A stretch of DNA of 63,356 nt from a virus, in IMG/VR virus record IMGVR_UViG_3300025889_000004, positions 1 to 63,356 of that record, one strand, 5' to 3'. The position numbers and the translations under genes are program-made. A model generated the notes under the pieces. The model ran no database searches and was not told the DNA's origin. It saw nothing but the letters and a program-made list of their open reading frames with translations. Below, piece after piece: positions 1-63,356 of the stretch. Position 1 is the first letter of the stretch; every line of letters begins with the position of its first letter.

Positions 1-25
1 CCAGCGCAACGGTGCGGTCAATGGA
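1..25. repeat. Terminal direct repeat, left copy (assembly overlap)
   Basis: These 25 bases are identical to 63332-63356. Merging the copies keeps one reading frame open across the junction, so this looks like the overlap left when a circular or circularly permuted genome is assembled. It is too short to be a typical biological terminal repeat, although that cannot be excluded. Confidence 0.9.
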
Positions 26-1324
26 ACGTTTTCCATAGGAATCGCTGGCTCTAACAACACGCTGTACATACAGGACGAGGTCAACGCGACGGCGCGGTTG
101 ATTATTGATGGGTCCGGCAACCTTGGGTTGGGGGTGACGCCCTATGGTTGGTCGGCTTCGATCAAGGCTTTCGATTTCGGTTTGGGATCACTGTATTCGG
201 TGACGGATACCGTTTTCGCACACAACGCATACGTCAACACGTCTGGAAACTGGACATACAAAACCAACGCTGGAGCCAGCTTCCTTCAAGTGTTTGCTGG
301 GGCCTACAAGTTCCACAGCGTGTCTGCTGGTACTGGAACAATCACTTGGGGCGACCCGAAGATGGTCCTCGACGCCTCGGGGAATCTGTCAAATGTTGGA
401 TATCACAAGGCAGGATTATTCACTGTTTCGGCTGGTGGACTTTCAGCATTCGACGCGGCAAGTGGTGGGCTGTACAACTACTATTCAAGTGGCGGTGTCA
501 TAGCTGCGTATTCTGACAACTCTGGCACTCTTGCATCATTAACACTGGACGCTTCGTCTTTCGTATTTCGCACAGCAGGAACAGCGAAACTGACGTTAAA
601 TAACTCTGGAGTCCTGCTCCTAAAAACCAACGGCACCGCCTCCGCACCTACCATTGCCAACGCGGACAACCCAGACACCGGCCTCTACTGGCCGACCAAC
701 TCCGACACCCTCGCGCTGGCGGTGGGCGGGAGTGATGCCATCTACATTGATAGCAGTCGGAATGTTCTTATCGGAACAACCACTGCTAGTTCAAAGTTTG
801 TGGTCTCAACGACTGGAGACACTTTGGCCACAATCGTTGGTGGAGCTGCAAACGCCAAGGGAATCTCGTTCTATGATGCCTCTACAAATGGCTGCCAAAT
901 CTACTCCGTAAGCAGCGACATCCGATTTTTCACCACTGTATCTGGAAGCTCCACCGAACGCCTCCGCATCAAGTCCACCGGCCAGCTCAACCTCGTTGGC
1001 CTCAACTCCGCTCCCACAGGTGCGGTGGGTGACTTGTATTTCAACAGCACCAGCAACACCCTCCAGTACCACAACAACAGCGCGTTCCAGCAGTTGAGCA
1101 GGAAGTACACTGTGGCACTGAACGATGGAAGCGTGACTGTGGCGGGCAATGCCTATACGCTCACTCACAACATGGGCAGTCGAGACATCACTGTCAGCGT
1201 TCGACGAACCACAGATAACGTGGTGGTCTTGACCGATGTGTCCATGCCTGGAGACAACACTGCAACCATCACATTCGCTGCGGCCATCACTGCTGCAGAC
1301 TACACCGTCACCGTCATCGGCTAA
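1..1324 (+). CDS. Tail fibre protein, C-terminal part (continues from 61668-63356)
   Basis: This is the 3' part of a gene that begins at 61668. The frame entering at base 2 matches the frame leaving at the right end once the 25-bp overlap is merged, giving 995 residues. The segment repeats a beta-type unit centred on GxLGIGT-like motifs (SGNLGLGVT, SRNVLIGTT), each followed by polar Gly/Ser/Thr-rich sequence. It ends in a compact domain with many valines and threonines. Such repeats are typical of trimeric phage fibres that contact the host surface. No chaperone, peptidase or sugar-cleaving motif is recognised. Its stop (TAA) overlaps the next start as TAATG. Confidence 0.85.
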   Translation, partial: QRNGAVNGTFSIGIAGSNNTLYIQDEVNATARLIIDGSGNLGLGVTPYGWSASIKAFDFGLGSLYSVTDTVFAHNAYVNTSGNWTYKTNAGASFLQVFAGAYKFHSVSAGTGTITWGDPKMVLDASGNLSNVGYHKAGLFTVSAGGLSAFDAASGGLYNYYSSGGVIAAYSDNSGTLASLTLDASSFVFRTAGTAKLTLNNSGVLLLKTNGTASAPTIANADNPDTGLYWPTNSDTLALAVGGSDAIYIDSSRNVLIGTTTASSKFVVSTTGDTLATIVGGAANAKGISFYDASTNGCQIYSVSSDIRFFTTVSGSSTERLRIKSTGQLNLVGLNSAPTGAVGDLYFNSTSNTLQYHNNSAFQQLSRKYTVALNDGSVTVAGNAYTLTHNMGSRDITVSVRRTTDNVVVLTDVSMPGDNTATITFAAAITAADYTVTVIG

Positions 1325-1959
1325 TGGACTTCCTCACTAATCCAAACCTCAAGAACGTCGCTGAACTCTCCACGACCTCGTCCAAGGTCTTGGTGGTTGA
1401 TGGCGCAAGCAATACCATCAAGTGGCGTTCGCCCAGTGGGATCGTCACTGATGGCGGTGGGGGAGGGTCTGGAGGAAGGTCCTGTGATCTAACGCTGTTC
1501 GGAGCCTCAAAGTACGCCATATCTGATAATTTCGAGATTTACATAGCAGATGCATACGATGACGGAACAGATCCTTACGGATGGCCGTACAATGGAAATG
1601 ATACTTTAGAAGATAGCATAAAGAGAGCTTACAAAACTATCATACCATTCAATCCAACGGAATACCGAATCACGGCGCTGGTTTACACTACAATCTCGTA
1701 TTCTGGAACAACACCAAGCTCTGGAACTTTCGGGATTGAGTTCGAGTATTCCGCTAATAGCGGGTCATCGTGGGTATCTTTTGCAACTCTAGGATTCAGG
1801 GTTGATAGCATGGGCGATCTTGTGACTGTAAACGGATCACTCTCGATAAGCGGTTCCCCTTCGTCGATCCAGATCAGGTGCAGATGCCACAACAATCTCA
1901 ACAACAACGAAGACGGAACCGTTCAGGTTCGAGCACTCAACGCATCATTCTGGAACTAA
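1324..1959 (+). CDS. Probable tail fibre or fibre-tip protein
   Basis: A 211-residue protein coupled to the fibre gene by a TAATG overlap. Residues 1-40 (NVAELSTTSSKVLVVDGAS) resemble fibre attachment sequence. A glycine run at about 43-50 follows, and the rest looks like a beta-sandwich ending in a short cysteine-containing segment. No family is recognised. Position and composition suggest a second receptor-binding or tip subunit attached to the long fibre. A fibre assembly factor is possible. Confidence 0.6.
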   Translation: MDFLTNPNLKNVAELSTTSSKVLVVDGASNTIKWRSPSGIVTDGGGGGSGGRSCDLTLFGASKYAISDNFEIYIADAYDDGTDPYGWPYNGNDTLEDSIKRAYKTIIPFNPTEYRITALVYTTISYSGTTPSSGTFGIEFEYSANSGSSWVSFATLGFRVDSMGDLVTVNGSLSISGSPSSIQIRCRCHNNLNNNEDGTVQVRALNASFWN

Positions 1960-1998
1960 CCTTGCCCCCGCTCACTCTCTAGCTACCATCGCGCACCT

Positions 1999-2166
1999 AT
2001 GACCATCGAACTGAACAAGGAACAAGCTCAAGTCCTCATCAACCTCATCGACGTGGCCGTCAAAGCAGGCGGCATCCAAGCTGCCCGAGCTGGCGTCTTC
2101 TTCACCGATCTTGTCTCTGCGGCTGCTGCCAAGGAGGAAAGTCTCAACAAAGAACCTAAGGAATAG
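1999..2166 (+). CDS. Small conserved phage protein (55 aa)
   Basis: ATG to TAG, 55 residues, starting MTIELNKEQAQVLINLID and rich in alanine later. Short proteins with this ELxKEQAQVLxNLIDxAVKAGG pattern occur in many phages next to tail or lysis genes; their role is unknown. It is probably one long amphipathic helix. It lies 39 bp after the fibre-tip gene and 2 bp before the next gene, so it is in the same transcript. Confidence 0.7.
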   Translation: MTIELNKEQAQVLINLIDVAVKAGGIQAARAGVFFTDLVSAAAAKEESLNKEPKE

Positions 2167-2168
2167 TC

Positions 2169-2498
2169 ATGAATTGGATCATCGAACAGATGTGGGTGAA
2201 GCCCGCTGAAGGGCCGCTCACCAACGTCGTCGTCACGGCTGCTTGGCGCTGTAATGGCGAGCAGGTCAGTGGTGGCAAGACCTACACCGGCACCTGCTAC
2301 GGAACCGCCTCCTTCGAGGCTCCGGATCCGAGCGCCTTCGTGCCGTACCCGAATCTTACCGAGGCAGAGGTTGTCAACTGGGTGTGGGCTGCTGGCATCG
2401 ACAAAACCGCCACTGAGGCGTCTGTCCAACAGCAGATCAACAACCAGATCAATCCTCCGGTTATCGTTCCGCCTCTGCCTTGGGCCGCAGCGGCCTAA
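2169..2498 (+). CDS. DUF7936-like phage protein
   Basis: A 109-residue protein. It opens with a WIIEQMWVKP segment followed by a TNVVVTAAWRCNG beta strand, then a YGTASFEAPDPS stretch, an LTEAEVVNWVWAAG helix and a C-terminal INPPVIVPPLPW tail. This architecture matches a family seen beside structural genes of aquatic phages (DUF7936, recalled by pattern). Function is unknown. The family assignment is from memory. Confidence 0.6.
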   Translation: MNWIIEQMWVKPAEGPLTNVVVTAAWRCNGEQVSGGKTYTGTCYGTASFEAPDPSAFVPYPNLTEAEVVNWVWAAGIDKTATEASVQQQINNQINPPVIVPPLPWAAAA

Positions 2499-2504
2499 CC
2501 TAAC

Positions 2505-2813
2505 ATGGATTCAAGTGCCGATGCCGTGCATCAAACGATGCGCGAAAGGGGAACCGTCTACGGAGAACCCCATCACTCGCACAAGAACATTGGTCTGGAG
2601 TGGACTGGAATCCTCCAGCAGTTCTACGGCATCGAGCTCCCTTCTCCAATCCCAGCCCACGTCGTGGAGCTGATGATGGCGAGCTTCAAGATCCACAGGG
2701 CGGTGAGGGTCTTCCACAAGGACAACTATATCGACTGTCGCGCCTACCTTGAGTTCGCAGAGCACGGCCACGAGCACCCGAACGAGCCTTTCGTTCGACA
2801 CAAGAGCCAGTAG
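2505..2813 (+). CDS. DUF6378-like protein
   Basis: A 102-residue protein with a TVYGEPHHSHKNIGLEW segment and a VVELMMASFKIHRAV helix followed by DCRAYLEFAEHG. The arrangement (YGDP-like start, then a helix bearing MMxxxKxxR) is that of DUF6378, a phage family of unknown role with an all-alpha fold. It closes the tail-side block; the next gene has its own operator region. Confidence 0.65.
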   Translation: MDSSADAVHQTMRERGTVYGEPHHSHKNIGLEWTGILQQFYGIELPSPIPAHVVELMMASFKIHRAVRVFHKDNYIDCRAYLEFAEHGHEHPNEPFVRHKSQ

Positions 2814-2833
2814 GAAATAGATCCAAGATCTCG

Positions 2834-2862
2834 TTGACTCTGGGTGTAAAACACCTAGTGTC
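2834..2862 (+). promoter_or_regulatory. Promoter-like -35 with palindromic operator 1
   Basis: TTGACT at 2834-2839 is followed by the exact 13-bp palindrome GGTGTAAAACACC at 2843-2855. It lies 35 bp before the ATPase start at 2891 and heads the replication block. A repressor bound here would cover the region between -35 and -10. Confidence 0.6.
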
Positions 2863-2890
2863 TCGCCTGCCCGAATCGGGTAACACAACC

Positions 2891-3766
2891 ATGTCATCAC
2901 CTACGTTCACAAAGGCCACTCGGAAGAAAGTCTTCCTGAAGCTGGCGGTCACAGGCCCTAGCGGCTCTGGCAAAACATACTCCGCACTCCGCCTCGCTCG
3001 AGGCTTGGTCGGCCCCACCGGCAAGGTCGCACTCATCGACACCGAGAACGGATCCGCATCCCTGTATGCGGACAAGTTCGAGTTCGACACGCTCGATCTC
3101 GCTCCTCCGTTCGATCACCAGAAGTTCGTCGAGGGCATCACCGCTGCCGTTCAGGCTGGCTATCAGTGCATCATCATCGACAGCGCCTCCCACTTCTGGG
3201 AGGGCATCCTCGAGTACAAGAGCCAGCTCGACTCGCGTCCTGGCTCCAACAGCTACACCAACTGGCGCGCTGCCGGAGACAAGTTCTCCGACATCATCAA
3301 GGCGGTCCTGCAGTCTCCGGTCCACCTGATCTGCTGCATGCGCTCCAAGATGGACTACGTGCAGGACGTCGACGAGAAGGGCAAGAAGTCGGTCAAGAAG
3401 GTCGGCCTCGCTCCAATCATGCGGGACGGCATCGAGTACGAGTTCACCACTGTCTTCGATGTGGCTCTGGACCATCGTGTCTCTGTGTCGAAGGACCGCT
3501 CCGGTCTCTTCGTCGACAAGATCTTCCAAGTGACCGAAGACACTGGGAAGCTGCTCGAGCAGTGGCGCAACAGCGGTGCTGAGCCCAAGTGGAAGCAGGA
3601 CCTCGAAGCGGCTGTCGAGAAGGCGAGCTGCGAGGCGGCGGCCAATGCGTTCCTCAAGCGCATCAACTGGATCGGAGAGGCTCAGACCTATCGCGATGTC
3701 GGCGAGGACAAGGCGACCAAGATCCTCAGCAACTTCGAGGGCTTCCTGACCAAGATCAACGCATGA
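2891..3766 (+). CDS. Sak4-like RecA-fold ATPase (single-strand annealing/recombination)
   Basis: From the ATG at 2891 the product is 291 residues. The Walker A motif GPSGSGKT lies near residue 20 and a Walker B-like CIIIDSASHFWEG near residue 95, with the long alpha/beta ATPase core of AAA_24/Sak4-type phage proteins. These assist single-strand annealing together with an exonuclease and SSB, both present here (3763 and 27806). An upstream TTG at 2834 is rejected because it is the -35 box and would put the operator inside the gene. The stop overlaps the next start as ATGA. Confidence 0.8.
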   Translation: MSSPTFTKATRKKVFLKLAVTGPSGSGKTYSALRLARGLVGPTGKVALIDTENGSASLYADKFEFDTLDLAPPFDHQKFVEGITAAVQAGYQCIIIDSASHFWEGILEYKSQLDSRPGSNSYTNWRAAGDKFSDIIKAVLQSPVHLICCMRSKMDYVQDVDEKGKKSVKKVGLAPIMRDGIEYEFTTVFDVALDHRVSVSKDRSGLFVDKIFQVTEDTGKLLEQWRNSGAEPKWKQDLEAAVEKASCEAAANAFLKRINWIGEAQTYRDVGEDKATKILSNFEGFLTKINA

Positions 3767-4662
3767 TCGCCTCAGGAATCCATCTCGGTCTGGACGAGAC
3801 CGAATACCGGAATGATCCGGCCATCAGCGTGTCGGACCTCAAGCCGATGCTGATCTCGCCTCGCCACTTCTGGGAAAAGAAGTTCGGCAAGCGCAGGAGG
3901 ACTCCTCCGACTCCAGCTCAGATGCTTGGCACCTTGGTCCATATGGCTCTGCTCGAGCCGGCCAAGTTCACCAAGCGCGTTCAGACGCTGCCTGAGGACG
4001 CGCCCAAGAGGCCCACCAAAGCTCCGCAGGAGGCCGCCAAGCCATCGCAGTCGACGCTGGAGGCCATCCAGTACTGGAAGCTCTGGGAGGAGCGGAATCC
4101 GCAGGCGCAGATCGTCGATCAGGAGATGATGGATCAGGTCTGCGGCATGAGGGACTCGGTGATGTCCAACAAGGGAGCGGCCGAGTACTTCTCCAACTGC
4201 GAGACCGAGGTCTCTGTGTTCAACACAGTGCGCCTTCGCAACACAGTCGTGAGGGTGAAGGGGCGCATTGATTGCGTGCCCAACGTCGCCAAGATCGTCG
4301 ACCTCAAGACGGTCGGGTCCGGCGGTGCTCGACGTGATGAGTTCTCCAAGTCGATGTGGGATTGGCGCTACGATCTGCAGGCCGCCTACTACCTCGATCT
4401 CCACAACCACCTCTTCGATGAGTGGGACCTCGACAAGAAGAAGAACGACTTCGTCTTTGTTGCCGTTGAAAAGGAGGCACCATACGCCGTATGCCTCCAT
4501 CGAGTCTCAGCGCGAGTCCTCGAACGGGGACGCCGAGACTACTTAGCTCTCCTCGATCGGGTGGCCGAATGCCAGACGCTCAACGAATGGCCAGGGTACT
4601 CCGATGAAGAGGCAGAGATAGACCTGCCACAATGGGCCGAAAAGAAAAACACAAGTCCCTGA
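3763..4662 (+). CDS. PD-(D/E)XK exonuclease, Cas4/exonuclease VIII-like
   Basis: 299 residues starting MIASGIHLGLDETEYRND. The early AISVSDLKPMLISPRHFWE and TPAQMLGTLVHMALLEP segments, followed by VRVKGRIDCVPNVAKIVDLK, match the DUF3799/exonuclease VIII nuclease core: the GRID aspartate and the VDLK lysine are the metal-site residues. It would resect double-strand ends for recombination. It is translationally coupled to the ATPase by ATGA, forming an exonuclease/annealing pair. Confidence 0.85.
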   Translation: MIASGIHLGLDETEYRNDPAISVSDLKPMLISPRHFWEKKFGKRRRTPPTPAQMLGTLVHMALLEPAKFTKRVQTLPEDAPKRPTKAPQEAAKPSQSTLEAIQYWKLWEERNPQAQIVDQEMMDQVCGMRDSVMSNKGAAEYFSNCETEVSVFNTVRLRNTVVRVKGRIDCVPNVAKIVDLKTVGSGGARRDEFSKSMWDWRYDLQAAYYLDLHNHLFDEWDLDKKKNDFVFVAVEKEAPYAVCLHRVSARVLERGRRDYLALLDRVAECQTLNEWPGYSDEEAEIDLPQWAEKKNTSP

Positions 4663-4883
4663 CCAAGACCTGCATCAGGTGTGATCGAACCCTGCCGCTG
4701 GATGAGTTCTGGTCTAAGCGGCCCACGTGCGCTGACTGCGCTAGGGAATTGTGGTACGCACCTAAGGTAAAAGTAGACATCACCAAGAGCCCCAACTGGC
4801 CCATGATGGAACGCATGATCCGGTTGGGGCTCATCTCCTACCCCGAAGAAGCATTTCCAGATGACGAGGATAGCAGCGATTGA
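4632..4883 (+). CDS. Small zinc-ribbon protein
   Basis: 83 residues, overlapping the exonuclease gene by 31 bp. Two CxxC pairs (CIRCDRTLPLDEFWSKRPTC and ADCA) form a probable treble-clef or ribbon zinc site at residues 14-38. A basic, nucleic-acid-binding role is plausible; the C-terminus is acidic. It overlaps the resolvase start by 23 bp, typical of packed phage operons. Confidence 0.65.
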   Translation: MGRKEKHKSLTKTCIRCDRTLPLDEFWSKRPTCADCARELWYAPKVKVDITKSPNWPMMERMIRLGLISYPEEAFPDDEDSSD

Positions 4884-5316
4884 CCCAGGCAAGAGCGGCG
4901 GCATTGCATGGAACGATCAAGACAATGTCGTTCAGACCGCCAACATGCCGGACACGCCAACGGACATGCTCAGCCTCCTGCTGTCCCTGCGGGCTGGCGG
5001 AGTGACCACGCTGGCCATCGAGCAGCTCCCACGGTTCGTTGGAAAGAACATCCCGTCCTCCACCACCAGCGTTCTCTTTGAGAACTACGGAATCTGCATC
5101 GGTATCGCTATCGCTCTCGGATTCCGTCTGGAACGTGTCGATCCACACACGTGGCAACGAGGGCTTGGGATCGGAACGGCGCGTAACTGCGGCAGCAAGC
5201 CAGAGTGGAAGCGGAAGCTGAAGGGAAAGGCTCAAGAGCTGTTTCCCCATCTGGAGGTTACACTCGCAACTGCGGATGCCCTGCTCATCTATGACTGGGC
5301 ACTGAAGAATAAGTAG
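4861..5316 (+). CDS. RuvC-like Holliday junction resolvase
   Basis: 151 residues. An N-terminal IDPGKSGGIAW strand-turn carries the first catalytic aspartate, AIEQLPRF near residue 58 the glutamate, and TADALLIYDWA at the end the last acidic residue, all in RuvC/RNase H-fold order. It would resolve recombination intermediates before packaging. It closes the replication/recombination block ahead of a structured non-coding stretch. Confidence 0.85.
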   Translation: MTRIAAIDPGKSGGIAWNDQDNVVQTANMPDTPTDMLSLLLSLRAGGVTTLAIEQLPRFVGKNIPSSTTSVLFENYGICIGIAIALGFRLERVDPHTWQRGLGIGTARNCGSKPEWKRKLKGKAQELFPHLEVTLATADALLIYDWALKNK

Positions 5317-5370
5317 TATCATTTGGCGATTCGTGCTTGCGCATGATTCGCTTCCAATCACATTGAGCGC

Positions 5371-5525
5371 GTCCTCACTAAGGAGGACAAAGGGAGTAGC
5401 GTCCCTCGAGCACCAGATGAACACAACAGAATCCCCAATCCAGCCAGTAGAGGATGGTTTTCCGACCACAGCCACAGTGGTCGCGTGCACCTACGCTACC
5501 TTCTGCTGGTTGGATTGGGGTTTTT
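5371..5525 (+). ncRNA. Structured RNA element ending in a U-run (possible sRNA or complex terminator)
   Basis: Four kinds of stem follow one another: GTCCTC/GAGGAC (5371-5376 with 5383-5388), AGGGA/TCCCT (5391-5395 with 5402-5406), and an outer 18-bp stem (5433-5450 with 5503-5520, two G-U pairs) enclosing CGACCAC/GTGGTCG (5463-5469 with 5477-5483) and GCGT/ACGC. Five Ts follow at 5521. The gap 5317-5535 has no convincing gene. It may terminate resolvase transcripts or be a discrete small RNA; the fold was done by eye. Confidence 0.6.
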
Positions 5526-5535
5526 GTTGTGACCC

Positions 5536-5748
5536 ATGAAGCTAGAAATCCAGAACCAGTATCAGACTGAAATTTACGCGTCAGACGTCGGATACTGTTG
5601 CATAAGTCAGCATCATCCAAGCGGAGAGGCGGCGCTTGTTATAATAGCACCACAGTGCGTCGACCAGCTTTGCAGCCTGTTGCAAACAGCAAAGTCTGAA
5701 GCATCCAGGAACCGGATTGAATTCTGGAAATCGGAGGGCGAAGAATGA
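5536..5748 (+). CDS. Hypothetical protein (70 aa)
   Basis: 70 residues starting MKLEIQNQYQTEIYASD. Includes a hydrophobic AALVIIAPQCVDQLCSLL segment and a charged C-terminus. No family is recognised. The stop overlaps the next start (ATGA), so it leads the DUF1376-helicase operon and begins 10 bp after the U-run of the upstream element, whose structure could influence its translation. Confidence 0.55.
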   Translation: MKLEIQNQYQTEIYASDVGYCCISQHHPSGEAALVIIAPQCVDQLCSLLQTAKSEASRNRIEFWKSEGEE

Positions 5749-6491
5749 GCGCTGATACCAAAAGAGGCGCACCAGCGTTTCAATTCTACGCTGACGATTT
5801 CCTGTCTGGGACAATAACAATGACCAACGAGGAGCGAGGGGCGTACATCGCTCTGCTCTGCATCCAGTGGTCCAAGGGATACGTCAGCCAAATGGACTTC
5901 GATCGCATTGCATTGGCAATGCCACCGCATTCCCAAGCTATCTGCCAAGAGAAGTTCCAAAAGGATGCCGATGGCTGCATGAGGAACGCTAGACTTGAGA
6001 AGGAAAGGCAGAAGCAGGCGGCTTACCGGAAAAAACAGTCTGAAAACGCCAATTCTCGATGGCGTGGCAATGCCAACGCAATGCCACCGCATGTGCCAGA
6101 AACATGCTCTCCGTCTCCGTCTCCATCTCCTACTATAAATACATACGTCGCTCTCGCTCCTGAGGCAGAGGCTTTGAAGGAAAGAATCTCCGTATGGTTC
6201 AAACGGCGTCCAACCACTCCTTGGAGCTCAAAAGAGATCAAGGCTCTGAGGGACGTGATCAAGCTGGGAACTCCACCTGAAGACATCGACCTCCTTGAAA
6301 GGCGTTACATGTCCGGAGACCAGTACCTTCGCAGGGAGATCATCACCCTGCTGAACAACTGGAACGGCGAGATCGATAGGGCTAGGGGCTTGTCCAGATC
6401 TCCTCAGCACCAGCTCGAGCTTCCCAAGCCAAAGCGGCCCCCAGGCAAGGAGTGGATGGACGACCCGAATGACTGGAGGCATGCGCTATGA
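5745..6491 (+). CDS. DUF1376 replication protein (winged-helix, helicase-loader-like)
   Basis: 248 residues. The N-terminal PAFQFYADDFLSGT and TNEERGAYIALLCIQW are the signature of DUF1376, a winged-helix domain common in phage replication genes. A basic linker and a Ser/Pro-rich hinge (about 120-130) precede a C-terminal helical part. Its place directly before DnaB, overlapping as ATGA, supports a role as origin-binding or helicase-loading protein, comparable to lambda O or DnaD-type proteins. Confidence 0.8.
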   Translation: MSADTKRGAPAFQFYADDFLSGTITMTNEERGAYIALLCIQWSKGYVSQMDFDRIALAMPPHSQAICQEKFQKDADGCMRNARLEKERQKQAAYRKKQSENANSRWRGNANAMPPHVPETCSPSPSPSPTINTYVALAPEAEALKERISVWFKRRPTTPWSSKEIKALRDVIKLGTPPEDIDLLERRYMSGDQYLRREIITLLNNWNGEIDRARGLSRSPQHQLELPKPKRPPGKEWMDDPNDWRHAL

Positions 6492-7804
6492 GCGAAGAGA
6501 ACAGCCCGCTCTACGCAGAGTCAGATGAGCTTGGCGTCCTAGGTGCCTGCCTGATCGGAGGCATGGACTCCACGGCCGAAGCCATGCCCCTCTACAGGGC
6601 CGGAGCGATCTTCAGTGCCGAGTTACAGGAGATCTTTCAGGTAATAGCCGCTCTGGAGTCAGAAGGGGTGCCTCCAGACATGCTCGCCGTGGCGCGGAAA
6701 TGGCCCGCCATTCATTCCAAGAAGCCGATCCCTAGCCTGACCATCAACCGAGCAATAGAGGCCTGTCCTAGCGCCGCCAACCTCGAGTTTCATGCCGTCG
6801 GGGTCAGGGAGGCCTTCCGCAGGAGGCGGATCCGAGAGATCGGCATCAAGCTTTCGGCCGATTCCACCAATCCGGTGAAGCCGGTGGAGGAGGCGATCTC
6901 GGAGATGGAGGCTGGGCTGATCAGCTGTGACCAGTCCCAGAGCAACATCAAGTCCTCCAAGGCAGTCATGTTGGAGCTCATCGACGACCTGCAGGAGCGC
7001 TCAAAGCGCAACGGGGATATCTCAGGGATATCCACAGGTTATCGGAAGCTGGACCGGATGACCGACGGGCTGCAGCCAGGGGAGATGTTCCTCGTGGCGG
7101 CTAGGCCATCCATCGGCAAGACCGCGCTGGCCACCTCCATGGTCTGCTCGATGTGCATTGGGGCCAAGGTCCCGACGCTCTTCGTCACCTGCGAGATGTC
7201 CGAGCCAGCCATAGCGCGGCGCATCATGGCTTCGGTAGCTTCGGTCTCCATGGGATCGCTCAAGCGGGGCAACCTTACCCCGCCCGAGTACCAGAGGGTC
7301 TTTGCGGCGAACACCAAGATCGCCAATGCCCCGCTCCACTACTGCAATGCCGTGTCAGGAATGACCTCGGCGCAGGTGGGGGCTGAGATCCGCAGGGCGG
7401 TCCGGAAGCATGGCATCAAGGTTGTCTTCGTAGACTACCTGCAGAAGGTGCTGCCGACCAAGCGACACGAGAAGCGCACCTACGAGGTGGCAGAGGTCTC
7501 CTCCAAGCTCAAGGCGATCGCGGACTCCTGCAGGGTGTCGGTGGTGGCTCTGGCCCAGCTCAACCGCGAATCAGAGAAGGAGAAGGGGAGGGTGCCTCGC
7601 CTATCGGATCTGGCGGACTCTGGACAGATCGAGCGCGATGCCGATACGGTCTGTCTTCTGACACGAAACAGAGAAGAATCTCGTGGCGAGGCCCAGCTCC
7701 TCGTCGCCAAGCAAAGAGACGGCGAATGCGGATCGGTTGGGCTCTGGTATGAGGGGCCATTCTGCCGCTTCGACGACAATCCAGAACTCAAGGAAGTGCC
7801 ATGA
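6488..7804 (+). CDS. dnaB: Replicative DNA helicase, DnaB family
   Basis: 438 residues, close to the usual DnaB length. An N-terminal helical domain (ESDELGVLGACLIGG) is followed by a RecA-type core: Walker A MFLVAARPSIGKTALA near residue 200, Walker B KVVFVDYLQKV near 315, and a SDLADSGQIERDADTV segment with the arginine finger region. It would unwind phage DNA at forks together with the upstream DUF1376 protein. No phage DNA polymerase is recognised in the window, so host polymerase is probably recruited. Confidence 0.92.
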   Translation: MSEENSPLYAESDELGVLGACLIGGMDSTAEAMPLYRAGAIFSAELQEIFQVIAALESEGVPPDMLAVARKWPAIHSKKPIPSLTINRAIEACPSAANLEFHAVGVREAFRRRRIREIGIKLSADSTNPVKPVEEAISEMEAGLISCDQSQSNIKSSKAVMLELIDDLQERSKRNGDISGISTGYRKLDRMTDGLQPGEMFLVAARPSIGKTALATSMVCSMCIGAKVPTLFVTCEMSEPAIARRIMASVASVSMGSLKRGNLTPPEYQRVFAANTKIANAPLHYCNAVSGMTSAQVGAEIRRAVRKHGIKVVFVDYLQKVLPTKRHEKRTYEVAEVSSKLKAIADSCRVSVVALAQLNRESEKEKGRVPRLSDLADSGQIERDADTVCLLTRNREESRGEAQLLVAKQRDGECGSVGLWYEGPFCRFDDNPELKEVP

Positions 7805-8550
7805 AGAGACTGCTTAGTTACCAGACACGAGTGTTTAACTGGCAACGCGATGTTGCTGGCCAACCAGTGACCACAATCCGAACCCAGCGGGACCCAGCCT
7901 TCTACGACAAGCAGCTGGGCTACGTGTACAGTGAGTGGTTCGACGAGTACCTTCCGCACTCCATAGACTACTCGAAGGCGCTCGCCGAGAACGCGCAGGC
8001 CCTCCTGCTGCGAACTGTGGTCAGTGCTGATTCGCTCATCGAGTCGTCCAAGCGCATCGAGGGCATGAGGATCGACCTTGCTGACGACGTGGGCGATGTG
8101 GCCTTCACGCTGTTGGGTCTTCTGAATGCGGCGGCCCTTGCCGTGAGCAACACGCACGCAGGATTGCCCACATTCACGAGCCTCGCATCGGAAGAGCTCG
8201 CGGTCTCAACGGATCTCTCTGAGCTCTCCAAGGGGGCTTCATTCGACACCGCTGGACGCGTGGAAAGCTCACTCCTCAGCCTGATGAGGATCTCCGACCT
8301 GATCGGGTTCTCGTTCTACGAAGCGCTGGAGGCGGTGTGCGACTCCAACGACACCAAGCTCTGGACCGAGGAGGAGGTCTCCCACAACATGGACAAGGCA
8401 TCCGAGAGCGGCTGGGTGATCACGCGTCTTCATGGACGCACCGGACGCTGCTTCAGGGTCAATGCCGTGAACATGAAGCTCATCAAGAGCCCGTCCTTCA
8501 CGCCTCCGGATCTGAAGCGTGCAGTTTTCGGATACACGATGTTGACGTAA
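7801..8550 (+). CDS. MazG-like/PRA-PH-type nucleotide pyrophosphohydrolase
   Basis: 249 residues. The pattern fits all-alpha NTP pyrophosphatases: an early QLGYVYSEWFDEYL helix, a central DLADDVGDVAFTLLGLL helix with the metal-binding acidic residues, then FYEALEAVCDSNDTKLW and a terminal IKSPSFTPPDLKRA like the KGPNFxPPDL end of phage MazG relatives. A serine-rich insert lies at about 115-160. Such enzymes remove abnormal nucleotides or (p)ppGpp-related signals. It ends the helicase operon. Confidence 0.65.
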   Translation: MKRLLSYQTRVFNWQRDVAGQPVTTIRTQRDPAFYDKQLGYVYSEWFDEYLPHSIDYSKALAENAQALLLRTVVSADSLIESSKRIEGMRIDLADDVGDVAFTLLGLLNAAALAVSNTHAGLPTFTSLASEELAVSTDLSELSKGASFDTAGRVESSLLSLMRISDLIGFSFYEALEAVCDSNDTKLWTEEEVSHNMDKASESGWVITRLHGRTGRCFRVNAVNMKLIKSPSFTPPDLKRAVFGYTMLT

Positions 8551-8570
8551 TCCAACAGGTGTTTTACACC
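8542..8570 (+). promoter_or_regulatory. Palindromic operator 2 with -35-like box
   Basis: TTGACG at 8542-8547 precedes the exact palindrome GGTGTTTTACACC at 8558-8570, 10 bp before the ATG at 8581. The half-sites are the same as at 2843, on a different T/A centre. Confidence 0.6.
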
Positions 8571-8580
8571 TCAATCACAC

Positions 8581-8787
8581 ATGAGCGAAATCGTATCGAA
8601 GGAAGAGCTCAATGAAGCTCTGCATGGAGACAAGAAGGTGGAGTCGTGTCCGGTTCACGGAGATGAGCCTCCCGCAATCAACGTGGGTGGACTTCTGATG
8701 GCAAAGCATGACCTTGATGGCCGCTGGTGCATCTGCTGCCTGTTGGAGTTCGCAAAGAAACACGGATGCCACCGCCTCACAGCATGA
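8581..8787 (+). CDS. Small Cys/His protein
   Basis: 68 residues. The cysteine pattern CPVHGDEPP ... WCICCLLEF (residues 23-57) suggests a small zinc site. The start lies just after operator 2, and the stop overlaps the next start as ATGA. First gene of a short operon; role unknown. Confidence 0.6.
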   Translation: MSEIVSKEELNEALHGDKKVESCPVHGDEPPAINVGGLLMAKHDLDGRWCICCLLEFAKKHGCHRLTA

Positions 8788-8978
8788 AGAAATACAGAAA
8801 CAAGTCCAAGCACAGCACGGTCGTCACATTCGTCTGCAACGCGGAGCATCGCGTCGCTGAGATGAAGTCTCGGGTCGTGATCTACGAGAGGAACGGCCGG
8901 TACTACTCGCGCAACTCGGTGGAGTTCTATGCCAAGTTCGAGCCGATCGGCGACGATTCGTCGGGACATGACGGTTGA
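8784..8978 (+). CDS. Hypothetical basic protein (64 aa)
   Basis: 64 residues starting MKKYRNKSKHSTVVTF, with one cysteine and several aromatic residues (ERNGRYYSRNSVEFYAKFE), probably a small beta-barrel-like fold. Coupled by ATGA to the preceding gene. No family recognised. Confidence 0.55.
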   Translation: MKKYRNKSKHSTVVTFVCNAEHRVAEMKSRVVIYERNGRYYSRNSVEFYAKFEPIGDDSSGHDG

Positions 8979-9003
8979 TTTTGGATGCTAGGTGTTTAAC
9001 ACC
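8975..9003 (+). promoter_or_regulatory. Palindromic operator 3 with -35-like box
   Basis: TTGATT at 8975-8980 precedes GGTGTTTAACACC at 8991-9003, seven bases before the ATG at 9010. The operator would overlap the ribosome-binding region as well as the promoter. Confidence 0.6.
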
Positions 9004-9009
9004 TTGGGC

Positions 9010-9252
9010 ATGTCGAACGCCAGAGCAGAAGGAAGGACACTGTTAGCACTATGGGTATCACAGCAGCAGATGAGACTGATAGACAGGCAGGCAACCTCTC
9101 AGGGCCTCAATCGAAGCCAATGGGTTCGATTGATGTTGCTCGGAGAAGGTCCTCAAAACACCTTGCCCACATCACGGTCGGCAAAGACCAAGTCAGGGTA
9201 TGGTTCAAGGATGGGGCGCTCTGCTTCAGGCCGAAGCACAAGCGCAAGATAG
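9010..9252 (+). CDS. Ribbon-helix-helix-type DNA-binding protein
   Basis: 80 residues in this frame. LLALWVSQQQMRLIDRQATSQGLNRSQWVRLMLL (about 11-44, quoted here only as the domain extent) has the strand-helix-helix layout of ribbon-helix-helix repressors. Beyond residue 46 the composition becomes unnatural while the frame one base behind looks coding, so either this gene ends in non-functional tail sequence or a shift into the overlapping frame makes a longer protein. With its own operator directly upstream, it is a candidate autoregulator of the GGTGT-WWW-ACACC sites. Confidence 0.55.
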   Translation: MSNARAEGRTLLALWVSQQQMRLIDRQATSQGLNRSQWVRLMLLGEGPQNTLPTSRSAKTKSGYGSRMGRSASGRSTSAR

Positions 9253-9326
9253 AGAAGCTCAGCCTTGGGGCGGCTTACGACGTGGCCTGCGGACAACTGC
9301 AATTCTTCTATGGGAAAGATCATTGA
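9120..9326 (+). CDS. Small protein overlapping the RHH gene (possible frameshift partner)
   Basis: From the ATG at 9120 this frame gives 68 residues. The convincing part is HITVGKDQVRVWFKDGAL through AYDVACGQLQFFYG, a compact beta-rich domain. It sits in the -1 frame relative to the RHH gene and overlaps it by 133 bp. It may be translated from its own start or be the C-terminal domain of an RHH fusion made by -1 frameshifting near the A-rich CCTCAAAACACC at about 9153. Confidence 0.5.
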   Translation: MGSIDVARRRSSKHLAHITVGKDQVRVWFKDGALCFRPKHKRKIEKLSLGAAYDVACGQLQFFYGKDH

Positions 9327-9558
9327 ATCGATGACGAGGGTCTCGCTTAGCGGCGGGAGAGTGGTGCGTGTCTGGCGTGAGGAGACAAAGCTCAAGTCGG
9401 CGTACGAGAACAACGACGTGACTCTGGCCATCATCTCGAACAGCCAGTTGCCTCAGGACAAGCTCGCTGAGCACATCTGCAAGCTGGATCGCGTCAACGC
9501 GGTCGAGGTGGTCGATTACAAAGGAGACGGCGTCGTCTACTATCCGAGCTGGCCATGA
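9310..9558 (+). CDS. Hypothetical protein (82 aa)
   Basis: 82 residues starting MGKIIESMTRVSLSGGRVVR, mixed alpha/beta (VTLAIISNSQLPQDKLAEH; VVDYKGDGVVYYPSW). The start overlaps the preceding stop by 17 bp, and the end overlaps the next start as ATGA. No family recognised. Confidence 0.55.
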   Translation: MGKIIESMTRVSLSGGRVVRVWREETKLKSAYENNDVTLAIISNSQLPQDKLAEHICKLDRVNAVEVVDYKGDGVVYYPSWP

Positions 9559-9785
9559 GCGAACCGCTGCAGTGGGAGGATGTGCTCGCGAAGGGGAACG
9601 AGGCTGGTGTTCCAACCTTCACCACGATCCTATCTGCGATCGTGCTGGAGAACGGCGGATCGATGTCTGTCTCGGTGATGAGCCTCAGGGATCTCGTGAA
9701 GGGCTCCTCCTCATTGAGGCTCGTGGCGGAGGTGGACTCCGGACAGCTGGTGGTCTCGCTGATGCAGGACGGATCGGACAACTGA
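9555..9785 (+). CDS. Hypothetical protein (76 aa)
   Basis: 76 residues starting MSEPLQWEDVLAKGNEAG, with alternating hydrophobic strands (SLRLVAEVDSGQLVVSLM). Coupled at both ends (ATGA in front, TGATG behind). Its size and strand pattern suggest a small partner of the nuclease-like protein that follows; this is inference from coupling only. Confidence 0.5.
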   Translation: MSEPLQWEDVLAKGNEAGVPTFTTILSAIVLENGGSMSVSVMSLRDLVKGSSSLRLVAEVDSGQLVVSLMQDGSDN

Positions 9786-10327
9786 TGGGCTTTAGCGCAA
9801 CCACAGAGAGCGGCAAGGCGTACATCAAGCATGGTTGGGACGCCTGCTCTGCCGTGGAGCGTCATATCATCGAGGGAAAGATCTCCGTCAACATCTTCGG
9901 ATTTCCGGACGAGGAACCCAGTCGGATGGACGCCATCATGGTGGATCGGGCCACCAAGAGGATCTTCGGAACCCTCGAGATAAAGTCACGCAATCTGACC
10001 GAGGAAGCCTTCTCGAAGCGGTACAACATGGAGCTCTTGGTCAGCTTCGACAAACTGCAGAACTCGTACTGGGTGGTGAACCGATTCAGGGTGCCCCACT
10101 GGCTGATGATCTACTGCATCCCGAGCGGGGTCGCCTTCCTGAAGAAGGTGTTCACGCTGGGGAACGGCAGGGACTTCAGGCCTCTGGTCGAGTCCAACTT
10201 CAGGACCAAGACCGAGATGTCTCTGGTCACGCACGCCAGCAGCGAACACAGGGAAGAGGCGCTCTCCTACGTCGACATGCGCGGCGCGGAGCGCGTCCAC
10301 GTGAAAAGAAACGAACTTCCGTTTTGA
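9785..10327 (+). CDS. Putative PD-(D/E)XK-type nuclease
   Basis: 180 residues. The segment RMDAIMVDRATKRIFGTLEIKSR (about residues 42-64) has the D...ExK arrangement of restriction-like nuclease cores: the aspartate in MDA and the E-I-K triad. It lies between an alpha helix (AYIKHGWDACSAVERHI) and a longer beta/alpha tail. Possible roles are host DNA degradation or processing of branched DNA. It ends 11 bp before operator 4. The family is not recognised precisely. Confidence 0.5.
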   Translation: MGFSATTESGKAYIKHGWDACSAVERHIIEGKISVNIFGFPDEEPSRMDAIMVDRATKRIFGTLEIKSRNLTEEAFSKRYNMELLVSFDKLQNSYWVVNRFRVPHWLMIYCIPSGVAFLKKVFTLGNGRDFRPLVESNFRTKTEMSLVTHASSEHREEALSYVDMRGAERVHVKRNELPF

Positions 10328-10351
10328 CTTTGTCACTGGGTGTAATACACC
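10324..10351 (+). promoter_or_regulatory. Palindromic operator 4 with -35-like box
   Basis: TTGACT at 10324-10329 and GGTGTAATACACC at 10339-10351, followed by a second ACACC half (ACACCTC) at about 10355, 11 bp before the ATG at 10363. Confidence 0.6.
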
Positions 10352-10362
10352 TAACACCTCAC

Positions 10363-10689
10363 ATGCTTCCATCCATACTCAAAGGCATTATCAAGGACCT
10401 CAAGAGCGGCATGACCATCAGCCAAGTCGTGCGTTCCAGACGCTGTACCACCAAGGAGATCATCGAGGTCGCCGACAAGCATCTCGGCATCAAGATCAAG
10501 TCGCCCTACGAGGGCCGAAAGAAGGGCGGATGGCCGGTCAAGATCACCGACAAGCAGGTGACCTCCATGAGGAAGGACAAGGCTGGCGGCATGAGCTACA
10601 AGGAGATCGCGTTCAAGTACAAGTGCAGCGTATCCCACGCGAACATGATCATCGGAGGTCGTCGTCGAAAGGACGTGGCCAATGCTTGA
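10363..10689 (+). CDS. Helix-turn-helix protein
   Basis: 108 residues. Two candidate HTH units are visible: TISQVVRSRRCTTKEIIEVA at about 18-37 and MSYKEIAFKYKCSVSHANMI at about 78-97. The rest is lysine/arginine-rich. It could be a regulator or a small terminase-like DNA-binding protein, but it lies far from the packaging genes. It heads an operon under operator 4. Confidence 0.6.
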   Translation: MLPSILKGIIKDLKSGMTISQVVRSRRCTTKEIIEVADKHLGIKIKSPYEGRKKGGWPVKITDKQVTSMRKDKAGGMSYKEIAFKYKCSVSHANMIIGGRRRKDVANA

Positions 10690-10954
10690 ATCCGACTACA
10701 GGACGATCGTCACCAAGGCGGTCGAGTCGCTTGGAGAGCACTTCGACACGGTCCATGTATTCGCAACGGTCCACGACCCAAGCTCTGACGGCGGAACGGT
10801 CAATGTGAGCGCTGGCATCGGAAACTGGCTGACTAGGTACGGTCAGGTGAAGGACTTCGTCATTAGGACCGAGGAACACTCAAGATGCGACGTGTGGTTT
10901 GAGAGAAATGGAAACGATCACGAAGAGGATGGAGACAATGATGATGGAGACTGA
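10682..10954 (+). CDS. Hypothetical acidic protein (90 aa)
   Basis: 90 residues. The N-terminal two-thirds is regular alpha/beta (IVTKAVESLGEHFDTVHVFA; VNVSAGIGNWLTRYG). The C-terminus is a strongly acidic tail (HEEDGDNDDGD). The start overlaps the HTH gene by 8 bp. An acidic tail may mimic nucleic acid, but that is speculative. Confidence 0.55.
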   Translation: MLESDYRTIVTKAVESLGEHFDTVHVFATVHDPSSDGGTVNVSAGIGNWLTRYGQVKDFVIRTEEHSRCDVWFERNGNDHEEDGDNDDGD

Positions 10955-11357
10955 TACCGGAGAGGGCGGACAGTTCCGCTTCAAGATCAACGGTCGCACC
11001 GTCATGGAGCTCACCGAGGAAGGCATCTTCTACAAGGGTGAGCAGGTGGCGGATGAGCATCTGTCCAAGGCGCTCAAGGAACTCGTTCAGGAGATGCAGC
11101 AGACCAAGACCGCAGACGATGTCCTATTCGCACTGAAGGGGGGAGACGCAAAGGTGCGGCATCTGGAGCGTGTCGTCAGGGATCTCGAGGTACAGAACAG
11201 CAGGCAGGCGCTTGAGCTGGCAGCAAAGAACATTGAGATCAAGGAGCTGAAGTCCACCAGCAAGCCATCCGTGACTGTGAGTACGACGTCCGGAACCACG
11301 GCGTGGCACCAGCCGATAGACGCGCTAAGGAACATCGCATTCGGTAGCACCATATGA
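10941..11357 (+). CDS. Coiled-coil protein (138 aa)
   Basis: An ATG at 10941 or 10944 is preferred because GGAG at 10931-10934 is well placed; in-frame ATGs exist from 10908. Residues 10-30 form a small beta unit (FRFKINGRTVMELTEEG), followed by a long helical region (LERVVRDLEVQNSRQALELA) that is probably a coiled coil. The C-terminal TTAWHQPIDALRNIAFGS tail is unstructured. Oligomeric scaffold-like role possible; no family recognised. Confidence 0.55.
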   Translation: MMETDTGEGGQFRFKINGRTVMELTEEGIFYKGEQVADEHLSKALKELVQEMQQTKTADDVLFALKGGDAKVRHLERVVRDLEVQNSRQALELAAKNIEIKELKSTSKPSVTVSTTSGTTAWHQPIDALRNIAFGSTI

Positions 11358-11545
11358 AATCGAAGGTAATCAGAACAGCCGGAGACCGTCGCTTGGACGG
11401 TTTTTACTTCGTCAACTACGAGAAGACCAAGTACGGGCTTCAGGAGAAGTGGGCCTCTCCAGAGCGCTGGAAGAAGATCAAGGAGTACAGCAAGGCGTAC
11501 CACAAGAACAGGCGTCGCAAGAACCGAAAGACACCACCGGCATGA
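11354..11545 (+). CDS. Small basic protein (63 aa)
   Basis: 63 residues starting MKSKVIRTAGDRRLDGFYFV. The C-terminal third is almost all Lys/Arg/Tyr (KIKEYSKAYHKNRRRKNRK), so nucleic-acid binding is likely. Overlaps neighbours by ATGA at both ends. Confidence 0.55.
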   Translation: MKSKVIRTAGDRRLDGFYFVNYEKTKYGLQEKWASPERWKKIKEYSKAYHKNRRRKNRKTPPA

Positions 11546-12045
11546 TCTCTTGGATATGGGCAATGCTGTGGTTCACCTTCGTGGTGAACCCAAGAGGGGC
11601 GACGCTGGTTGAGGGCGACTTCTATCAGCTCAAGGTGAAGGCCAACCGCCCCAGCACCTACCAGTGGTACAAGGACGGCAGGCCGATCCCAGGAGCCACC
11701 AATGGAATCCTCACGATCCACCACATGCTGGAGGGCGATGCTGGTGTCTACGTGGCCACGGCAACGCATGATGGCACCACCATAGAGACGCGCTCCGAGG
11801 TAATCGCCTATAGGCCATTGATCCGCATCCGCATCGACGGAAACATGGTCACGCTGACGCCGCAGAGGTCCGGCTCCAAGATCCACTACACGACTGATGG
11901 ATCCGAGCCCACCACGAACAGCACGCTGTACTCTGGACCATTCAAGGTGCAAAGCTGGGCCGAGCTCAGAGCGTGCATCGGAAACATTGAAATGGATTCT
12001 GTGATCGTAAGAGCAAGGAAGGGATCTGAACCATGGACCCGCTGA
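11542..12045 (+). CDS. Putative secreted Ig-like + chitobiase C-terminal domain protein
   Basis: 167 residues. A hydrophobic start (MISWIWAMLWFTFVV) may be a signal peptide. Residues about 25-95 form an immunoglobulin I-set-like domain with YQWYKDGRPIPGATNGIL and DAGVYVATATH, the W...D-x-G-x-Y hallmark. Residues about 115-145 (KIHYTTDGSEPTTNSTLYSG) match the CHB_HEX_C repeat common in polysaccharide-acting and surface proteins of Verrucomicrobiota. It sits in an early operon away from virion genes, so an exported surface-modifying or exclusion role is possible. Confidence 0.65.
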   Translation: MISWIWAMLWFTFVVNPRGATLVEGDFYQLKVKANRPSTYQWYKDGRPIPGATNGILTIHHMLEGDAGVYVATATHDGTTIETRSEVIAYRPLIRIRIDGNMVTLTPQRSGSKIHYTTDGSEPTTNSTLYSGPFKVQSWAELRACIGNIEMDSVIVRARKGSEPWTR

Positions 12046-12263
12046 AGCGCATTGGACTGTCGAGGGAGCAGGTGGCAGCTCTCACTGGGGCGAAACTGGA
12101 GCAGCCAGCAAAGCCGAAGAAATCTGTTCAGCACATCGTCAAACCCGATGACACAGCGGGGCTGGTGCGTAAGCTCCACAAGTACGGAATGACCACGCGT
12201 GAGATCGTCAGGGAATTGCGTATCACATCCGACACGGTAAGACGGATACTGGCTGACAAATGA
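12033..12263 (+). CDS. Helix-turn-helix protein (76 aa)
   Basis: 76 residues. The C-terminal KYGMTTREIVRELRITSDTV (about 48-67) is a clear resolvase/MarR-like HTH; the N-terminal part has an LSREQVAALTGA segment that could be a second small HTH. Overlaps the Ig-like gene by 13 bp. Likely local transcription regulator. Confidence 0.6.
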   Translation: MDPLKRIGLSREQVAALTGAKLEQPAKPKKSVQHIVKPDDTAGLVRKLHKYGMTTREIVRELRITSDTVRRILADK

Positions 12264-12279
12264 CACACAACTTTCTAGC

Positions 12280-12382
12280 CCACTGAGTGGTGGGTGACCG
12301 CTCGGTTGGTTCTTCCCCCTCCTAAGGTGGCTTCACATAATTGAAGGCTTCGAGAGTGTGAAACCAAGGTCTGGCCGAGCGG
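12280..12382 (+). promoter_or_regulatory. Structured leader abutting a start codon
   Basis: CCGCTCGG at 12298-12305 pairs with CCGAGCGG at 12375-12382, the eight bases immediately before the ATG at 12383. TTGG (12306-12309) can pair with CCAA (12364-12367), and TTCACA (12332-12337) with TGTGAA (12357-12362). A small hairpin CCCAC/GTGGG precedes it. The start codon has no free Shine-Dalgarno, so the structure may gate translation of the next gene. Confidence 0.5.
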
Positions 12383-12628
12383 ATGTTTTGCAACGAACAC
12401 AACTGGAACGAAGAAGGCCTATGCCATCGGTGCGGAATAAACTATCACGTCGACCTGTATCAACAGCTCAAGCGCGCAAGGCTCGAACTGGCAAGGGTGC
12501 TGGAGGAAAACGAGTCCCTAAGGCAAAAGCTGGCGGAGTCGGAGATACATATCCGGAGGATCAGAGCGCGTCTGAAGGAGCTGTCATGCGGATGGTCGGC
12601 TACGACGACTGTATCGTGGGATTCGTAG
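12383..12628 (+). CDS. Small Cys-His/coiled-coil protein
   Basis: 81 residues. An N-terminal CNEHNWNEEGLCHRCG (3-18) looks like a zinc-knuckle. It is followed by a heptad-type helix with many Leu, Glu and Arg (QLKRARLELARVLEENESLR). The last 10 residues are out of register with this pattern because the next gene overlaps. Related in style to the coiled-coil family at 13-16 kb. Confidence 0.6.
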   Translation: MFCNEHNWNEEGLCHRCGINYHVDLYQQLKRARLELARVLEENESLRQKLAESEIHIRRIRARLKELSCGWSATTTVSWDS

Positions 12629-12813
12629 AGCGCTTCGGCATGAATCCGGTCCTCTGCTACGACAAGGAGAAGGTTCTGGCCAAGCTCACCAAGGAGTTCG
12701 GGAATCGCGAAGACGCGATGGAGTGGTACCACTACAACCAGCTGGGGTCCTACGTTGGCGAAGGAACTCCCTGCTTTCTCATAACAGACAAAGACGATGT
12801 CATCGATCAGTGA
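12586..12813 (+). CDS. Hypothetical protein (75 aa)
   Basis: 75 residues from ATG 12586, with AAGGAG five bases upstream. Sequence MRMVGYDDCIVGFVERFGMN through AMEWYHYNQLGSYVGEGTPC resembles a small conserved phage family (GxxDCIxGxVERFGxxPVxCYD) of unknown function. It overlaps the preceding gene by 43 bp. Confidence 0.6.
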   Translation: MRMVGYDDCIVGFVERFGMNPVLCYDKEKVLAKLTKEFGNREDAMEWYHYNQLGSYVGEGTPCFLITDKDDVIDQ

Positions 12814-13045
12814 ACTAACCAGACAGGTGGAAGAGGCCGGACTCTACGATCCGATTCAGGTCGGCGACAAGGTCATCAAGTACACTGGGGACTACACGAT
12901 GAAGGGCACTGTGCTTGCGGTGTTTAACACCAGCGCGGGCCAGAGACGATTCGTGGTCGAGCACAACGCAGAAGCTTTCGGGGGCAAGGGCTACTTCCTC
13001 CACATCTACGGACCAAACAACATCAAGAGAGACACATCACCATGA
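12797..13045 (+). CDS. Hypothetical protein (82 aa)
   Basis: 82 residues starting MSSISELTRQVEEAGLYD, followed by beta strands (IQVGDKVIKYTGDYTMKGTV; RRFVVEHNA) suggestive of an SH3-like or KOW-like barrel. An exact copy of the operator palindrome lies inside the gene at 12919-12931 and encodes part of VFNTS. Confidence 0.55.
   Translation: MSSISELTRQVEEAGLYDPIQVGDKVIKYTGDYTMKGTVLAVFNTSAGQRRFVVEHNAEAFGGKGYFLHIYGPNNIKRDTSP
12919..12931 (+). promoter_or_regulatory. Palindromic operator 5 (intragenic)
   Basis: Exact GGTGTTTAACACC, identical to operator 3, within the coding sequence of the 82-residue protein, 111 bp before the next start at 13042. It could serve an internal promoter or be the only non-functional copy. 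Confidence 0.45.
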
Positions 13046-13305
13046 GCGACACACCCAAGACGGACGCGCTGGTCATCAACATACTAGGCGTCGAGGTGGG
13101 ATACACAGACCTGATCAAGCTCTGCAGGGACATGGAGCGTCAGCTGAGCGCGAAGCGTTCGGCGAAGCTGGGACGCCCGAGGATCCCGCTGGACATCCAG
13201 AAGCAGATCTCTGAGTCGCCGCATACGATCAGTTCAGCCCACCTGGCCAAGGCGTTCCGAGTCTCCAGCAGCACCGTATCCAGATACAGGAAAGTTGTTA
13301 AATGA
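13042..13305 (+). CDS. TPRTD-family protein with C-terminal HTH
   Basis: 87 residues. The N-terminus MSDTPKTDAL and LCRDMERQL belong to a phage family whose members start with TPRTD and continue into an LERELN helix. Here the coiled coil is replaced by an HTH (SSAHLAKAFRVSSSTVSRYR). It suggests the TPRTD module can be joined to different C-terminal modules. Coupled by ATGA to the preceding gene. Confidence 0.6.
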   Translation: MSDTPKTDALVINILGVEVGYTDLIKLCRDMERQLSAKRSAKLGRPRIPLDIQKQISESPHTISSAHLAKAFRVSSSTVSRYRKVVK

Positions 13306-13372
13306 GCTATCGTATTGGTTCACTGAAACCGTCTGTTTTAGCGGTGGCTGAAATGGGGGAAAGGAATGAACG

Positions 13373-13717
13373 ATGAGCGATCATATCGGTGAGTCTAACG
13401 CAATGACATGCCCTCACTGCGGCCTGCCATTTGTCCGCGAGCAGAACTGCATCCGATCGTTTGGATGCGGATCGTCGTTTGCGGAGGCGTTCCGACCTCA
13501 GTGGGCGCGCTCGATGACGTGTCTGGAGATCGAGAACGGGCAGCTTCGAGAGATGTTCCAGAAGGCGAACCTGCATGCGTTGGATCTGGCCGACCGCATC
13601 AAGCGGCTGGAGGAGGCTGGAGGTCAACTGATGATGTGGATTGGAGAGGATATCTCTGACAGCAATCGACAGTTGCTTGAGGACCACTGGAACAAAGCCA
13701 AGGAGGACAAGCCGTGA
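13373..13717 (+). CDS. Zinc-binding protein with coiled coil
   Basis: 114 residues. CPHCGLPFVREQNC and a later C-x-C region (residues 12-32) form a zinc ribbon-like N-terminus. RIKRLEEAGGQLMMW resembles the coiled-coil tails of the neighbouring family. The end, NKAKEDKP, is encoded by the sequence that supplies the next gene's ribosome site. AAGGA lies seven bases before the ATG. Confidence 0.6.
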   Translation: MSDHIGESNAMTCPHCGLPFVREQNCIRSFGCGSSFAEAFRPQWARSMTCLEIENGQLREMFQKANLHALDLADRIKRLEEAGGQLMMWIGEDISDSNRQLLEDHWNKAKEDKP

Positions 13718-14088
13718 AATACCGCAAGAAGCCAGTTGTCATCGAAGCAACGCAATGGTTAAAGAATGGCGACCACCCGAATGACTACAGCAAAACCCGT
13801 GACGGGCTTAAGAACGGAGAGCTGCACCAGTTCACGCCCGAGGAGCGCAAGTTTTACAGATGGGAAGGCGATATCGTGCGCTACTACCGGGAACCGGGCG
13901 TGGACGGCACCACCGAGTGCAGACACTGCTCCGACCTCATGCACAATCACGGCTGGATCGACACGCTAGAAGGTGGTCATATCGTATGTCCCGGCGACTA
14001 CATTATCACTGGCGTGAAGGGAGAACACTACCCGTGTAAGCCTGACATATTCGCAGCAACTTATGAACCAGTGGAGGAGGCGAAATGA
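13714..14088 (+). CDS. Conserved phage protein of the PGDYIITGVKGEHYPCKPDIF type
   Basis: 124 residues from a GTG overlapping the previous stop. The start MKYRKKPVVIEATQW, the middle WIDTLEGGHIVCPGDYIITG and the end YPCKPDIFAATYEPV are the standard layout of a very widespread small phage family of unknown function. Four cysteines and histidines in the centre (ECRHCSDLMHNHGW) add a likely zinc insert not typical of shorter members. Confidence 0.75.
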   Translation: MKYRKKPVVIEATQWLKNGDHPNDYSKTRDGLKNGELHQFTPEERKFYRWEGDIVRYYREPGVDGTTECRHCSDLMHNHGWIDTLEGGHIVCPGDYIITGVKGEHYPCKPDIFAATYEPVEEAK

Positions 14089-14330
14089 ACGATCATATTC
14101 CTGACCCCACGAAAATGATCAACGACACCCCGAGAACGGATGAAGCGCAGTTTGGAACTGGACGGGTCAGTGTCAACTTCGCTTGCCAGTTAGAACGCGA
14201 ACTCAACGCAGCCAATGACCGCATCAAGCGGCTGGAGGAGGCGGGGGATGTGATGGCTCAAGAACTTGTCCGTAGAGAACTGAGAAAGGAAATAGACGAA
14301 AGGACCGCAGCCAAGGAGGCCAAGCCATGA
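14085..14330 (+). CDS. TPRTD-family coiled-coil protein
   Basis: 81 residues: NDTPRTDEAQ, then FACQLERELNAANDRIKRLE, a predicted coiled coil, and the shared AAKEAKP end. The last codons overlap the ribosome site and start of the following gene (AAGGAGGCCAAGCCATGA). Paralogue of genes at 14841, 15694 and 16078. Function unknown. Confidence 0.65.
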   Translation: MNDHIPDPTKMINDTPRTDEAQFGTGRVSVNFACQLERELNAANDRIKRLEEAGDVMAQELVRRELRKEIDERTAAKEAKP

Positions 14331-14560
14331 TCTACTGCATGGCTGGAATCGTACTGCTCACGGTCTACAGCGCGGTACTTACTTTCTACATCATCCTCAC
14401 AATTGAAAAGCACAACATACTGTGCGGAGCTGTTAGAGACCTAAATGACAAACTGTCGAGGTTTGAACGCAGTGATGAGTGGGGTCGCCTTCAAAAGCCG
14501 TTATCCGATCACTACACACTAGGCACTGACCTCGCAGCGAACAAGGAGGCCAAGCCGTGA
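14327..14560 (+). CDS. Single-pass membrane protein (77 aa)
   Basis: 77 residues. An N-terminal membrane segment (MIYCMAGIVLLTVYSAVLTF, continuing to about residue 25) is followed by a short helix and the shared ANKEAKP tail. It may act at the inner membrane, for example in superinfection exclusion; the sequence shows only topology. Coupled to both neighbours. Confidence 0.6.
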   Translation: MIYCMAGIVLLTVYSAVLTFYIILTIEKHNILCGAVRDLNDKLSRFERSDEWGRLQKPLSDHYTLGTDLAANKEAKP

Positions 14561-14844
14561 GTGACGAGACGCCAAGCCAAGTGGATCTAGTCGGCCAGTT
14601 GTACGACGAGAACCAGAAGTTAAACGAATACGTCGCCCAGCTTGAGAAGCGTCTGAAAGCCCTTTGGGACAAGTACTACTCGGATGCAAACTACTACGAA
14701 AAACGCATGTGCGCGTTAATAGAAGCCGGAAACTCAATGTATGAATTTATCAATCCTCCAACACCCTGCATGAGAACAACCAGAATGGACAACCTGTTGC
14801 AGGGATGGGATGACGCGAAGATCGGAAAGGAGGCCAAGCCATGA
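14557..14844 (+). CDS. Coiled-coil protein of the junction-sharing family
   Basis: 95 residues from a GTG start. LYDENQKLNEYVAQLEKRLK is a strong heptad repeat; the end GKEAKP again carries the shared junction. The central part has two cysteines and a NPPTPCMRTTRMDNLLQGW segment. Related in layout but not in N-terminus to the TPRTD proteins. Confidence 0.6.
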   Translation: MSDETPSQVDLVGQLYDENQKLNEYVAQLEKRLKALWDKYYSDANYYEKRMCALIEAGNSMYEFINPPTPCMRTTRMDNLLQGWDDAKIGKEAKP

Positions 14845-15086
14845 TCCACACGCCGAGAACCGATACGGTGCTGGTTGCGTGGGACCTGACTCCTGAGCCA
14901 AAGGTTCTCATTGAGCATGCACGTGAACTCGAGCGCGAACTCAACGCAGCGAATTCCATCATCCGCCAGCAACAGTTACTCGATGAGGAAAACCTCGGGC
15001 TGAGGCAACGCATCAAGCGGCTGGAAATCCACATTGATCGTCTTGCTTTGGAAAGGTGGAACTTAGCCAAGGAGTCAAAGCCATGA
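14841..15086 (+). CDS. TPRTD-family coiled-coil protein
   Basis: 81 residues: MIHTPRTDTVLVAW, then ARELERELNAANSIIRQQQ and LRQRIKRLEIHIDRLALE, ending AKESKP. Closely resembles the protein at 14085 in the LERELNAAN helix. Overlaps the next start by ATGA. Confidence 0.65.
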   Translation: MIHTPRTDTVLVAWDLTPEPKVLIEHARELERELNAANSIIRQQQLLDEENLGLRQRIKRLEIHIDRLALERWNLAKESKP

Positions 15087-15292
15087 AGTACAAGCTCCAG
15101 ATGCTCCCTAATTGCGGTCCAAGAGATGGCTTCTACATCGTCAAGCCGGACAAGAAGATGATCTTGGATGTGAATCCAGTGACCATTGTGAAGGAACTCA
15201 ACAAGCTGCTGCGTGACATCAAGAGCCTTGAGGTCGTGCGCGATAGGTTGCTGGAGAACGCGCTGATCGCAGCCAAGGAGGCCAAGCAATGA
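15083..15292 (+). CDS. Hypothetical protein, first of a tandem pair
   Basis: 69 residues starting MKYKLQMLPNCGPRDGFYIV, followed by PVTIVKELNKLLRDIKSLE. It is clearly paralogous to the next gene. Ends AKEAKQ within the shared junction. The start at 15083 follows AAGGAG and overlaps the previous stop. Confidence 0.6.
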   Translation: MKYKLQMLPNCGPRDGFYIVKPDKKMILDVNPVTIVKELNKLLRDIKSLEVVRDRLLENALIAAKEAKQ

Positions 15293-15468
15293 AGTACACG
15301 ATAGAGAAGTACCCGAACTGTCCTCCGAGGCATGGGTTCTCGATCTTCAGTCCAGACTACCGTACGAGGCTCAGGGACATTGCTCCGATAGGAATAGTCC
15401 GAGAACTTAACAAGCTGCTGCGCCGGATTGAGAAGCTGGAGAAGGAGTCCGGTAACAAAAACAGGTAA
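15289..15468 (+). CDS. Hypothetical protein, second of a tandem pair (59 aa)
   Basis: 59 residues: MKYTIEKYPNCPPRHGFSIF and GIVRELNKLLRRIEKLEK align with the preceding gene along the whole length (MKY...PNC.PR.GF.I and the ELNKLLR helix). It is a tandem duplicate that has diverged substantially and lacks the AKEAK tail. Start by ATGA overlap with AAGGAGG upstream. Confidence 0.65.
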   Translation: MKYTIEKYPNCPPRHGFSIFSPDYRTRLRDIAPIGIVRELNKLLRRIEKLEKESGNKNR

Positions 15469-15484
15469 GTATTTGTTACACCAA

Positions 15485-15697
15485 ATGAAACTCAGACCCA
15501 TATCGTGGTGCGTCTCACCGGAAGGAGAACCCACATTCAGCGAAGCGGCTTACACAGTAACAATCAAAGACGAGGGCGGCGGCGAGTACATCGAGATTGA
15601 GGATCACTCAGGAAAGATCGGATTTAACCCCGAGGAATGGCCTCATCTCAGGGACGCCATCGAGATCGCCATCAAGCAGACCATAAACCTAGAATGA
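15485..15697 (+). CDS. Hypothetical protein (70 aa)
   Basis: 70 residues starting MKLRPISWCVSPEGEPTFSE, with beta strands (YTVTIKDEGGGEYIEIED) and a C-terminal helix (PHLRDAIEIAIKQT). The leader contains an ACACC half-operator at 15478-15482 directly before the start. Its end overlaps the next ATG. Confidence 0.55.
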   Translation: MKLRPISWCVSPEGEPTFSEAAYTVTIKDEGGGEYIEIEDHSGKIGFNPEEWPHLRDAIEIAIKQTINLE

Positions 15698-16020
15698 ACG
15701 ATACACAGCCCCAGTGTAGCGAGCAGCGCAGTGAAACACCAAGAACCGACTCCAAGGCGGTCTTCTTCGGATTCAACCCAGACGATGGTGAGGAGTTCGT
15801 TACAGCCAAGTTCTCCAGAACGCTGGAACAGGAGATCACCACCGCCGGACAGCACATCCAATCCCTAAGGGACCAGCTCCAGAAGTCCCAGATCACCAAC
15901 AGGGTCCTGCTCACGCTCTGTGAGGAGGCCCAGACGCTGGTGCTGAAGAGTCCGAACGAGGCCTTGATCCGCCGATGGTTCGCGGACCTCAGAGCGGCCC
16001 AGAAGGAGATCAACGCCTAG
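15694..16020 (+). CDS. TPRTD-family coiled-coil protein (108 aa)
   Basis: 108 residues: ETPRTDSKAVFFGFNPDDGE, FSRTLEQEITTAGQHIQSL, then another helical stretch. A longer, more diverged member of the family seen at 13042-16419. Followed by a 57-bp gap with a short GCC..GGC inverted repeat and no gene. Confidence 0.6.
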   Translation: MNDTQPQCSEQRSETPRTDSKAVFFGFNPDDGEEFVTAKFSRTLEQEITTAGQHIQSLRDQLQKSQITNRVLLTLCEEAQTLVLKSPNEALIRRWFADLRAAQKEINA

Positions 16021-16077
16021 CCGGAGCACTACTTTGGATCGACAAGCCAGCCCCAAGAGGCTGACCTGTAGGACACC

Positions 16078-16419
16078 ATGAACGAATCACATCAGCGCAA
16101 CTCCCCAAGAACCGCAGACACCGTCTCCAGAATCGCTGGGGAGCTGTTGCCAGGAGAGAAGATCAACCGACCGGAGGAGCTGGTGGTGCTCTGCAGATCC
16201 CTGGAACGCGAACTGGGCGAGCTCAAGGAGGAAGCGGTCAAGCGCCATGAGTTCGAGGAACTCTCCAAGAGCCTGCAATGGGAACTGGATCAGTCCAGAA
16301 ACCGCATCAACACCCTGGAGCTCTACATCAAACGCCTCGAGGACAACGAGGACAACCTGCTCAGGGAGCTCTTCTCCCAGAGCGAGAACATCAGGGCCAT
16401 CCGCTCCACCAGACCATGA
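16078..16419 (+). CDS. TPRTD-like coiled-coil protein (113 aa)
   Basis: 113 residues. NSPRTADTVSRIAG replaces the TPRTD start; CRSLERELGELKEEA and a long heptad region to residue 105 follow. Largest coiled coil of the group. ATGA overlap with the next gene. Confidence 0.6.
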   Translation: MNESHQRNSPRTADTVSRIAGELLPGEKINRPEELVVLCRSLERELGELKEEAVKRHEFEELSKSLQWELDQSRNRINTLELYIKRLEDNEDNLLRELFSQSENIRAIRSTRP

Positions 16420-16625
16420 CGGTCTGCGACCACACCATCACCAGAGTCTTCCTCTTCCAAGGAGCCAGAGGAACGGAATGGTGTCCGGTCTGCGGAGCCA
16501 TCCGAGTGATCCGCTTCACCAACCCAGAAGCCGGAAGCACCAAGCTGGCTCTGGAATGGGAGATCCCGCAGGTCTCCAACCTCACCTTCTCCGATGACAT
16601 CGAGGGAAAGGAGGTGGACACATGA
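16416..16625 (+). CDS. Small CxxC protein (69 aa)
   Basis: 69 residues starting MTVCDHTITRVFLFQGARG, with WCPVCGAIRVIRF at about 22-34, a rubredoxin-like or zinc knuckle site. The sequence AAAGGAGG just before its end serves a downstream start at 16622. Confidence 0.55.
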   Translation: MTVCDHTITRVFLFQGARGTEWCPVCGAIRVIRFTNPEAGSTKLALEWEIPQVSNLTFSDDIEGKEVDT

Positions 16626-16885
16626 AAAAGAAGAAGAAGGGTTCCAAGAAGCAAGCGCCAAGGCCCCTGGGAGACTCCTGGGGGCCTTTTCATTCCCTGA
16701 CCCTCCTGTACCCCTGCTTCCACATCAAAGAGGCCAGAAACGCCGCACAGGCCTCAACCTTCTCCTCCTCCCATTCCGGCTCCATCAGATGCAGCAGCTC
16801 ATGTATCAGAGTGTCCAGCCTTTCCTCCTCGGTCTGCCTGGGATCTATCTCCACCACGTTGTCCCCATGCCAAGCCAAGCCATAG
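16622..16885 (+). CDS. Doubtful lysine-rich ORF running through a terminator
   Basis: A strong ribosome site (AAAGGAGG, 16607-16614) and ATGA overlap suggest that translation starts here, giving MKKKKKGSKKQAPRPLGDSW. The frame runs through the hairpin at 16660-16688 and then antisense to the HExxH gene, where it looks non-coding. It may be a short peptide on terminated transcripts or a decayed gene. Confidence 0.3.
   Translation: MKKKKKGSKKQAPRPLGDSWGPFHSLTLLYPCFHIKEARNAAQASTFSSSHSGSIRCSSSCIRVSSLSSSVCLGSISTTLSPCQAKP
16660..16690 (+). terminator. Rho-independent terminator of the small-gene operon
   Basis: AAGGCCCC (16660-16667) pairs with GGGGCCTT (16681-16688) and is followed by TTTT at 16687-16690. 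It ends the 13-16.6 kb operon and lies just 3' of the convergent gene at 16690-16938, so it may serve both strands. Confidence 0.75.
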
Positions 16886-16938
16886 GCGTTCTCCCGCCCC
16901 AGCTTCTTCTCCACCACCTTGACCTTCCTTGGCAGCAC
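16690..16938 (-). CDS. Small HExxH metallopeptidase-like protein (SprT-like)
   Basis: 82 residues on the minus strand, the only such gene between 0 and 28 kb. DTLIHELLHLMEPEWEEEKV holds the HExxH zinc motif with a downstream glutamate, and the protein ends WKQGYRRVRE. Short phage proteins of this form (EIDPRQxxEERLDTLIHE) are common and resemble truncated SprT/ImmA peptidases. Function unknown; its reversed orientation suggests independent expression, possibly in a lysogen-like or early state. Confidence 0.7.
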   Translation of the reverse strand: MLPRKVKVVEKKLGRENAYGLAWHGDNVVEIDPRQTEEERLDTLIHELLHLMEPEWEEEKVEACAAFLASLMWKQGYRRVRE

Positions 16939-17043
16939 AGCCAGACCCTCCCATCCCAGCCACCCCCTTCAACACTGAGTCACAACCGCCATACACCCCT
17001 ACCATTCCTACTATTCTACTATTCTGTGTGACAGGACTAAGGC

Positions 17044-17073
17044 TTGACAGAGGTATCCAGAATCCCCTTATGT
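17044..17073 (+). promoter_or_regulatory. Consensus-like promoter for the 1.1-kb RNA
   Basis: A perfect TTGACA at 17044-17049 is followed after 18 bp by TTATGT at 17068-17073. No gene starts within 1.1 kb downstream, so transcription from here would yield the long structured RNA. It is one of the best -35 matches in the window. Confidence 0.55.
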
Positions 17074-17079
17074 ATCCCC

Positions 17080-18165
17080 CAGCTGCTCCTGCTGAATAAG
17101 TGAGTGGCCTGTGGTTAGCAATGAGTCTGCCCTAGCAGACTCAGGAGGTGCCCCCTAGCCCAATAAGCTGTGTCGTGAGCGGTGATAGGTGAATCCCCTA
17201 ACCGTCCACCCGAATCTGGGAATGATGGTGGTGAGGATGGTAAGAGGGAGCCCTACCCCCCCTATGGAATCTCCAGAGAGTTGATGGGGTGGGTCAACCT
17301 GTGGAAATCCAAGAGAGTTGAGAAGGGGGGTACCCTATATCCCATACGATATTTTTGTCGAACCCCGCTCTACCCCTCCCCTATGTCTGAACCAGTCCGA
17401 AAGCGAGCCTGCCATACAGGCTGAACCGGCCAAGCCTGAGGGAATCCATTGTGTTACCCTCCGGCACCTAGGAACGGAACCGTATCCGCTGCCAAGTCGA
17501 CTGTAGAGTGTCGGGGATTGATACTCCGGCGGTTCTTTAAGGCAGGCAGCACTGGCGAAAAACGCAGACCCTAGCGTCTCTTGTTTTGTAGCGTTGAGCA
17601 GTTCCAAACCGGAGGACATCGACTCGGGCTCCGGTCCCAAAGTATGGGGGGCACTGTGGCGGACTTGGTTGTCCGGCGCGACGAGAGGCAGGGCGGTAAG
17701 GCGGTTCACGGCCAGTGCGGAGGCACCCCAGCGGCTAAATGCTGGAACGTCAGGTAAAGACTCCTGACGGGTTTTGCGCGACGATACCCATTCCTTTTGG
17801 GGAGCGTGACATATCGCGGGCTGGGCTACGGCTTGGCCTCCGATTGCGGCAAGGGACAGGCGGTTAAGGATTCGATCCCCCTTGCAAGAGCAGCACGTGG
17901 CGGGGCGCACTGGAAAAGGAAGGAATCAAAGTCCTTGGGGTTTCCGTATCCCCCGAAAGCATCCTTGCCGCACCACAACTCTACCTTGGTGCGGTTGACC
18001 AAAAGCGGCGTGGCAGACCGTACGATAAGCGGTTTTTCAACACGACACCAGCGAACAAGACCAAGGCGCTTTACAGCGTCGGCATTGCCAAGTCTCGCCT
18101 AGGCCAAGTCTAGGCTCGTTCGCTTGTGTTGTGACCTCAGGACATCCGATGGGTGTCCTGAATCA
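17080..18165 (+). ncRNA. Candidate giant structured RNA (about 1.1 kb)
   Basis: No convincing gene on either strand. Perfect stems seen by eye: 17123-17130/17135-17142; 17608-17614/17629-17635; 17651-17656/17713-17718 enclosing 17660-17664/17671-17675; 17728-17732/17741-17745; 17748-17754/17763-17769; 17849-17855/17879-17885; 17968-17975/17987-17994; 18097-18102/18110-18115; 18138-18144/18154-18160. A long stem, 18041-18056 with 18118-18133 (15 of 16 paired, one G-U), closes the 3' domain. The density of perfect stems exceeds that around coding genes here. Giant ornate phage RNAs such as GOLLD and ROOL are the natural comparison; no homology was tested. A T-loop-like TTCGATC lies at 17871-17877. 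Confidence 0.7.
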
Positions 18166-18195
18166 CACAACACAAAACAAACACACACAAGCACT

Positions 18196-18582
18196 ATGGA
18201 ACTCGTTACCGTCAACAGCCGTCAGGTCGGATTCACCGTCAACAAGTCTGGGCAGGGAATCGTCATTCTCTCCCAAAAGCAGCTTGGGCAGAAATTGGGC
18301 CTAAAGGGTTCGGCTCTCAAGAGGGCTCACGTTGAGTACAGGCTGGCGGCCGGCCGCGTGCTCAACGCACGCCTTGGCGCAAGTCTCGGGGCGGGAAAGG
18401 AGCTTGTTCACGCAAGCATCCCGACGAAAAAGGGGTGGATTCACAAGACCACCCTCGTCGAGAATATCACCGCACCCGCTCCATCCTTGTCCGCCAAGGA
18501 CAAGGAGATTGCCCGTCTGCAGGCGGAGCTCGAGCAGCTCCGCAAGGTGCAGGCGGTGATGGCACTGCCTGTGGTCGGATGA
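18196..18582 (+). CDS. Hypothetical protein (128 aa)
   Basis: 128 residues starting MELVTVNSRQVGFTVNKSGQ. The first 80 residues are basic and mixed alpha/beta; the C-terminal SAKDKEIARLQAELEQLRKV is a coiled coil. No family recognised. Its 5' leader is an unstructured CA-rich run (18161-18195) directly following the 1.1-kb RNA, and no Shine-Dalgarno is present. First gene after that RNA and possibly expressed with it. Confidence 0.6.
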   Translation: MELVTVNSRQVGFTVNKSGQGIVILSQKQLGQKLGLKGSALKRAHVEYRLAAGRVLNARLGASLGAGKELVHASIPTKKGWIHKTTLVENITAPAPSLSAKDKEIARLQAELEQLRKVQAVMALPVVG

Positions 18583-18591
18583 TCCAACAAG

Positions 18592-18620
18592 AGCCCCGCG
18601 AGTCGGGGCTTCCTTGTCTC
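18592..18620 (+). terminator. Hairpin terminator
   Basis: AGCCCCG (18592-18598) and CGGGGCT (18604-18610) flank a five-base loop, with T/C-rich sequence following. It would end transcripts of the 128-residue protein. Confidence 0.5.
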
Positions 18621-18678
18621 CCTGTAATGCTCAGGGACTGATGAAGGCCCAGCAAGGCCGAAACAAGGAACACTAGTA

Positions 18679-18936
18679 ATGACAGACACAGTCGTGGTGG
18701 AGGTGACGTCGGTGATGAAGCCGACCAGAGCCTCCTTCGCGGAGGCGTTCGGCACCCGATTCGGTCGGGTGGCCAAGATGGTGTCGGTTCCGGTCGGGAC
18801 CGATGTCATCGCGGGCGCACCTTCTCGTCGGGAATGGTGCGTGCCCAGCGAGTGGGAGACCACCGTCTGGGCGGTGGTAATCTGGCCGAAGCGGTCGGCC
18901 GCAGCGCGCCGCAAGGCGCAAGGGGGTGTCCGATGA
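18679..18936 (+). CDS. Hypothetical protein (85 aa)
   Basis: 85 residues starting MTDTVVVEVTSVMKPTRASF, with aromatic VPSEWETTVWAVVIWPKRSA near the C-terminus and a basic end. Leader AAACAAGGAACACTAGTA. No family recognised. Overlaps the next ATG. Confidence 0.5.
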   Translation: MTDTVVVEVTSVMKPTRASFAEAFGTRFGRVAKMVSVPVGTDVIAGAPSRREWCVPSEWETTVWAVVIWPKRSAAARRKAQGGVR

Positions 18937-19088
18937 ACACGCCCCAGTGGAAATACCATACCGACAAGGTGTGGCGTCCCATCGCCCAGTACATTCGGGC
19001 GATTCGGTGCTCCATTCGGGGCAACCCTTCCGCCAAGGGCCAGTGGCGGGTGGCGAGGCACTTCCTCCGCAACGACTGGGGGATCTGA
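18933..19088 (+). CDS. Small basic protein (51 aa)
   Basis: 51 residues starting MNTPQWKYHTDKVWRPIAQY, rich in Arg and Trp. Start by ATGA overlap. Followed immediately by a hairpin. Role unknown; possibly RNA-binding. Confidence 0.5.
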   Translation: MNTPQWKYHTDKVWRPIAQYIRAIRCSIRGNPSAKGQWRVARHFLRNDWGI

Positions 19089-19098
19089 TTCTCACTCC

Positions 19099-19122
19099 AG
19101 CCCCATCGGAGACGGTGGGGCT
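19099..19122 (+). terminator. Hairpin between small genes
   Basis: AGCCCCA (19099-19105) and TGGGGCT (19116-19122) form a perfect 7-bp stem. There is no T-run, so it may attenuate, stabilise an RNA end or mark a processing site. The next gene begins after a CA-rich leader. Confidence 0.45.
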
Positions 19123-19157
19123 TGGGAGACAATCAAGTCTCGTTCAACACCACACAC

Positions 19158-19445
19158 ATGAGAACTGCAACCACCAAGGCCGTCAGCGTACCCACCGAGT
19201 CCTCCTATGAGGGGCACCCCACTCTGGTGCTTCCGAATCCCGATGATCCCACCAAGCCAGGGATCTGCTTCGGAGCGAGGAAGCTCCGAGCGGTTCTGGC
19301 CCACCTCGCCGAGGTGAAGGCCTTCGTCGCCAAGGCTCAGGCCGCTCCCAAGGTCCCCAATGGGGACGTCAATGCGGTGATCGCATCCCTTCGGTCCTCC
19401 GGCAAGTCCGCCGAGGAGATTCTGGCCACCCTGCTCTCGAAGTGA
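19158..19445 (+). CDS. Hypothetical protein (95 aa)
   Basis: 95 residues from ATG 19158, which follows CA-rich TTCAACACCACACAC. Sequence: LVLPNPDDPTKPGICFGARK, then a helix (LRAVLAHLAEVKAFVAKA) and a final SSGKSAEEILATLLSK. No family recognised. An earlier in-frame ATG (19122) falls in the hairpin and is rejected. Confidence 0.55.
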   Translation: MRTATTKAVSVPTESSYEGHPTLVLPNPDDPTKPGICFGARKLRAVLAHLAEVKAFVAKAQAAPKVPNGDVNAVIASLRSSGKSAEEILATLLSK

Positions 19446-19519
19446 TCTTCGCTCCGACTCCATCCCTGAAAGGGGGTGGTGTCTGGGAGGCGATCATGTC
19501 TCACAAAACACACACCAGT

Positions 19520-19867
19520 ATGAACTACGCAGCACTTCTGTCGGTGCTTATCAGCATCGAATCCAATGGGAATGACCATGCCATCGGAGATGGCGGAGCG
19601 GCCCGTGGGCCGTTGCAGATCCACAAGGCCGTGGTGTCCGATGTGAATCGGATCAGCGGGAAACGGTTCCAGTGGGTCCGAATGACCAATCGGGCCGAGG
19701 CGCGTCAGGTGGCGGAGATCTACCTGAAGCACTACGCCACACCTCAGCGCCTTGGGCGGGCCGTCACGCCTCAGGACGCCGCTCGAATCTGGAATGGCGG
19801 GCCGATGGGCTACAAGTCCAAGGCGACCCTGCCCTACCTGAAGAAGTTCAACTCCCGTTTCCAATGA
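19520..19867 (+). CDS. Lytic transglycosylase/lysozyme-like endolysin
   Basis: 115 residues from ATG 19520 (CA-rich leader; ATG 19496 is an alternative). SIESNGNDHAIGDGGAARGP contains the catalytic glutamate and the G-D-G-G-x-x-x-G-P-L-Q-I substrate loop of transglycosylase-type phage lysozymes, and AARIWNGGP the C-terminal motif. It would cleave host peptidoglycan during lysis or entry. No signal peptide, so export would need a holin. It lies far from the holin genes at 48.8-49.1 kb. Confidence 0.75.
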   Translation: MNYAALLSVLISIESNGNDHAIGDGGAARGPLQIHKAVVSDVNRISGKRFQWVRMTNRAEARQVAEIYLKHYATPQRLGRAVTPQDAARIWNGGPMGYKSKATLPYLKKFNSRFQ

Positions 19868-19953
19868 ACCCAAAACTCGCCGACCTGATCGGTACCCTCA
19901 TCACCATCCTCATCGGAGCCATCCTATTCTGGCTGGCTTGGGTGATCTTCTGA
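19864..19953 (+). CDS. Tiny membrane peptide (29 aa), pinholin-like
   Basis: ATG 19864 overlaps the endolysin stop. The product MNPKLADLIGTLITILIGAI plus LFWLAWVIF is almost one membrane helix after a short polar start. Its coupling to the endolysin suggests a role in lysis timing or membrane targeting; this is positional inference. Confidence 0.55.
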   Translation: MNPKLADLIGTLITILIGAILFWLAWVIF

Positions 19954-19981
19954 AACAAACCACAACACAACCACAAGTAGC

Positions 19982-20356
19982 ATGAGAAAAGTCACCAGAG
20001 AAGTCTGCATCGCCTTCCTAGAAGGCCGCCCCAAGCGGGTGGACAACACCGACACCGATGGGGTAACCCTTCGGCTTCACCGCAACGCCATCGCACAGTG
20101 GCGCATGGACGGGCTTTGGATCACCACCGCAGGGTGGGACACCGTAACCACAAGGGATCGCCTCAAAGGGCTGCTGCTGCGCTGCCAACTGCACACACTG
20201 GGTCGGTGCGTCACGCCTACCGTCTGGAGGCATCGGGGCCAGCTCATGCTGGGCCACCAGCCTTGGGATGGAAGCTGGACCAGAGTGGATGTTCAGGTGG
20301 AACGGAGCCTGAAGCACCTCGCCCTGATCGCGAGCCAGCAGAAGGAGGCCGCATGA
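19982..20356 (+). CDS. Hypothetical protein (124 aa)
   Basis: 124 residues starting MRKVTREVCIAFLEGRPKRV, with WITTAGWDTVTTRDRLKGLL in the centre, a motif found in small phage proteins of unknown role. A 28-base CA-rich leader (19954-19981) lies in front without a Shine-Dalgarno. ATGA overlap with the next gene. Confidence 0.6.
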   Translation: MRKVTREVCIAFLEGRPKRVDNTDTDGVTLRLHRNAIAQWRMDGLWITTAGWDTVTTRDRLKGLLLRCQLHTLGRCVTPTVWRHRGQLMLGHQPWDGSWTRVDVQVERSLKHLALIASQQKEAA

Positions 20357-20523
20357 GAGCCTTCTCACACTGGCTGCCATTCTCGAAGTGCGAGCTTCTG
20401 GAGCTTCTGGAAGCTGCCCGCCTAGCCCTCAAGGACGACAAGACCGCCGAGGAGCTGGACCTAAGCGACGAATACCTCAAGGAGCTGGCTGATCGGCTCC
20501 ACGAATACCTGAGAGAGCCATGA
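20353..20523 (+). CDS. Small acidic helical protein (56 aa)
   Basis: 56 residues starting MRAFSHWLPFSKCELLELLE; almost all helix, leucine- and glutamate-rich. Good AAGGAGG before the start. Overlaps both neighbours by 4 bp. Confidence 0.55.
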   Translation: MRAFSHWLPFSKCELLELLEAARLALKDDKTAEELDLSDEYLKELADRLHEYLREP

Positions 20524-20891
20524 GCAAACCAATACATCGACGAGCCATGAAGAAAATCAAACCACTGTCCAAACGGACACTAGCAGAAGGCAAGAGGATC
20601 TATCTGGACCAACAGCTTGCCACATGGAAGGCGACAGGCGTCCACCCTTCCGTTCAGCACGCCAAGGAACTGTTCCCAGACTTGGGCGCAATGATCCTTT
20701 ATGAGAAGGGGCGGACCCCAAAGCACCGGACAGTTCAAGGTGGCAGGTGTTGGCGTTACACGTTGCTGCCTGACGGGAAATGGGCGTGCTATGAGCAAGC
20801 CCACCATCGCCAGCCGCGCAATGGCAGGCGTCCTGTGCTTGTTGGATGGAGCAAGATCACAAACAAACCGCTGTTCCTCTGGAATCTATGA
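20520..20891 (+). CDS. Tandem paralogue A (123 aa)
   Basis: 123 residues. Shared features with the next gene: AKELFPDLGAMILYEKGRTP, WRY, HHRQPRNGRRPVLVGW and a terminal FLWNL. Basic and aromatic, probably nucleic-acid-binding. Family not recognised. Confidence 0.6.
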   Translation: MSKPIHRRAMKKIKPLSKRTLAEGKRIYLDQQLATWKATGVHPSVQHAKELFPDLGAMILYEKGRTPKHRTVQGGRCWRYTLLPDGKWACYEQAHHRQPRNGRRPVLVGWSKITNKPLFLWNL

Positions 20892-21220
20892 GCCACTGGA
20901 ACCCAGCAAAGTTGAAGCAGAAGAACACCGAGCTTGCCCTATGGAAGCTCGGATGCGAGCACCCCGCCATCGAGCGGGCCAAGGCGTTGTTTCCGGACGT
21001 TGCGACAATCATGTTGTATGAACGTGGCCGGACGCCCAAGCGCAGGACCATCGAGTCCGGTCGCCGATGGCGATACCAGAAACTCACCACTGGAGAGTGG
21101 GTTAAGGTCGAGCAGAAGCACTATCGGCAACCGCTGAACGGCAAGCGTCCGGTTCTGGTGGGCTGGCTGGAAGGGGCCAACAAGATCACCTCGATGGCCA
21201 CTTTCATCTGGAACTTGTGA
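20888..21220 (+). CDS. Tandem paralogue B (110 aa)
   Basis: 110 residues with AKALFPDVATIMLYERGRTP, RRWRY, HYRQPLNGKRPVLVGW and FIWNL, matching the preceding gene throughout. A local tandem duplication is the simplest origin. Ends seven bases before operator 6. Confidence 0.6.
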   Translation: MSHWNPAKLKQKNTELALWKLGCEHPAIERAKALFPDVATIMLYERGRTPKRRTIESGRRWRYQKLTTGEWVKVEQKHYRQPLNGKRPVLVGWLEGANKITSMATFIWNL

Positions 21221-21240
21221 CATACTAGGTGTAATACACC
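21215..21240 (+). promoter_or_regulatory. Palindromic operator 6
   Basis: GGTGTAATACACC at 21228-21240, identical to operator 4, preceded by TTGTGA at 21215-21220. It lies nine bases before the ATG at 21250. Confidence 0.6.
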
Positions 21241-21249
21241 TTCAGTCCC

Positions 21250-21474
21250 ATGACATCCACACTGACATTCAACCTGCCAGACGATGCCGCCGAGCACCAT
21301 GCGGCGATCAACGGCATGGCCTACCGCCTCGCGCTGTCCGAGATTCGTGAACAGATCCGGCAGAAGCTGAAGTACGGGCACCACTTCCAGTCCCCTGAAC
21401 TGGCACTTGAGTGGGCGCACAAGATGGTCATCGACGTCTGCCAAGACGCCCTGAACCCAGACGAGGTTCCCTGA
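21250..21474 (+). CDS. Hypothetical protein (74 aa)
   Basis: 74 residues starting MTSTLTFNLPDDAAEHHAAI. LPDDAAEHHAAINGMAYRLAL and IREQIRQKLKYG resemble a small phage family with a short strand and two helices, with a possible RHH-like beginning. Placed alone between two operators. Confidence 0.55.
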   Translation: MTSTLTFNLPDDAAEHHAAINGMAYRLALSEIREQIRQKLKYGHHFQSPELALEWAHKMVIDVCQDALNPDEVP

Positions 21475-21481
21475 ATCACCG

Positions 21482-21535
21482 GCCGAGGGTGTCCTCGGCT
21501 GTTCATGCCTGTCTCCGACGAGTGTCGGCGGCAGG
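21482..21535 (+). promoter_or_regulatory. Two tandem hairpins before the MoxR operon
   Basis: GCCGAGG/CCTCGGC (21482-21488 with 21493-21499) and a second stem made of CCTG/CAGG around CCGAC/GTCGG (21508-21535), followed by TTTGA. Probably a terminator for the upstream gene. Confidence 0.5.
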
Positions 21536-21559
21536 TTTGAGCAACAACACATCACACTA

Positions 21560-21572
21560 GGTGTAAAACACC
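21560..21572 (+). promoter_or_regulatory. Palindromic operator 7
   Basis: GGTGTAAAACACC, identical to operator 1, nine bases before the MoxR start and after CA-rich sequence. No clear TTGAC box. Confidence 0.55.
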
Positions 21573-21581
21573 CATCAGTAC

Positions 21582-22571
21582 ATGAAGTCCTCCGAAATCA
21601 TCAAGCGCATTGCAACCCTCATGCGTCACCGCAAGCCCTTCCTCCTTACGGGGTCGCCTGGGCTTGGCAAGACCGACTGCATCGTCGAGGCCGCCAAGCA
21701 GGCTGGTCTGCGGTGCATCATCAGCCATCCTGTCGTGTCCGACCCGACCGACTACAAGGGCATGCCTGCCATCGTCGATGGCAACGCCCACTTCCTGCCA
21801 TTCGGCGACCTCAACCAACTCATCGAGGCGGACAAGCCCACGCTCTTCTTCCTCGACGACATCGGACAGGCTCCGACTTCGGTGCAGGCCGCGCTCATGC
21901 AGCTGATCCTCTGCCGCAAGGTCAACGGCCACGCCATCAGCGAGCACGTCACCTTCGCTGCTGCCACCAACCGACGCAGCGACAAGGCGGGTGTCGGAAC
22001 GTTCATCACGCCACTGCTCGATCGCTTCGACCAGATCTACGAGCTTGAGTTCGACTCCAACGACTGGGTTGGCTGGGCACTGCAGAATGGTCAGCCCGAA
22101 CCTCTCATCGGCTTCGCTCGCTGGCGTCCCTCGCTCATCAGCGACTTCAAGCAGCCCAAGGACGACCTGTCCAAGTGCCCCACGCCTCGGTCGGTTGCCA
22201 AGCTGGGCGACCTCATCAACATCGGACTCGACGACTTCGACACCTACAAGTCGGCGTGCGGCGAGGGGTTCGCCACCGAGTTCGCAGCCTTCCGCAAGAC
22301 CCGCGACCACATGCCGGACATTGACGGCGTGCTCAAGGATCCGGACGGCAGCGACCTTCCCACCCGTCCCGATGTTCTCTACGCCACCGCTGCAGCGCTG
22401 GCCTTCCGAGTCACCGCAGGCAACTTCGGTAACGTCCTGAAGTACTCCGAGCGGATGTCCCCTGAGTTTCGGGTGATGCTGGTCCGCGACTGCATCGCCA
22501 AGTCCAAGGCGCTGGAATCCTCTCCGGCCCTCACCAAGTGGCTCATCAACAACCAATCAGTAATCCTGTGA
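21582..22571 (+). CDS. MoxR-type AAA+ ATPase
   Basis: 329 residues. Walker A GSPGLGKTD near residue 26, Walker B TLFFLDDIGQ near 88, and an AATNRR sensor-1 segment near 127 identify a MoxR-like AAA+ protein. Such ATPases work with VWA-domain partners as chaperones or for metal-site assembly. The next gene is exactly such a partner (4-bp overlap). Stands under operator 7. Confidence 0.85.
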   Translation: MKSSEIIKRIATLMRHRKPFLLTGSPGLGKTDCIVEAAKQAGLRCIISHPVVSDPTDYKGMPAIVDGNAHFLPFGDLNQLIEADKPTLFFLDDIGQAPTSVQAALMQLILCRKVNGHAISEHVTFAAATNRRSDKAGVGTFITPLLDRFDQIYELEFDSNDWVGWALQNGQPEPLIGFARWRPSLISDFKQPKDDLSKCPTPRSVAKLGDLINIGLDDFDTYKSACGEGFATEFAAFRKTRDHMPDIDGVLKDPDGSDLPTRPDVLYATAAALAFRVTAGNFGNVLKYSERMSPEFRVMLVRDCIAKSKALESSPALTKWLINNQSVIL

Positions 22572-23800
22572 AGAAGCATCCAATCATCGACAAGGCGTAC
22601 GTCGCACTCGTCTGCGACCATCCATTCTGGTCCACGCTACTGCTCAACCTCGAGAAGGTTGTCGACACGTCAGCGACTATGTGGACCGATGGCAAGCGGC
22701 TCGGGTACAACCCTGAGTTCTGCGAGAAGATCGGCAAGGAACAGACCATCGGCGTGCTCGCTCACGAGGCCGCTCATGTCTTCCTCAAGCATATGCTTCG
22801 GCGCAAGGATCGTGATCCGGTCCTGTGGAACATCGCCTGCGACCACGTTGTCAACGCACTGGTCCTCGACAGCGGACTCAAGCTGCCGGACGGAGCGTTG
22901 CCGCCAATTCGTGGCAAGACCGCTGAGGAAGTCTACGATGGCCTGCTCCAGAAGCAGAAACAGCAACAGCAGCAGCAACCACAAGGCCAAGGCCAAGGCG
23001 AAGGCGGAGGCCAAAGAGTGCCTCGTCAAAGCCAGCAGCAGGGGCAGGAGCAAGGTGAGCAGGAAATCCAAGGCGATCCTCCCAAGAGCGATCAGAAGGG
23101 CCAAGGCTGGGGCGATGTGCGTGATCAGAAGAGTGAGAACGGTGGCGACCTGTCCGATGCCGAGAAGGCTCAGGCAGAGCGCGACGTTGACATCATCACC
23201 AAGCAGGCCGACACCGCTGCAAAGCGTGCAGGCAAGCTGCCAGCGGGAATGGACAGGCTCATCGAGCAGGTGCTCGAGCCCAAGGTGGACTGGCGTGATG
23301 TGCTGCAGCGGTTCATCGGCGAGCGTGCTCGATCCGACTACTCGTGGCAGCGACCCAACCCACGCTACTTCAATCGTGGCATCGTGCTGCCAAGTCTCGA
23401 CAGCTATGGCATCGGCAAGGTGGTGCTGGCTGGTGACACGTCTGGTTCCATGACCAGCGTCCTTCCGCGTGTCTTCTCCGAGATCATCTCCGCACTGGAT
23501 GTGTATGAGGAGCAGCACACCCAAGGCATCACCGTCATGTGGTGCGACACCAAGCTGACCGAGCAGGTGGTCAGCGACATCAGCGACCTCAAGCCTGTCG
23601 GCGGTGGTGGAACCGACTTCGCTCCTGTATTCCGAGCGGTCAACGCACGACACAACGATGCCAAGGCGGTCGTCTACATCACCGATGGCGAGTGCAGCTC
23701 GTTCGGTGAAGAGCCATCCTGCCCAGTCCTCTGGGTTCTCACCGAGCGGAACAGCTACTTCAAGCCACCCTTCGGCGAAGTCCTCGTGATCAACGAGTGA
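22568..23800 (+). CDS. VWA-domain protein with N-terminal metallopeptidase-like domain (DUF2201-like)
   Basis: 410 residues from a GTG overlapping the ATPase stop. The N-terminal IGVLAHEAAHVFLKHMLRRK contains HExxH plus a downstream His; a Gln/Gly-rich linker runs from about 135 to 190; the C-terminal part is a VWA fold with VVLAGDTSGSMTSVL (MIDAS DxSxS) and GGGTDFAPVF. DUF2201-type proteins have this layout. Predicted partner of the ATPase, perhaps remodelling or cleaving a virion or host protein. Confidence 0.8.
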   Translation: MKKHPIIDKAYVALVCDHPFWSTLLLNLEKVVDTSATMWTDGKRLGYNPEFCEKIGKEQTIGVLAHEAAHVFLKHMLRRKDRDPVLWNIACDHVVNALVLDSGLKLPDGALPPIRGKTAEEVYDGLLQKQKQQQQQQPQGQGQGEGGGQRVPRQSQQQGQEQGEQEIQGDPPKSDQKGQGWGDVRDQKSENGGDLSDAEKAQAERDVDIITKQADTAAKRAGKLPAGMDRLIEQVLEPKVDWRDVLQRFIGERARSDYSWQRPNPRYFNRGIVLPSLDSYGIGKVVLAGDTSGSMTSVLPRVFSEIISALDVYEEQHTQGITVMWCDTKLTEQVVSDISDLKPVGGGGTDFAPVFRAVNARHNDAKAVVYITDGECSSFGEEPSCPVLWVLTERNSYFKPPFGEVLVINE

Positions 23801-23809
23801 CCACACACA

Positions 23810-23861
23810 CGATCCATCAGTGCGATGCGCTGGTGGGTCGCAGTGTGGCCATGCGCCACTG
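23810..23861 (+). promoter_or_regulatory. Two tandem hairpins before the DUF3150-like gene
   Basis: A 14-bp stem with three G-U pairs (23810-23823 with 23827-23840) followed by CAGTG/CACTG (23841-23845 with 23857-23861). A CA-rich single-stranded leader (23864-23893) leads to the next start. May attenuate expression between the VWA and DUF3150-like genes. Confidence 0.5.
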
Positions 23862-23893
23862 TTCAACAACAACACCAAACACACACAAGCAAC

Positions 23894-24739
23894 ATGCAAC
23901 ACGAGAAGTATCTGCTGGTATCGTTCCGCACCTCCAAGTGGTCGGCCCGTAAGTTCGACGCCAAGGCCACCGAGGAGGTCGCCGCCAACCACAACGCGAC
24001 CGGAGACATCGGTCGGTTCAACAAGCTGCTGCTCAACAAGAGCGACATCAACCCAGTCAACGCCGCATTCGCTGCCGCACGTCGCCAGCATGACGGGCTG
24101 ACCCTTCCTTGGGACGATGACGGTGATCGCCTGCTCCCTTCCTGCAGGCTGATGGACTACCGCACCAAGATGCAGCCGCATCTCACAGAGGTGGACAATC
24201 GCGTGGCCGATCTGCTCAGCCGCTATCAAGACCTCATCGACGCCCGCCGCGTGGAACTCAACGGCCTGTTCGATCCGGCAGACTACCCCAGCGAGCAGCA
24301 GATCCGCGAGAAGTTCGCACACAAGATCGAGATCAAGCCGGTGCCTGCCAGCGAGGCGATCCGATTCGGCGACCCCAACATCGAGCGTGACCTGCGTGAG
24401 CAGTACGAGGAGATGCTCAAGGAGCGCGTCGATGATGCGCAGAAGGAGGTGTGGTACCGCCTGATCGAGCCGATCAAGCGCATGGTGGACATCCTCACCC
24501 GTGACGGCCGCGTCTACGAGTCAACCCACAAGGCCATCCTCGACATCGCTCGACTGGTTCCGCAGTACAACATCAATGGAGATCCTAAGCTGGACAAGGC
24601 TGCCAGCGACATCTACGCGCTGATGTCCAAGGTCAACGTCGACATCCTCCGCGACAGCGAGGCGATCCGAACCATCACAGCCGAGGCTGCTGGAGACATC
24701 CTATCTCGGATGGACTCCAAGTATGCCGGAGCATTCTAA
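23894..24739 (+). CDS. DUF3150-like protein, third member of the MoxR-VWA set
   Basis: 281 residues. Starts YLLVSFRTSKWSARKFDAKA and continues largely helical (LTEVDNRVADLLSRYQDLID; LREQYEEMLKERVDDAQKEV). Phage proteins of this form (DUF3150, recalled by pattern) commonly sit beside MoxR and VWA genes. Function unknown, possibly the substrate or adaptor. No Shine-Dalgarno; CA-rich leader. Confidence 0.6.
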   Translation: MQHEKYLLVSFRTSKWSARKFDAKATEEVAANHNATGDIGRFNKLLLNKSDINPVNAAFAAARRQHDGLTLPWDDDGDRLLPSCRLMDYRTKMQPHLTEVDNRVADLLSRYQDLIDARRVELNGLFDPADYPSEQQIREKFAHKIEIKPVPASEAIRFGDPNIERDLREQYEEMLKERVDDAQKEVWYRLIEPIKRMVDILTRDGRVYESTHKAILDIARLVPQYNINGDPKLDKAASDIYALMSKVNVDILRDSEAIRTITAEAAGDILSRMDSKYAGAF

Positions 24740-24748
24740 TGATCCTGC

Positions 24749-24850
24749 ATGACACCAGAGCTGAACCACCAACTCACCATCACCATCTACACCATACTGG
24801 CGATCATCGCCTGCATCATATGGATACTCAACAACCACAGACCAAGATAG
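24749..24850 (+). CDS. Tiny membrane peptide (33 aa)
   Basis: MTPELNHQLTITIYTILAII then ACIIWILNNHRPR: one membrane helix with a polar N-terminus and basic C-terminus. It overlaps the start of the next gene by 31 bp. Small size makes it uncertain, but similar single-helix peptides occur at 19864 and 26521. Confidence 0.4.
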   Translation: MTPELNHQLTITIYTILAIIACIIWILNNHRPR

Positions 24851-25548
24851 ACTGGGAGCGATTCCACATCACCAAGATCGCGAGGTTCAATGGCTGCAAG
24901 GCCGCCTCTCCATCTGGCGTGGCCCGCTTCATCAACAAGCGCAGGAACGCAATGGTCCTGGCTCGGATGCTCAATCGCCCATCGGCGCACAAGCTGACGC
25001 CGCTTCCAGAGGAAAGCAGGTTGAGCATGCTAAGCGAATCGGCGCGGATGATATTTATTTCACGCGACCGACGATACGTCTCGCACGCGCTCTTCGACTC
25101 ACGACTGGAGTCCGCAGCGAAGAAGGACTACCTGATCCGCAATCCAAGGAAGCGGGTGGTCCATAACGTCGAATGCACGATAGATCGCCACAGACACCTT
25201 ACTTGCGGAACCACCAGAGAGCTGAATGGGAAGTGGGCGAAGGATGTAAACTGGGTCTGCTACCACAGCAGGGTCGACATCTTCAATTCTGGTCGCGCCA
25301 TCCACATCGAATGCACCGGCAGAGGAAAGCTGCCCAAGCGGTTGGCGCTGAAGCGTGCAGGCTTCGTGTTCAAGAAGCCGCACTCAGCGACAGGTGGATA
25401 CAGGCTCTCGTTCGTCGAGCTGCACAAGGTCGATGCCCATCCCAAGGACGGCCTGATAGCAAGACTTCAAGCCGACCACCTGTGGGATGACGACGCCCAG
25501 AAGAACATCGACCGGCTCTGCGCTGAGGCGATCGGAGGTGCGGCATGA
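24820..25548 (+). CDS. Hypothetical protein (242 aa)
   Basis: From ATG 24820, 242 residues starting MDTQQPQTKIDWERFHITKI. Contains paired cysteines/histidines (HNVECTIDRHRHLTCGTTRE) and a basic C-terminal half. Earlier in-frame codons back to 24739 give a His-rich stretch that is the shadow of the overlapping membrane peptide, so the later start is preferred. No family recognised. Confidence 0.55.
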   Translation: MDTQQPQTKIDWERFHITKIARFNGCKAASPSGVARFINKRRNAMVLARMLNRPSAHKLTPLPEESRLSMLSESARMIFISRDRRYVSHALFDSRLESAAKKDYLIRNPRKRVVHNVECTIDRHRHLTCGTTRELNGKWAKDVNWVCYHSRVDIFNSGRAIHIECTGRGKLPKRLALKRAGFVFKKPHSATGGYRLSFVELHKVDAHPKDGLIARLQADHLWDDDAQKNIDRLCAEAIGGAA

Positions 25549-25877
25549 GAACAGCGGACAAGGACGTAGAGGACTACGCATACAACACAGCGTGCATTGC
25601 GCTCATGCTGGCAGGTAGGCTCAACAAGGAGCAAACATATGTCGGCATTGAATGGATCGGGTATGCCGCACTGGGTATGGCCGATGCCGAACGCATCTCC
25701 AGCGAAGGTCTTGGCCTGCTGAAGGTGGACTACGACAAGGTTCTGGATGAGGTGGTGGAGCTGATCAGGAAGTCAGCGCTTCAGCCGATCTCATCGTGGG
25801 ACCTGAGAAGGAAGACCTACGACATAACCATCGTCGCAGCGTGCAGGAAGAAGATCACAACCAACACACAGCCATGA
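25545..25877 (+). CDS. Tandem paralogue C (110 aa)
   Basis: 110 residues starting MRTADKDVEDYAYNTACIAL. WIGYAALGMADAERISSEGL and the helical VLDEVVELIRKS correspond to segments of the next gene. All-helical, role unknown. Couplings of 4 bp on both sides. Confidence 0.55.
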   Translation: MRTADKDVEDYAYNTACIALMLAGRLNKEQTYVGIEWIGYAALGMADAERISSEGLGLLKVDYDKVLDEVVELIRKSALQPISSWDLRRKTYDITIVAACRKKITTNTQP

Positions 25878-26188
25878 AGACATACACAGAAGACTACATT
25901 CACGACGCGTGTTTCAACGCAGCGCAGCTTGCGTCACGAGTGGTAGAAAGAGCTGGATCCGTACAAGCTTCCGAGGCGATCGCAAGGGCGGCCTTGGGAA
26001 TGGCAGATGCCGAGTACACAGACGGATTCAAATGGGGAGAGCGAGCATCATTCGACGACGTTGCTGACAGCGTTGCGGAACAGGTCGCGAACCATTTGAG
26101 ACAACATGAGTCCATCTTTGGCCTAAGGATGAACGCTTACAACACAACCATGGCAGCAGCCGCATTCGGCGTGCTCCACAAGGATTGA
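25874..26188 (+). CDS. Tandem paralogue D (104 aa)
   Basis: 104 residues: YIHDACFNAAQLASR, ARAALGMADAEYTDG and YNTTMAAAAFGVL align with the preceding gene. A third tandem duplication in this genome. Ends 15 bp before operator 8. Confidence 0.55.
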   Translation: MKTYTEDYIHDACFNAAQLASRVVERAGSVQASEAIARAALGMADAEYTDGFKWGERASFDDVADSVAEQVANHLRQHESIFGLRMNAYNTTMAAAAFGVLHKD

Positions 26189-26215
26189 CTTGCAGTACCA
26201 ATGGTGTAAAACACC
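26185..26215 (+). promoter_or_regulatory. Promoter with palindromic operator 8
   Basis: TTGACT at 26185-26190, a 16-bp spacer, and TAAAAC at 26207-26212 inside GGTGTAAAACACC (26203-26215). The operator covers the -10 box, a classical repression geometry. Gene start at 26237 after CA-rich sequence. Confidence 0.65.
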
Positions 26216-26236
26216 TCACACACAACCAATAGAACT

Positions 26237-26509
26237 ATGCTATCACCGAAGACACAGCAGGAGGTCAGCGAATGCGTGCGGGAGAAGATGGCCAGCAACT
26301 TCGCAGACATGAAGATCCGCATCGAGCCGATGCGCGAGGCGCTCAGGAAGTTCGAGCAGGCGGTCAACGATCGCTCACTGGACGGCATGCACCACAGCCT
26401 GGCCGATCTCTCCAACACATCACTCAACTGCAGGGCTAGGCTCCAGTACATGCGTGGCATCTGGGCCGTCCTCAGGAACGTTCGGGACAAGGACCCTATC
26501 GATGAATGA
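26237..26509 (+). CDS. Hypothetical helical protein (90 aa)
   Basis: 90 residues starting MLSPKTQQEVSECVREKMAS, all helical with MREALRKFEQAVNDRSLDGM. No family recognised. First gene of the unit containing the recombinase. Confidence 0.55.
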   Translation: MLSPKTQQEVSECVREKMASNFADMKIRIEPMREALRKFEQAVNDRSLDGMHHSLADLSNTSLNCRARLQYMRGIWAVLRNVRDKDPIDE

Positions 26510-26520
26510 AGGAGCTTCTC

Positions 26521-26604
26521 ATGCGGCTGTGGGACATCGCGCTGATCTTGTTAGAGATCGCAATCACGATGCTCATGCTCAGCCTCTTATCGATCTTCCA
26601 GTGA
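26521..26604 (+). CDS. Tiny membrane peptide (27 aa)
   Basis: MRLWDIALILLEIAITMLML then SLLSIFQ: a single membrane helix. AAGGAG at 26509-26514 is ideally spaced from the ATG, and the stop overlaps the recombinase GTG, which supports real translation. May couple recombinase synthesis to this start. Confidence 0.5.
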   Translation: MRLWDIALILLEIAITMLMLSLLSIFQ

Positions 26605-27776
26605 ACCCGATCGCAGGCAGATTCAAACCTGCATCCATCCCGTTCAACTCGGATCAGCTCGAGTCGCTGCTTCCGAAGTACTACGAGATGGACTTCGTCG
26701 GACTCACCTACAACACCATCTCATTCAACAAGGAGGCGCTCAACCAGTTCCTCAAGTGGATGCGGAAGGGTGGATACGAGTCGGTCACAGTCGAGATGCT
26801 GCATGAGTACATCAAGTTCATGCAGGACCGGCATACCACGATGATGGCAACCAACAGGTGGGGTCGCGTGAAGCGGTTCTTCCTGTGGATGGAGCGGCTT
26901 GGCTACATCGAGCGCAGTCCACATCACGTGGTCAGGAACAGGGTGACTGAGAACATCTCAAGTCACGTGCGACCGATGACTCTGGAGGAATACCTGAAGC
27001 TCAAGCAGGTCTCCGAAGGTCACTGGCTCAACTGGATCTACACGCTGGCTTGGAACAGCGGGATGGCCCTTGTCGACTGCTGCGCTCTGCGCTGGGGCGA
27101 CATCAATATGGACCAGTGCTACATCAGCGTTCGCCGTAAGAAGAGCAAGGCCGCTGCGGTCATTCCATTCTCGCCATCAGACGAGCTTGGCAAGGCGATC
27201 GAGGCGATGGCTCAGGTGAAGCACGATCCGGATGACTTCGTGTGCCCAGAGGCTGGCGGCAGACTGAGGGATGACACCAGAACCGGACTGATCAGGAGGC
27301 TGTCGCTGCACATGTTCCGCAAGGCGGGCCTGTCCAAGGGCGTGTCGATCCACTCGATGCGCCGCTCATTCATCACGATGTTGGCCAACTCCAACATGAA
27401 CACAGTGATGGCATCGAAGATCAGCGGACACACCAGCCCGAAGATACTGGCGAGGTACGTGTTCCCAGACCCGAACGTCCTGAGGAAGGGCGTTGCTGAG
27501 GCCAAGGAGAAGTTCGGAATGGACAACTTCGCATACGTGGAGCCGTCCAATGTCCGAGTGAAGGGAAGATCCATATCGTGGAAGCCCAACAGCCACTACA
27601 TCGTGAAGAGTGGCAAGGGATTGAAGCTTCCAGATGGAACACCCATCACATTTGTTTTCACCTCCGCAGTAGCGGAAGGTAGAAAGGCGGTCGTCACACC
27701 CTGTGACATCGAGATGAACCCTGTGGGAAACCTGCAGATCATCGCCGACATCACTGATGTGCGACCGTTCGTATAA
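26601..27776 (+). CDS. Tyrosine recombinase (integrase-like)
   Basis: 391 residues from a GTG overlapping the previous stop. An N-terminal SAM-like DNA-binding domain (FLKWMRKGGYESVTVEMLHE) precedes the catalytic domain. HSMRRSFITML supplies H-x-x-R, SGHTSPKILARYVF the second His and the tyrosine. The first catalytic arginine, normally in TG(L/M)R, is missing: the sequence reads SGMALVDCCALRW. A C-terminal extension of about 80 residues is unusual. Integration, plasmid-dimer resolution or an inactivated enzyme are possible; no att site was identified. Confidence 0.75.
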   Translation: MNPIAGRFKPASIPFNSDQLESLLPKYYEMDFVGLTYNTISFNKEALNQFLKWMRKGGYESVTVEMLHEYIKFMQDRHTTMMATNRWGRVKRFFLWMERLGYIERSPHHVVRNRVTENISSHVRPMTLEEYLKLKQVSEGHWLNWIYTLAWNSGMALVDCCALRWGDINMDQCYISVRRKKSKAAAVIPFSPSDELGKAIEAMAQVKHDPDDFVCPEAGGRLRDDTRTGLIRRLSLHMFRKAGLSKGVSIHSMRRSFITMLANSNMNTVMASKISGHTSPKILARYVFPDPNVLRKGVAEAKEKFGMDNFAYVEPSNVRVKGRSISWKPNSHYIVKSGKGLKLPDGTPITFVFTSAVAEGRKAVVTPCDIEMNPVGNLQIIADITDVRPFV

Positions 27777-27805
27777 ACCAAGAACTAACAAACCAAGAAC
27801 TAACA
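27775..27805 (+). repeat. Tandem 15-bp repeat in the SSB leader
   Basis: AACCAAGAACTAAC occurs twice in a row directly before the SSB start. The leader has no Shine-Dalgarno and resembles the CA-rich leaders elsewhere; duplication may strengthen an unstructured ribosome-landing site. Confidence 0.7.
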
Positions 27806-28225
27806 ATGGCATCGTTCAATCAAGTCACGCTGGTCGGCAATATGGTTCGTGATCCCGAGATCCGTTCGCTCCAGAACGGAACCCAGATCGCGAAGTTCAC
27901 GATCGGCGTAACCCGCAAGTGGCAGACAGAGAATGGGGAGAAGAAGGAGGAGGCAACGTTCATCGACATCGACACCTTTGGTAAGGTGGCAGCTGTCGTT
28001 GAGAAGTACCTCCGCAAGGGTGATCCGGTCCTCGTCGAGGGTCGCCTCAAGATGGAGCAGTGGGAGAAGGATGGGCAGAAGCGCAGCAAGCTCATCGTTG
28101 TCGCCAACAGCCTGCAGTTGCTGGGCAAGCCTGTGGACACTGGCGCTCGTCAGCCCATCCAAGGCAGCAGCCCAGCCGCAGCTCCGGCCCCGCAGCCGGT
28201 GGCTCAGGATGATGTTCCGTTCTGA
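27806..28225 (+). CDS. ssb: Single-stranded DNA-binding protein
   Basis: 139 residues. MASFNQVTLVGNMVRDPEIR and the OB-fold core through KRSKLIVVANSLQLLG are standard bacterial SSB; the C-terminus is a Pro/Ala linker ending DDVPF, the acidic tip that recruits partner proteins. Supports replication and the annealing system at 2.9-4.7 kb. Confidence 0.95.
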   Translation: MASFNQVTLVGNMVRDPEIRSLQNGTQIAKFTIGVTRKWQTENGEKKEEATFIDIDTFGKVAAVVEKYLRKGDPVLVEGRLKMEQWEKDGQKRSKLIVVANSLQLLGKPVDTGARQPIQGSSPAAAPAPQPVAQDDVPF

Positions 28226-28231
28226 ACGGAA

Positions 28232-28262
28232 TTGACACGCACCATGCTCGGTGTTAAACACC
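28232..28262 (+). promoter_or_regulatory. Promoter with palindromic operator 9
   Basis: Perfect TTGACA at 28232-28237, a 16-bp spacer and TTAAAC at 28254-28259 within GGTGTTAAACACC (28250-28262). Best promoter of the operator set, facing the HTH gene. Confidence 0.65.
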
Positions 28263-28268
28263 TCACGA

Positions 28269-28350
28269 CCAATCGGGAGATTGGGAAGTGAACGCAGTGG
28301 TGAGTCTCGTCCGACCGTTTCGGACGGGTGACAGTCGGGAATAGACCGAC
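28269..28350 (+). promoter_or_regulatory. Triple-hairpin leader
   Basis: CCAATC/GATTGG (28269-28274 with 28279-28284), CGTCCG/CGGACG (28308-28313 with 28321-28326) and GTCGG/CCGAC (28334-28338 with 28346-28350) in a row between operator 9 and the HTH gene. May form a regulatory RNA domain. Confidence 0.5.
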
Positions 28351-28362
28351 ACCTCTTTCCTC

Positions 28363-28752
28363 TTGAAGGACTTCATCGGAGAAACGCTCGCAGCATTCCC
28401 ACCGAATCTGATCCGAGTTCTGGCACGAACCGGAAGGGGAGCCGCAGCGAGGAACATGACCCACGACGAGGTGGCTCAGCGTTCAGGCCTCAAGAGATCC
28501 AAGATACGCCAGTTGTCCGCGCTTCAGTCATGGGACACGGTCGCCATAGCTGATGCGGACGCCTTCCTGAAGGGCTGCAACGTGACGCTCAGATCCCTAT
28601 GGAAGCAGCGGGCATTCCTAAGACGGAGCCTCGACCCAAGGGTGACATCAACCCCGCTGGCCTACGCCGTGCGCGGGAAGCGGGTCCCAAGGCCGCCATC
28701 TGCAGAGGCTTTGGTGCGCGCAGCCTTGAGCCGCTCCGTCCGGCGCGCGTAA
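28363..28752 (+). CDS. HTH regulator at the convergence point
   Basis: 129 residues from TTG 28363; ATG 28456 is a shorter alternative. MTHDEVAQRSGLKRSKIRQL is a Cro/XRE-type helix-turn-helix, and QSWDTVAIADADAFLKGCN resembles the second half of a known phage HTH family. The 3' 164 bp overlap the end of the giant minus-strand gene, so the basic C-terminus may be partly incidental. Sitting behind operator 9, it is a candidate for the protein that reads the GGTGT-WWW-ACACC sites. Confidence 0.55.
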   Translation: MKDFIGETLAAFPPNLIRVLARTGRGAAARNMTHDEVAQRSGLKRSKIRQLSALQSWDTVAIADADAFLKGCNVTLRSLWKQRAFLRRSLDPRVTSTPLAYAVRGKRVPRPPSAEALVRAALSRSVRRA

Positions 28753-31700
28753 GCTTCAGCTTCTTGGGGCGCAGCTGCTTGATCTTGGTCTTGATCATGC
28801 GGAGCGCCTTCGGGCCTCGAGTCAAAGCCCTGATGCGGCGCATAGCGGCAGGCATTCCACCAGCCCGCTCGGACTTGGGCTTGATCCCATCGACCAGCTT
28901 CTTAATCGCAACGTCACCGCGATCAAAGACGGCTCGCTGCTCTGGGCTCATGCGCGAGCGCAGTCCAATCTTCTCGTCCGAAGACAGCATGCGACCGAAC
29001 GCCTTCTGCTCTGGGAACTGAGACTTCAGCGACGCCTTCACCGCAGACCAAGGATCGCCAACTCCAGTGGCAGCCTTCACTTCAGCAGCCTTGTTCAGTA
29101 GCTGCTGAGCGCCAGCATTATCGCCTGCCGCACTGGCGGCGACCGCACGCCGTATCAGAGAGCTGAACTGGGTCGGCTCCATTCCGCCTCCGCCACCGCT
29201 GGTCTTTAGCTCTAGGCTTCCAGCATTCCTAGAAGCAACGCGAACCGCATCTGAAACCGCATCGCGAGCGGCAATAGAAGGGATTCGATTGAGCGCTGGG
29301 CTGACAACAGGAAGCGTTCCTCGCACCGCAGAGAGCACTGCTCCAGCGTAGTCTCCGGTGGCGGTTGCGTACTTGATGGATCTCGAAAGCGTCGAAATCG
29401 CACCAAGCTGCGGGCTGAGCTTCGTGAGGTCGGTGAGGTCGGCTCGGTTCTTCTGAGCACCAACCAGACCGGCAGCAATCTCTCCCCAGTAGGGAACCAT
29501 TCCCGCAATCGCAACACCGCCAAGCTTGGCCATGTTCTTCGCGGACGGATCAGAGATGACATCCCTGAATGTGGTCTGCGAATACGGCCTTCCAGTAATG
29601 ATGCCATAGGCAACACCCTTTGCCTCGTTCGCTGGGATTCCAGCCAGCATCAACAGCAGGAGAAGTGCAACGAGTGCCGCGAGTTGAATTCCACCAGCAA
29701 TGACCTTGTCCTTGCGCTCTGTGCTGATCGAGGAAAGGCCCTCGAGGGTTCCAAGCCAGTTCGACATCCAGCCTGGGAATCCGATCAGGAACCGAATAGC
29801 TCGTCCGAATCCACCGCGAGTCTTGATTACATCTGCACGAGCAGAATCGACAGGAAGGTTGGAAGCTGCCAACGCACGCATCAAAACGTCTGCTTCAGCA
29901 TTCTGATCAGCTATAAGCGGAACCGAGTAGATGTCCTGACCCGCTTTGCGAGCCGCTTCGACACGCTTGTGGTAGTCGGCCATCAGGAACTCAATGCTCC
30001 CAGCTGGAACCAGCATGTCCTTCAGGATGATCAGCTGCTCAGGCGTCCAGCCAGCGTTCTCGAAAGCTTCCTGAGGAGTGATGACATTGTCTGGGTTGGC
30101 CCAGTTGTCCCAGCCAGGATTACCTGACTTGGAACGAACCTGCATCATGCGCTCACCGGCCATGAACATCACAGCCAGATGCTTCTGCAGGGTCCTCGTG
30201 ATCTCGGTGTTGGCGAGCTCGTCAGCCTTGGGCTGCATGCTCATCATAAACTCCCGCAGAGAGGCTACCGCTCGATTGGAGAACATCTTGTCGATCGCCC
30301 TAGCCGAAGGGGAGTCGACTTCTCCAGGCTGACGAACCACGTTGCCGTAGGTTCCCATCTCGGAGATCAGCTTGGCGCTTTCAAATGGGCTGACGGTTTC
30401 AGGTTCCCATCCACCAAGCTTGGCAATCTGAGCAACACGAGCGTATTCGTCGGAGACCCTGATGAACCTCTCGGCGAAGACACCGAACGCCCTTCGGTTC
30501 TTGCGCATGATTGCAGACAGGGTCGGGTTGGTTACGATCGCCCTCTCGACAAGACGCAGCACCGGCTTTGTCCCAGCAGTCAGGAGCGCGCTCGCCATCG
30601 CCCTAGGATATGACTTGAAAGACAGGCCTCGAGTCATCGACCTAGCCACAACATCTCCACCGGCTACGCCGAACAGATAGTTCGTGATCGGAACCATCGG
30701 CGTCGTGAGCAAGAGGATCTTCTGAGCAAGACCGGCTTGGCCCAGGAGTCCACTGTCGTCGTGGACATTGATGCCCTGAACCCGCTGGGTGAACGTGTCG
30801 CGAAGGGTCTGGACTAGGCTAAGCAGCGTCTCTGCCTTGGATCGATCGATGTAGAACTTGCCGCTCTTGATGTCTGCCTTCAGCGATTCCGGATCATTCT
30901 TCATCCGCTCGCCGATGTTGATGATGTACTGCTTCAGCGCGGACTCGACATCCATCATCTGACGAGCGATCTGAATCAGGGAAGGAATCTGGGCGGCAAC
31001 CAGAAGTCCATTGATCTCTGCGTCCGTAGACAGCGTGTACGAATAGAACACCCCAGGTGCCACCATCTTGCCACGAGGCTTGGTGAACTGGTTCAGCCCA
31101 TCAACAACGCTGACGATTGCAGTTTGGGATTTATCGTTTCCACCACTGATGGAACCATTCGAGCTCTCTTCGACGTATTTGCGAGCTTCCTGCTGGCTGA
31201 CGAGCTTCTCTTGGTCGATCGCGATCGAGAACTTGCGCACCTCATCGAGCAGGCTGCGCTTAATATCGGACTCTATGTCGGACATCGACGCAGCTGCAGG
31301 GCTCATGTCGGCGATCTGACTGACAAGCTCGTCGGTCGTAGTCGGCAGCAAGGCTGGGTTCTTTCGCCAGCGGATCGCCAGCTGCTCGTAGATCTTAGCG
31401 TAGTTGCTGGTGTTCTCGAAGTCGCTGTTGGTCTCAGCAACGTACCGCCTCAGGACCTTGCTGAACGCAGTGGGATCATCGAAGATGGCCTCGATCGCCT
31501 TCAGCTGAGCGTCCTCATCCTTGATGCTGTTGACCGCGTCGAGGACCTTCTGAACGTAGAAACCTGGAGATCCAACGTGGTTCTCCCTGCGGAGTCTGCG
31601 AGGAGTTGTTGCGGCACCTGCGGCGAATGGCTTTCTGAATACATTCCCCTCCCTGATGAGGTTCGGGAAGTGCTTGATGATTCCTCCAACAAAATCACCG

Positions 31701-34700
31701 CTGGCTACACCGTAGACCTGATCCGCAAAGCGTGCCTGCAATTCGATGGACGCTAGGTCCTCCTTGGTCACGATGTGACCGAATGGAGTGGCCTCTCCAA
31801 CCTTGATCATAGGATCCCTGTCGTTCTGACGGGAGTTGAGCAGCTCGTTAGCAACCTCCTCCTGCCACACCATAGGATCCATCCCAGGATGAGACTTGAT
31901 GGCGCGATACTGAGCGACCTTCAGAGCCAGAGCTCCGAAGAACTTATTGGCTTTGACTGCGGATAGCTTCTTCTCGAGCGAGTCTTGGATGGCATTCAGC
32001 AGAGACAACCTCTTGCCCATAGGCCCAGGAATCATTCGAGCCAGAGCCATCCGGTTCACCAGAGCTTTGACTCCAGGGAATCTCCTACCAAAGACGAATG
32101 GGTTCAGCCATCCAGCGGTAAGCGCGGGAGATGCGGTCTGAGCACCGTAGTTCCGCAGCCTATCGCTGAGCTGCTTGAGAGACTCAAGCTCCACTGGATC
32201 AACAGCAACAGTTCCTGAGGCCAGCTGCTGAAGGCGCGCCTGCACTGCGGACACAAGCTTGTAGAAGTCTATGCCAGCCTTTGTGTCGGCAGCGACATCG
32301 AGCTGAGGATTGAAGAAGTACTCCTGACCATCGATCACCCATCGCTCACCACGTCCACGCGGATCAACTGTTCCAAGGATCTCTGGGTTGGAGTAGCCAA
32401 GGTTCTTGGTAGCGGTCGCGTACGAATCCTTGAACTCGGGAGATGCAACGACGCTCTCGAGCAGAGCGATCTGCTCAAGCGTAGCTGCGAACTCGTTGTC
32501 GATCCGTTCGATCTCAAGGTTCAAGGCCTTGAGGCGCTCCAGCTCAGCCTCCTTTGTGGACCTCTCCCTGTAGTATCGCTTCGCGAAATCCTCTATCGAC
32601 ACCTTCTTTGACTTCGCAGCAGGAGAAGTAGAGGCCAGCGCGAAGTAGTCCTCGAAGGCTTTCCTGTCTGCCGCAGCAAGATCGAGATTGGCCTTGTAGT
32701 CCTTGATCGTCTTGAGCGAAGAGGCGAGGCCGCGATAGGACTCAAGAACGGAACGCTTACCAGAAGCCGGAGGCGTCAGAAGCTTTGCGATCGTCTCTGG
32801 AAGGACCTTGCCAACGAGCACGTTGTTATCGACGACGTACTTGAGGATCGCGTCGTTGTTTCCGGCCGCCTTGGATGCAGCGATGACCGAATCAGGAACC
32901 GCATCGGAGATGATGTCTATCGCCTTTGAGACATCCGCATTCTGCTTCTTTATGTAGAGGGCCGCGTTGGTTGCGTTGACCTTGGCCTGCTCCAGCGCCG
33001 CATCGACTCCAGAGAATGTCCGCAGCTCGTCTCGAATGTACTTGGAGTAGTCCTTAAGCAATGCGCGCTGTGCGGTTTCAGCAACCTGAGCAGCAGACTT
33101 CGCAGCCATTGCCTCAGCAAGCATTGAGATAAGGCGAGGCGATGTCATCTGCTCTCGCAGTGCCTCGAGCTTGGCATTTTTCTTGGCGAGAACGTCTAGG
33201 ATGTTCTTGCCCTGATTCCACACCGCATAGCTGAAGCTGCCCTTGTTCGGATCGTTTGCATTGATCAACGACAGCGGAATGGATGTCGTTGAGATTTCGT
33301 TCAGCGACTTCAGCCAGCGCATCCCACGCTCAGCAGATTCAGAGAGTCCAGCCAGCTGTGCTCCAAGCCCTGCTGGAAGGAGTCCGCGCTGCACTGATGC
33401 CGACTGCTCAATGGTTGTGACCTGAGACTGCTCAAGTCCTGGCCTGCGTGTTTCTGATTCAACCTGAGCTCGCGTCTTGAAAGGAGTCTTCGAGTACCTG
33501 ATGTCTGCTGACTGAAGATTGAACCGCTGGCTCAGAGGGATGACGTTGCCGGAGTCGTCATAGGTAACTGGATCAGCCAGCTTGGCCTGTCGTGATGCTT
33601 TAATAAGAATCTCAGGAGCCCCATACGAAAATCCTCCAGCACCATCGGCAATTACAGCATCTGCATTCGACCTGCTTGCCAACTCGTCAAACGCTTCACC
33701 CTGTTCAACAGAACCATACTCTTCAGAGAGCTCTTGATAAACATCACGAAGAGCCCTTTGAACATCAGTGGTTCTAGCGTCGAGGAGGTTTTCGGACTTC
33801 AGGTAGAACCTGCGAGGGGTTCCGTACCTCCTCGCGTAACCAATATCTGGAGTGAAGTAGAAACCCCTGCCCAAATTGCCGCCGTCATATTCGCCGTATT
33901 CAAGCTCCTCTCCCCTGCTTTCAGCCTGCTCGGCGAGTGATAAGAATCTGTTAAACGCAGTCTTTGATGCATGATAACCAGACAATGCGTACCCAGCAAG
34001 GCGAGCAGCCTCATCTACGAGGCGCTGCGCGGCACCAATGTCTCCAGCTTGAACAGCAGCCAAATACTCCGCATCAAGCGACTGCATTGACTGAGTTGCC
34101 GACATTGCGGAAAGCGTCTCGACCACCTCGTTCCCATTGACTGTGTATGTCGTCGATGGGCGGGACACACGCGCATGAACCTTGGCTACTGCTTTGGCAG
34201 CGATGTACTCAGCGGCCAATCGAGTGAGCCGAACACCCTTGCTGTTGGCCCACGCAAGCACGCGACCGGTGATGCGCTGGAACCAGTTGCGTCCCCTCCA
34301 AGCCTTGGCCAGAAGCTCGACCTTGCGGGCGTCCTCTTCGCGAGAGACTGCGGCAGGATCGTACTCAAGTCGGGCAACCTCAGCAGCGATCTCGGCAGCC
34401 TCATCTGGCGTGACCTGTGAGATCTCAGCGGCAAGCTCTCCATTCGCGTTCGCGGCTTCGGACTCCTCGTGAAGCAGGACCGTGTCGATGTCCGCTGCGG
34501 AGGAGACCTTCGCGGAGTTGATCTCGATCCTAATGATTCGACCGTCCGCTTTGCTGATGAAGATCCGGCCATCGAAGTTCGCGTTGGGGTCGTTCACCAC
34601 ACGAACCAATCCGCCAGATTGAATGCCGAACCGAGAGAGAAGGCGATCCTCAACAGCAGCAACAGTCAGTCCGGTTGCTGGGCCGACATTGCGGCTGAGG

Positions 34701-37700
34701 AACTCAAACGGCTCCTCTGAATTGCTTTCATACTGATCTGCGATGTAGCCAAGGCCATCAGTTCCAGTCTTAGAGTAGACTTCCCACGCCTTTTCAAACC
34801 CTTCATTGAAGAGCTGCTGCCTTATATCAGGGTCTAATATTTCTCTGCCAAGAGCCAGACCGATGACTGTTCGATCAATCTCAGAAATCGACTTATCAAA
34901 TACCTGTCTAAACCGAACTTTGTCTACAGGCCTTCCGAAGTTGTTTTCCTCAGCAACAACAGTGTATTCGATAAGTTTATCAGACAGGATGCTATTGAGA
35001 GTGAACGCGTCTCCTCTTCCACCAATAGAGGCACCAACATCAATGCCGCCAACTGTGGAAGGAACTCCAGTTTCAGACATCGGGCTTCTCGCGAAAGCGC
35101 CAACACCAATACCACCGAGGGCCTCAGTCTCACCACCCTCGTCGGTCTGTCTAGTCGGAGCGGCAGTCTTGGAAAGCGGGTCAGTGGATGCCCATTTAAT
35201 GTAGTCCTTTATCAGCAGGCTTTGCGCGTCACTGACTTTGAAATTTGCGCTCTGTTCTGGATTCTGAAGTCGCCTTACAATCGATTGAAGGACCCTCTTG
35301 GTCCACATCTTGGAGATCTTCGTGTCGTCTATTAGTAGACCTGGATAGTTCCTGCTGAGAGTTATCGCGATCTGCTTCGGTCCTTCCAAGATTTGGAATG
35401 AAGCGCTTAGGAAAATCCTTTCCTCTCTTGTGAGGTCGTTCTCAAAAGCCTGCCGCTCCGCCTTTTCCTCTTCGGACTCAGAACCGGTTTTGGTCCTGTT
35501 TAAGAGGCTCATGTATCGCTGATACTTCGGAGAGCTCTCGAAGTCCTGAAGCGATGCCAGAGCACCTTCCTGATCTGGTGTAAGCTTGTCAGATGTGTCG
35601 CTATCCTGCTCATCGACAACAGGAGCTTCGGTCTTCGTGAATGGGTTCTTGCCCTTCTTGAGCACCACCGTCTCGCCTCGCTTCTTGCCATCGGCATTGA
35701 CGCGTTCAACCCGAACTCCGCCGTCAGGAAGCGAAGTAAATGTGAGGCGATCTCCCAGCGAGATGCCATTTGCCTCGGCGTTGGTGATCTTGGTTTTGCG
35801 CTCTGCGGACTTCTTGGTTTCAGACTCAGCACCAACCACCTGAAGCTGAATGGTGAGACTGCCATCTTGGTTGATGCTGGCGGGTCCAGCGATCTTGGTT
35901 TTACCAAGAGGCTTTCCTTCTTTGAGCGGGCCGAACACCGAAGACTTCAGCTGAACAAAGTCGCCAGCCTTAATGGTGGATCCGTCTGCGTAGACAATGG
36001 TTGTCTGCGCCAAGGGAGCAGGAGCTGCTGGAGCGGGAGCTGCAGCGGGAGCCTTCGGTGCGGGTGGAGCGAAAACGGTTCGCGAAACATAAGCCTCTGG
36101 GGCAGCCGCAGCGCCCTGAGCGTTGATCCTCAGCGAGGAAACAAGTTCACTGAATGCGTCTGATGTATCGTCCCTAGTTCCAGACTCCTTCTGAACCCTA
36201 AGCACCTCATCGTGGTCGGCCTTTGTGATATAGCCAAACTCAAGGGCCTTCTTTGTCAGCGTTTTAAGGCGCGAAGGAGACTCAAGGTTGTTCTCTGCAT
36301 CCTCTACAGCAGAGATGAAGCTTGAGCGGTCTTGATCCTGCCCGACTGGAGCAGGAGCAGTAGCAGGAGCAGCTGGCTGAGCTGGGGCGGCCTGTTCTGA
36401 TGGCTGAGCCTTGGATTGAGCGGAAAGCTCCTGATAGCGAGAGACCAAGCCTATCGCCTGACGAAGCTCAGGGATCGACTGGGACTGCCATCCATACTTT
36501 TGTCCGGCCTCGAAGATGGCCCTTGATCGAGCAGAGCGTGTCGGAAGGGCGTTTGCGGCGTTCAGCTCCGCCTCGTAGGCAGCAATATCAGACGGAAGTT
36601 TGACCCGTAGAAGGCCAGGATTGTTTGGATCCCTTGCGAACTCCTGCTCCGCGATCGTCTGGCCAGCACGATAGGAATCGTCCTGCCAAGGCTGCGTCTG
36701 AGCAGCCGCTACTTCCGCCCTTCCTGCGACATCTGCTGGAACTTGTCCTTGCCGTACTTGCGCCGCCCGATCCACGCGGCCAGCGCCTTGGGCTCCTTGA
36801 CCCCCTTCTTGGACAGCTGGTTGACGAGCTTCTGGAACTTGGACTGTGGCTTCATTGATCTGTTGGAGTTGGCGTTGTTCTTGTGCGCGAAGATCTCGGA
36901 GGCGCTGGGCGACCTCTGGGCTCATTCCTAGGGTCTGCCTAGGCTCTGGAGCTATCGGCCTCGTGGCGGCCCCATAGCGGCTCGCCTGAGCGGCTTCCAA
37001 AGCGGCAAGCTGTTCGTCAGGAGACCTCTGAAGCGCTGCGGCTGCATCCTGCCTAGCCTGAAGCAGTGCGCTTTCGCTATTTGATCGGCGTTGAGACTCC
37101 TCTCTGACATTCGCCATTGCGGCTGCTGTCAGCCTGTTCTGCTCTGACGTGGCGGTTACGAACCTGTCTAGTCGGGCTGATAGATCGATCAGAGGATCGA
37201 CTCTTCGATCCACCACATTTGCACCAATCGCAGCTTCGATGCGTCGATTCAGAAGCTGAATGATTCTCGGAGAAACGGAAAGGAGCTCGTCCCTCCTTAC
37301 TGTGTCTTGATTAGGATCAGACTCGATGGCGTTCAGTTCAGACTGTGCGGCATCAAATAGCTTCTGTATCTCTGGGTTGATCGGAGGAAGCTCTGACCTC
37401 TGAATACGACCTGAGAGAATCGCCTCGTCGATTGGGCTCGTGACTCCAGATGTCGAAAGCACATCTCCTGCAGCACCTGTAGTTTCAATGGGTCCAGCTC
37501 GACGCGGTTCAACAACAACATCGGGCGTCGGCTCGGAATACATTCCAGCCTCGATTGCTGCCCTGCGAGCTGCAGCGTTATTTGGACGGGCCGTTCGGAA
37601 CGGAACGCCAACACCTTTGTAGGTCTGTCCGATTCCACCTTCAGGCGAGACCTGAGTTCCAGATGTGTCGACTGTCTCTTGGAAAGGCGCTCCATAGACA

Positions 37701-38956
37701 GCGCCGACATCGCCACGATCAACAGACCTAGCTCCAAGACGACCAAAGTAATCCTGAAGCTCCTGCTCCAGCCGATCCTCTCGGCGGGCATCTGCAAGTC
37801 TTCCGATGCCAGACTGGGTGCCGCCTATTGCGCCACCAATGAAACCACCAGTGAGTCCAGCCCCAATGACTCTAGTGGCCGCCTCTTGTGCGGTTGGAAG
37901 ACCGCCTCCACCAGCTCCGACAGAGAGTATCGAAACACCCTCCTGCCCAGCCTCCGTGAGTCCTTCTGAAAGAATGTCTTTTCCAACTCCTCTTGCGAAT
38001 CCACCGACACCGCGTTGCGCATATTGCTGAGCGAGCTCCTGAGCAATGTCACGCGCTTCACGCTGCGCAGCCCCAGCGATCCCAAGTACAGGTGGTACAG
38101 ATTCCCTGACTGCGCCTTGGGCGATTCTCCTAGCGGTGCCAGCTGGAACGGCTCCGATCGTCTCCAGCGCACCAGAAAGAAGACCACCTCCAATACCAGC
38201 AGCACGCTGAAGGGGGCCAGTTTCTCCAGTAGCCTCAACAATTTCTCCGTAGATAGCACCGCCCTCTTGAGGTGCAGTGGTGATAATGGGAGCAGCAGCT
38301 CCCGTCAGCGTCTTGCCAGCTCCAAGAAGTCGGAGAGCTCCTGCGGTCGGGGCAGTGGCGAGGATCTGAGGAATCTGTTGAATCACCTGCGCTCCAAGAA
38401 ACCCAGGAATATCACCTGCGGTCTCGATTTCTGAAATCGACTTCGGAGCTGTGGTTGGAATGTCGGCGAGCCCAGACACCTCACTTCCGGCTTCGCGAAG
38501 ACGGTTCGACAAACCTCCAGGGATCGCGGATGCGGCCAGTCCAGCCAAGCCACCAACAACTCCTGGCCCAAACACAGACCCAAGCCTAGCCAACTCAGCG
38601 GGACTTTCCGGAGTCAGTGCGGAAGCGAACTGCAGCGTGCCTCCGGCCATTCGAGCGATCCCAGAACCAAGCTGGCGACCAAACTCAGTTCTCCCAAGGA
38701 ATGGGATTTCCTTGTCTGACTCGTATGCCTGAAGCGTGTCTAGTCTGTTCTGAGCTTGGCGTCCCTCCTCTCGGAGCTGTGCCATCTGGTCCTGAAGGCC
38801 AGATCGCTTGTTCAGGTAGCCAATGATGTCGGCGTCGGAGTAGCCAGCTTTTCTGGCGCTTGGCGCATCAAACCCCTGAACGCCTGAGATGAAGTCCGCG
38901 ATCTCAGAATCGCTGTAACCCGCAGCCCTAGCTCCAGCCCAGTCGAATTGTGGCAT
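28589..38956 (-). CDS. Giant polyvalent internal virion protein (3,455 aa) with ART-like domain
   Basis: By far the largest gene. The N-terminus has two AAGYSD-type repeats (YSDSEIADFI, YSDADIIGYL; 14-48). Helical and Pro/Ala-rich linkers follow (around 940-985). Near 1495, VLLHEESEAA looks like a metallopeptidase motif missing the second His. At about 1657-1815, GYHASKTAFNRF, GRGFYFTPDIGYARRYG and FNLQSADIRYS match the ADP-ribosyltransferase of polyvalent proteins (ART-PolyVal). Membrane-like segments lie near 3085-3110 and 3145-3165. Such proteins are packaged and injected ahead of DNA. Last gene of the late operon. Confidence 0.85.
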   Translation of the reverse strand: MPQFDWAGARAAGYSDSEIADFISGVQGFDAPSARKAGYSDADIIGYLNKRSGLQDQMAQLREEGRQAQNRLDTLQAYESDKEIPFLGRTEFGRQLGSGIARMAGGTLQFASALTPESPAELARLGSVFGPGVVGGLAGLAASAIPGGLSNRLREAGSEVSGLADIPTTAPKSISEIETAGDIPGFLGAQVIQQIPQILATAPTAGALRLLGAGKTLTGAAAPIITTAPQEGGAIYGEIVEATGETGPLQRAAGIGGGLLSGALETIGAVPAGTARRIAQGAVRESVPPVLGIAGAAQREARDIAQELAQQYAQRGVGGFARGVGKDILSEGLTEAGQEGVSILSVGAGGGGLPTAQEAATRVIGAGLTGGFIGGAIGGTQSGIGRLADARREDRLEQELQDYFGRLGARSVDRGDVGAVYGAPFQETVDTSGTQVSPEGGIGQTYKGVGVPFRTARPNNAAARRAAIEAGMYSEPTPDVVVEPRRAGPIETTGAAGDVLSTSGVTSPIDEAILSGRIQRSELPPINPEIQKLFDAAQSELNAIESDPNQDTVRRDELLSVSPRIIQLLNRRIEAAIGANVVDRRVDPLIDLSARLDRFVTATSEQNRLTAAAMANVREESQRRSNSESALLQARQDAAAALQRSPDEQLAALEAAQASRYGAATRPIAPEPRQTLGMSPEVAQRLRDLRAQEQRQLQQINEATVQVPEARQPAVQEGGQGAQGAGRVDRAAQVRQGQVPADVAGRAEVAAAQTQPWQDDSYRAGQTIAEQEFARDPNNPGLLRVKLPSDIAAYEAELNAANALPTRSARSRAIFEAGQKYGWQSQSIPELRQAIGLVSRYQELSAQSKAQPSEQAAPAQPAAPATAPAPVGQDQDRSSFISAVEDAENNLESPSRLKTLTKKALEFGYITKADHDEVLRVQKESGTRDDTSDAFSELVSSLRINAQGAAAAPEAYVSRTVFAPPAPKAPAAAPAPAAPAPLAQTTIVYADGSTIKAGDFVQLKSSVFGPLKEGKPLGKTKIAGPASINQDGSLTIQLQVVGAESETKKSAERKTKITNAEANGISLGDRLTFTSLPDGGVRVERVNADGKKRGETVVLKKGKNPFTKTEAPVVDEQDSDTSDKLTPDQEGALASLQDFESSPKYQRYMSLLNRTKTGSESEEEKAERQAFENDLTREERIFLSASFQILEGPKQIAITLSRNYPGLLIDDTKISKMWTKRVLQSIVRRLQNPEQSANFKVSDAQSLLIKDYIKWASTDPLSKTAAPTRQTDEGGETEALGGIGVGAFARSPMSETGVPSTVGGIDVGASIGGRGDAFTLNSILSDKLIEYTVVAEENNFGRPVDKVRFRQVFDKSISEIDRTVIGLALGREILDPDIRQQLFNEGFEKAWEVYSKTGTDGLGYIADQYESNSEEPFEFLSRNVGPATGLTVAAVEDRLLSRFGIQSGGLVRVVNDPNANFDGRIFISKADGRIIRIEINSAKVSSAADIDTVLLHEESEAANANGELAAEISQVTPDEAAEIAAEVARLEYDPAAVSREEDARKVELLAKAWRGRNWFQRITGRVLAWANSKGVRLTRLAAEYIAAKAVAKVHARVSRPSTTYTVNGNEVVETLSAMSATQSMQSLDAEYLAAVQAGDIGAAQRLVDEAARLAGYALSGYHASKTAFNRFLSLAEQAESRGEELEYGEYDGGNLGRGFYFTPDIGYARRYGTPRRFYLKSENLLDARTTDVQRALRDVYQELSEEYGSVEQGEAFDELASRSNADAVIADGAGGFSYGAPEILIKASRQAKLADPVTYDDSGNVIPLSQRFNLQSADIRYSKTPFKTRAQVESETRRPGLEQSQVTTIEQSASVQRGLLPAGLGAQLAGLSESAERGMRWLKSLNEISTTSIPLSLINANDPNKGSFSYAVWNQGKNILDVLAKKNAKLEALREQMTSPRLISMLAEAMAAKSAAQVAETAQRALLKDYSKYIRDELRTFSGVDAALEQAKVNATNAALYIKKQNADVSKAIDIISDAVPDSVIAASKAAGNNDAILKYVVDNNVLVGKVLPETIAKLLTPPASGKRSVLESYRGLASSLKTIKDYKANLDLAAADRKAFEDYFALASTSPAAKSKKVSIEDFAKRYYRERSTKEAELERLKALNLEIERIDNEFAATLEQIALLESVVASPEFKDSYATATKNLGYSNPEILGTVDPRGRGERWVIDGQEYFFNPQLDVAADTKAGIDFYKLVSAVQARLQQLASGTVAVDPVELESLKQLSDRLRNYGAQTASPALTAGWLNPFVFGRRFPGVKALVNRMALARMIPGPMGKRLSLLNAIQDSLEKKLSAVKANKFFGALALKVAQYRAIKSHPGMDPMVWQEEVANELLNSRQNDRDPMIKVGEATPFGHIVTKEDLASIELQARFADQVYGVASGDFVGGIIKHFPNLIREGNVFRKPFAAGAATTPRRLRRENHVGSPGFYVQKVLDAVNSIKDEDAQLKAIEAIFDDPTAFSKVLRRYVAETNSDFENTSNYAKIYEQLAIRWRKNPALLPTTTDELVSQIADMSPAAASMSDIESDIKRSLLDEVRKFSIAIDQEKLVSQQEARKYVEESSNGSISGGNDKSQTAIVSVVDGLNQFTKPRGKMVAPGVFYSYTLSTDAEINGLLVAAQIPSLIQIARQMMDVESALKQYIINIGERMKNDPESLKADIKSGKFYIDRSKAETLLSLVQTLRDTFTQRVQGINVHDDSGLLGQAGLAQKILLLTTPMVPITNYLFGVAGGDVVARSMTRGLSFKSYPRAMASALLTAGTKPVLRLVERAIVTNPTLSAIMRKNRRAFGVFAERFIRVSDEYARVAQIAKLGGWEPETVSPFESAKLISEMGTYGNVVRQPGEVDSPSARAIDKMFSNRAVASLREFMMSMQPKADELANTEITRTLQKHLAVMFMAGERMMQVRSKSGNPGWDNWANPDNVITPQEAFENAGWTPEQLIILKDMLVPAGSIEFLMADYHKRVEAARKAGQDIYSVPLIADQNAEADVLMRALAASNLPVDSARADVIKTRGGFGRAIRFLIGFPGWMSNWLGTLEGLSSISTERKDKVIAGGIQLAALVALLLLLMLAGIPANEAKGVAYGIITGRPYSQTTFRDVISDPSAKNMAKLGGVAIAGMVPYWGEIAAGLVGAQKNRADLTDLTKLSPQLGAISTLSRSIKYATATGDYAGAVLSAVRGTLPVVSPALNRIPSIAARDAVSDAVRVASRNAGSLELKTSGGGGGMEPTQFSSLIRRAVAASAAGDNAGAQQLLNKAAEVKAATGVGDPWSAVKASLKSQFPEQKAFGRMLSSDEKIGLRSRMSPEQRAVFDRGDVAIKKLVDGIKPKSERAGGMPAAMRRIRALTRGPKALRMIKTKIKQLRPKKLKLTRAGRSGSRLRAPKPLQMAALGPASRARRRPAGLMSPLGRGSVLGMPAASIGI

Positions 38957-38973
38957 GGCCTTTATGGTTGTAT

Positions 38974-39876
38974 CTAGCGAGCCGGATTATTCTGCAGCCA
39001 GAAACGGCCAAGAGGATTAATCGTAGCTGCGTTTGTTCCTACACTAAAATCAACTCTAGCTGGATTCTGCCCTGACATATTGGTTGATACGAGAGGATCC
39101 AGAACAGATGAAGGAAGCCTATTTGTACCATCTATCCCAGTTGGAGCTGGTGTCATTTGCTGAGGATCAGGAGATGATATCCCATACATCGCCTGCATCT
39201 GCTTTCCGACGAGCTCGGCGGCAACTTGCGGAACAGATTTCGACTTATTCTTAGAAAGCTCATCTAGAATCATGTCCGTCATCGGAGAGTTCCATGTAAA
39301 TGCACCACCGAGCGGGCCTGTTGCCTGCTGGTAGTAGTCCTCGATCGCTTTCTGGACCGCAGTTCCGTACTCCTTCTGACGTTCCTGTTGCTGACTCAGC
39401 CGCATCATGCGCTCCTCAGGCGTAGCCATCATGTTGGGATTGGCCTGCAACAGATCAAAGTACCTCTGGCGCTCCGCAGGCACCTTCTCATAAGGCAAAC
39501 CGGCCATACGCTCCTGAGTCTTCATCATCGCTTCTTGTAGGCGGCCTTGCTCGCGAATGGCGTCGGCCCGATTCACAGCCTCAAGACCAGCAATGCGGGC
39601 CATCTCGTTTTGATAGGTTCCCCTGTTGCGAACGTCTGTCTCGCCAATGCCGATCTGGCCACGACGATACTCGTTTATGCCCATCACGTCCTGACCGCGA
39701 ATGCCGAGCTCGCCCTGACGATAGCGATCCAACGCCTCGCCCTCAGATCGGCGAATGTTGGTGTTCGCAACTGCATTGAGATAGTTGCGGTAGGCGTTCT
39801 GCTCTGCGGCGTTAGCGGCCTGCTGGGCCACGCGATTCGCCATCAGAGAGTCGAGAGTAGATCCGTAGGTTGCCAT
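38974..39876 (-). CDS. Probable internal virion protein (300 aa)
   Basis: Ala/Gln/Arg-rich helices with internal near-repeats (YRQGELGIRGQDVMGINEYR, then YRRGQIGIGETDVRNRG). No enzyme motif. Its place between the Gly-rich protein and the giant protein, with 17-bp spacing, suggests an ejection or core protein. Confidence 0.6.
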   Translation of the reverse strand: MATYGSTLDSLMANRVAQQAANAAEQNAYRNYLNAVANTNIRRSEGEALDRYRQGELGIRGQDVMGINEYRRGQIGIGETDVRNRGTYQNEMARIAGLEAVNRADAIREQGRLQEAMMKTQERMAGLPYEKVPAERQRYFDLLQANPNMMATPEERMMRLSQQQERQKEYGTAVQKAIEDYYQQATGPLGGAFTWNSPMTDMILDELSKNKSKSVPQVAAELVGKQMQAMYGISSPDPQQMTPAPTGIDGTNRLPSSVLDPLVSTNMSGQNPARVDFSVGTNAATINPLGRFWLQNNPAR

Positions 39877-39889
39877 ATTTCAGATGAGA

Positions 39890-40912
39890 TTAGGGGTTGC
39901 CGTAGGACACCCCGTAGTTTCCGAAGAACTGAGGTGTTGGTGATCCGCCGTAGACGCCGTAACCGATCGGACCAGTCAGCCCTACGCTAGGGGCCATTAT
40001 TGGCTGAGGCGTGTAGGTCGGCTTGGGAAGACCGTAGAACATCGGAGACCTCTGCGCTGGCTGTTGCTGGCGCTGACCACCGCCCATCAGTCCTCCAAGA
40101 AGACCTCCCGCCCCACCGCCACCACCGCCACCAACCAAGCCGCCACTGTAGAGCGACATGGCAATATCCAGGGCTGAGTTGAGGCTCTCGTCCACAGCGC
40201 CAGCAGCTGCAGCCCATTTGTTCCGCTCCTCTTTGAATCCAGCAAGGTTGGATTTGTTGACGTCGCTGAGGCCACCGAGCTGGCCAATCTCACTGGCTCT
40301 GGACTGCTGCAGCGCCTGAAGCGGGTTGAGCTCCAGCTGAGCAAGGCCCAGAGGCATCTGATTGCGGTAATCCATCAGGCCGAGCTGCTGATTGATGTTC
40401 GCACCACGCTCACTGGCTGCACCTGCTGCGGCTGGGTTCAGGCCAGCGAAGATCTGGCTGGCAATCGGAGCGCCAAATGCACCCAGATAGCTCGACCGCT
40501 GCTTGTCCATGTAGCTGCTGGAAGGACGACCAGCGTAGCCAAGTCGAGAAGCAGCCGCCTTGTCGGCACGAGACATTCCTCCACCCAGCTGGCCAAGAAG
40601 CTGGTTGAGCGCAGCAAGGTCTCCTTCGCGGGTGCGCTCACGATCGGACAGGTAGCTGGCCTGTCGCAGTCCGCCAAGCAGCCCTCCAACCTCGCCCTCA
40701 GTCTGCTGAGTGAGACGTCGGGCCTGATTGATGGCGTCCCTGTTGGCCCTTTCAAAGTTGCTCAGTGACTGTCCGGCTTTGGTTCGGTAGTCGGTCATTC
40801 CGCCGACCGAGGTGTCGATCTGGCCCTGAAGCTCTGGGCTGTTGTAGATCCGATTCAGTTTCGGTGGACTGAACGCGTCGAGCACACCCCCAAGATTGAA
40901 TACTCCTGCCAT
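39890..40912 (-). CDS. Probable internal virion/ejection protein (340 aa)
   Basis: The N-terminus MAGVFNLGGVLDAFSPPKLN is followed by long helices (QSLSNFERANRDAINQARRL). A hydrophobic SALDIAMSLYSGGLVGGGGG leads into a glycine run and a Pro/Gln/Tyr-rich C-terminus. The glycine-rich amphipathic part resembles podovirus ejection proteins that cross the cell envelope. Not assigned to a named family. Confidence 0.6.
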   Translation of the reverse strand: MAGVFNLGGVLDAFSPPKLNRIYNSPELQGQIDTSVGGMTDYRTKAGQSLSNFERANRDAINQARRLTQQTEGEVGGLLGGLRQASYLSDRERTREGDLAALNQLLGQLGGGMSRADKAAASRLGYAGRPSSSYMDKQRSSYLGAFGAPIASQIFAGLNPAAAGAASERGANINQQLGLMDYRNQMPLGLAQLELNPLQALQQSRASEIGQLGGLSDVNKSNLAGFKEERNKWAAAAGAVDESLNSALDIAMSLYSGGLVGGGGGGGAGGLLGGLMGGGQRQQQPAQRSPMFYGLPKPTYTPQPIMAPSVGLTGPIGYGVYGGSPTPQFFGNYGVSYGNP

Positions 40913-40958
40913 AAGCGTGTTGTTTTACCTAGAGTTGATGGTTCTTCAGTGCCAAGTG

Positions 40959-42794
40959 CTAGAAATAGTCGCCATGCGAGGTTCTCATCCCGATGGTCAT
41001 CTCGTTGAGCGACACCGCCCCTCCTATGACCGGCCCCTTGTTGGCATCAGCCACCATGATTCGGAACCCGATCTGAGAGCCTGTCCTGAAGAACTGGAAC
41101 GTGGCCATCCGATTGGGCCGCTTATTGGCAGCTATCAACGCCGCCTCAGCTTCGGTCGATAGTCGGTCGATAGGACGAGGCGCGCTGCCCTGCCAGATGA
41201 GCTGCCTCGGCTGGGCTCCATAGCCGACATCGGCGTGCAGCTTTGCCGCCTTGGAGTCCGCCACGTCAGGCGCATCGTACTCAACCGCAATACGACTGAC
41301 CGTCTTGTTGTTCGGACCGCCCATATCCTGAGAGTCTGTCTGAAGGATGGTTACGTATCCTCGGTCCTCGTAGGCCACGTAGTATGGGCTGTCCGTGGTG
41401 CGACAAGTGGTAGTGGTTGGGTGATCAATCGAAGTCCACGTGTCAGCAGCAAACGATCGGTACTGCTCATCACGGATGCACAGCTCCCTGCCGTAGAAGT
41501 CTGGGTCGTATTCCTTCAGGCACTTGTCCTGAGACGAGGCCATGATGAACTTGTAACCGTTCGCACATGGCGTGCAGTCGGGCTCAATGGATGGATCGCT
41601 GTTCGCCAGAGCACAGAGCGAGTTTGCCGACGGATCAGCCTCGTAGTTCTCGGGGCTGTTCTTGATGTACAAAAGGCTGGTATTCAGCACGAAGTTGGCT
41701 GGGAATGGGTTCCCCTCTCGATCCCCAAGCCTTCCTCCGGTGGAGGGATTGCAGACGCCAAGATCGGCCAGCCAGCGCCTCACGCTTACCTGATAAGCCG
41801 GAAGGTGAGAACAGAAGGCAGTGAATCCAGAGTCAACGATGCAGGCCTTCTGCGTGTCCAGCTGAAGGATGAGGGTTCGCTGCGGCACCAGCTCGTCATC
41901 AGCGCACCAAGACATCCACACCTGACGGTCCTCTTCGTTGTAGCCGCCAACGACGTTGTAGCAGGCGCTGCGGTTGACCTTGCCGTAAGCGCCAAACGTG
42001 GTGTTCGGAATGCTGCCGAGGTACTCGGCCCGCACTCCTTCGTAAATCGCACCAGAGGCCTTGAAGAGCCATTCAATGCGCTGAGGGCTTCGGTCCAGTT
42101 CGCCAAGAGCGTAAAGGGTATCTTCACCAGCGTAGATGTGGATTGACCCAAGGTTGACCAGCGAGTTCTGGAACCTCAGGGCTGATGGTCCTCGGTAGAC
42201 CTCCCTGAAGTTGAAGACCTCCTCGCCGCCCACGAGGTTCACATCGTAGATCGCCTTGTCGGTGTAGACGCGGAACTGCCCACCGAGCGGCTCCATTGCC
42301 AGCACACGCTCATCAGCGCCCAAGTCGATGTAGCCAGCCAGAGAATCCGGAAGCGGAGTGAAGCTCAGCGGGTCGTTGAAGTCGGACCAGTAGATCCGAT
42401 TCACGTTCATGCTGCCCTCGGTGACCGTGTTCCCAAGGAACATGAAGCCACGCCACGCTCCGACCACCTGAGCCAACGTGATGTCTAGCGCAATGAGATC
42501 GTCTATCGGTGCAGCAGAGTTCGTTGAGGTGCCGTCTCCTATGCCCTCATGGCTCCACCAAATCGGAGAGTCCACACCGTTTGTGAAGACTGCGATGCCA
42601 CCGATCTGGGCGAACTTCCATCGGGTTTCCGGAACGCCAGCCTCCGGCCGAACCCCGCCAGCGTTGTCGTAGAGGATCCTCCAGTTGCCATCCAGTCCGC
42701 TGTTGGCAAACAGGCGGGATCTGGTTCCGGCAAGGAGCCGAGTGTCCCCGCTGTCCCCACGCATGTTCCCAAGGAATGTGATGTACTCGCTCAT
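40959..42794 (-). CDS. gp10/tail-tubular-like tail protein, main part
   Basis: 611 residues starting MSEYITFLGNMRGDSGDTRL, then LLAGTRSRLFANSGLDGNWR, followed by beta-propeller-like repeats. This is the body of a short-tail (stabilisation/tubular) protein. The N-terminal part normally found on it (GQLDLRSPSGRTQEGAFRL, GWRRL) is instead at the front of the next upstream gene at 42798-44114, three bases away. The tail gene appears split by insertion of a phosphatase domain. Cysteine-rich centre (CALANSDPSIEPDCTPCANG). Confidence 0.75.
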   Translation of the reverse strand: MSEYITFLGNMRGDSGDTRLLAGTRSRLFANSGLDGNWRILYDNAGGVRPEAGVPETRWKFAQIGGIAVFTNGVDSPIWWSHEGIGDGTSTNSAAPIDDLIALDITLAQVVGAWRGFMFLGNTVTEGSMNVNRIYWSDFNDPLSFTPLPDSLAGYIDLGADERVLAMEPLGGQFRVYTDKAIYDVNLVGGEEVFNFREVYRGPSALRFQNSLVNLGSIHIYAGEDTLYALGELDRSPQRIEWLFKASGAIYEGVRAEYLGSIPNTTFGAYGKVNRSACYNVVGGYNEEDRQVWMSWCADDELVPQRTLILQLDTQKACIVDSGFTAFCSHLPAYQVSVRRWLADLGVCNPSTGGRLGDREGNPFPANFVLNTSLLYIKNSPENYEADPSANSLCALANSDPSIEPDCTPCANGYKFIMASSQDKCLKEYDPDFYGRELCIRDEQYRSFAADTWTSIDHPTTTTCRTTDSPYYVAYEDRGYVTILQTDSQDMGGPNNKTVSRIAVEYDAPDVADSKAAKLHADVGYGAQPRQLIWQGSAPRPIDRLSTEAEAALIAANKRPNRMATFQFFRTGSQIGFRIMVADANKGPVIGGAVSLNEMTIGMRTSHGDYF

Positions 42795-42797
42795 GGA

Positions 42798-44114
42798 TCA
42801 GGAACCAGTGGCAGTTACTGTTGGCGCGACCACGCTTATGGTTGGAGAGACCAGTGTTGGAAAGCTGGTCGCCTCTACCTCTGGCGCAGTGATGGCGATT
42901 GCGCTGAACACGGTGATCGCAACCGATACCTCAGAGCTTGCCACAACCACTGGATTCACCACGTAGACCGTGGGCGACGTCAGCGATACCGATGCAACAT
43001 CTGGGAAGTCTGGGAACTGATCATGCAGATCCTCATTCATCGCAGTGCAGATCACGATCGAGTCGATGATCGCACCACCAACTGCAATGGCCTCGATCTT
43101 CAGCTCGTGGCCGTGAACCGTGCATCGGAGAGCTCCAAACCGTGGAGGGTTGTCCACCACAGAGCCGGTCGTGCTCTGGTTGAAGTTGTAGAGATTGGCT
43201 CCACCAATGCCCGCGACAATGTATGGCAGCGGCGTGGTTGATGACGGCTTGTCCAACCACCTCTGGTAGTTGTGTGCGTGACCATTGATGACCACGTCAG
43301 CGCCCCAGCCATAGAAGTCCCAGTTCAGGTTGATGAACGAATAGCCAGAGGTGCTGGAGAAAGGCGGGTGATGGAACACCACAACCTTTACCCGAGCCTT
43401 GCTGGCGGCGAGCTGAGCCCTGAGCCAGTTCGCTTGGACGCTGACGCTGTTATTGCCATCCGGCTCGAACACGGTTCCGTTCGTTCTGTAGCCAGAGCTG
43501 ACAATGAAGAACCCAACATCTCCACGCTGGAACGTGTAGTAGTTCTTTGTGTTGTTCTGAAACAGGTGAGGGAACTTGCTGCGAAACCACTTCGGCCCTC
43601 CCACTGCGGTGCCGTCGAAGTCGACGTCGTGGTTGCCTATCGTCGGGTAGAACGAGTTGCTGGTCAGGTAGTCTCCATAGTACCCAACCACCACGTTGTT
43701 GAAGACCTGATTCGCCGACTCAAGGCTGTTGAGATAGTCAGCCGTGTAGGTGGTTGTGTCAGAGAATACGATCGTTGAGTCCGCCGTAATCGCTGGGCTG
43801 ACACCGTAGACATTGTCTCCGGCAGTGACGATGAACTCCGGATTCCAGCTCTTTACCAGATTGGAGACAGCCAGCTCATTCTCATTTCCAACGCCATAGT
43901 CGGAGATGACTGCGAAGGTCATGTCGGTCATTGGCTCGCTAAGCGCAAGACGACGCCATCCTCCAAGACGACGGAGCTGTCCTCGAGAGTCTCCGATCGC
44001 ATTGACGATCAGTCGGAACGCTCCCTCTTGAGTTCTTCCGGATGGAGACCTCAGATCAAGCTGGCCAGCGCTGAGCGCAATGGAAACGTCCTTTACTGGA
44101 GGAAGTCGCTTCAT
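42798..44114 (-). CDS. Tail-protein N-terminus fused to a metallophosphoesterase
   Basis: 438 residues from ATG 44114 (ATGA overlap). Residues 1-60 are a tail-protein start (MKRLPPVKDVSIALSAGQLD, GGWRRL). About 62-345 is a purple-acid-phosphatase-like domain with all metal-site motifs: AVISDYG, TAGDNVYG, IGNHDVD, VVFHHPP, NGHAHNY. After it comes MNEDLHDQFPDF, the usual continuation of the tail protein, and a Val/Thr-rich tail. An enzyme domain thus interrupts a structural gene. It could act on capsule, teichoic-type or nucleotide phosphates during adsorption. Confidence 0.8.
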   Translation of the reverse strand: MKRLPPVKDVSIALSAGQLDLRSPSGRTQEGAFRLIVNAIGDSRGQLRRLGGWRRLALSEPMTDMTFAVISDYGVGNENELAVSNLVKSWNPEFIVTAGDNVYGVSPAITADSTIVFSDTTTYTADYLNSLESANQVFNNVVVGYYGDYLTSNSFYPTIGNHDVDFDGTAVGGPKWFRSKFPHLFQNNTKNYYTFQRGDVGFFIVSSGYRTNGTVFEPDGNNSVSVQANWLRAQLAASKARVKVVVFHHPPFSSTSGYSFINLNWDFYGWGADVVINGHAHNYQRWLDKPSSTTPLPYIVAGIGGANLYNFNQSTTGSVVDNPPRFGALRCTVHGHELKIEAIAVGGAIIDSIVICTAMNEDLHDQFPDFPDVASVSLTSPTVYVVNPVVVASSEVSVAITVFSAIAITAPEVEATSFPTLVSPTISVVAPTVTATGS

Positions 44115-44830
44115 GCCTCGCGGGTGGTTCTCATCATGTACCAGATAGCCACAGCGGGCTGGACGATGCTTACGGGAGAGACCGTTCCAGAGTCCGTTGA
44201 GTCGACCGCGATTGCGTTGGTGGTTCCGATGAATCCAGTGTTTCTGGCTCCGCTGCTGCCAGCCTCCACAGACCTCAAGACTGACTGCCCCCAGGACTGG
44301 TTGTTTGGATCGGTCCAACGCCTCTGGATGAAGGTTAGATCATCATCCCCGTCGTAGTTCGGGGTCCATGTGTCGCCGACGCCATGATAGTGATCCTTGG
44401 TGGGGATATTGCTCTGGCCTATGGTGATCGTCTCAGTGCCGAATACGGACCCATCAACCGAACGATTCGTTAGACCAGCACCAGCGCCACCTCCAACAAT
44501 AACTCTGCCACGAAGATCAGGGGTGCCGCTTGTTCCGTCACAAAGCACCCAGAAAGGCGTTCCGCTTGTGTCCCCTGCATCCCTTCCGAGCATCTCGATG
44601 GTGCTCTTCACCGTGGCCTCTGGAGCCTTGAGGTAGTAGGCCAAAATGGTCCCAGGGGGAGGCAGGAACATCGCCTTGAAATCGGTCGTGGCATTCCCAT
44701 TGGAGGTGAATGCCCAGTCGAACCACAGCTTCATCTTGCTGCTGAGGCCGAGAAGGTTGGTCAGCCTGTCGCAGATCGATTGATTCTGTCCCGCAATGAC
44801 GAATGAAGAGCCTGTTACCGGCGAACTCAT
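44111..44830 (-). CDS. Tail collar (microcystin-dependent-like) fibre protein
   Basis: 239 residues. PPPGTILAYYLKAPEATVK, FWVLCDGTSGTPDLRGRVIV and the C-terminal QPAVAIWYMMR are the hallmarks of the phage tail collar fold. It probably caps a fibre or forms a receptor-binding tip. Confidence 0.85.
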   Translation of the reverse strand: MSSPVTGSSFVIAGQNQSICDRLTNLLGLSSKMKLWFDWAFTSNGNATTDFKAMFLPPPGTILAYYLKAPEATVKSTIEMLGRDAGDTSGTPFWVLCDGTSGTPDLRGRVIVGGGAGAGLTNRSVDGSVFGTETITIGQSNIPTKDHYHGVGDTWTPNYDGDDDLTFIQRRWTDPNNQSWGQSVLRSVEAGSSGARNTGFIGTTNAIAVDSTDSGTVSPVSIVQPAVAIWYMMRTTREA

Positions 44831-44878
44831 TCCACGGTCCTACGACGGCCCACACCAAGCCGCAAGACGGAGTCGCCT

Positions 44879-46579
44879 TTACTGAAGCCGGTGCAACCCG
44901 TTGGCCCAATAGACCCTGCAGTTCCTTGCAGCCGCCGCCACGTTCACACCGCCAGCGTGAACCCTCAATGTTTGTCCAGTTGCCGGAAGGTTTGTCGTGT
45001 GAGTGGCCACGAGAGTGGCGTTGATATAGAACTTCACCTCGGACGGGGTGTAAACGATGCCAAATGTCTTGGCCGATGTTCCAACCGCCACCCCAGTGTC
45101 CGTGACCGTGCTGGAAGAGCCTGTTCCAGCGCAGGTTACTGCCTTCCAGTTGGTATCTGGGGCTTCCGACGAATACCTGAAGATGGCTAGATGCTGGTTT
45201 GGCGTGTCAGAGCTGAGATTCCCAAGCGTGGTGCCGGCAAGACCTACCCAGAACCGCATTGAAGTGGTGTCTGTGGAGATTTTGGCGTTGATGTAGTGCC
45301 TCACCTCGTGGTCCGAGATGAAAATCGCTCCAGATGACCACCCAAACGTGCTGCCAATGCTGGCTGCGCTCACCCAATTCCGTCCAAGAAGCTCCGTGGC
45401 CGAACCTCCGATGTTCGATGCCGTTCCATTGTCGCTGGCACCATAGCCAAGCGACGTTTGCTGGGCTGAGGCCGTGTTCGGAACGTAGATGCAGCGGCTC
45501 CAAGTCAGGAAATCGGTCTCGTTGTAGGCGTTCGGATCGAGACCAGTGATGTCACTGACCGTTAGAGCCCTCTGCTCGGCGTTCCCAGACGAGTTTCCGA
45601 TGAAGACGGTCTTGTTGGATAGCGCTGGGACGTCGTTTGTGCGCCCAGGACCCAGAACCAGCACCTCTCCATTGTTCGCCGCCTTTGTCACCCTGCCGAT
45701 GTTCTGGATCAGATTGGGATAGGACGGCTTTGTGAGTGTGAAACCGCCCCCTGCGGCCACGTAGACGGTCTGGCCAATGGTTGCCGTGGAGGTATTGATT
45801 CCAGTGACAGTTCCGATGACATGGATGTAGCCATTGGCACCGATTGCGATCTGGTCCTGAGCCACACCAATCGCTGGCATCTTGGCCGAGTTGGCGGCAT
45901 CAGCTGGGGCAATGTCGATGTGGGTTCCGGTGCGCGATACGATGTAGACTGGCGTGCCTTTGGCGATGGTGCTTCCAGAGGTGTTCTTGACGAACTCCCA
46001 CACCGCAGCCGAATGCAGCGAGTAATATCCCTCAATTACCCCTCCGGTGATGTTGACGTCGTCGGAGTTCTGGTAGGCCATCGTCCCAAGATCCGTGATC
46101 TGGGAGCCTGTGTGGGTGTGGCCGACATTGGACTTCCCATCCAAGGCCGACTGAGTTGCCGAGCTGATCGGCTTTGCGATGTCTGATGTGTTGTCGACGT
46201 TGCCTAGGCCAACATCGGCCTTGGTGCAGTGGCACTCGCCGTCATCTGTTGACGTTCCGGAATCCGCCTGCAGCTGAGCCAGAGATGCCTGCAGCGCCGA
46301 GACGCTTGCGAGGACACTGTCAATCTGGGACTGGAGACCAGTCGGGTCAAATGTGTCCGGAGTCGGGAGCGGTATCGGAAACTGAGCCTGAAAGCTGGAC
46401 CTCCACCGCTCAACGTCCTGCCTGAATTGACGCGCCGTCTCCTCCGTGATTCGGCTCGGCAGTATTGGGAACTCCGGAACCAGCACATCTGCTGTGCCGA
46501 GACCTGTGTTCGCGCCGGTGCCCTTTCCGGCTGTTCCGGAAAGCCTTCCAATCAGGACGCTCTTATCGTTTGAGGCCAT
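44879..46579 (-). CDS. Tail fibre protein with C-terminal lectin-like domain
   Basis: 566 residues. An N-terminal attachment part precedes a short coiled coil (LQSQIDSVLASVSALQASLA), a KADVGLGNVDNTSDIAKPIS fibre motif shared with many tail fibres, repeated beta regions, and a C-terminal domain of about 200 residues with alternating strands (FWVGLAGTTLGNLSS; LRVHAGGVNVAAAARNCRVY) like a jelly-roll lectin. Receptor binding is inferred. Confidence 0.75.
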   Translation of the reverse strand: MASNDKSVLIGRLSGTAGKGTGANTGLGTADVLVPEFPILPSRITEETARQFRQDVERWRSSFQAQFPIPLPTPDTFDPTGLQSQIDSVLASVSALQASLAQLQADSGTSTDDGECHCTKADVGLGNVDNTSDIAKPISSATQSALDGKSNVGHTHTGSQITDLGTMAYQNSDDVNITGGVIEGYYSLHSAAVWEFVKNTSGSTIAKGTPVYIVSRTGTHIDIAPADAANSAKMPAIGVAQDQIAIGANGYIHVIGTVTGINTSTATIGQTVYVAAGGGFTLTKPSYPNLIQNIGRVTKAANNGEVLVLGPGRTNDVPALSNKTVFIGNSSGNAEQRALTVSDITGLDPNAYNETDFLTWSRCIYVPNTASAQQTSLGYGASDNGTASNIGGSATELLGRNWVSAASIGSTFGWSSGAIFISDHEVRHYINAKISTDTTSMRFWVGLAGTTLGNLSSDTPNQHLAIFRYSSEAPDTNWKAVTCAGTGSSSTVTDTGVAVGTSAKTFGIVYTPSEVKFYINATLVATHTTNLPATGQTLRVHAGGVNVAAAARNCRVYWANGLHRLQ

Positions 46580-46677
46580 GCTTCAAAGGCTCCCCAGAAA
46601 GCGAAGCCATTGCTCGGTCCATACCACCATGTTGAATTCAGATGCGATGAGGAGTCGTGTAATGTTCCAATCAGCAC
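46552..46677 (-). CDS. Small overlapping ORF between glycosyltransferase and fibre
   Basis: 41 residues from a GTG: LIGTLHDSSSHLNSTWWYGP and NGFAFWGAFEAWPQ. It fills an otherwise empty 91-bp gap and overlaps both neighbours. The regular aromatic composition looks coding, but the start is weak (GTG two bases after AGGAAG). Confidence 0.35.
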   Translation of the reverse strand: MLIGTLHDSSSHLNSTWWYGPSNGFAFWGAFEAWPQTIRAS

Positions 46678-47642
46678 CTTCCTAGCTGAGCCTGAATTAC
46701 AGATCTCAAGCGGCTCTGGAATGCTTGCTTCGTGAACATCGCCGAAGCAGCAAGCGAAAGATTTCCCTTCTCAAGAAGACGCGACCAGTTCGAGAACGCA
46801 TCCCTCATCGACTCGATAACAGAATCGTTGGCCGCTACGGCCCCGAACCCAACCCCGTAGTAAGGGTGGTCTTCCGGAGCCCTAGTCATTCCGTACTCAA
46901 GATGCCACGATGTCATCCTTGTGGTAAAATCAGCAGGCCCTCCGTATGGAATGACTATTGACGGCCTTCCGGTCGCCATAAGCTCGCACGCTGGAAAGTT
47001 CCAGCCCTCCAACCCAGAAAGGAAAACGCCGCAGTGATGTTGTGAAAGCATCAGCTCATATTCCGCCTTGGACAGATCTGACGTAACCACAGAGATCCTT
47101 TCATCTGCCGGATCAAATCGGCTGCAGTCAGGTGATCTCTTAAGGGTCAGGCGAACATCCGTGACGCCTTGGAATGCCCTCTTGAAGCAGCTCACAAGCT
47201 GATCCATTCCCTTCCTCTTTGGAACTCCGTTTTCCTTTCCAACACAAATGAACTTGAACGGACCAGATGTCGGCATCGGCCTAAAGACGGAATCACCCCA
47301 AAGCGGAATGACGTGAATGGGGTTCTTATAGCCAGCGTCACGAAACACGTCCACGTTGTGCCTGCTTGGGACGATCAAAGACATCCCGTGCATGAATCCG
47401 TAGCATGATTTTGGGAGCGAGCTGGCCTCCCACATCGTGAATCGGATTTTCTCGAACGCCGTTGATCCAGGGATATCCAGAACAATGTCAGGGCGCATAT
47501 GGAGCCCAACCCTGTTGAGTTCCATTGCCTCAAGGAACGCAGAGCATATCCTCCCGTATCCGGTGGCCGTGTTATTTGTGGAGCAGTAAAACGAAAGCGG
47601 CTTCTGTGATTCCCTTAATGGAGGCCTTACGTTAACGGTCAC
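46671..47642 (-). CDS. Glycosyltransferase, GT4/GT-B-like
   Basis: 323 residues from a GTG that overlaps the previous stop (GTGA). RFTMWEASSLPKSCYGFMH, IVPSRHNVDVFRDAG, FKFICVGKENGVPKRKGMD and LEGWNFPACELMATGRPSIV show the typical second-domain features of GT4 enzymes, including the E-x7-E-like region. It sits among virion genes, so it may glycosylate capsid or fibres, or modify host glycans. An earlier in-frame ATG at 47699 would overlap the upstream gene by 61 bp and is less likely. Confidence 0.85.
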   Translation of the reverse strand: MTVNVRPPLRESQKPLSFYCSTNNTATGYGRICSAFLEAMELNRVGLHMRPDIVLDIPGSTAFEKIRFTMWEASSLPKSCYGFMHGMSLIVPSRHNVDVFRDAGYKNPIHVIPLWGDSVFRPMPTSGPFKFICVGKENGVPKRKGMDQLVSCFKRAFQGVTDVRLTLKRSPDCSRFDPADERISVVTSDLSKAEYELMLSQHHCGVFLSGLEGWNFPACELMATGRPSIVIPYGGPADFTTRMTSWHLEYGMTRAPEDHPYYGVGFGAVAANDSVIESMRDAFSNWSRLLEKGNLSLAASAMFTKQAFQSRLRSVIQAQLGRC

Positions 47643-48457
47643 CACGCGTCTGGCGGCATGACCCTTGGAGTCCTTACGAAGGTTTGTTTCTTGCGGCATT
47701 CGTAGATGAGCTGGGAAACCGCCTGATTGTAGAGCGCCGAAGACGTCTGGAAGCTCGAGATGTCCTTCGTCTCCCTGCGGTTCACTTCAGCGTCCAAATA
47801 GTATTCCACGGCGCTGGCCACGTCACGTTCCATCGACTCGTTCGGAGCCGTTCCAACAACCATCGTAGCAGGCATTGTGGTCGTGTCGTCCCATGTCCTT
47901 CGTGTTCCGGTCCACTCAACCACGATCTGCTCCGTGCTCTCGATCGAAGGAAACACGTAGATCTGGCCGCGATGCATCGACCAATAGGCCTCGCTGGCGT
48001 CAGTGCGGTACCCCTTGTCGTTGCTGGCAGAAGACGCTGGATACGTCACATTCCCGCACGTGAATCCGTATGGAACGGGGCGCATTCCGTAGGCGTTCTC
48101 AGGAAGCCCGCACTTGTACTGCCGGAGCAGCGCATTCATGCGATCGAAGTCGATGTATTTGTACTCCACATCCTGACACGCATTCGGCTCGTACGTGTTC
48201 GGAGAAACACCAACGCCGCTCGTGTAGAGCCTATCTATAGATCCGTCAACGCCATCGAAAACGTTGGCCCCGCAATGAAACGACGTAGCCGCAGAGCACA
48301 CATACTCAGCGTGGTCGGTCCTAAGGCACGGCACCTTGACCTGCAAGTCTATCAAGGCGTCCTTGACCGAAAGCTTGTGTGGGAGAACGAGATTCTCGGC
48401 TTCGCCCTCAGGGAAGACCGCCGCCGCGATGTTGTTGTAGTATGTGGCGAAAGTCAT
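47639..48457 (-). CDS. Putative head-tail connector/neck protein
   Basis: 272 residues starting MTFATYYNNIAAAVFPEGEA. Cysteine-containing repeats with short beta strands, and a C-terminal helix (DVASAVEYYLDAEVNRRETK) typical of adaptor proteins that join portal and tail. Located between lysis genes and tail genes. Assignment is by position and composition. Confidence 0.55.
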   Translation of the reverse strand: MTFATYYNNIAAAVFPEGEAENLVLPHKLSVKDALIDLQVKVPCLRTDHAEYVCSAATSFHCGANVFDGVDGSIDRLYTSGVGVSPNTYEPNACQDVEYKYIDFDRMNALLRQYKCGLPENAYGMRPVPYGFTCGNVTYPASSASNDKGYRTDASEAYWSMHRGQIYVFPSIESTEQIVVEWTGTRRTWDDTTTMPATMVVGTAPNESMERDVASAVEYYLDAEVNRRETKDISSFQTSSALYNQAVSQLIYECRKKQTFVRTPRVMPPDAW

Positions 48458-48458
48458 C

Positions 48459-48683
48459 TCACTCCTTGGGCAATGCGTACCAGCCAGACGGAATCGCTAC
48501 CTTGTTCTGAGACCTAACAGAGTTGCCATTCTGATCGACAACCCAGACACGAGCTTTGACGTCCTCAGCGAGTCGAACAGGCTCACCGCTTGGCACCAGA
48601 ATCACGCGTGTCGCGCACCCGCTGCTCGTGAGCATCAATGCGATCCAGAAGGCGCTTCTTAAGCTCTGGCTGAGGTTTCGCAT
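48459..48683 (-). CDS. Small lipoprotein, o-spanin-like
   Basis: 74 residues: a signal sequence (SLRSAFWIALMLTSSGC) with a lipobox ending at Cys 23, then VPSGEPVRLAEDVKARVWVV and IPSGWYALP. Short phage lipoproteins of this type sit in lysis cassettes. It could be an outer-membrane spanin or an outer-membrane exclusion lipoprotein. An overlapping ORF starts upstream in another frame, as in Rz/Rz1 pairs. Confidence 0.65.
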   Translation of the reverse strand: MRNLSQSLRSAFWIALMLTSSGCATRVILVPSGEPVRLAEDVKARVWVVDQNGNSVRSQNKVAIPSGWYALPKE

Positions 48684-48738
48684 CTTGTGAGGTCTTGTCC
48701 TCCCTCGCCAGCCCTGTGAGCCAGCGAAGGAGGGCCAT
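48583..48738 (-). CDS. Overlapping lysis-cassette ORF, i-spanin-like candidate (51 aa)
   Basis: From ATG 48738: MALLRWLTGLAREDKTSQDA then a charged helix (ELKKRLLDRIDAHEQRVRDT). A TTG at 48762, overlapping the holin stop as TTGA, would add MNWIEQIV and lengthen the amphipathic N-terminus. It overlaps the lipoprotein gene by 101 bp in another frame. Too short for a confident spanin call. Confidence 0.45.
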   Translation of the reverse strand: MALLRWLTGLAREDKTSQDAKPQPELKKRLLDRIDAHEQRVRDTRDSGAKR

Positions 48739-48758
48739 GACGATTTGCTCGATCCAGT

Positions 48759-48944
48759 TCAAGACTGGGTGGTCGAAGCAGCCTTCTTGCTCTTCAGGGA
48801 CCAGATGACGGTAACAAGAGCAAGAATGCCACCAATGACTGCCTCCACGTGGGAGTTCTCAATGGCGATGCCGCGAGCTGCCAAGGCACCAGCGGAGGCC
48901 TGGAGCAGAGCGCGAACGATTACGGAGACGGTGTCTTTGTTCAT
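48759..48944 (-). CDS. Holin, Pam3-gp28-like
   Basis: 61 residues from ATG 48944: MNKDTVSVIVRALLQASAGA and IGGILALVTVIWSLKSKK, two membrane-prone segments with a basic end, the layout of the Pam3-gp28 family of putative phage holins. Forms holes at lysis. An upstream in-frame ATG (48965) would overlap the preceding gene. Confidence 0.75.
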   Translation of the reverse strand: MNKDTVSVIVRALLQASAGALAARGIAIENSHVEAVIGGILALVTVIWSLKSKKAASTTQS

Positions 48945-48946
48945 AG

Positions 48947-49126
48947 TTATGGTTTCTTGTCCCAATGGATAATGTGCTTAATCAGAATGACCGTCGGCAC
49001 GATCACGCCAAGGCAAAGTCCTAGGAACCGAAGGTATGGGTTGGCCCAGTCCATGAAGCTGAGGGCGACGCCTCCTCCGGATGTTCCAACTGCGAGAACG
49101 GCGTCCTTAACGTCGTTGGTGTTCAT
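48947..49126 (-). CDS. Second membrane protein of the lysis cassette (59 aa)
   Basis: MNTNDVKDAVLAVGTSGGGV and then FLGLCLGVIVPTVILIKHII, one clear membrane helix and a glycine-rich preceding segment. It lies two bases before the holin gene. Antiholin or second holin component is likely by position. Confidence 0.55.
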   Translation of the reverse strand: MNTNDVKDAVLAVGTSGGGVALSFMDWANPYLRFLGLCLGVIVPTVILIKHIIHWDKKP

Positions 49127-49133
49127 TGGTGAG

Positions 49134-49535
49134 TCACTTTTTTAGTCTTCCAGTTTGGGGTCGAGATGGTTCAGAAGATGGTTGGGCCTGATTCACTTCA
49201 GCGACGGCCACCGCAGCAGGAGCGGCGGGGGGCTTGATTGAGGCTTTGACTGGGTCCTGTGGAAGTACTGCCAGCGGTTCCACCCCTTGCCTCAAACGCT
49301 GCCGCTGCGGCGATGGCAAGACGGTCTTTTTTTTTTGCAGCTCAGCGTACTGCTCCTCTGTCAGCTCGGACACCCCACCCTTGCGCTTCTGAATCCGTTC
49401 CACTAGCGCGTCGATGATGGTCTGGTTGTCCGTGGCAATGATTCCGTCATCGCCCCCAACGTGCTGGAACATGATCGGCGAACCCGCTGACGTGAAGGCG
49501 GGATTGGAAATCATGGCCTTATGAAAGTAGCGCAT
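49134..49535 (-). CDS. Small head protein with an A10 run
   Basis: From ATG 49535, 133 residues: MRYFHKAMISNPAFTSAGSP, DDGIIATDNQTIIDAL and a helix ending ELTEEQYAELQKKK match a family of small head-associated proteins found after capsid genes. After residue 71 the sequence becomes Pro/Ala/Arg-rich. The switch coincides with ten consecutive A residues on the coding strand (49327-49336), where slippage could produce alternative C-termini. Confidence 0.6.
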   Translation of the reverse strand: MRYFHKAMISNPAFTSAGSPIMFQHVGGDDGIIATDNQTIIDALVERIQKRKGGVSELTEEQYAELQKKKTVLPSPQRQRLRQGVEPLAVLPQDPVKASIKPPAAPAAVAVAEVNQAQPSSEPSRPQTGRLKK

Positions 49536-49591
49536 CTTTGGTGAGCTTTTTCTCAGGCGATCGTCATCGCAACCCAAAATCATTGAACAAA

Positions 49592-49623
49592 GTGGGCTGG
49601 CCAGATCCCTCCAGCCAGCCCAC
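49592..49623 (-). terminator. Terminator after the capsid gene
   Basis: A perfect 9-bp stem (49592-49600 with 49615-49623, GTGGGCTGG/CCAGCCCAC) with a 14-base loop, followed on the minus strand by TTTGTT. Would limit read-through from the highly expressed capsid gene. Confidence 0.65.
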
Positions 49624-49648
49624 CGAGTGCATCACAGTCTACGCCTGC

Positions 49649-51421
49649 TTAGACGTAGGTATCGGACGAGGTCCACTCGCCAGTCGTAACGGGCGCGGCA
49701 GCCTCGAAGTTTTCGAGAACGAACGAGGTCGTCTCGGTCTCAACGATGGCCGTGTAGGTCACGCTGTTGAGCTTGGTGCTGCGGGTCGGAACCTTCATCA
49801 CACAGCGATAGGTGTCGTCCACAGCGGCCAGCGCCTTGAGGTCGCCAGTCTTGTTGACCACCGAGTTCGCGTCGATGATGCCCTGATAGATGCTGGTCCA
49901 GTCCAGCGCCCACAGCGACCGGCCAACGTTGGTCGTGCCAGAAGCAGCCTTCTGAGCGGCGACGTAGTCGTCGAAGAACCGATGCGTGACGATGCGGATC
50001 TCGACCTGGGGGTAATCCAGCTCGAAGCGGTAGAAGCGGAAGCCGAACGGCCCCTGCTCGCCACCCTGATTGAGCTGGTATGTCATGCGGAACACATCAG
50101 CGCCGAACTTCGCTTTGTAGTAGTTCACCATGCCGATGACGATCTGGTTGGCGAAGTAGCTGTCAGTGAACAGCTCGATGATGTCGCTCTTCACGCCCGT
50201 GGCCTCGCGCTCGCGCTGGAGGTTGTAGAGCGTGTTGAACAGGATCTGGAGGTTGAGCTTCTCGCCCTGCAGGTCGGCAACCCGACCGCACTCAGCAAGC
50301 TGCTCGTACACGCCAGTGGCATTCGCACGACGACCAATGCAACGACCTTCAGCAGGGATGTTGACAGCAGCCACAGTGGGGCTCGTGATCTGAGGCAGGC
50401 TGTTGTAGCCAGCGAGCGTCTGATCAGTGCTGTACGGCTTGTTGAAGAAGAAGTTGTTAGCGTGACGCCGTTGGAAGTCCTCGATGATCTGGCGGTTGAT
50501 CTCAACCTGCTCGACATCGCCGAACTGCTTGAAGTACGGGTTGCTGTCGCGAAGAGCAGCGAGGTACTTCTGGGTCAGCTCATCCTCGCAGATCGAGTAC
50601 CGAGTGGTCTCAATCCAGAAGGGAACGAGCTGGTTGGTGTTGAGCGCAGGAATCTCACTGCAGAACGACTCGTAGTCGGAGACGTTCGGAGTTCCGCGAA
50701 CAGCGAGACCGAGAACCGCACCAGCCGCGAGGTTGGCGGGAATCTTGGCCTTGTTCTGGATCGAAGCGGTGGCGCTGGACCGGAAGAACGAAGCCTCGTT
50801 GCGGGACGTACAGGTCACCTGAACGTAGCTTCCATTGCCATCGGAACCAGTGGCGGCATCAGAACCAGTCACGAACGCCAGCTTGTAGGCGGTGTCCGTG
50901 GTGGTGCCGTCGTCAGCAGAGGCTCCACCGGAGACGAACACGCGCATTCCGGAGGGGAACCAGCGGGTGTCCACGGGGATGTTACCCTGAGAGTAGAACC
51001 GAAGGGCGAAGGTCGCACCGTCAGTCTGGGTCGGGGTGGCACCAGTGGCGTTCACGACGCGAACGGTCCAGTACTCGGTGTTCGCGGGGCGCTTACGGCC
51101 CATCTTGATGAACGGCTGGATCTCCCAGACGCCACCAGCCACCTGAGAGACGCTCAGCCTTTTGCCGCCGAGCACCTTCTTGTTGGCCTGAAGCAGGTCG
51201 TACATGCCGTTGGACCGGACGCCGACGGCCTTGCCGACGAAGTCAGCAGAGACGAGGTTGCCCAGGATCTTGTAGGTCGAGTCCGAGCTGCCGTAGATGG
51301 TGCTCAGGTCGCCAGACTGAAGAGGAATCGCGTTGCACGCCGTGATAGCGCCGCACGTTTCCACGTTGGTTCCGGCCGCCGGAAGGCAGCGGGAAAATAT
51401 GTTTGCAGATGTTCCAGCCAT
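49649..51421 (-). CDS. Major capsid protein
   Basis: 590 residues starting MAGTSANIFSRCLPAAGTNV. Position after scaffold and portal, length, and beta-rich composition with an extended N-terminal arm and repeated strand-loop segments (YWTVRVVNATGATPTQTDGA) identify the capsid. The C-terminal half contains regular alpha/beta with VEIRIVTHRFFDDYVAAQK. It has its own leader after a terminator at 51518-51545, in line with independent high expression. Confidence 0.75.
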   Translation of the reverse strand: MAGTSANIFSRCLPAAGTNVETCGAITACNAIPLQSGDLSTIYGSSDSTYKILGNLVSADFVGKAVGVRSNGMYDLLQANKKVLGGKRLSVSQVAGGVWEIQPFIKMGRKRPANTEYWTVRVVNATGATPTQTDGATFALRFYSQGNIPVDTRWFPSGMRVFVSGGASADDGTTTDTAYKLAFVTGSDAATGSDGNGSYVQVTCTSRNEASFFRSSATASIQNKAKIPANLAAGAVLGLAVRGTPNVSDYESFCSEIPALNTNQLVPFWIETTRYSICEDELTQKYLAALRDSNPYFKQFGDVEQVEINRQIIEDFQRRHANNFFFNKPYSTDQTLAGYNSLPQITSPTVAAVNIPAEGRCIGRRANATGVYEQLAECGRVADLQGEKLNLQILFNTLYNLQREREATGVKSDIIELFTDSYFANQIVIGMVNYYKAKFGADVFRMTYQLNQGGEQGPFGFRFYRFELDYPQVEIRIVTHRFFDDYVAAQKAASGTTNVGRSLWALDWTSIYQGIIDANSVVNKTGDLKALAAVDDTYRCVMKVPTRSTKLNSVTYTAIVETETTSFVLENFEAAAPVTTGEWTSSDTYV

Positions 51422-51510
51422 ATTAGTGTTTTACCTTTCGCGCTCTTTTTACCGAGCAGTAAACCACCTGTATATGGATGCAGACTCTTTGAGAGCGCTG
51501 AACCCAAGTG

Positions 51511-51545
51511 CGAAAAAGCCAGCAGATGTAAAACACCCGCTGGCC
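51511..51545 (-). terminator. Terminator whose loop holds an operator-like site
   Basis: On the minus strand GCCAGC and GCTGGC flank a 15-base loop and are followed by TTTTT: a standard terminator between scaffold and capsid genes. The loop is GGGTGTTTTACATCT, the regulator palindrome with one mismatch (51525-51537). Confidence 0.65.
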
Positions 51546-51574
51546 CGCACTAAACTGATCGATGAGTTGCCGTT

Positions 51575-53074
51575 TTACAACCCGATGTCTCTCCAGAAAC
51601 CAGCAGGAATGCCGTTGATTGACTGCTCGGACTCCTGTTTTACAGGGGTTGCAGACTGAGTGGAGCGCACCGACGGAGCGGTGGGCGCTGCGGCTGGCTT
51701 AGGGGAAGGCTTTTGCGAGGTATTTCCTTCCGATCGAACGTAACCCCGCTGTTTTGCGTAGGTTTCGAGGCGATTTTCGAGGCTTTCCTTGATCTTTCCG
51801 GCCTCATACTGAGCCGCCTTGATGATCAGCTGAGGCACCAAAGACTCGTCCTGTACGGTGTAATACCGAGCCCTCTGGGAAGCAGGCATGTTGCGGTAAT
51901 CCTTCAACGACGAGAACCGACGGCCGTCTTCGGTGACTGGTCGTTCGTCACTGGGCACAGAAGACAGCACGCTGTCGACATGGAGCGCTGCCGAGGCCAG
52001 AGCCTTCACCTCCTGAGAGTCCGATGAGTAGGCCGACTGGTTGTTCAGAACCCTCACGGCGAGGTCCAGTGCAGGCGTACTCCACCGCTCCACAGCCATC
52101 ACAGCCTCGGTGGCGATGGGATCTGCCTTCACAGCCTCAACCGCCTTGGAAGGATCGGTATTGGCGACCTCAACGAGATCGGGCCGCACCGCTTCAAGAA
52201 GGCTCATTGAGGCCATCCGATCAACCTGCTGGCGGATTGGTGCCAACTCGGCCTCTCGACGGCTCCTGCGCACTTCCTCGATGTCCTGACCGTACTTCTT
52301 GGCGAAGCGATCTTCAGCCTCACGGATTGCGGCTTCCTTGATCAGGCTGCGGTCCGCCTCCTTGATGTGGTCCTCGTCCACCTCGACCGCATTGGTGTCG
52401 ACGAACTCGGCGTGCTCTTCGTCAGCCCAGTCGAACTCTTGGCCAGGGTTCTTCCGTCGCCAGTTCCGCTCGTACTCGACCTCCTTCTGGGTGGAGTCCA
52501 AGAACTCCTTCACCAGATCGCGGCCATTGTAGTCCTTGGCGTGCAGGCGCTGCACCTCACGAAGCCGTTCAACGTCCTCTTTGAGGGCCTCCGGAACATC
52601 GAGCTCCTCCTTCTGCGGTTCGGCCTGCTGAAGGGATCGGATGCGCTCCTCACGAGCCTCCTCAAGACGTCGCATGGTCTCAGCGGCAGCTTCAGCCGCA
52701 GCCTTGCTGGCCATCTCCGCCACCTTCTCTGCGGTCATGGTCTTGCGCTTGGGCTTGGGAGCCTCTTCCTCTGCGGGTTCAGGCTCCGGCTCTTCCTTGG
52801 CCTGCTCTTCGATGTTGGCCTTGAGCTTGGCTGGAGCCTTGCGCTTAGGCTTCTCCTCCCTTGGAGCCTCTTCCTTGGCGGGCTCATCTTTGGGAGCCTC
52901 TTCCTTGGCCGCTTCGGAGTTGGACTTGGATTCAGCGAGCAGCTGATCGAGAACGATCATGCTGGCCTCGCGAGCCGTGGCCTCCATCTCGGCGTCGGTG
53001 CTCTGATTCTGTGGCTCCGCCTGATCCTGGGATGGCGGGGCCTGATCAACCTGCTGGTCAGTGTTTTTAGTCAT
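51575..53074 (-). CDS. Scaffolding protein
   Basis: 499 residues from ATG 53074 (overlap with the upstream stop). Very acidic/basic, with Glu/Lys/Pro/Ala-rich low-complexity N-terminal 170 residues (EEAPKDEPAKEEAPREEKPK), long helices in the middle and a basic Pro/Gln C-terminus. This, plus its position between portal and capsid, fits a phage scaffold. A fused protease is not seen. Confidence 0.7.
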   Translation of the reverse strand: MTKNTDQQVDQAPPSQDQAEPQNQSTDAEMEATAREASMIVLDQLLAESKSNSEAAKEEAPKDEPAKEEAPREEKPKRKAPAKLKANIEEQAKEEPEPEPAEEEAPKPKRKTMTAEKVAEMASKAAAEAAAETMRRLEEAREERIRSLQQAEPQKEELDVPEALKEDVERLREVQRLHAKDYNGRDLVKEFLDSTQKEVEYERNWRRKNPGQEFDWADEEHAEFVDTNAVEVDEDHIKEADRSLIKEAAIREAEDRFAKKYGQDIEEVRRSRREAELAPIRQQVDRMASMSLLEAVRPDLVEVANTDPSKAVEAVKADPIATEAVMAVERWSTPALDLAVRVLNNQSAYSSDSQEVKALASAALHVDSVLSSVPSDERPVTEDGRRFSSLKDYRNMPASQRARYYTVQDESLVPQLIIKAAQYEAGKIKESLENRLETYAKQRGYVRSEGNTSQKPSPKPAAAPTAPSVRSTQSATPVKQESEQSINGIPAGFWRDIGL

Positions 53075-53379
53075 TTGTCTGTGATATGCACTTCTGCGCT
53101 TCTGAACGTCCATTCCGCAGATGCGATCTCGGACAACACGTTCAGGAAGGTCTGATAGCGGGAGGCGCGTGAGATCGCCTTCTCCGATGCGGCATCGAGT
53201 CCAGCCTGAGCGCGCAGGGCGTCAGGATTTCGGGTGATGACGTTTGCGAAATCGCCCTGAAGGACGGCCACCTCAGCCAAGAGGCATTGGCGCACCAGCA
53301 GGCATTCCGGCGACAGGAGCCATCTCTGCAGCTGGAGCTGCTGGTCCTGTGGCAATGGGCGGGACTGGACTTCCAACAT
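53071..53379 (-). CDS. Small protein overlapping the portal C-terminus
   Basis: Open for 102 codons, but the true start is uncertain: the first 100 bp overlap the portal end. LLAEVAVLQGDFANVITRNP and SEKAISRASRYQTFLNVLSE look coding; TTG 53280 or GTG 53271 would give about 66-70 residues. Helical protein of unknown role in head assembly. Confidence 0.5.
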   Translation of the reverse strand: MLEVQSRPLPQDQQLQLQRWLLSPECLLVRQCLLAEVAVLQGDFANVITRNPDALRAQAGLDAASEKAISRASRYQTFLNVLSEIASAEWTFRSAEVHITDK

Positions 53380-55723
53380 ACGGTTGTTGCTGCGCTGCCT
53401 GTATCAGCTGGAACAGCTTCACAACCGCCTGACTCTGCTCGTCCTGACGAGCCGACAACTGGGCAATGGCCTGCGCCGTTTGCTGGGTAGTTGCCTGCAT
53501 CGGTTCGACGATGTTCTGTCGGAGTCCTTGGGCCAGCTCTGTGAGCTTGCCGTCGACGATCTGGGAAGCCATCTGCGCCAGCTGCTGCTGGACGCCCTGA
53601 AGCATGGCTGCCTGCTGTTGCTGAGCCTCCTCGGGAGAAGGAGCCTGCTGCTGCTGCGCCTGAACGCGTAGGCGGAAATCCTTGGGTGCGCCGCTGTAGA
53701 CGAGGATCTGGTTGAACAGGCCGATGAGCTGTTCGAGGCCAGCCGCCTGAGCGAGCACTGGGTTGGAGAAGATCGACTGGAAGGTCTGGATCATCGTGGC
53801 GGCCAGCTTGGCGTCCACAACGCGATCGGCACCTTCTCGATCCGATGAGAATGCGTCGATGTCCAGCATCGCCTTGCTGCCCTTGACGCCAACCTTTGCG
53901 TCCGAGGCTTCGACCTCGTCCACCTTGAATCCCATCTTGGTGAGCGCAGCCTTCTTCACCTCATCCATGTCAGCCACCTCGGCGATGATCTCGTCATCGG
54001 AGTAGGACATCATGGCATCGTAGAGGAGCTTCTTGCGAGCCCTGACGGCGGAGTCGATGAAGGAGCCTGTTAGCTGGAGCCGGTTACTGGTGTTCGCGGC
54101 GATGATTTGTACTTCTTGCGCAGTCTGTTCGTGAGTCGCCGGAACGCCAACCTCCTGTGCGGAGTAGCCCAGAACTCGCTCCATCATCGACAGAAGCTGA
54201 TTCACAGCCCCAGCCACCTCGAGGGAGTTGCCTTGTGGCAGCTGGACAGGCGTGAACGCATCGCGCTCAGACTGCTGCTGCCAGCTCAGCTCCTTCTTGG
54301 AGTAGGGGATGAAAGTGACACCTCGGTACTTCTTCTCTCCGAGGTTATTGATGATCTCGACGTACTTCTGATCCACCACGTCGGCGTTCCAGAACACGAT
54401 ACGCTCGAGGTTCTGCTTCACCGTCAGGATGTAATGGGTGAGCAGGTTGGAGAGATGGTCTTGGAATGGCAGCAGCTCCAGCGACAGGGAGGTCGGACGG
54501 GCCGTTCCGAGGTCGGCATCGTACATGTAGGCCACCAGCGGGTTGTAGCCCAGTACGGCAGCATGGCTGACAGTATGGCTGCCTGTATGGACGAAGCGCA
54601 TCCAGACAGGCTCGTCGTAGTCGAATAGGTTCCACTCGGATGGAACCAGCTTCTGGAAGTAGCTGACAACGGTCACACCCTCATCGAGGTGGTGCATGTT
54701 GTAGCGATAGGCCTCATTGGTCCGCTCGGTGTCGCCGACCCCAGTGCCTGAGCCGGAGTGGCTGTTGACCGTCGGGAAGCGCAACATGCATGGGTTGAGC
54801 TCTCGGTAGTAGTTGTACTTCGAGAGAACCCAGGAGCCGTACTTGAACTGGATGTTCTCGGTGTTCCAGAAGTCCTTGTTGTTCTTGACGTCTTTGTAGC
54901 GGAGGACGTTCCAGAAACCAGCGTACTCGACGCCAGTGTCGGTGTTGGCCGTGCTGAGGCGGTAGTTGAGGTCGTAGAAGGTCCGTGAAGGGTGCGGGAT
55001 CTCGAACCGGACACCCTCCTTGACCACCTTCTTCTGCTCCTTGCCATCCTTCAAGAACAGCTGCTTCTCGCGGTAGAAGTCCTCGGATGGGAAGTTGATG
55101 CAGGTGCCGTACTTGAGCATCTGCAAGATGGACTGCCGCTCGTCTTCGCGGTAGCCCATGTCCTGAACCATGCGCTGGATGCGGCTGGTGATGATCTCGC
55201 AGCGAACCCGATTCTCCAGCGTCTGAGAAACCGGCTCGTACTTGTAGAGCGGATAGATGTCCCGATCGTTGAACAGCTTGGCCCAACGCATCTTGGTGTA
55301 CGCCTGAACCAGCGGAACGAAGATGTTGAAGAAGGTTGGCATGTCCAACTTCATCAACTTCTTGCCGGTCTTGTCACAGACGGCCTGTCCGCTCTTGTCG
55401 CAGAGCGGGGACATCATGTTGCTCAGCCGAGAGGTGATCCCCCAGCTGGTCATGGCCTCCATCACCTTCTCACCGCTGACGCCGTTGGCCAGCAGTCCCT
55501 CGACGAGGGTGTAGGTAATCTGCCTCTGCGACACGTCGTACGCCTGATCAATGGCGTAGATGGTGCGGGCATCGTTCAGGTTTCTCTGGATGCCCTCGTC
55601 AATGCGCGTGGCGTTTAGGTCGACAAGCTCCTTGATCTTGTCGTCCATCACGTCGGCAGTGAACTTCGCCTTGAGCTTCTCAGGCGTAGCACCGCGCTTT
55701 GCGAGCAGTTCCAGATCGACCAT
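53273..55723 (-). CDS. Portal protein
   Basis: 816 residues, long as in podovirus-type portals. Helix-rich start (VDLELLAKRGATPEKLKAKF), a central mixed region with many aromatic residues, and a Gln/Ala-rich C-terminus (AQQQQAPSPEEAQQQQAAML) that probably forms the barrel. Located first among large late genes beside the terminase. Forms the dodecameric DNA entry channel. Confidence 0.85.
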   Translation of the reverse strand: MVDLELLAKRGATPEKLKAKFTADVMDDKIKELVDLNATRIDEGIQRNLNDARTIYAIDQAYDVSQRQITYTLVEGLLANGVSGEKVMEAMTSWGITSRLSNMMSPLCDKSGQAVCDKTGKKLMKLDMPTFFNIFVPLVQAYTKMRWAKLFNDRDIYPLYKYEPVSQTLENRVRCEIITSRIQRMVQDMGYREDERQSILQMLKYGTCINFPSEDFYREKQLFLKDGKEQKKVVKEGVRFEIPHPSRTFYDLNYRLSTANTDTGVEYAGFWNVLRYKDVKNNKDFWNTENIQFKYGSWVLSKYNYYRELNPCMLRFPTVNSHSGSGTGVGDTERTNEAYRYNMHHLDEGVTVVSYFQKLVPSEWNLFDYDEPVWMRFVHTGSHTVSHAAVLGYNPLVAYMYDADLGTARPTSLSLELLPFQDHLSNLLTHYILTVKQNLERIVFWNADVVDQKYVEIINNLGEKKYRGVTFIPYSKKELSWQQQSERDAFTPVQLPQGNSLEVAGAVNQLLSMMERVLGYSAQEVGVPATHEQTAQEVQIIAANTSNRLQLTGSFIDSAVRARKKLLYDAMMSYSDDEIIAEVADMDEVKKAALTKMGFKVDEVEASDAKVGVKGSKAMLDIDAFSSDREGADRVVDAKLAATMIQTFQSIFSNPVLAQAAGLEQLIGLFNQILVYSGAPKDFRLRVQAQQQQAPSPEEAQQQQAAMLQGVQQQLAQMASQIVDGKLTELAQGLRQNIVEPMQATTQQTAQAIAQLSARQDEQSQAVVKLFQLIQAAQQQPYVGSPVPPIATGPAAPAAEMAPVAGMPAGAPMPLG

Positions 55724-55735
55724 GGTGTGAACGAG

Positions 55736-56032
55736 TTACTTGGACTTCCCCTTGGGTCCGCCCATCATAATCAGGATCCCAAGACCCTTGCCATGCTTCT
55801 TACGCATGGGGGCCTCTTCCTCCTGATCGTACTCGTCCATCTCTTCACCATCATCCTCGGACTCCATCTCGCTGGGCATGCCGTCCTCTTCGATGGATTC
55901 GACCGCCGCAACGATCTGAGAATCGTCCTTTGATGTCACCTTGAGGGTGGCACGAACTTCGATCATGTCACCCACCTCGAGGGAGTCCATGGACTCATCA
56001 AGGCCATCACGCTGCAGTTTGATTTCGTTCAT
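55736..56032 (-). CDS. Small acidic protein, first gene of the late operon
   Basis: From ATG 56032, 98 residues: MDSLEVGDMIEVRATLKVTS, a small beta unit, then SEMESEDDGEEMDEYDQEEE and a basic glycine-rich end. Similar acidic head-associated proteins precede portals in other phages. Also open from 56041. Confidence 0.6.
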   Translation of the reverse strand: MNEIKLQRDGLDESMDSLEVGDMIEVRATLKVTSKDDSQIVAAVESIEEDGMPSEMESEDDGEEMDEYDQEEEAPMRKKHGKGLGILIMMGGPKGKSK

Positions 56033-56041
56033 TTGGTGCAA

Positions 56042-56101
56042 CTTTGAATGGAGTCATCCCCGCCTTTTACACCATTGTCCACGCAAAGTCGTAGCTCCTG
56101 C
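56042..56101. promoter_or_regulatory. Divergent late promoter region
   Basis: The compact gap between the leftward late operon and the rightward terminase. On the minus strand GGTGTAAAA, one half of the regulator palindrome plus centre, lies at about 56063-56071 near a TTGCGT. No full palindrome, so late genes may use a weaker or different site. Confidence 0.4.
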
Positions 56102-57571
56102 ATGCAAGACTCCAGCGGGCGGTGGTTGCCAAATCTGTTCCCAAAGGGGTTCGAGGTCTTCAACAACTACAGCCGATACTTGATGGTCGACGGTCCACGT
56201 AAGGCGGGCAAATCGCTCGCCATTGCCAATCGTGCCGCCAGACACCTGTTCGAGAACAACAACGCCATCGTGGGGATCATCACCAAGACCCTCAAGAATG
56301 GTAAGGTTGGCGTATGGAGTGACGTCACCAGAACGGTCCTGCCCGAATGGATCGAGGCTGGCTTTGGGATGAAGTGGGTGAAGGAGCCCACCATGGACGT
56401 CGCCACCAAGATGTCCTTTGCTCGGGTCAGGAACGCCTTTGGAGGAACATCGGAGATCCAACTGCACTCGCTTGAGAACGTCGGTGAGGCGGAGCAGAAG
56501 TTCAAGGGAACGCGGTTCTCGATGGTCTGGATCTCGGAGGCGGACCAGTTCGAGGAGCGGATCGTGTTCGACTCACTTTCAGACCAGTTGCGCGTGGTTG
56601 GAATCCCGTACGAGAACCATCAGCTGATCGTCGACCTAAACCCTCCAGAGCTTGGCGTGAACCATTGGCTGGCTGGCGTGTGGTTCCCGAAGATGGCTGA
56701 TGGGGAGAACAGGGACGACTCCTACGGACGCATCCAGTTCACGATCGACGACAACATCTTCCTCGACCCACGCGAGAAGAAGGACCTCATCTCCAAGTAC
56801 AGCTACGACAAGCAGCTGTTTGCCCGTTATGTCAGGGGCGAATGGGTTGCAGATGTATCAGACACATATTTCTCAGATGTCTTCGTGGAATCCACCCATG
56901 TGGTCGGCAATGCGACCTCCGCCACCGAGGACGAATGGGATGTGATTGTTCCGAACAGGAACTGCATCGAGCTGTACACAGGATGGGACCTTGGTGACGT
57001 CAACCACGCCTGCTGTATTGCCTGCAAGCGCGAGGACGAGAACGGCAACAGCGTCTTCGACATCTTGGACGAGGTAGTCGTCATCGACCGGAAGCTCAGC
57101 ATCGCCGACTTCACCTATGCCGTCATCGAGCGGATGGAGAAGTGGGAGGAGTTCATCAAGCGCGAGTACGGACACGAGCGGATCATGTGGCGGCACTGGT
57201 CCGACAACAGCGCGTGGCGCTACAGGGCGGCGTCCGATGTCTACGACGAGCTGGTGGTCAGACAGGTGAGCCAAGGCAAGATCGTCCTCAACGCGGTCAC
57301 AAAGGGCTCAGGATCGGTGAAACAGCGCATCAGTCTGATGAAGAAGCTGCTCTTCGGTCGGCGGATCTACTTCTCCGCACAGCTGTCAAACACCATCAAG
57401 ATGGTCAAGGAGCTGAAGCCAGGACCGAACAAGGCCGAGCCGATTCGCGATGGTGACAAGAACAAGCACATCTTCGATGCGGTCACCTACATGCTCATCT
57501 CGGAGACCCCGATGGACATCGAGCGCAGGTTTGCGCCAACGGTGAAGCCGACCGTGGTGTTCACGCAGTGA
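56048..57571 (+). CDS. terL: Terminase large subunit
   Basis: 507 residues from ATG 56048 (ATG 56102 would give 489 and leave room for a promoter). The ATPase has Walker A GPRKAGKS at 49-56 and Walker B MVWISEAD at 159-166, with the catalytic Glu in SEAD. The nuclease has YTGWDLGD near 311 and a final IFDAVTYML near 476. Packages DNA through the portal. Overlaps the next gene as GTGA. Confidence 0.92.
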   Translation: MESSPPFTPLSTQSRSSCMQDSSGRWLPNLFPKGFEVFNNYSRYLMVDGPRKAGKSLAIANRAARHLFENNNAIVGIITKTLKNGKVGVWSDVTRTVLPEWIEAGFGMKWVKEPTMDVATKMSFARVRNAFGGTSEIQLHSLENVGEAEQKFKGTRFSMVWISEADQFEERIVFDSLSDQLRVVGIPYENHQLIVDLNPPELGVNHWLAGVWFPKMADGENRDDSYGRIQFTIDDNIFLDPREKKDLISKYSYDKQLFARYVRGEWVADVSDTYFSDVFVESTHVVGNATSATEDEWDVIVPNRNCIELYTGWDLGDVNHACCIACKREDENGNSVFDILDEVVVIDRKLSIADFTYAVIERMEKWEEFIKREYGHERIMWRHWSDNSAWRYRAASDVYDELVVRQVSQGKIVLNAVTKGSGSVKQRISLMKKLLFGRRIYFSAQLSNTIKMVKELKPGPNKAEPIRDGDKNKHIFDAVTYMLISETPMDIERRFAPTVKPTVVFTQ

Positions 57572-58791
57572 CGATGAAGCTGACATACTGCGACGACAAA
57601 GACGTCGAGCTTTGGGTGTTGTCTGGAACGGGGTGGGCGATGCCGATGCGGTTGCGCCACTGCGTGATGGACGGGAAGGCGATGGCCCACGTGATTCCAG
57701 CGGTTCCGCTGGGCTACGCGCAGTACGGAGTCGTGGAGCCAAAGCTGAAATTCCACGGCGCGATCCAGCTCAGGAGCGGGTGGGTGCTAGAGCTCGAACA
57801 GTTCACCTCAATCTGCACCAAGGCCGCTGGGGTAACTCCGGAGTTCTACTACAAGTGGAATGGCGAGTTCACGGACAAGCCGAGTACTCCAGAGGAGGAT
57901 ACGATCGATTGGGCCAAGAAGAAGAAGCTCGATGTTCAGAACGAGTTCATAGACCTCGTTGCGGAACGATCCGGCCTAGACAGATCAACCCTCACGATGT
58001 GCTGGATGGCGATCACCCAGTGCATGGCAGACTGGCTCCTGTCCGGACGGATGATCGACTTTGGGGTCTTCAAGCTTCAGGCATTCCCGTATCGCAAGAA
58101 CTGGAAGGAGGTCCTGTTGGCGAGGTACCCGCAGCTCAAGAAGCTGTGCTTTGTGAAGGATCGGAAGCGCATCATGTCGCTGGCCTTCACAGCTGCCTCT
58201 CGGATGATACGAAGCTCTGAACTCACCGAGTACAGAACACGCATGAACAGGGCGCTCTTTGGGTGGAGCGTTGAGGTGATCCACGATTCCAGCTGGGAAA
58301 ACGCCGTGATCGATGCAGAACATGAGTGTGCCGCATCGCTTGGTCCATTGGCCTACCTGAAGCGCTGGGCAACCAAGATCAGCCAACTTGAAGAACAGAT
58401 CTACGAAGTCATCCGTGAGTACGCTGCGAAAGAGAATACATCGTGCTGTCGCCTATACTGGCGTCGCAACCAAGGCGGCGCTCGCTTTGTTCAGGGCGCT
58501 CCAACCCTCATCAGCTATCGAGCGTCTCTGGACAGCGATGAGGCTGGCTACCAGAGCGTTGATGATTTCCTCGGAGTCGAAGACACCAGCGCGTATCTGG
58601 AGGCAGCGGCTGCGCGTATGCTGGCGATGTCCAATGCGGAGCCCAATGTGGACCTGCGGCTATCTGGGGGAGACGATGGTGGGTCCGGATGGGAAGCCTC
58701 AGACAGTGGGATGCTGGTGCTACCTGCCTCTGGCGGCCAAGCTTCCGGAGAAGATGTGCTGGCTGGACGCGATGGGAATCAGGGAGGGTAA
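57568..58791 (+). CDS. Unknown protein following the terminase (407 aa)
   Basis: Starts MTMKLTYCDDKDVELWVLSG (GTG 57568 or ATG 57574). A small beta-rich first third is followed by a helical region (VQNEFIDLVAERSGLDRSTL) and a Gly/Asp-rich C-terminus. No family recognised. Coupling to the terminase suggests packaging or head completion. Confidence 0.55.
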   Translation: MTMKLTYCDDKDVELWVLSGTGWAMPMRLRHCVMDGKAMAHVIPAVPLGYAQYGVVEPKLKFHGAIQLRSGWVLELEQFTSICTKAAGVTPEFYYKWNGEFTDKPSTPEEDTIDWAKKKKLDVQNEFIDLVAERSGLDRSTLTMCWMAITQCMADWLLSGRMIDFGVFKLQAFPYRKNWKEVLLARYPQLKKLCFVKDRKRIMSLAFTAASRMIRSSELTEYRTRMNRALFGWSVEVIHDSSWENAVIDAEHECAASLGPLAYLKRWATKISQLEEQIYEVIREYAAKENTSCCRLYWRRNQGGARFVQGAPTLISYRASLDSDEAGYQSVDDFLGVEDTSAYLEAAAARMLAMSNAEPNVDLRLSGGDDGGSGWEASDSGMLVLPASGGQASGEDVLAGRDGNQGG

Positions 58792-58797
58792 TTGGCC

Positions 58798-59319
58798 ATG
58801 AACGCACCTATTCCTATCGAACAAAACATCCACACTTCTTCGGAAGTGCCTATGACTCGTAACAAGCCAACCATCTCTCTGGCGGCTGCCGAGAAGGCTG
58901 CCAAGGAGGCTGGATTCGGCATAATTGACGCGAAGCAGCTCAAGCAAGCTGGTGTCTTCGGCGAATTCGTGGCGCAGGTCGGTGCCATTCAGATCGGCCG
59001 ATCGCGCCTCGCCATGAACATCGCTCGGGCCGACAGGGCAATGGACTTCTGCGAGAGGGCTGCCGAGTCCTCCACCGATCCAGAGGTGATGATGGGCCTG
59101 ATGAAGATCAACGCCGACCTCATCGGGAAGAGCAACAACGCCGCAGAGCTTCTCATCAAGAGCGCCCAGACCGCAGCTGAGACTGCCAAGACCGAGGCCA
59201 TGGTGCTTCCTGGCTTCGCCCCAAGGGCTGCGGTTGGACTCACTCAGGTGAATGTCAACGTCAACGGGCCTGTCAGTGAGGCCGAAATCAAGGAGGTATC
59301 AAATGATCAAGGGAGTTAA
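58798..59319 (+). CDS. Possible small terminase or packaging accessory
   Basis: 173 residues from ATG 58798 (GGAGGG upstream). SLAAAEKAAKEAGFGIIDAK and QLKQAGVFGEFVAQVGAIQI are helical; PEVMMGLMKINADLIGKSNN may be an oligomerisation core; C-terminus VNVNGPVSEAEIKE. Size and place after terL fit a small terminase, but no HTH is visible, so this is tentative. Confidence 0.45.
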   Translation: MNAPIPIEQNIHTSSEVPMTRNKPTISLAAAEKAAKEAGFGIIDAKQLKQAGVFGEFVAQVGAIQIGRSRLAMNIARADRAMDFCERAAESSTDPEVMMGLMKINADLIGKSNNAAELLIKSAQTAAETAKTEAMVLPGFAPRAAVGLTQVNVNVNGPVSEAEIKEVSNDQGS

Positions 59320-59614
59320 ACGCCTGCCTAGCGGCGGGCTCATGTACCGAGGGGAGAAGTTCCCTGGCTTCAACAAACCCAAGCAGGCCCCTGCTGGCTC
59401 CAAGGCCAAGATGCGGGTGCTAGCCAAGAAGGGCGACAAGGTGAAGGTCGTGAACTTTGGACTGCGCGGCTACAGCGACTTCACCAAGCACAAGAACCCC
59501 AAACGCAGGGCCAACTACCTTGCTCGGAGCGGTGGAATCCGGAACAAGCAGGGGCAGCTGACCAAGAATGACAAGTTCTCAGCGAACTTTTGGGCCAGAA
59601 CTAGACTGTGGTAA
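59303..59614 (+). CDS. DUF6321-like small basic protein
   Basis: 103 residues from ATG 59303 (AAGGAGG six bases upstream). FGLRGYSDFTKHKNPKRRAN, YLARSGGIRNK and the terminal ANFWARTRLW are the pattern of DUF6321, found in phages and giant viruses. Likely virion-associated and DNA- or metal-binding; function unknown. Confidence 0.75.
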   Translation: MIKGVKRLPSGGLMYRGEKFPGFNKPKQAPAGSKAKMRVLAKKGDKVKVVNFGLRGYSDFTKHKNPKRRANYLARSGGIRNKQGQLTKNDKFSANFWARTRLW

Positions 59615-59669
59615 TCACTGTCACTACAGTAGGTTGCGCAGCTGAGTAACTTTCCTCTGTACACTGAGC

Positions 59670-60260
59670 AATCCACTCCTAATCTGTCGGTCGTTCGGCG
59701 TGGATTGTGTGATCAACGCTGGGACGCCATAATGCTCCAGAGGAGTCCGCCTAGGCAACGGCCCTCACTGCTCCGCCAGAGCAGCACACAAGGAGCGCCC
59801 CCTTTCAAGGATGGCCCCAGTTCTCCAGCAGGACTGGGGCTTTCCATTTCCCCCAACAAGGCGCACAGCAGAACTGGCTGCCGTTCATGCACAGGGTCTA
59901 ACGAACTGGGACGGTGCGGCAGAAAGCGGTCAGGCGAGTGTGCTAGGACCGACAGGGTGGTGGCGAGAGACTAGAGCCCTGCAGCACAGGTGAGCGTCCC
60001 CTGCTCAGACAGTCTGGTCCTGTTGAACGTCGGAAGGTTGACTCCGACCAACCCCTACGTGGCTCCCTTCATCCGACAAGGAAACGGTCGGTGCCAAGAG
60101 AACGAGGTGAATACGCCAGCCATCTCCTAGGAGGTGGCTTGCCCTTCGTTCTCCGCTTACCCTCTAGGAAACGGGTTAGGTACCACAAGGAGATGAGGAA
60201 CAGTGGGGATATACAAGGGGATCCCAGACGACTCCTAATGGAATGGGGATGGACTCTGGG
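59670..60260 (+). ncRNA. Second long structured non-coding region (about 0.6 kb)
   Basis: Between DUF6321- and DUF5872-like genes. Perfect stems: AATCCAC/GTGGATT (59670-59676 with 59700-59706), CTGCTC/GAGCAG (59768-59773 with 59779-59784), GCCCCAGT/ACTGGGGC (59814-59821 with 59833-59840), CTGCCG/CGGCAG (59878-59883 with 59917-59922), GTCGGA/TCCGAC (60029-60034 with 60043-60048), and GAGAACGA/TCGTTCTC (60098-60105 with 60146-60153) enclosing a further 10-bp stem (60118-60127 with 60130-60139). The third stem, followed by TTTCCATTT, might be a terminator. Open frames here have unnatural composition. Confidence 0.55.
59705..59733 (+). promoter_or_regulatory. Possible promoter for the 0.6-kb RNA
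   Basis: TTGTGT (59705-59710), a 17-bp spacer, then CATAAT (59728-59733), which matches five of six bases of the -10 consensus. The -35 is weak. Confidence 0.35.
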
Positions 60261-60274
60261 TTCATGGTTCCCTC

Positions 60275-60679
60275 ATGGCGATCACCGCTAGGAAAACCAA
60301 GCCCGAGCTTTGGAGTCGGATTGTTCGTGAGGTCACCGCTTCCTCGAAGGGCGGTCGTGCTGGGCAGTGGAGCGCTCGCAAGGCTCAGCTGGCGGTGGCT
60401 CGGTACAAGAAGGCTGGCGGTGGTTACAGCGGTGCCAAGAGCCCATCCAACAGTCTGGCCAAGTGGACCCGTGAGGACTGGGGCACCAAGAGCGGCAAGA
60501 ACTCGGTGGTTGGCAAGGGTGCTACTGGAGAGCGGTATCTGCCCAGAAAGGCCAGAGAGGCCTTGTCCTCCTCGGAATACGCCGCAACCAGTGCGGTGAA
60601 AAGGGAGGGTATTCGACGCGGCACCCAGTTCGTGTCCCAGCCCAAGCGCATCGCTCAGAAGACCTCTCGGTATCGGTGA
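60275..60679 (+). CDS. DUF5872-like protein
   Basis: 134 residues. MAITARKTKPELWSRIVREV, GGRAGQWSARKAQLAVARYK, LAKWTREDWGTKSGK and RYLPRKAREALSSSEYAATS follow the DUF5872 pattern known from phages and giant viruses. Highly basic; possibly condenses DNA or binds the capsid interior. Follows the long non-coding region without a clear Shine-Dalgarno. Confidence 0.8.
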   Translation: MAITARKTKPELWSRIVREVTASSKGGRAGQWSARKAQLAVARYKKAGGGYSGAKSPSNSLAKWTREDWGTKSGKNSVVGKGATGERYLPRKAREALSSSEYAATSAVKREGIRRGTQFVSQPKRIAQKTSRYR

Positions 60680-60731
60680 GGGCCTGCGACTCCTCATCGA
60701 CATGTTGGAAACCTCGGTCTAAAGGACGCTC

Positions 60732-61178
60732 ATGGCTGCTACGGTTACTCTTTACAACAACGCCCTGAAGGAAATGGCTCAGGGAACCATTCGCTTTGAT
60801 GGCAACACCGCGATGAAGCTGTTGCTGGTGGCTCCTGGCTCTGGCTACACCTTCAGCAAGGCGCATACGATCAAGACCGACTTCACGGCCACTGGAACCG
60901 AGGCCTCTGGGTCTGGCTACACGCCTGGCGGAAACGTGGTCACATTCGTCGCTGGCAGCGTAACCATCGACAGCGCCACCAACGCCATCAACATCGCGAT
61001 CCCTGCGACAAGCTGGTCCAATTCGACCGTTTCTGCCAAGGCGGCGATCCTTCTGACGAACACTGGCAATGCCGCGACGGACAAGCTGGTGGCCTACGCG
61101 AACTTCGACGCCACGGTATCGTCCAGCAACTCCACCTTCACGGTGACGTTCTCGACTCCGATCAAGCTGCAGAACTGA
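60732..61178 (+). CDS. Beta-rich virion protein (capsid decoration or tail)
   Basis: 148 residues starting MAATVTLYNNALKEMAQGTI, mostly beta with Ser/Thr/Gly loops. The GSGYTPGGNVVTFVAGSVTI and KLVAYANFDATVSSSNSTFT segments match small phage proteins annotated as decoration or tail-associated. No signal peptide. Confidence 0.6.
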   Translation: MAATVTLYNNALKEMAQGTIRFDGNTAMKLLLVAPGSGYTFSKAHTIKTDFTATGTEASGSGYTPGGNVVTFVAGSVTIDSATNAINIAIPATSWSNSTVSAKAAILLTNTGNAATDKLVAYANFDATVSSSNSTFTVTFSTPIKLQN

Positions 61179-61187
61179 TCCAACCGC

Positions 61188-61655
61188 ATGCCGCTGGAAC
61201 TGGTCAATGTAGGGCTGGCCCCGAATGACGGCACTGGTGATCCGCTGAGAACAGCGTTCATCAAGGTCAACGGGAACTTCAGCGAGATCTACAACGCCAT
61301 CAATCCCACAAGCAGTGGGAATGTCCTGATCGCTGGCAACCTCGAGGTCGACGGGTTTGTCACGTTCAACCTGCTGAATGCGGGGCAGGTGATCTTCACG
61401 GACGCGAACAAGAACCTGCACACCAAGACGCCTGTAGATGCCCGTACGGCGCTTCAGACCACCACCTACACGCACACGCAGGGTGTTGCCGCAAATCCTT
61501 GGGTGATCAATCACAACCTCAATGCGTTTCCGACCGTCTGGGTGATCGATCCTCTGGGTCGTGCCGGATGGACCGAGGTTGAGTATGTCGATGCCAATAC
61601 TGTCCGAGCGCACTTCCCAGGAGCCCAGACCGGAACCGCCTATTTGAACTTCTAA
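61188..61655 (+). CDS. Fibre-associated protein with baseplate-like N-terminus
   Basis: 155 residues. LVNVGLAPNDGTGDPLRTAF and IKVNGNFSEIYNAI is a motif found at the start of many fibre and baseplate proteins; the C-terminal WVINHNLNAFPTVWVIDPLG is a compact beta domain. Probably links the long fibre to the tail. Start lies 12 bp before the fibre gene's leader. Confidence 0.65.
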   Translation: MPLELVNVGLAPNDGTGDPLRTAFIKVNGNFSEIYNAINPTSSGNVLIAGNLEVDGFVTFNLLNAGQVIFTDANKNLHTKTPVDARTALQTTTYTHTQGVAANPWVINHNLNAFPTVWVIDPLGRAGWTEVEYVDANTVRAHFPGAQTGTAYLNF

Positions 61656-61667
61656 AGAGACCCCACC

Positions 61668-63356
61668 ATGCCAGTCCCATTTCTCAACAGCGTCAACCTC
61701 AACAAGAACGAGGTTCAGAACTTCAAGGTCTTCAACATCGGGAATGATCCGACCCCGACGCTGACCGCCAACGATGGAGGATACTTCTGGTTCGATAGCA
61801 CCACTACGCCAACGCCTGTTCTTCGCCTGAAGTATTGGACCGGCACCGAAGCTCGCACGTTGCTCGACAGTGCCTCGACCACCATCGTCGCTGCGGATCT
61901 TTCCGGTGGCGCTGCTGGAAGTCTTCCGTATCAGCAAGGAGCTAATGACACGACCTTCCTCGGCATCGGCACCGCTGGTCAGGTTCTGAAGGTCAATTCG
62001 GGAGCCACAGCTCCTGAGTGGACAGCTCAGTCTAACCTTTCTGTTGGCACTGCTACGTTCTTGGCTGGCGGAACTGCTGGCGACATCCCGGTGCAGTCTG
62101 CGGCTGGTACCACTGGCTTCCTAAACATCGGTGCCAATGGCCGTATCCTTACTTCCAACGGAAGCACCCCTGTCTGGTCCGCCACGATCCCTTCCAGCTC
62201 CGTCTCTGGTCTTGCTGCGTCTGCTACGACCGACACGACCAATGCCAGCAACATCTCCAGCGGCACCTTGAGTCTTGGTCGGCTGAGCCTTTCAGATGGC
62301 CAGTTCTATGTTGGTGATGCTTCCAACAACCCTGCTGCGACGGCTAAGACTTCGATTCCTCTGAGCGGATTCGGTGCGGCCACTGCGGATGTGTCGATGG
62401 GCACCTACAAGATCACGAATCTCGGGACTCCGATCTCGACTGATCCTGATTCAACGGCTGCCACCAAAGGTTACGTTGATTCGGTAGCTCAGGGTCTGGA
62501 CGTCAAGGCGAGCTGCGTAGTGGCGTCCACGACTAACATTACGCTGGCGTCTCCGGGATCAATCACCATCGACGGTGTTAGCTCGGCGACATTCACCAGC
62601 GGTGTCACTCGAATCCTCGTCAAGGACCAGAGCGCACAGGCTGAGAACGGCATCTACATCTGGAACGGAACCGGATCCGCGATGACTCGTTCGCTGGATG
62701 CCAACACTTGGGATGAGCTGGTTGGCGCGTTCACGTTCGTCGAGACCGGCACTGCCAATGCCGACTCTGGATGGGTCTGTAACGTCAATGCTGGCGGCAC
62801 TCTTGGAACGACTGCGGTCACTTGGACCAAGTTCTCACAAGCCGGATCTTACACCGCAGGCAACGGCATGGTGCTGTCGGGTGGCGTGTTCCACTTCGCG
62901 CAGTCGAGTGCCTACACCGCTGGTCAGATTCCGTTTGCTTCGAGCACGTCTGCGATTGGGTTCTCATCGAACCTTAGCTGGGACAACTCAAACAGCCGCC
63001 TTGGCATCGGGACGGCGTCGCCTGCATATCCGTTATCAGTTTCTGGACGCATTTCGTACAGCGGAGCAATAGGAGAAGGTGCTGATACGACCCTTTCTTC
63101 GAGCGGAACCGTTCTGCTGCACGGAAATTCAGCGACATGGACAGAACAGCGGCACTACATCGCAGGCGTTGAGAGATATAGGCTCTCTTCGTCTGGAGCT
63201 ACTTGGTATTCGGGTTCCAGCGGAACTCAGCTCACGCTGGACTCCTCCGGCCGCCTTGGCATCGGGACGGCGACTGTCGACGGAAAAGTCCACATCTACG
63301 GCGACACATACCCAAACTCGCAGCTTCGGATCCAGCGCAACGGTGCGGTCAATGGA
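61668..63356 (+). CDS. Tail fibre protein, N-terminal part (continues at 1-1324)
   Basis: Starts MPVPFLNSVNLNKNEVQNFK and runs open to the window end; with 1-1324 it is 995 residues. Repeated GxAGxxPxQ-type beta units precede DSTAATKGYVDSVAQGLDVK near residue 255-275, a motif common in tail fibres, then further repeats with LGIGTA units (62999 and 63255). Two near-identical 20-bp stretches in these repeats show internal duplication. Host recognition by its distal end is expected. Confidence 0.85.
   Translation, partial: MPVPFLNSVNLNKNEVQNFKVFNIGNDPTPTLTANDGGYFWFDSTTTPTPVLRLKYWTGTEARTLLDSASTTIVAADLSGGAAGSLPYQQGANDTTFLGIGTAGQVLKVNSGATAPEWTAQSNLSVGTATFLAGGTAGDIPVQSAAGTTGFLNIGANGRILTSNGSTPVWSATIPSSSVSGLAASATTDTTNASNISSGTLSLGRLSLSDGQFYVGDASNNPAATAKTSIPLSGFGAATADVSMGTYKITNLGTPISTDPDSTAATKGYVDSVAQGLDVKASCVVASTTNITLASPGSITIDGVSSATFTSGVTRILVKDQSAQAENGIYIWNGTGSAMTRSLDANTWDELVGAFTFVETGTANADSGWVCNVNAGGTLGTTAVTWTKFSQAGSYTAGNGMVLSGGVFHFAQSSAYTAGQIPFASSTSAIGFSSNLSWDNSNSRLGIGTASPAYPLSVSGRISYSGAIGEGADTTLSSSGTVLLHGNSATWTEQRHYIAGVERYRLSSSGATWYSGSSGTQLTLDSSGRLGIGTATVDGKVHIYGDTYPNSQLRIQRNGAVNG
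63332..63356. repeat. Terminal direct repeat, right copy
   Basis: Identical to bases 1-25 and lies in the fibre gene. Collapsing the copies leaves a circle of 63,331 bp with the gene intact. Confidence 0.9.

Follow-up and report, generated by a model that had tools for sequence, protein, structure and literature searches.

Why does a compact, elaborately folded RNA lie between a resolvase gene and a replication operon in a phage genome, and does it act there as a terminator, as an independent RNA or as part of the message? The question arises from a phage record in IMG/VR (IMGVR_UViG_3300025889_000004), the whole of which, 63,356 bases, forms the window analysed here. On its + strand, an RNA element (approximately 5371–5535) follows the gene for a Holliday junction resolvase (4861–5316; PHROG 1770), which ends 54 nt before the first hairpin of the element. 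Behind it, on the same strand, are a gene for a 70-residue protein for which a family search gave no match (5536–5748), a primosomal protein gene (5745–6491; PHROG 9327, with DUF1376 just below its cut-off) and the gene for a DnaB-type replicative helicase (6488–7804; profile match). A sequence-only reading had proposed a compact structured RNA here, more than a plain terminator, with two simple hairpins in front of a fold resembling a three-way junction. The structured RNA is real and its fold is well supported, but the inner architecture is a different one; its function we infer below from where and how the element is placed.

The fold of the element

Positions 5310–5540 fold with an energy of −106.3 kcal/mol, against a mean of −65.1 kcal/mol for shuffled sequences (z = −9.69; none of 200 shuffles was as good), and the G-U pairs in the long stem favour an RNA made from the + strand. 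A small hairpin, H1 (5371–5388; GTCCTC/GAGGAC), is present with other sequences in the relatives that we place in group 1 and, as judged by eye across copies, has no separate counterpart in those of group 2. It is followed by H2 (5391–5406), a hairpin with stem AGGG/CCCT and an 8-nt loop that is seen in both the fold and the relatives. Seven bases of this loop, GUAGCGU (5396–5402), pair with ACGCUAC (5493–5499) immediately 5′ of the 3′ strand of the long stem, forming a pseudoknot that we call PK1. A second pseudoknot, PK2, joins GCAC in the linker 5′ of a leader start codon (5410–5413) to GUGC 3′ of the apical hairpin (5485–5488); it is weak in the window, at only 4 bp, and clear in relatives. 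The long stem, P3, comprises 21 bp (5433–5453/5500–5520) plus a further 10 bp (5422–5431/5522–5531), its strands thus running from 5422 to 5453 and from 5500 to 5531 with 5432 and 5521 unpaired. The outer stem had been recognised at 5433–5450/5503–5520, which understates its extent, and the apical hairpin P4 (5463–5483; CGACCAC/GTGGTCG at 5463–5469/5477–5483) is present as described, with support from the fold and from relatives. An additional hairpin upstream of H1 (5325–5352) occurs only in close relatives of the window (L002, L003, L004, L006, L014 and L099) and is absent from other copies.

The evidence for PK1 comes from viral contigs of group 1, collected with two DNA patterns and with the proteins of the resolvase and primosomal genes as queries. 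In all 19 group-1 elements, 7 bases of the H2 loop are exactly complementary, in register, to the 7 bases immediately 5′ of the P3 3′ strand, and they vary in a compensatory manner: GTAGCGT/ACGCTAC in the window, GTAGCAC/GTGCTAC in L003, TTCGCAC/GTGCGAA in L006, GTCGCAT/ATGCGAC in L030, TTCACAC/GTGTGAA in L012, TTTGCAC/GTGCAAA in L106, TTGACAC/GTGTCAA in L137, GTGAGAA/TTCTCAC in L138 and, by eye, CTGAGAA/TTCTCAG in L044. Among the 10 of 146 positions at which L012 and L013 differ, two are the two sides of a single PK1 pair. An alignment of 14 of the 19 elements (A1) has PK1 paired in 98.0% of cells, the two failing cells reflecting a one-base shift of L138 in the MAFFT alignment, and 6 of its 7 pairs have changed on both sides. 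The covariation score of the whole structure in A1 is 0.367, compared with 0.146 after shuffling (0 of 500 shuffles reached it) and at most 0.106 when slid. Separately, group 1 shows mosaic exchange, in which the interior of P3 has been replaced (for example between the window and L006) and the flanks and outer arms are near-identical; L014 joins a 5′ flank like that of L003 to an interior like that of L006.

The GCGT/ACGC branch on which the three-way junction had been based does not hold up. It pairs in 58.9% of cells among the 14 aligned relatives, no pair has changed on both sides and it performs no better than shuffles; because the branch is not conserved, the junction is unsupported, and its supposed ACGC strand belongs instead to the 7-bp PK1 helix with the H2 loop. 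Two hairpins do precede the main fold, but the second cannot be called simple, given that its loop is held in that pseudoknot. Conservation in the relatives extends well beyond the outer stem that a simple terminator would need, since the pseudoknots and the upper stem covary.

A second group of elements with the same plan

Loci beyond the reach of the group-1 covariance model (R1) carry, in the same position, an RNA of different sequence built on the same plan: a hairpin carrying a 7-base kissing loop, then a linker, a long stem with the complementary 7 bases 5′ of its 3′ strand, and an apical hairpin. A pattern scan for this second group returned 97 stretches, which together with earlier loci gave 60 distinct elements, and 39 of the 56 complete ones were aligned (A2). 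PK1 is paired in 99.3% of A2 cells, and 4 of its 7 pairs show changes in both partners; PK2, formed between the linker directly 5′ of an ATG and the apical loop, is paired in 98.7%, with double-sided changes at 5 of 6 pairs. Covariation was scored at 0.236 (0.118 shuffled, 0 of 500; no higher than 0.069 when slid). Exceptions are few: in L058 only part of PK1 is in register, and L183 has one broken PK2 pair. P3 is here interrupted, consisting of one short helix of 8 bp and another of 6 bp. An outermost helix formed by two CATG sequences pairs in 93.3% of cells with no pair changed on both sides, and we do not claim it.

In group 1, PK2 connects the linker to the bases just 3′ of the apical hairpin, with partners that again change together: GCAC/GTGC in the window, ACAC/GTGT in L099, CACAGG/CCTGTG in L006, ACAGTGACA/TGTCATTGT in L089 and ACAAAC/GTTTGT in L138. 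Over 12 distinct linker/partner types the mean helix score is 5.47, versus 4.01 for mismatched partners; none of 2000 permutations attained the score of the true partners. A model built from group 2 (R2) gives weak full-length matches in the right place at seven group-1 loci (L089, L012, L097, L011, L099, L030 and the window; E 0.09 to 1.8). These matches suggest that the two groups share a common descent, though they are too weak for proof.

The element heads replication-initiation genes

An element lies upstream on the same strand in all 80 loci retrieved by the primosomal protein alone (13 by R1 and 47 + 20 by R2). The weakest of these 80 model matches has an E-value of 4e-13; some of the loci helped to build the models, so the matching, unlike the selection of loci, is partly by construction. 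In 72 of 78 loci a DnaB homologue, encoded on the same strand, follows within 0.7–1.6 kb. The other six are L139, L152 and L157, whose downstream sequence is shorter than 600 bases, L106 and L138, which have a primosomal C-terminus, and L089, which has neither. The element is carried by a large group of uncultured environmental phages, in which it heads the replication-initiation genes.

The first gene behind the element is exchanged, while the RNA and its spacing stay constant. That gene may be the 70-residue gene of the window, one for a primosomal protein, or one whose product begins MIVEPDF or MTYSEKL; in L137 it is what we take, from the appearance of the sequence, to be a DNA methyltransferase, and in L106, on the same basis, presumably an HNH nuclease. 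In L138, by eye, the downstream ATG opens an ORF of about 12 codons ahead of MIVEPDF. In 79 of 79 elements the stem base is nevertheless separated from the next ATG by 12–15 nt, and in 76 of them by 14 or 15 nt.

This constancy bears on whether the element could be a stand-alone small RNA, either trans-acting or the RNA part of an RNP, that is merely lodged in the operon. Such an RNA would be expected to be compact, highly structured and strongly conserved in its arm sequences, as this one is, and to occur singly, as it does in 14 of the 14 whole records searched (weak matches on the opposite strand in those records are echoes of the palindrome). A fixed 12–15 nt to an AUG behind exchanged genes is not explained by it, however, and there is little room for an independent transcription unit: the upstream gene ends within 54 nt of the element in 43 of 70 loci, counting the same strand only and by a crude longest-ORF rule, which in the other 27 chose an ORF ending 128–239 nt away. 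A scan for sigma-70-like promoters, the one promoter type that it covered, found none near the element on either strand. We consider a stand-alone RNA unlikely.

Position alone would also suit a part of the replication origin, the transcript serving as a primer or in an R-loop, because the element always heads the initiator–helicase module in a single copy per record. Iteron-like tandem repeats typical of origins, spaced at 11–12 nt, do indeed lie a few hundred bases downstream, in or near the initiator gene (5914–5947 and 6065–6109 in the window). The repeats are of the TGCCAACGCA type in the window, L022, L033 and L058, of the ATGGCAACCCCA type (eight copies) in L150 and of the AGGTTACCCAC type (six copies) in L141; L153 has no such tandem repeats downstream, and the motif TGCCA[AC][ACG]GCA is missing from many other loci. 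Since the repeats differ between cassettes, the likely origin seems to travel with the initiator cassette as a swapped unit in front of which the RNA is unchanged. The repeats are the better candidate for the origin and are cassette-specific where the RNA does not differ, and a primer would require neither a constant distance to an AUG nor an open leader frame. A role for the element within the origin itself is accordingly rather improbable.

A U-rich spacer without a Shine-Dalgarno signal

In the window, the spacer from P3, counted to its terminal GGGG, to the downstream ATG covers 15 nt (5521–5535), and across 30 distinct forms such spacers are 54% T. An SD-like 4-mer is missing from 78 of 79, L137 being the exception. 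The duplex energy of about −5.4 kcal/mol calculated at these starts comes from the GGGG of the stem, which is paired and lies some 15 nt away. The next genes of the window, by comparison, have strong SD pairing (−10.0 kcal/mol at 5745 and −9.3 kcal/mol at 6488). The elements thus place U-rich sequence ahead of an AUG with no SD, a feature of S1-dependent, SD-independent translation.

A G+C-rich stem followed by T could also be taken for an intrinsic terminator or an attenuator, with the pseudoknots perhaps serving in antitermination. The run TTTTT noted previously is present at 5521–5525, and 3–5 T directly follow the GGGG in 67 of 79 elements. These runs are short (3 T in 20 of 79 elements, none in 12), the inner pseudoknots are conserved, and a terminator scan found nothing, although its 8-nt loop limit is smaller than the loop of this hairpin. 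We regard termination or attenuation as very unlikely. A plain intrinsic terminator, for which about 6 or more T are expected, was rejected: no element has more than 5, and 32 of 79 have 0–3. The stem might alternatively be an RNase III processing site, or an mRNA stability element, that splits the operon message. The P3 of group 1, a long duplex, would suit such a role, but that of group 2 offers just its two short, interrupted helices, and cleavage requires neither pseudoknots nor a fixed distance to an AUG, so that we give this alternative, too, very little weight.

The leader reading frame

A leader ORF of 40 codons (5417–5539) begins after the PK2 strand and runs through the stem. Its start is retained in relatives as ATG or GTG, and no stop codon interrupts the frame before the stem ends in any of the 19 group-1 or 60 group-2 elements, one of the latter (L078) being cut before the start codon and so uninformative. 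Of the two alternative frames, one is open in none and the other in 13 of the 19 group-1 elements; for group 2 the counts are 41 and 49 of 60. There the open leader frame is weak evidence, because the copies are very alike and the alternative frames are often open. The TGA overlaps the downstream ATG in 16 of 16 group-1 elements, as in the window, and in L044 the frame instead runs into the next gene. In group 2 the position of the stop ranges, relative to the first base of the downstream ATG, from 3 nt before it to 35 nt beyond it. No Shine-Dalgarno signal precedes the leader ORF (median 0.2 kcal/mol in group 2).

A conserved, functional peptide of about 30–40 residues is nonetheless an exceedingly improbable product of this ORF. 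The start codon and open frame of the examined copies would fit such a peptide, as would the recurrence of WLDWGFC in 16 group-1 copies. Against this, the frame over the conserved arms is not constant among subgroups (by eye, L138 and L044 read GWIG), and the largest class of equal length, with 27 sequences, has 22, 21 and 15 polymorphic columns at codon positions 1, 2 and 3, the opposite of the pattern that purifying selection produces. A longer in-frame ORF (5333–5539) has no match in Pfam or PHROG. On the evidence from frame and codon position we rejected a small protein gene, and the data fit a leader that would be translatable, with a peptide sequence that may be immaterial. The look-alike peptides on the two strands had been dismissed as an artefact; the palindrome does explain them and no constraint on the peptide was found, but that dismissal overlooked a start codon and open frame that the relatives examined keep.

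A candidate translational leader

From its position, the constant spacing, the missing SD, the start codon and the open frame, we infer that the element acts in cis on translation. Our favoured model, which we hold to be moderately probable on this comparative evidence, is that it is the translational leader of the phage replication-initiator operon and controls the first gene behind it, with initiator and helicase production coupled. The element would sit in the polycistronic mRNA of the replication operon. In the folded state, PK2 would block the leader start codon and P3 would end at about the 5′ edge of a 30S subunit placed on the downstream AUG, the pseudoknot and U-rich spacer together replacing the missing SD signal, for example by recruiting ribosomal protein S1. 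U-rich sites and pseudoknots are described as targets of S1 in a review of the subject (PMC10931766). In a second, coupled mode, a ribosome translating the leader ORF might open P3 and stop near the downstream AUG, and the balance between the two modes would then set the amount of initiator. The double-sided changes in PK1 of both groups and in PK2 of group 2, the permutation result for PK2 in group 1 and the exchange of the first gene behind a constant RNA support the model. Weighing against it, the leader ORF, having no SD, leaves ribosome entry without a clear route, its open frame in group 2 is weak evidence, and PK2 has only its 4 bp in the window.

A more ambitious version likens the element to an internal ribosome entry site, of which it would be the bacterial counterpart carried by phages; the double pseudoknot would place the 30S subunit on an SD-less AUG at 12–15 nt. 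We put this forward tentatively and think it doubtful. If true, it would mean that unrelated initiator cassettes can be swapped behind the RNA and still be translated under control. The combination of a swapped gene with constant RNA, constant spacing and no SD offers a direct test of whether structured RNA can stand in for SD pairing in phages when translation is started or coupled, and the element also provides a way to ask what determines the dose of a phage's replication initiator.

Comparison with known RNAs

The nearest working analogy for the proposed translational leader is the control of plasmid initiators by a leader and pseudoknot. In the I-complex plasmids (repY-repZ of ColIb-P9; repB-repA of IncB/IncK) a leader, an initiator and an antisense RNA are described (PMC10286972). 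The phage element resembles that arrangement in its upstream hairpin loop, which pairs across the leader ORF with a stretch further downstream (PK1) ahead of an initiator gene, and in a leader ORF that ends at or near the downstream start codon. It differs in having two pseudoknots, a much longer stem and exchanged downstream genes, and no sigma-70-like antisense promoter was found on either strand, that being the promoter type scanned for. In the plasmids, the leader/initiator pseudoknot reportedly acts on an initiator SD that is first sequestered and then released. The phage spacers almost all lack an SD-like 4-mer, and because this SD-release feature is not found we do not class the element as a member of the RepY/RepZ type.

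Pseudoknotted mRNAs at translation starts are also represented by the E. coli alpha-operon (S4) and rpsO (S15) operators as a review presents them (PMC10931766); those structures enclose the RBS and are bound by the gene product, whereas the phage AUG lies outside the fold and the first genes are unrelated. Phage T4 has a pseudoknot upstream of a replication gene, gene 32, which is described as a simple one, 67 nt upstream of the start codon and followed by A+U-rich repeats over the RBS, to which gp32 binds (PMC3014915). Our element has a different topology, with two kissing contacts and a fixed distance to the AUG. Several unrelated first genes behind one RNA argue against autoregulation of the S4, S15 or gp32 type by the product of the first gene. 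Other structured phage RNAs, among them c4 antisense RNA, manA and wcaG (PMC2864571), have no match at the gathering score in the window.

More generally, Rfam 15 gave no match at its gathering threshold anywhere in the window, and the sub-threshold matches within 5300–5600 are to miRNA hairpin models only. ARAGORN found no tRNA or tmRNA gene in the window, and we rejected that identity even though H1 and H2 of some relatives resemble a long variable arm and T-arm. Pistol, twister and HDV are self-cleaving ribozymes with pseudoknots; their topologies do not match and Rfam reported none. Searches of GenBank phages by blastn with the elements of the window, L106, L033 and L058 returned nothing, or chance matches of about 20–40 nt, and a search of plasmids with the L106 element as sole query found no relative. 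Among 26 pattern matches in genome contigs none has the left arm, and three viral pattern matches (L087, L093 and L101) fold differently and do not contain the element. The literature searched, mostly open-access main texts, contained no description of it. The element is thus an RNA family that matches no library searched and shows unusually clean covariation for two pseudoknots. What makes it significant is that, across a large group of uncultured phages, it is tied to the initiation of DNA replication.

Hosts and genome context

Searches of bacterial genomes gave a weak lead to a host. At E ≤ 1e-10, the primosomal protein has no match in the 399 genomes searched from the order of L129 (Comamonas) and is matched in 4 genomes out of 387 from the phylum of L134 (Pedosphaera); the relatives in the latter (L232–L237) share 31–49% identity, and their loci do not match R1 or R2. 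With R2, no element was found among the 150 candidates scored per genome in six bacterial genomes, which makes for a weak negative, and a single whole-genome match of an RNA model at E 0.93 was taken as chance. The phage terminase had no tblastn match in GenBank phages. The record itself probably represents a complete genome, circular or permuted, since the same 25-nt direct repeat, CCAGCGCAACGGTGCGGTCAATGGA, occurs at both ends (1–25 and 63332–63356), and the phage is probably temperate, judging by an integrase match at 26454–27776 (PHROG 1, E 1.6e-32). About one-sixth of the genome is occupied by a single ORF of 3455 residues on the − strand (28589–38956).
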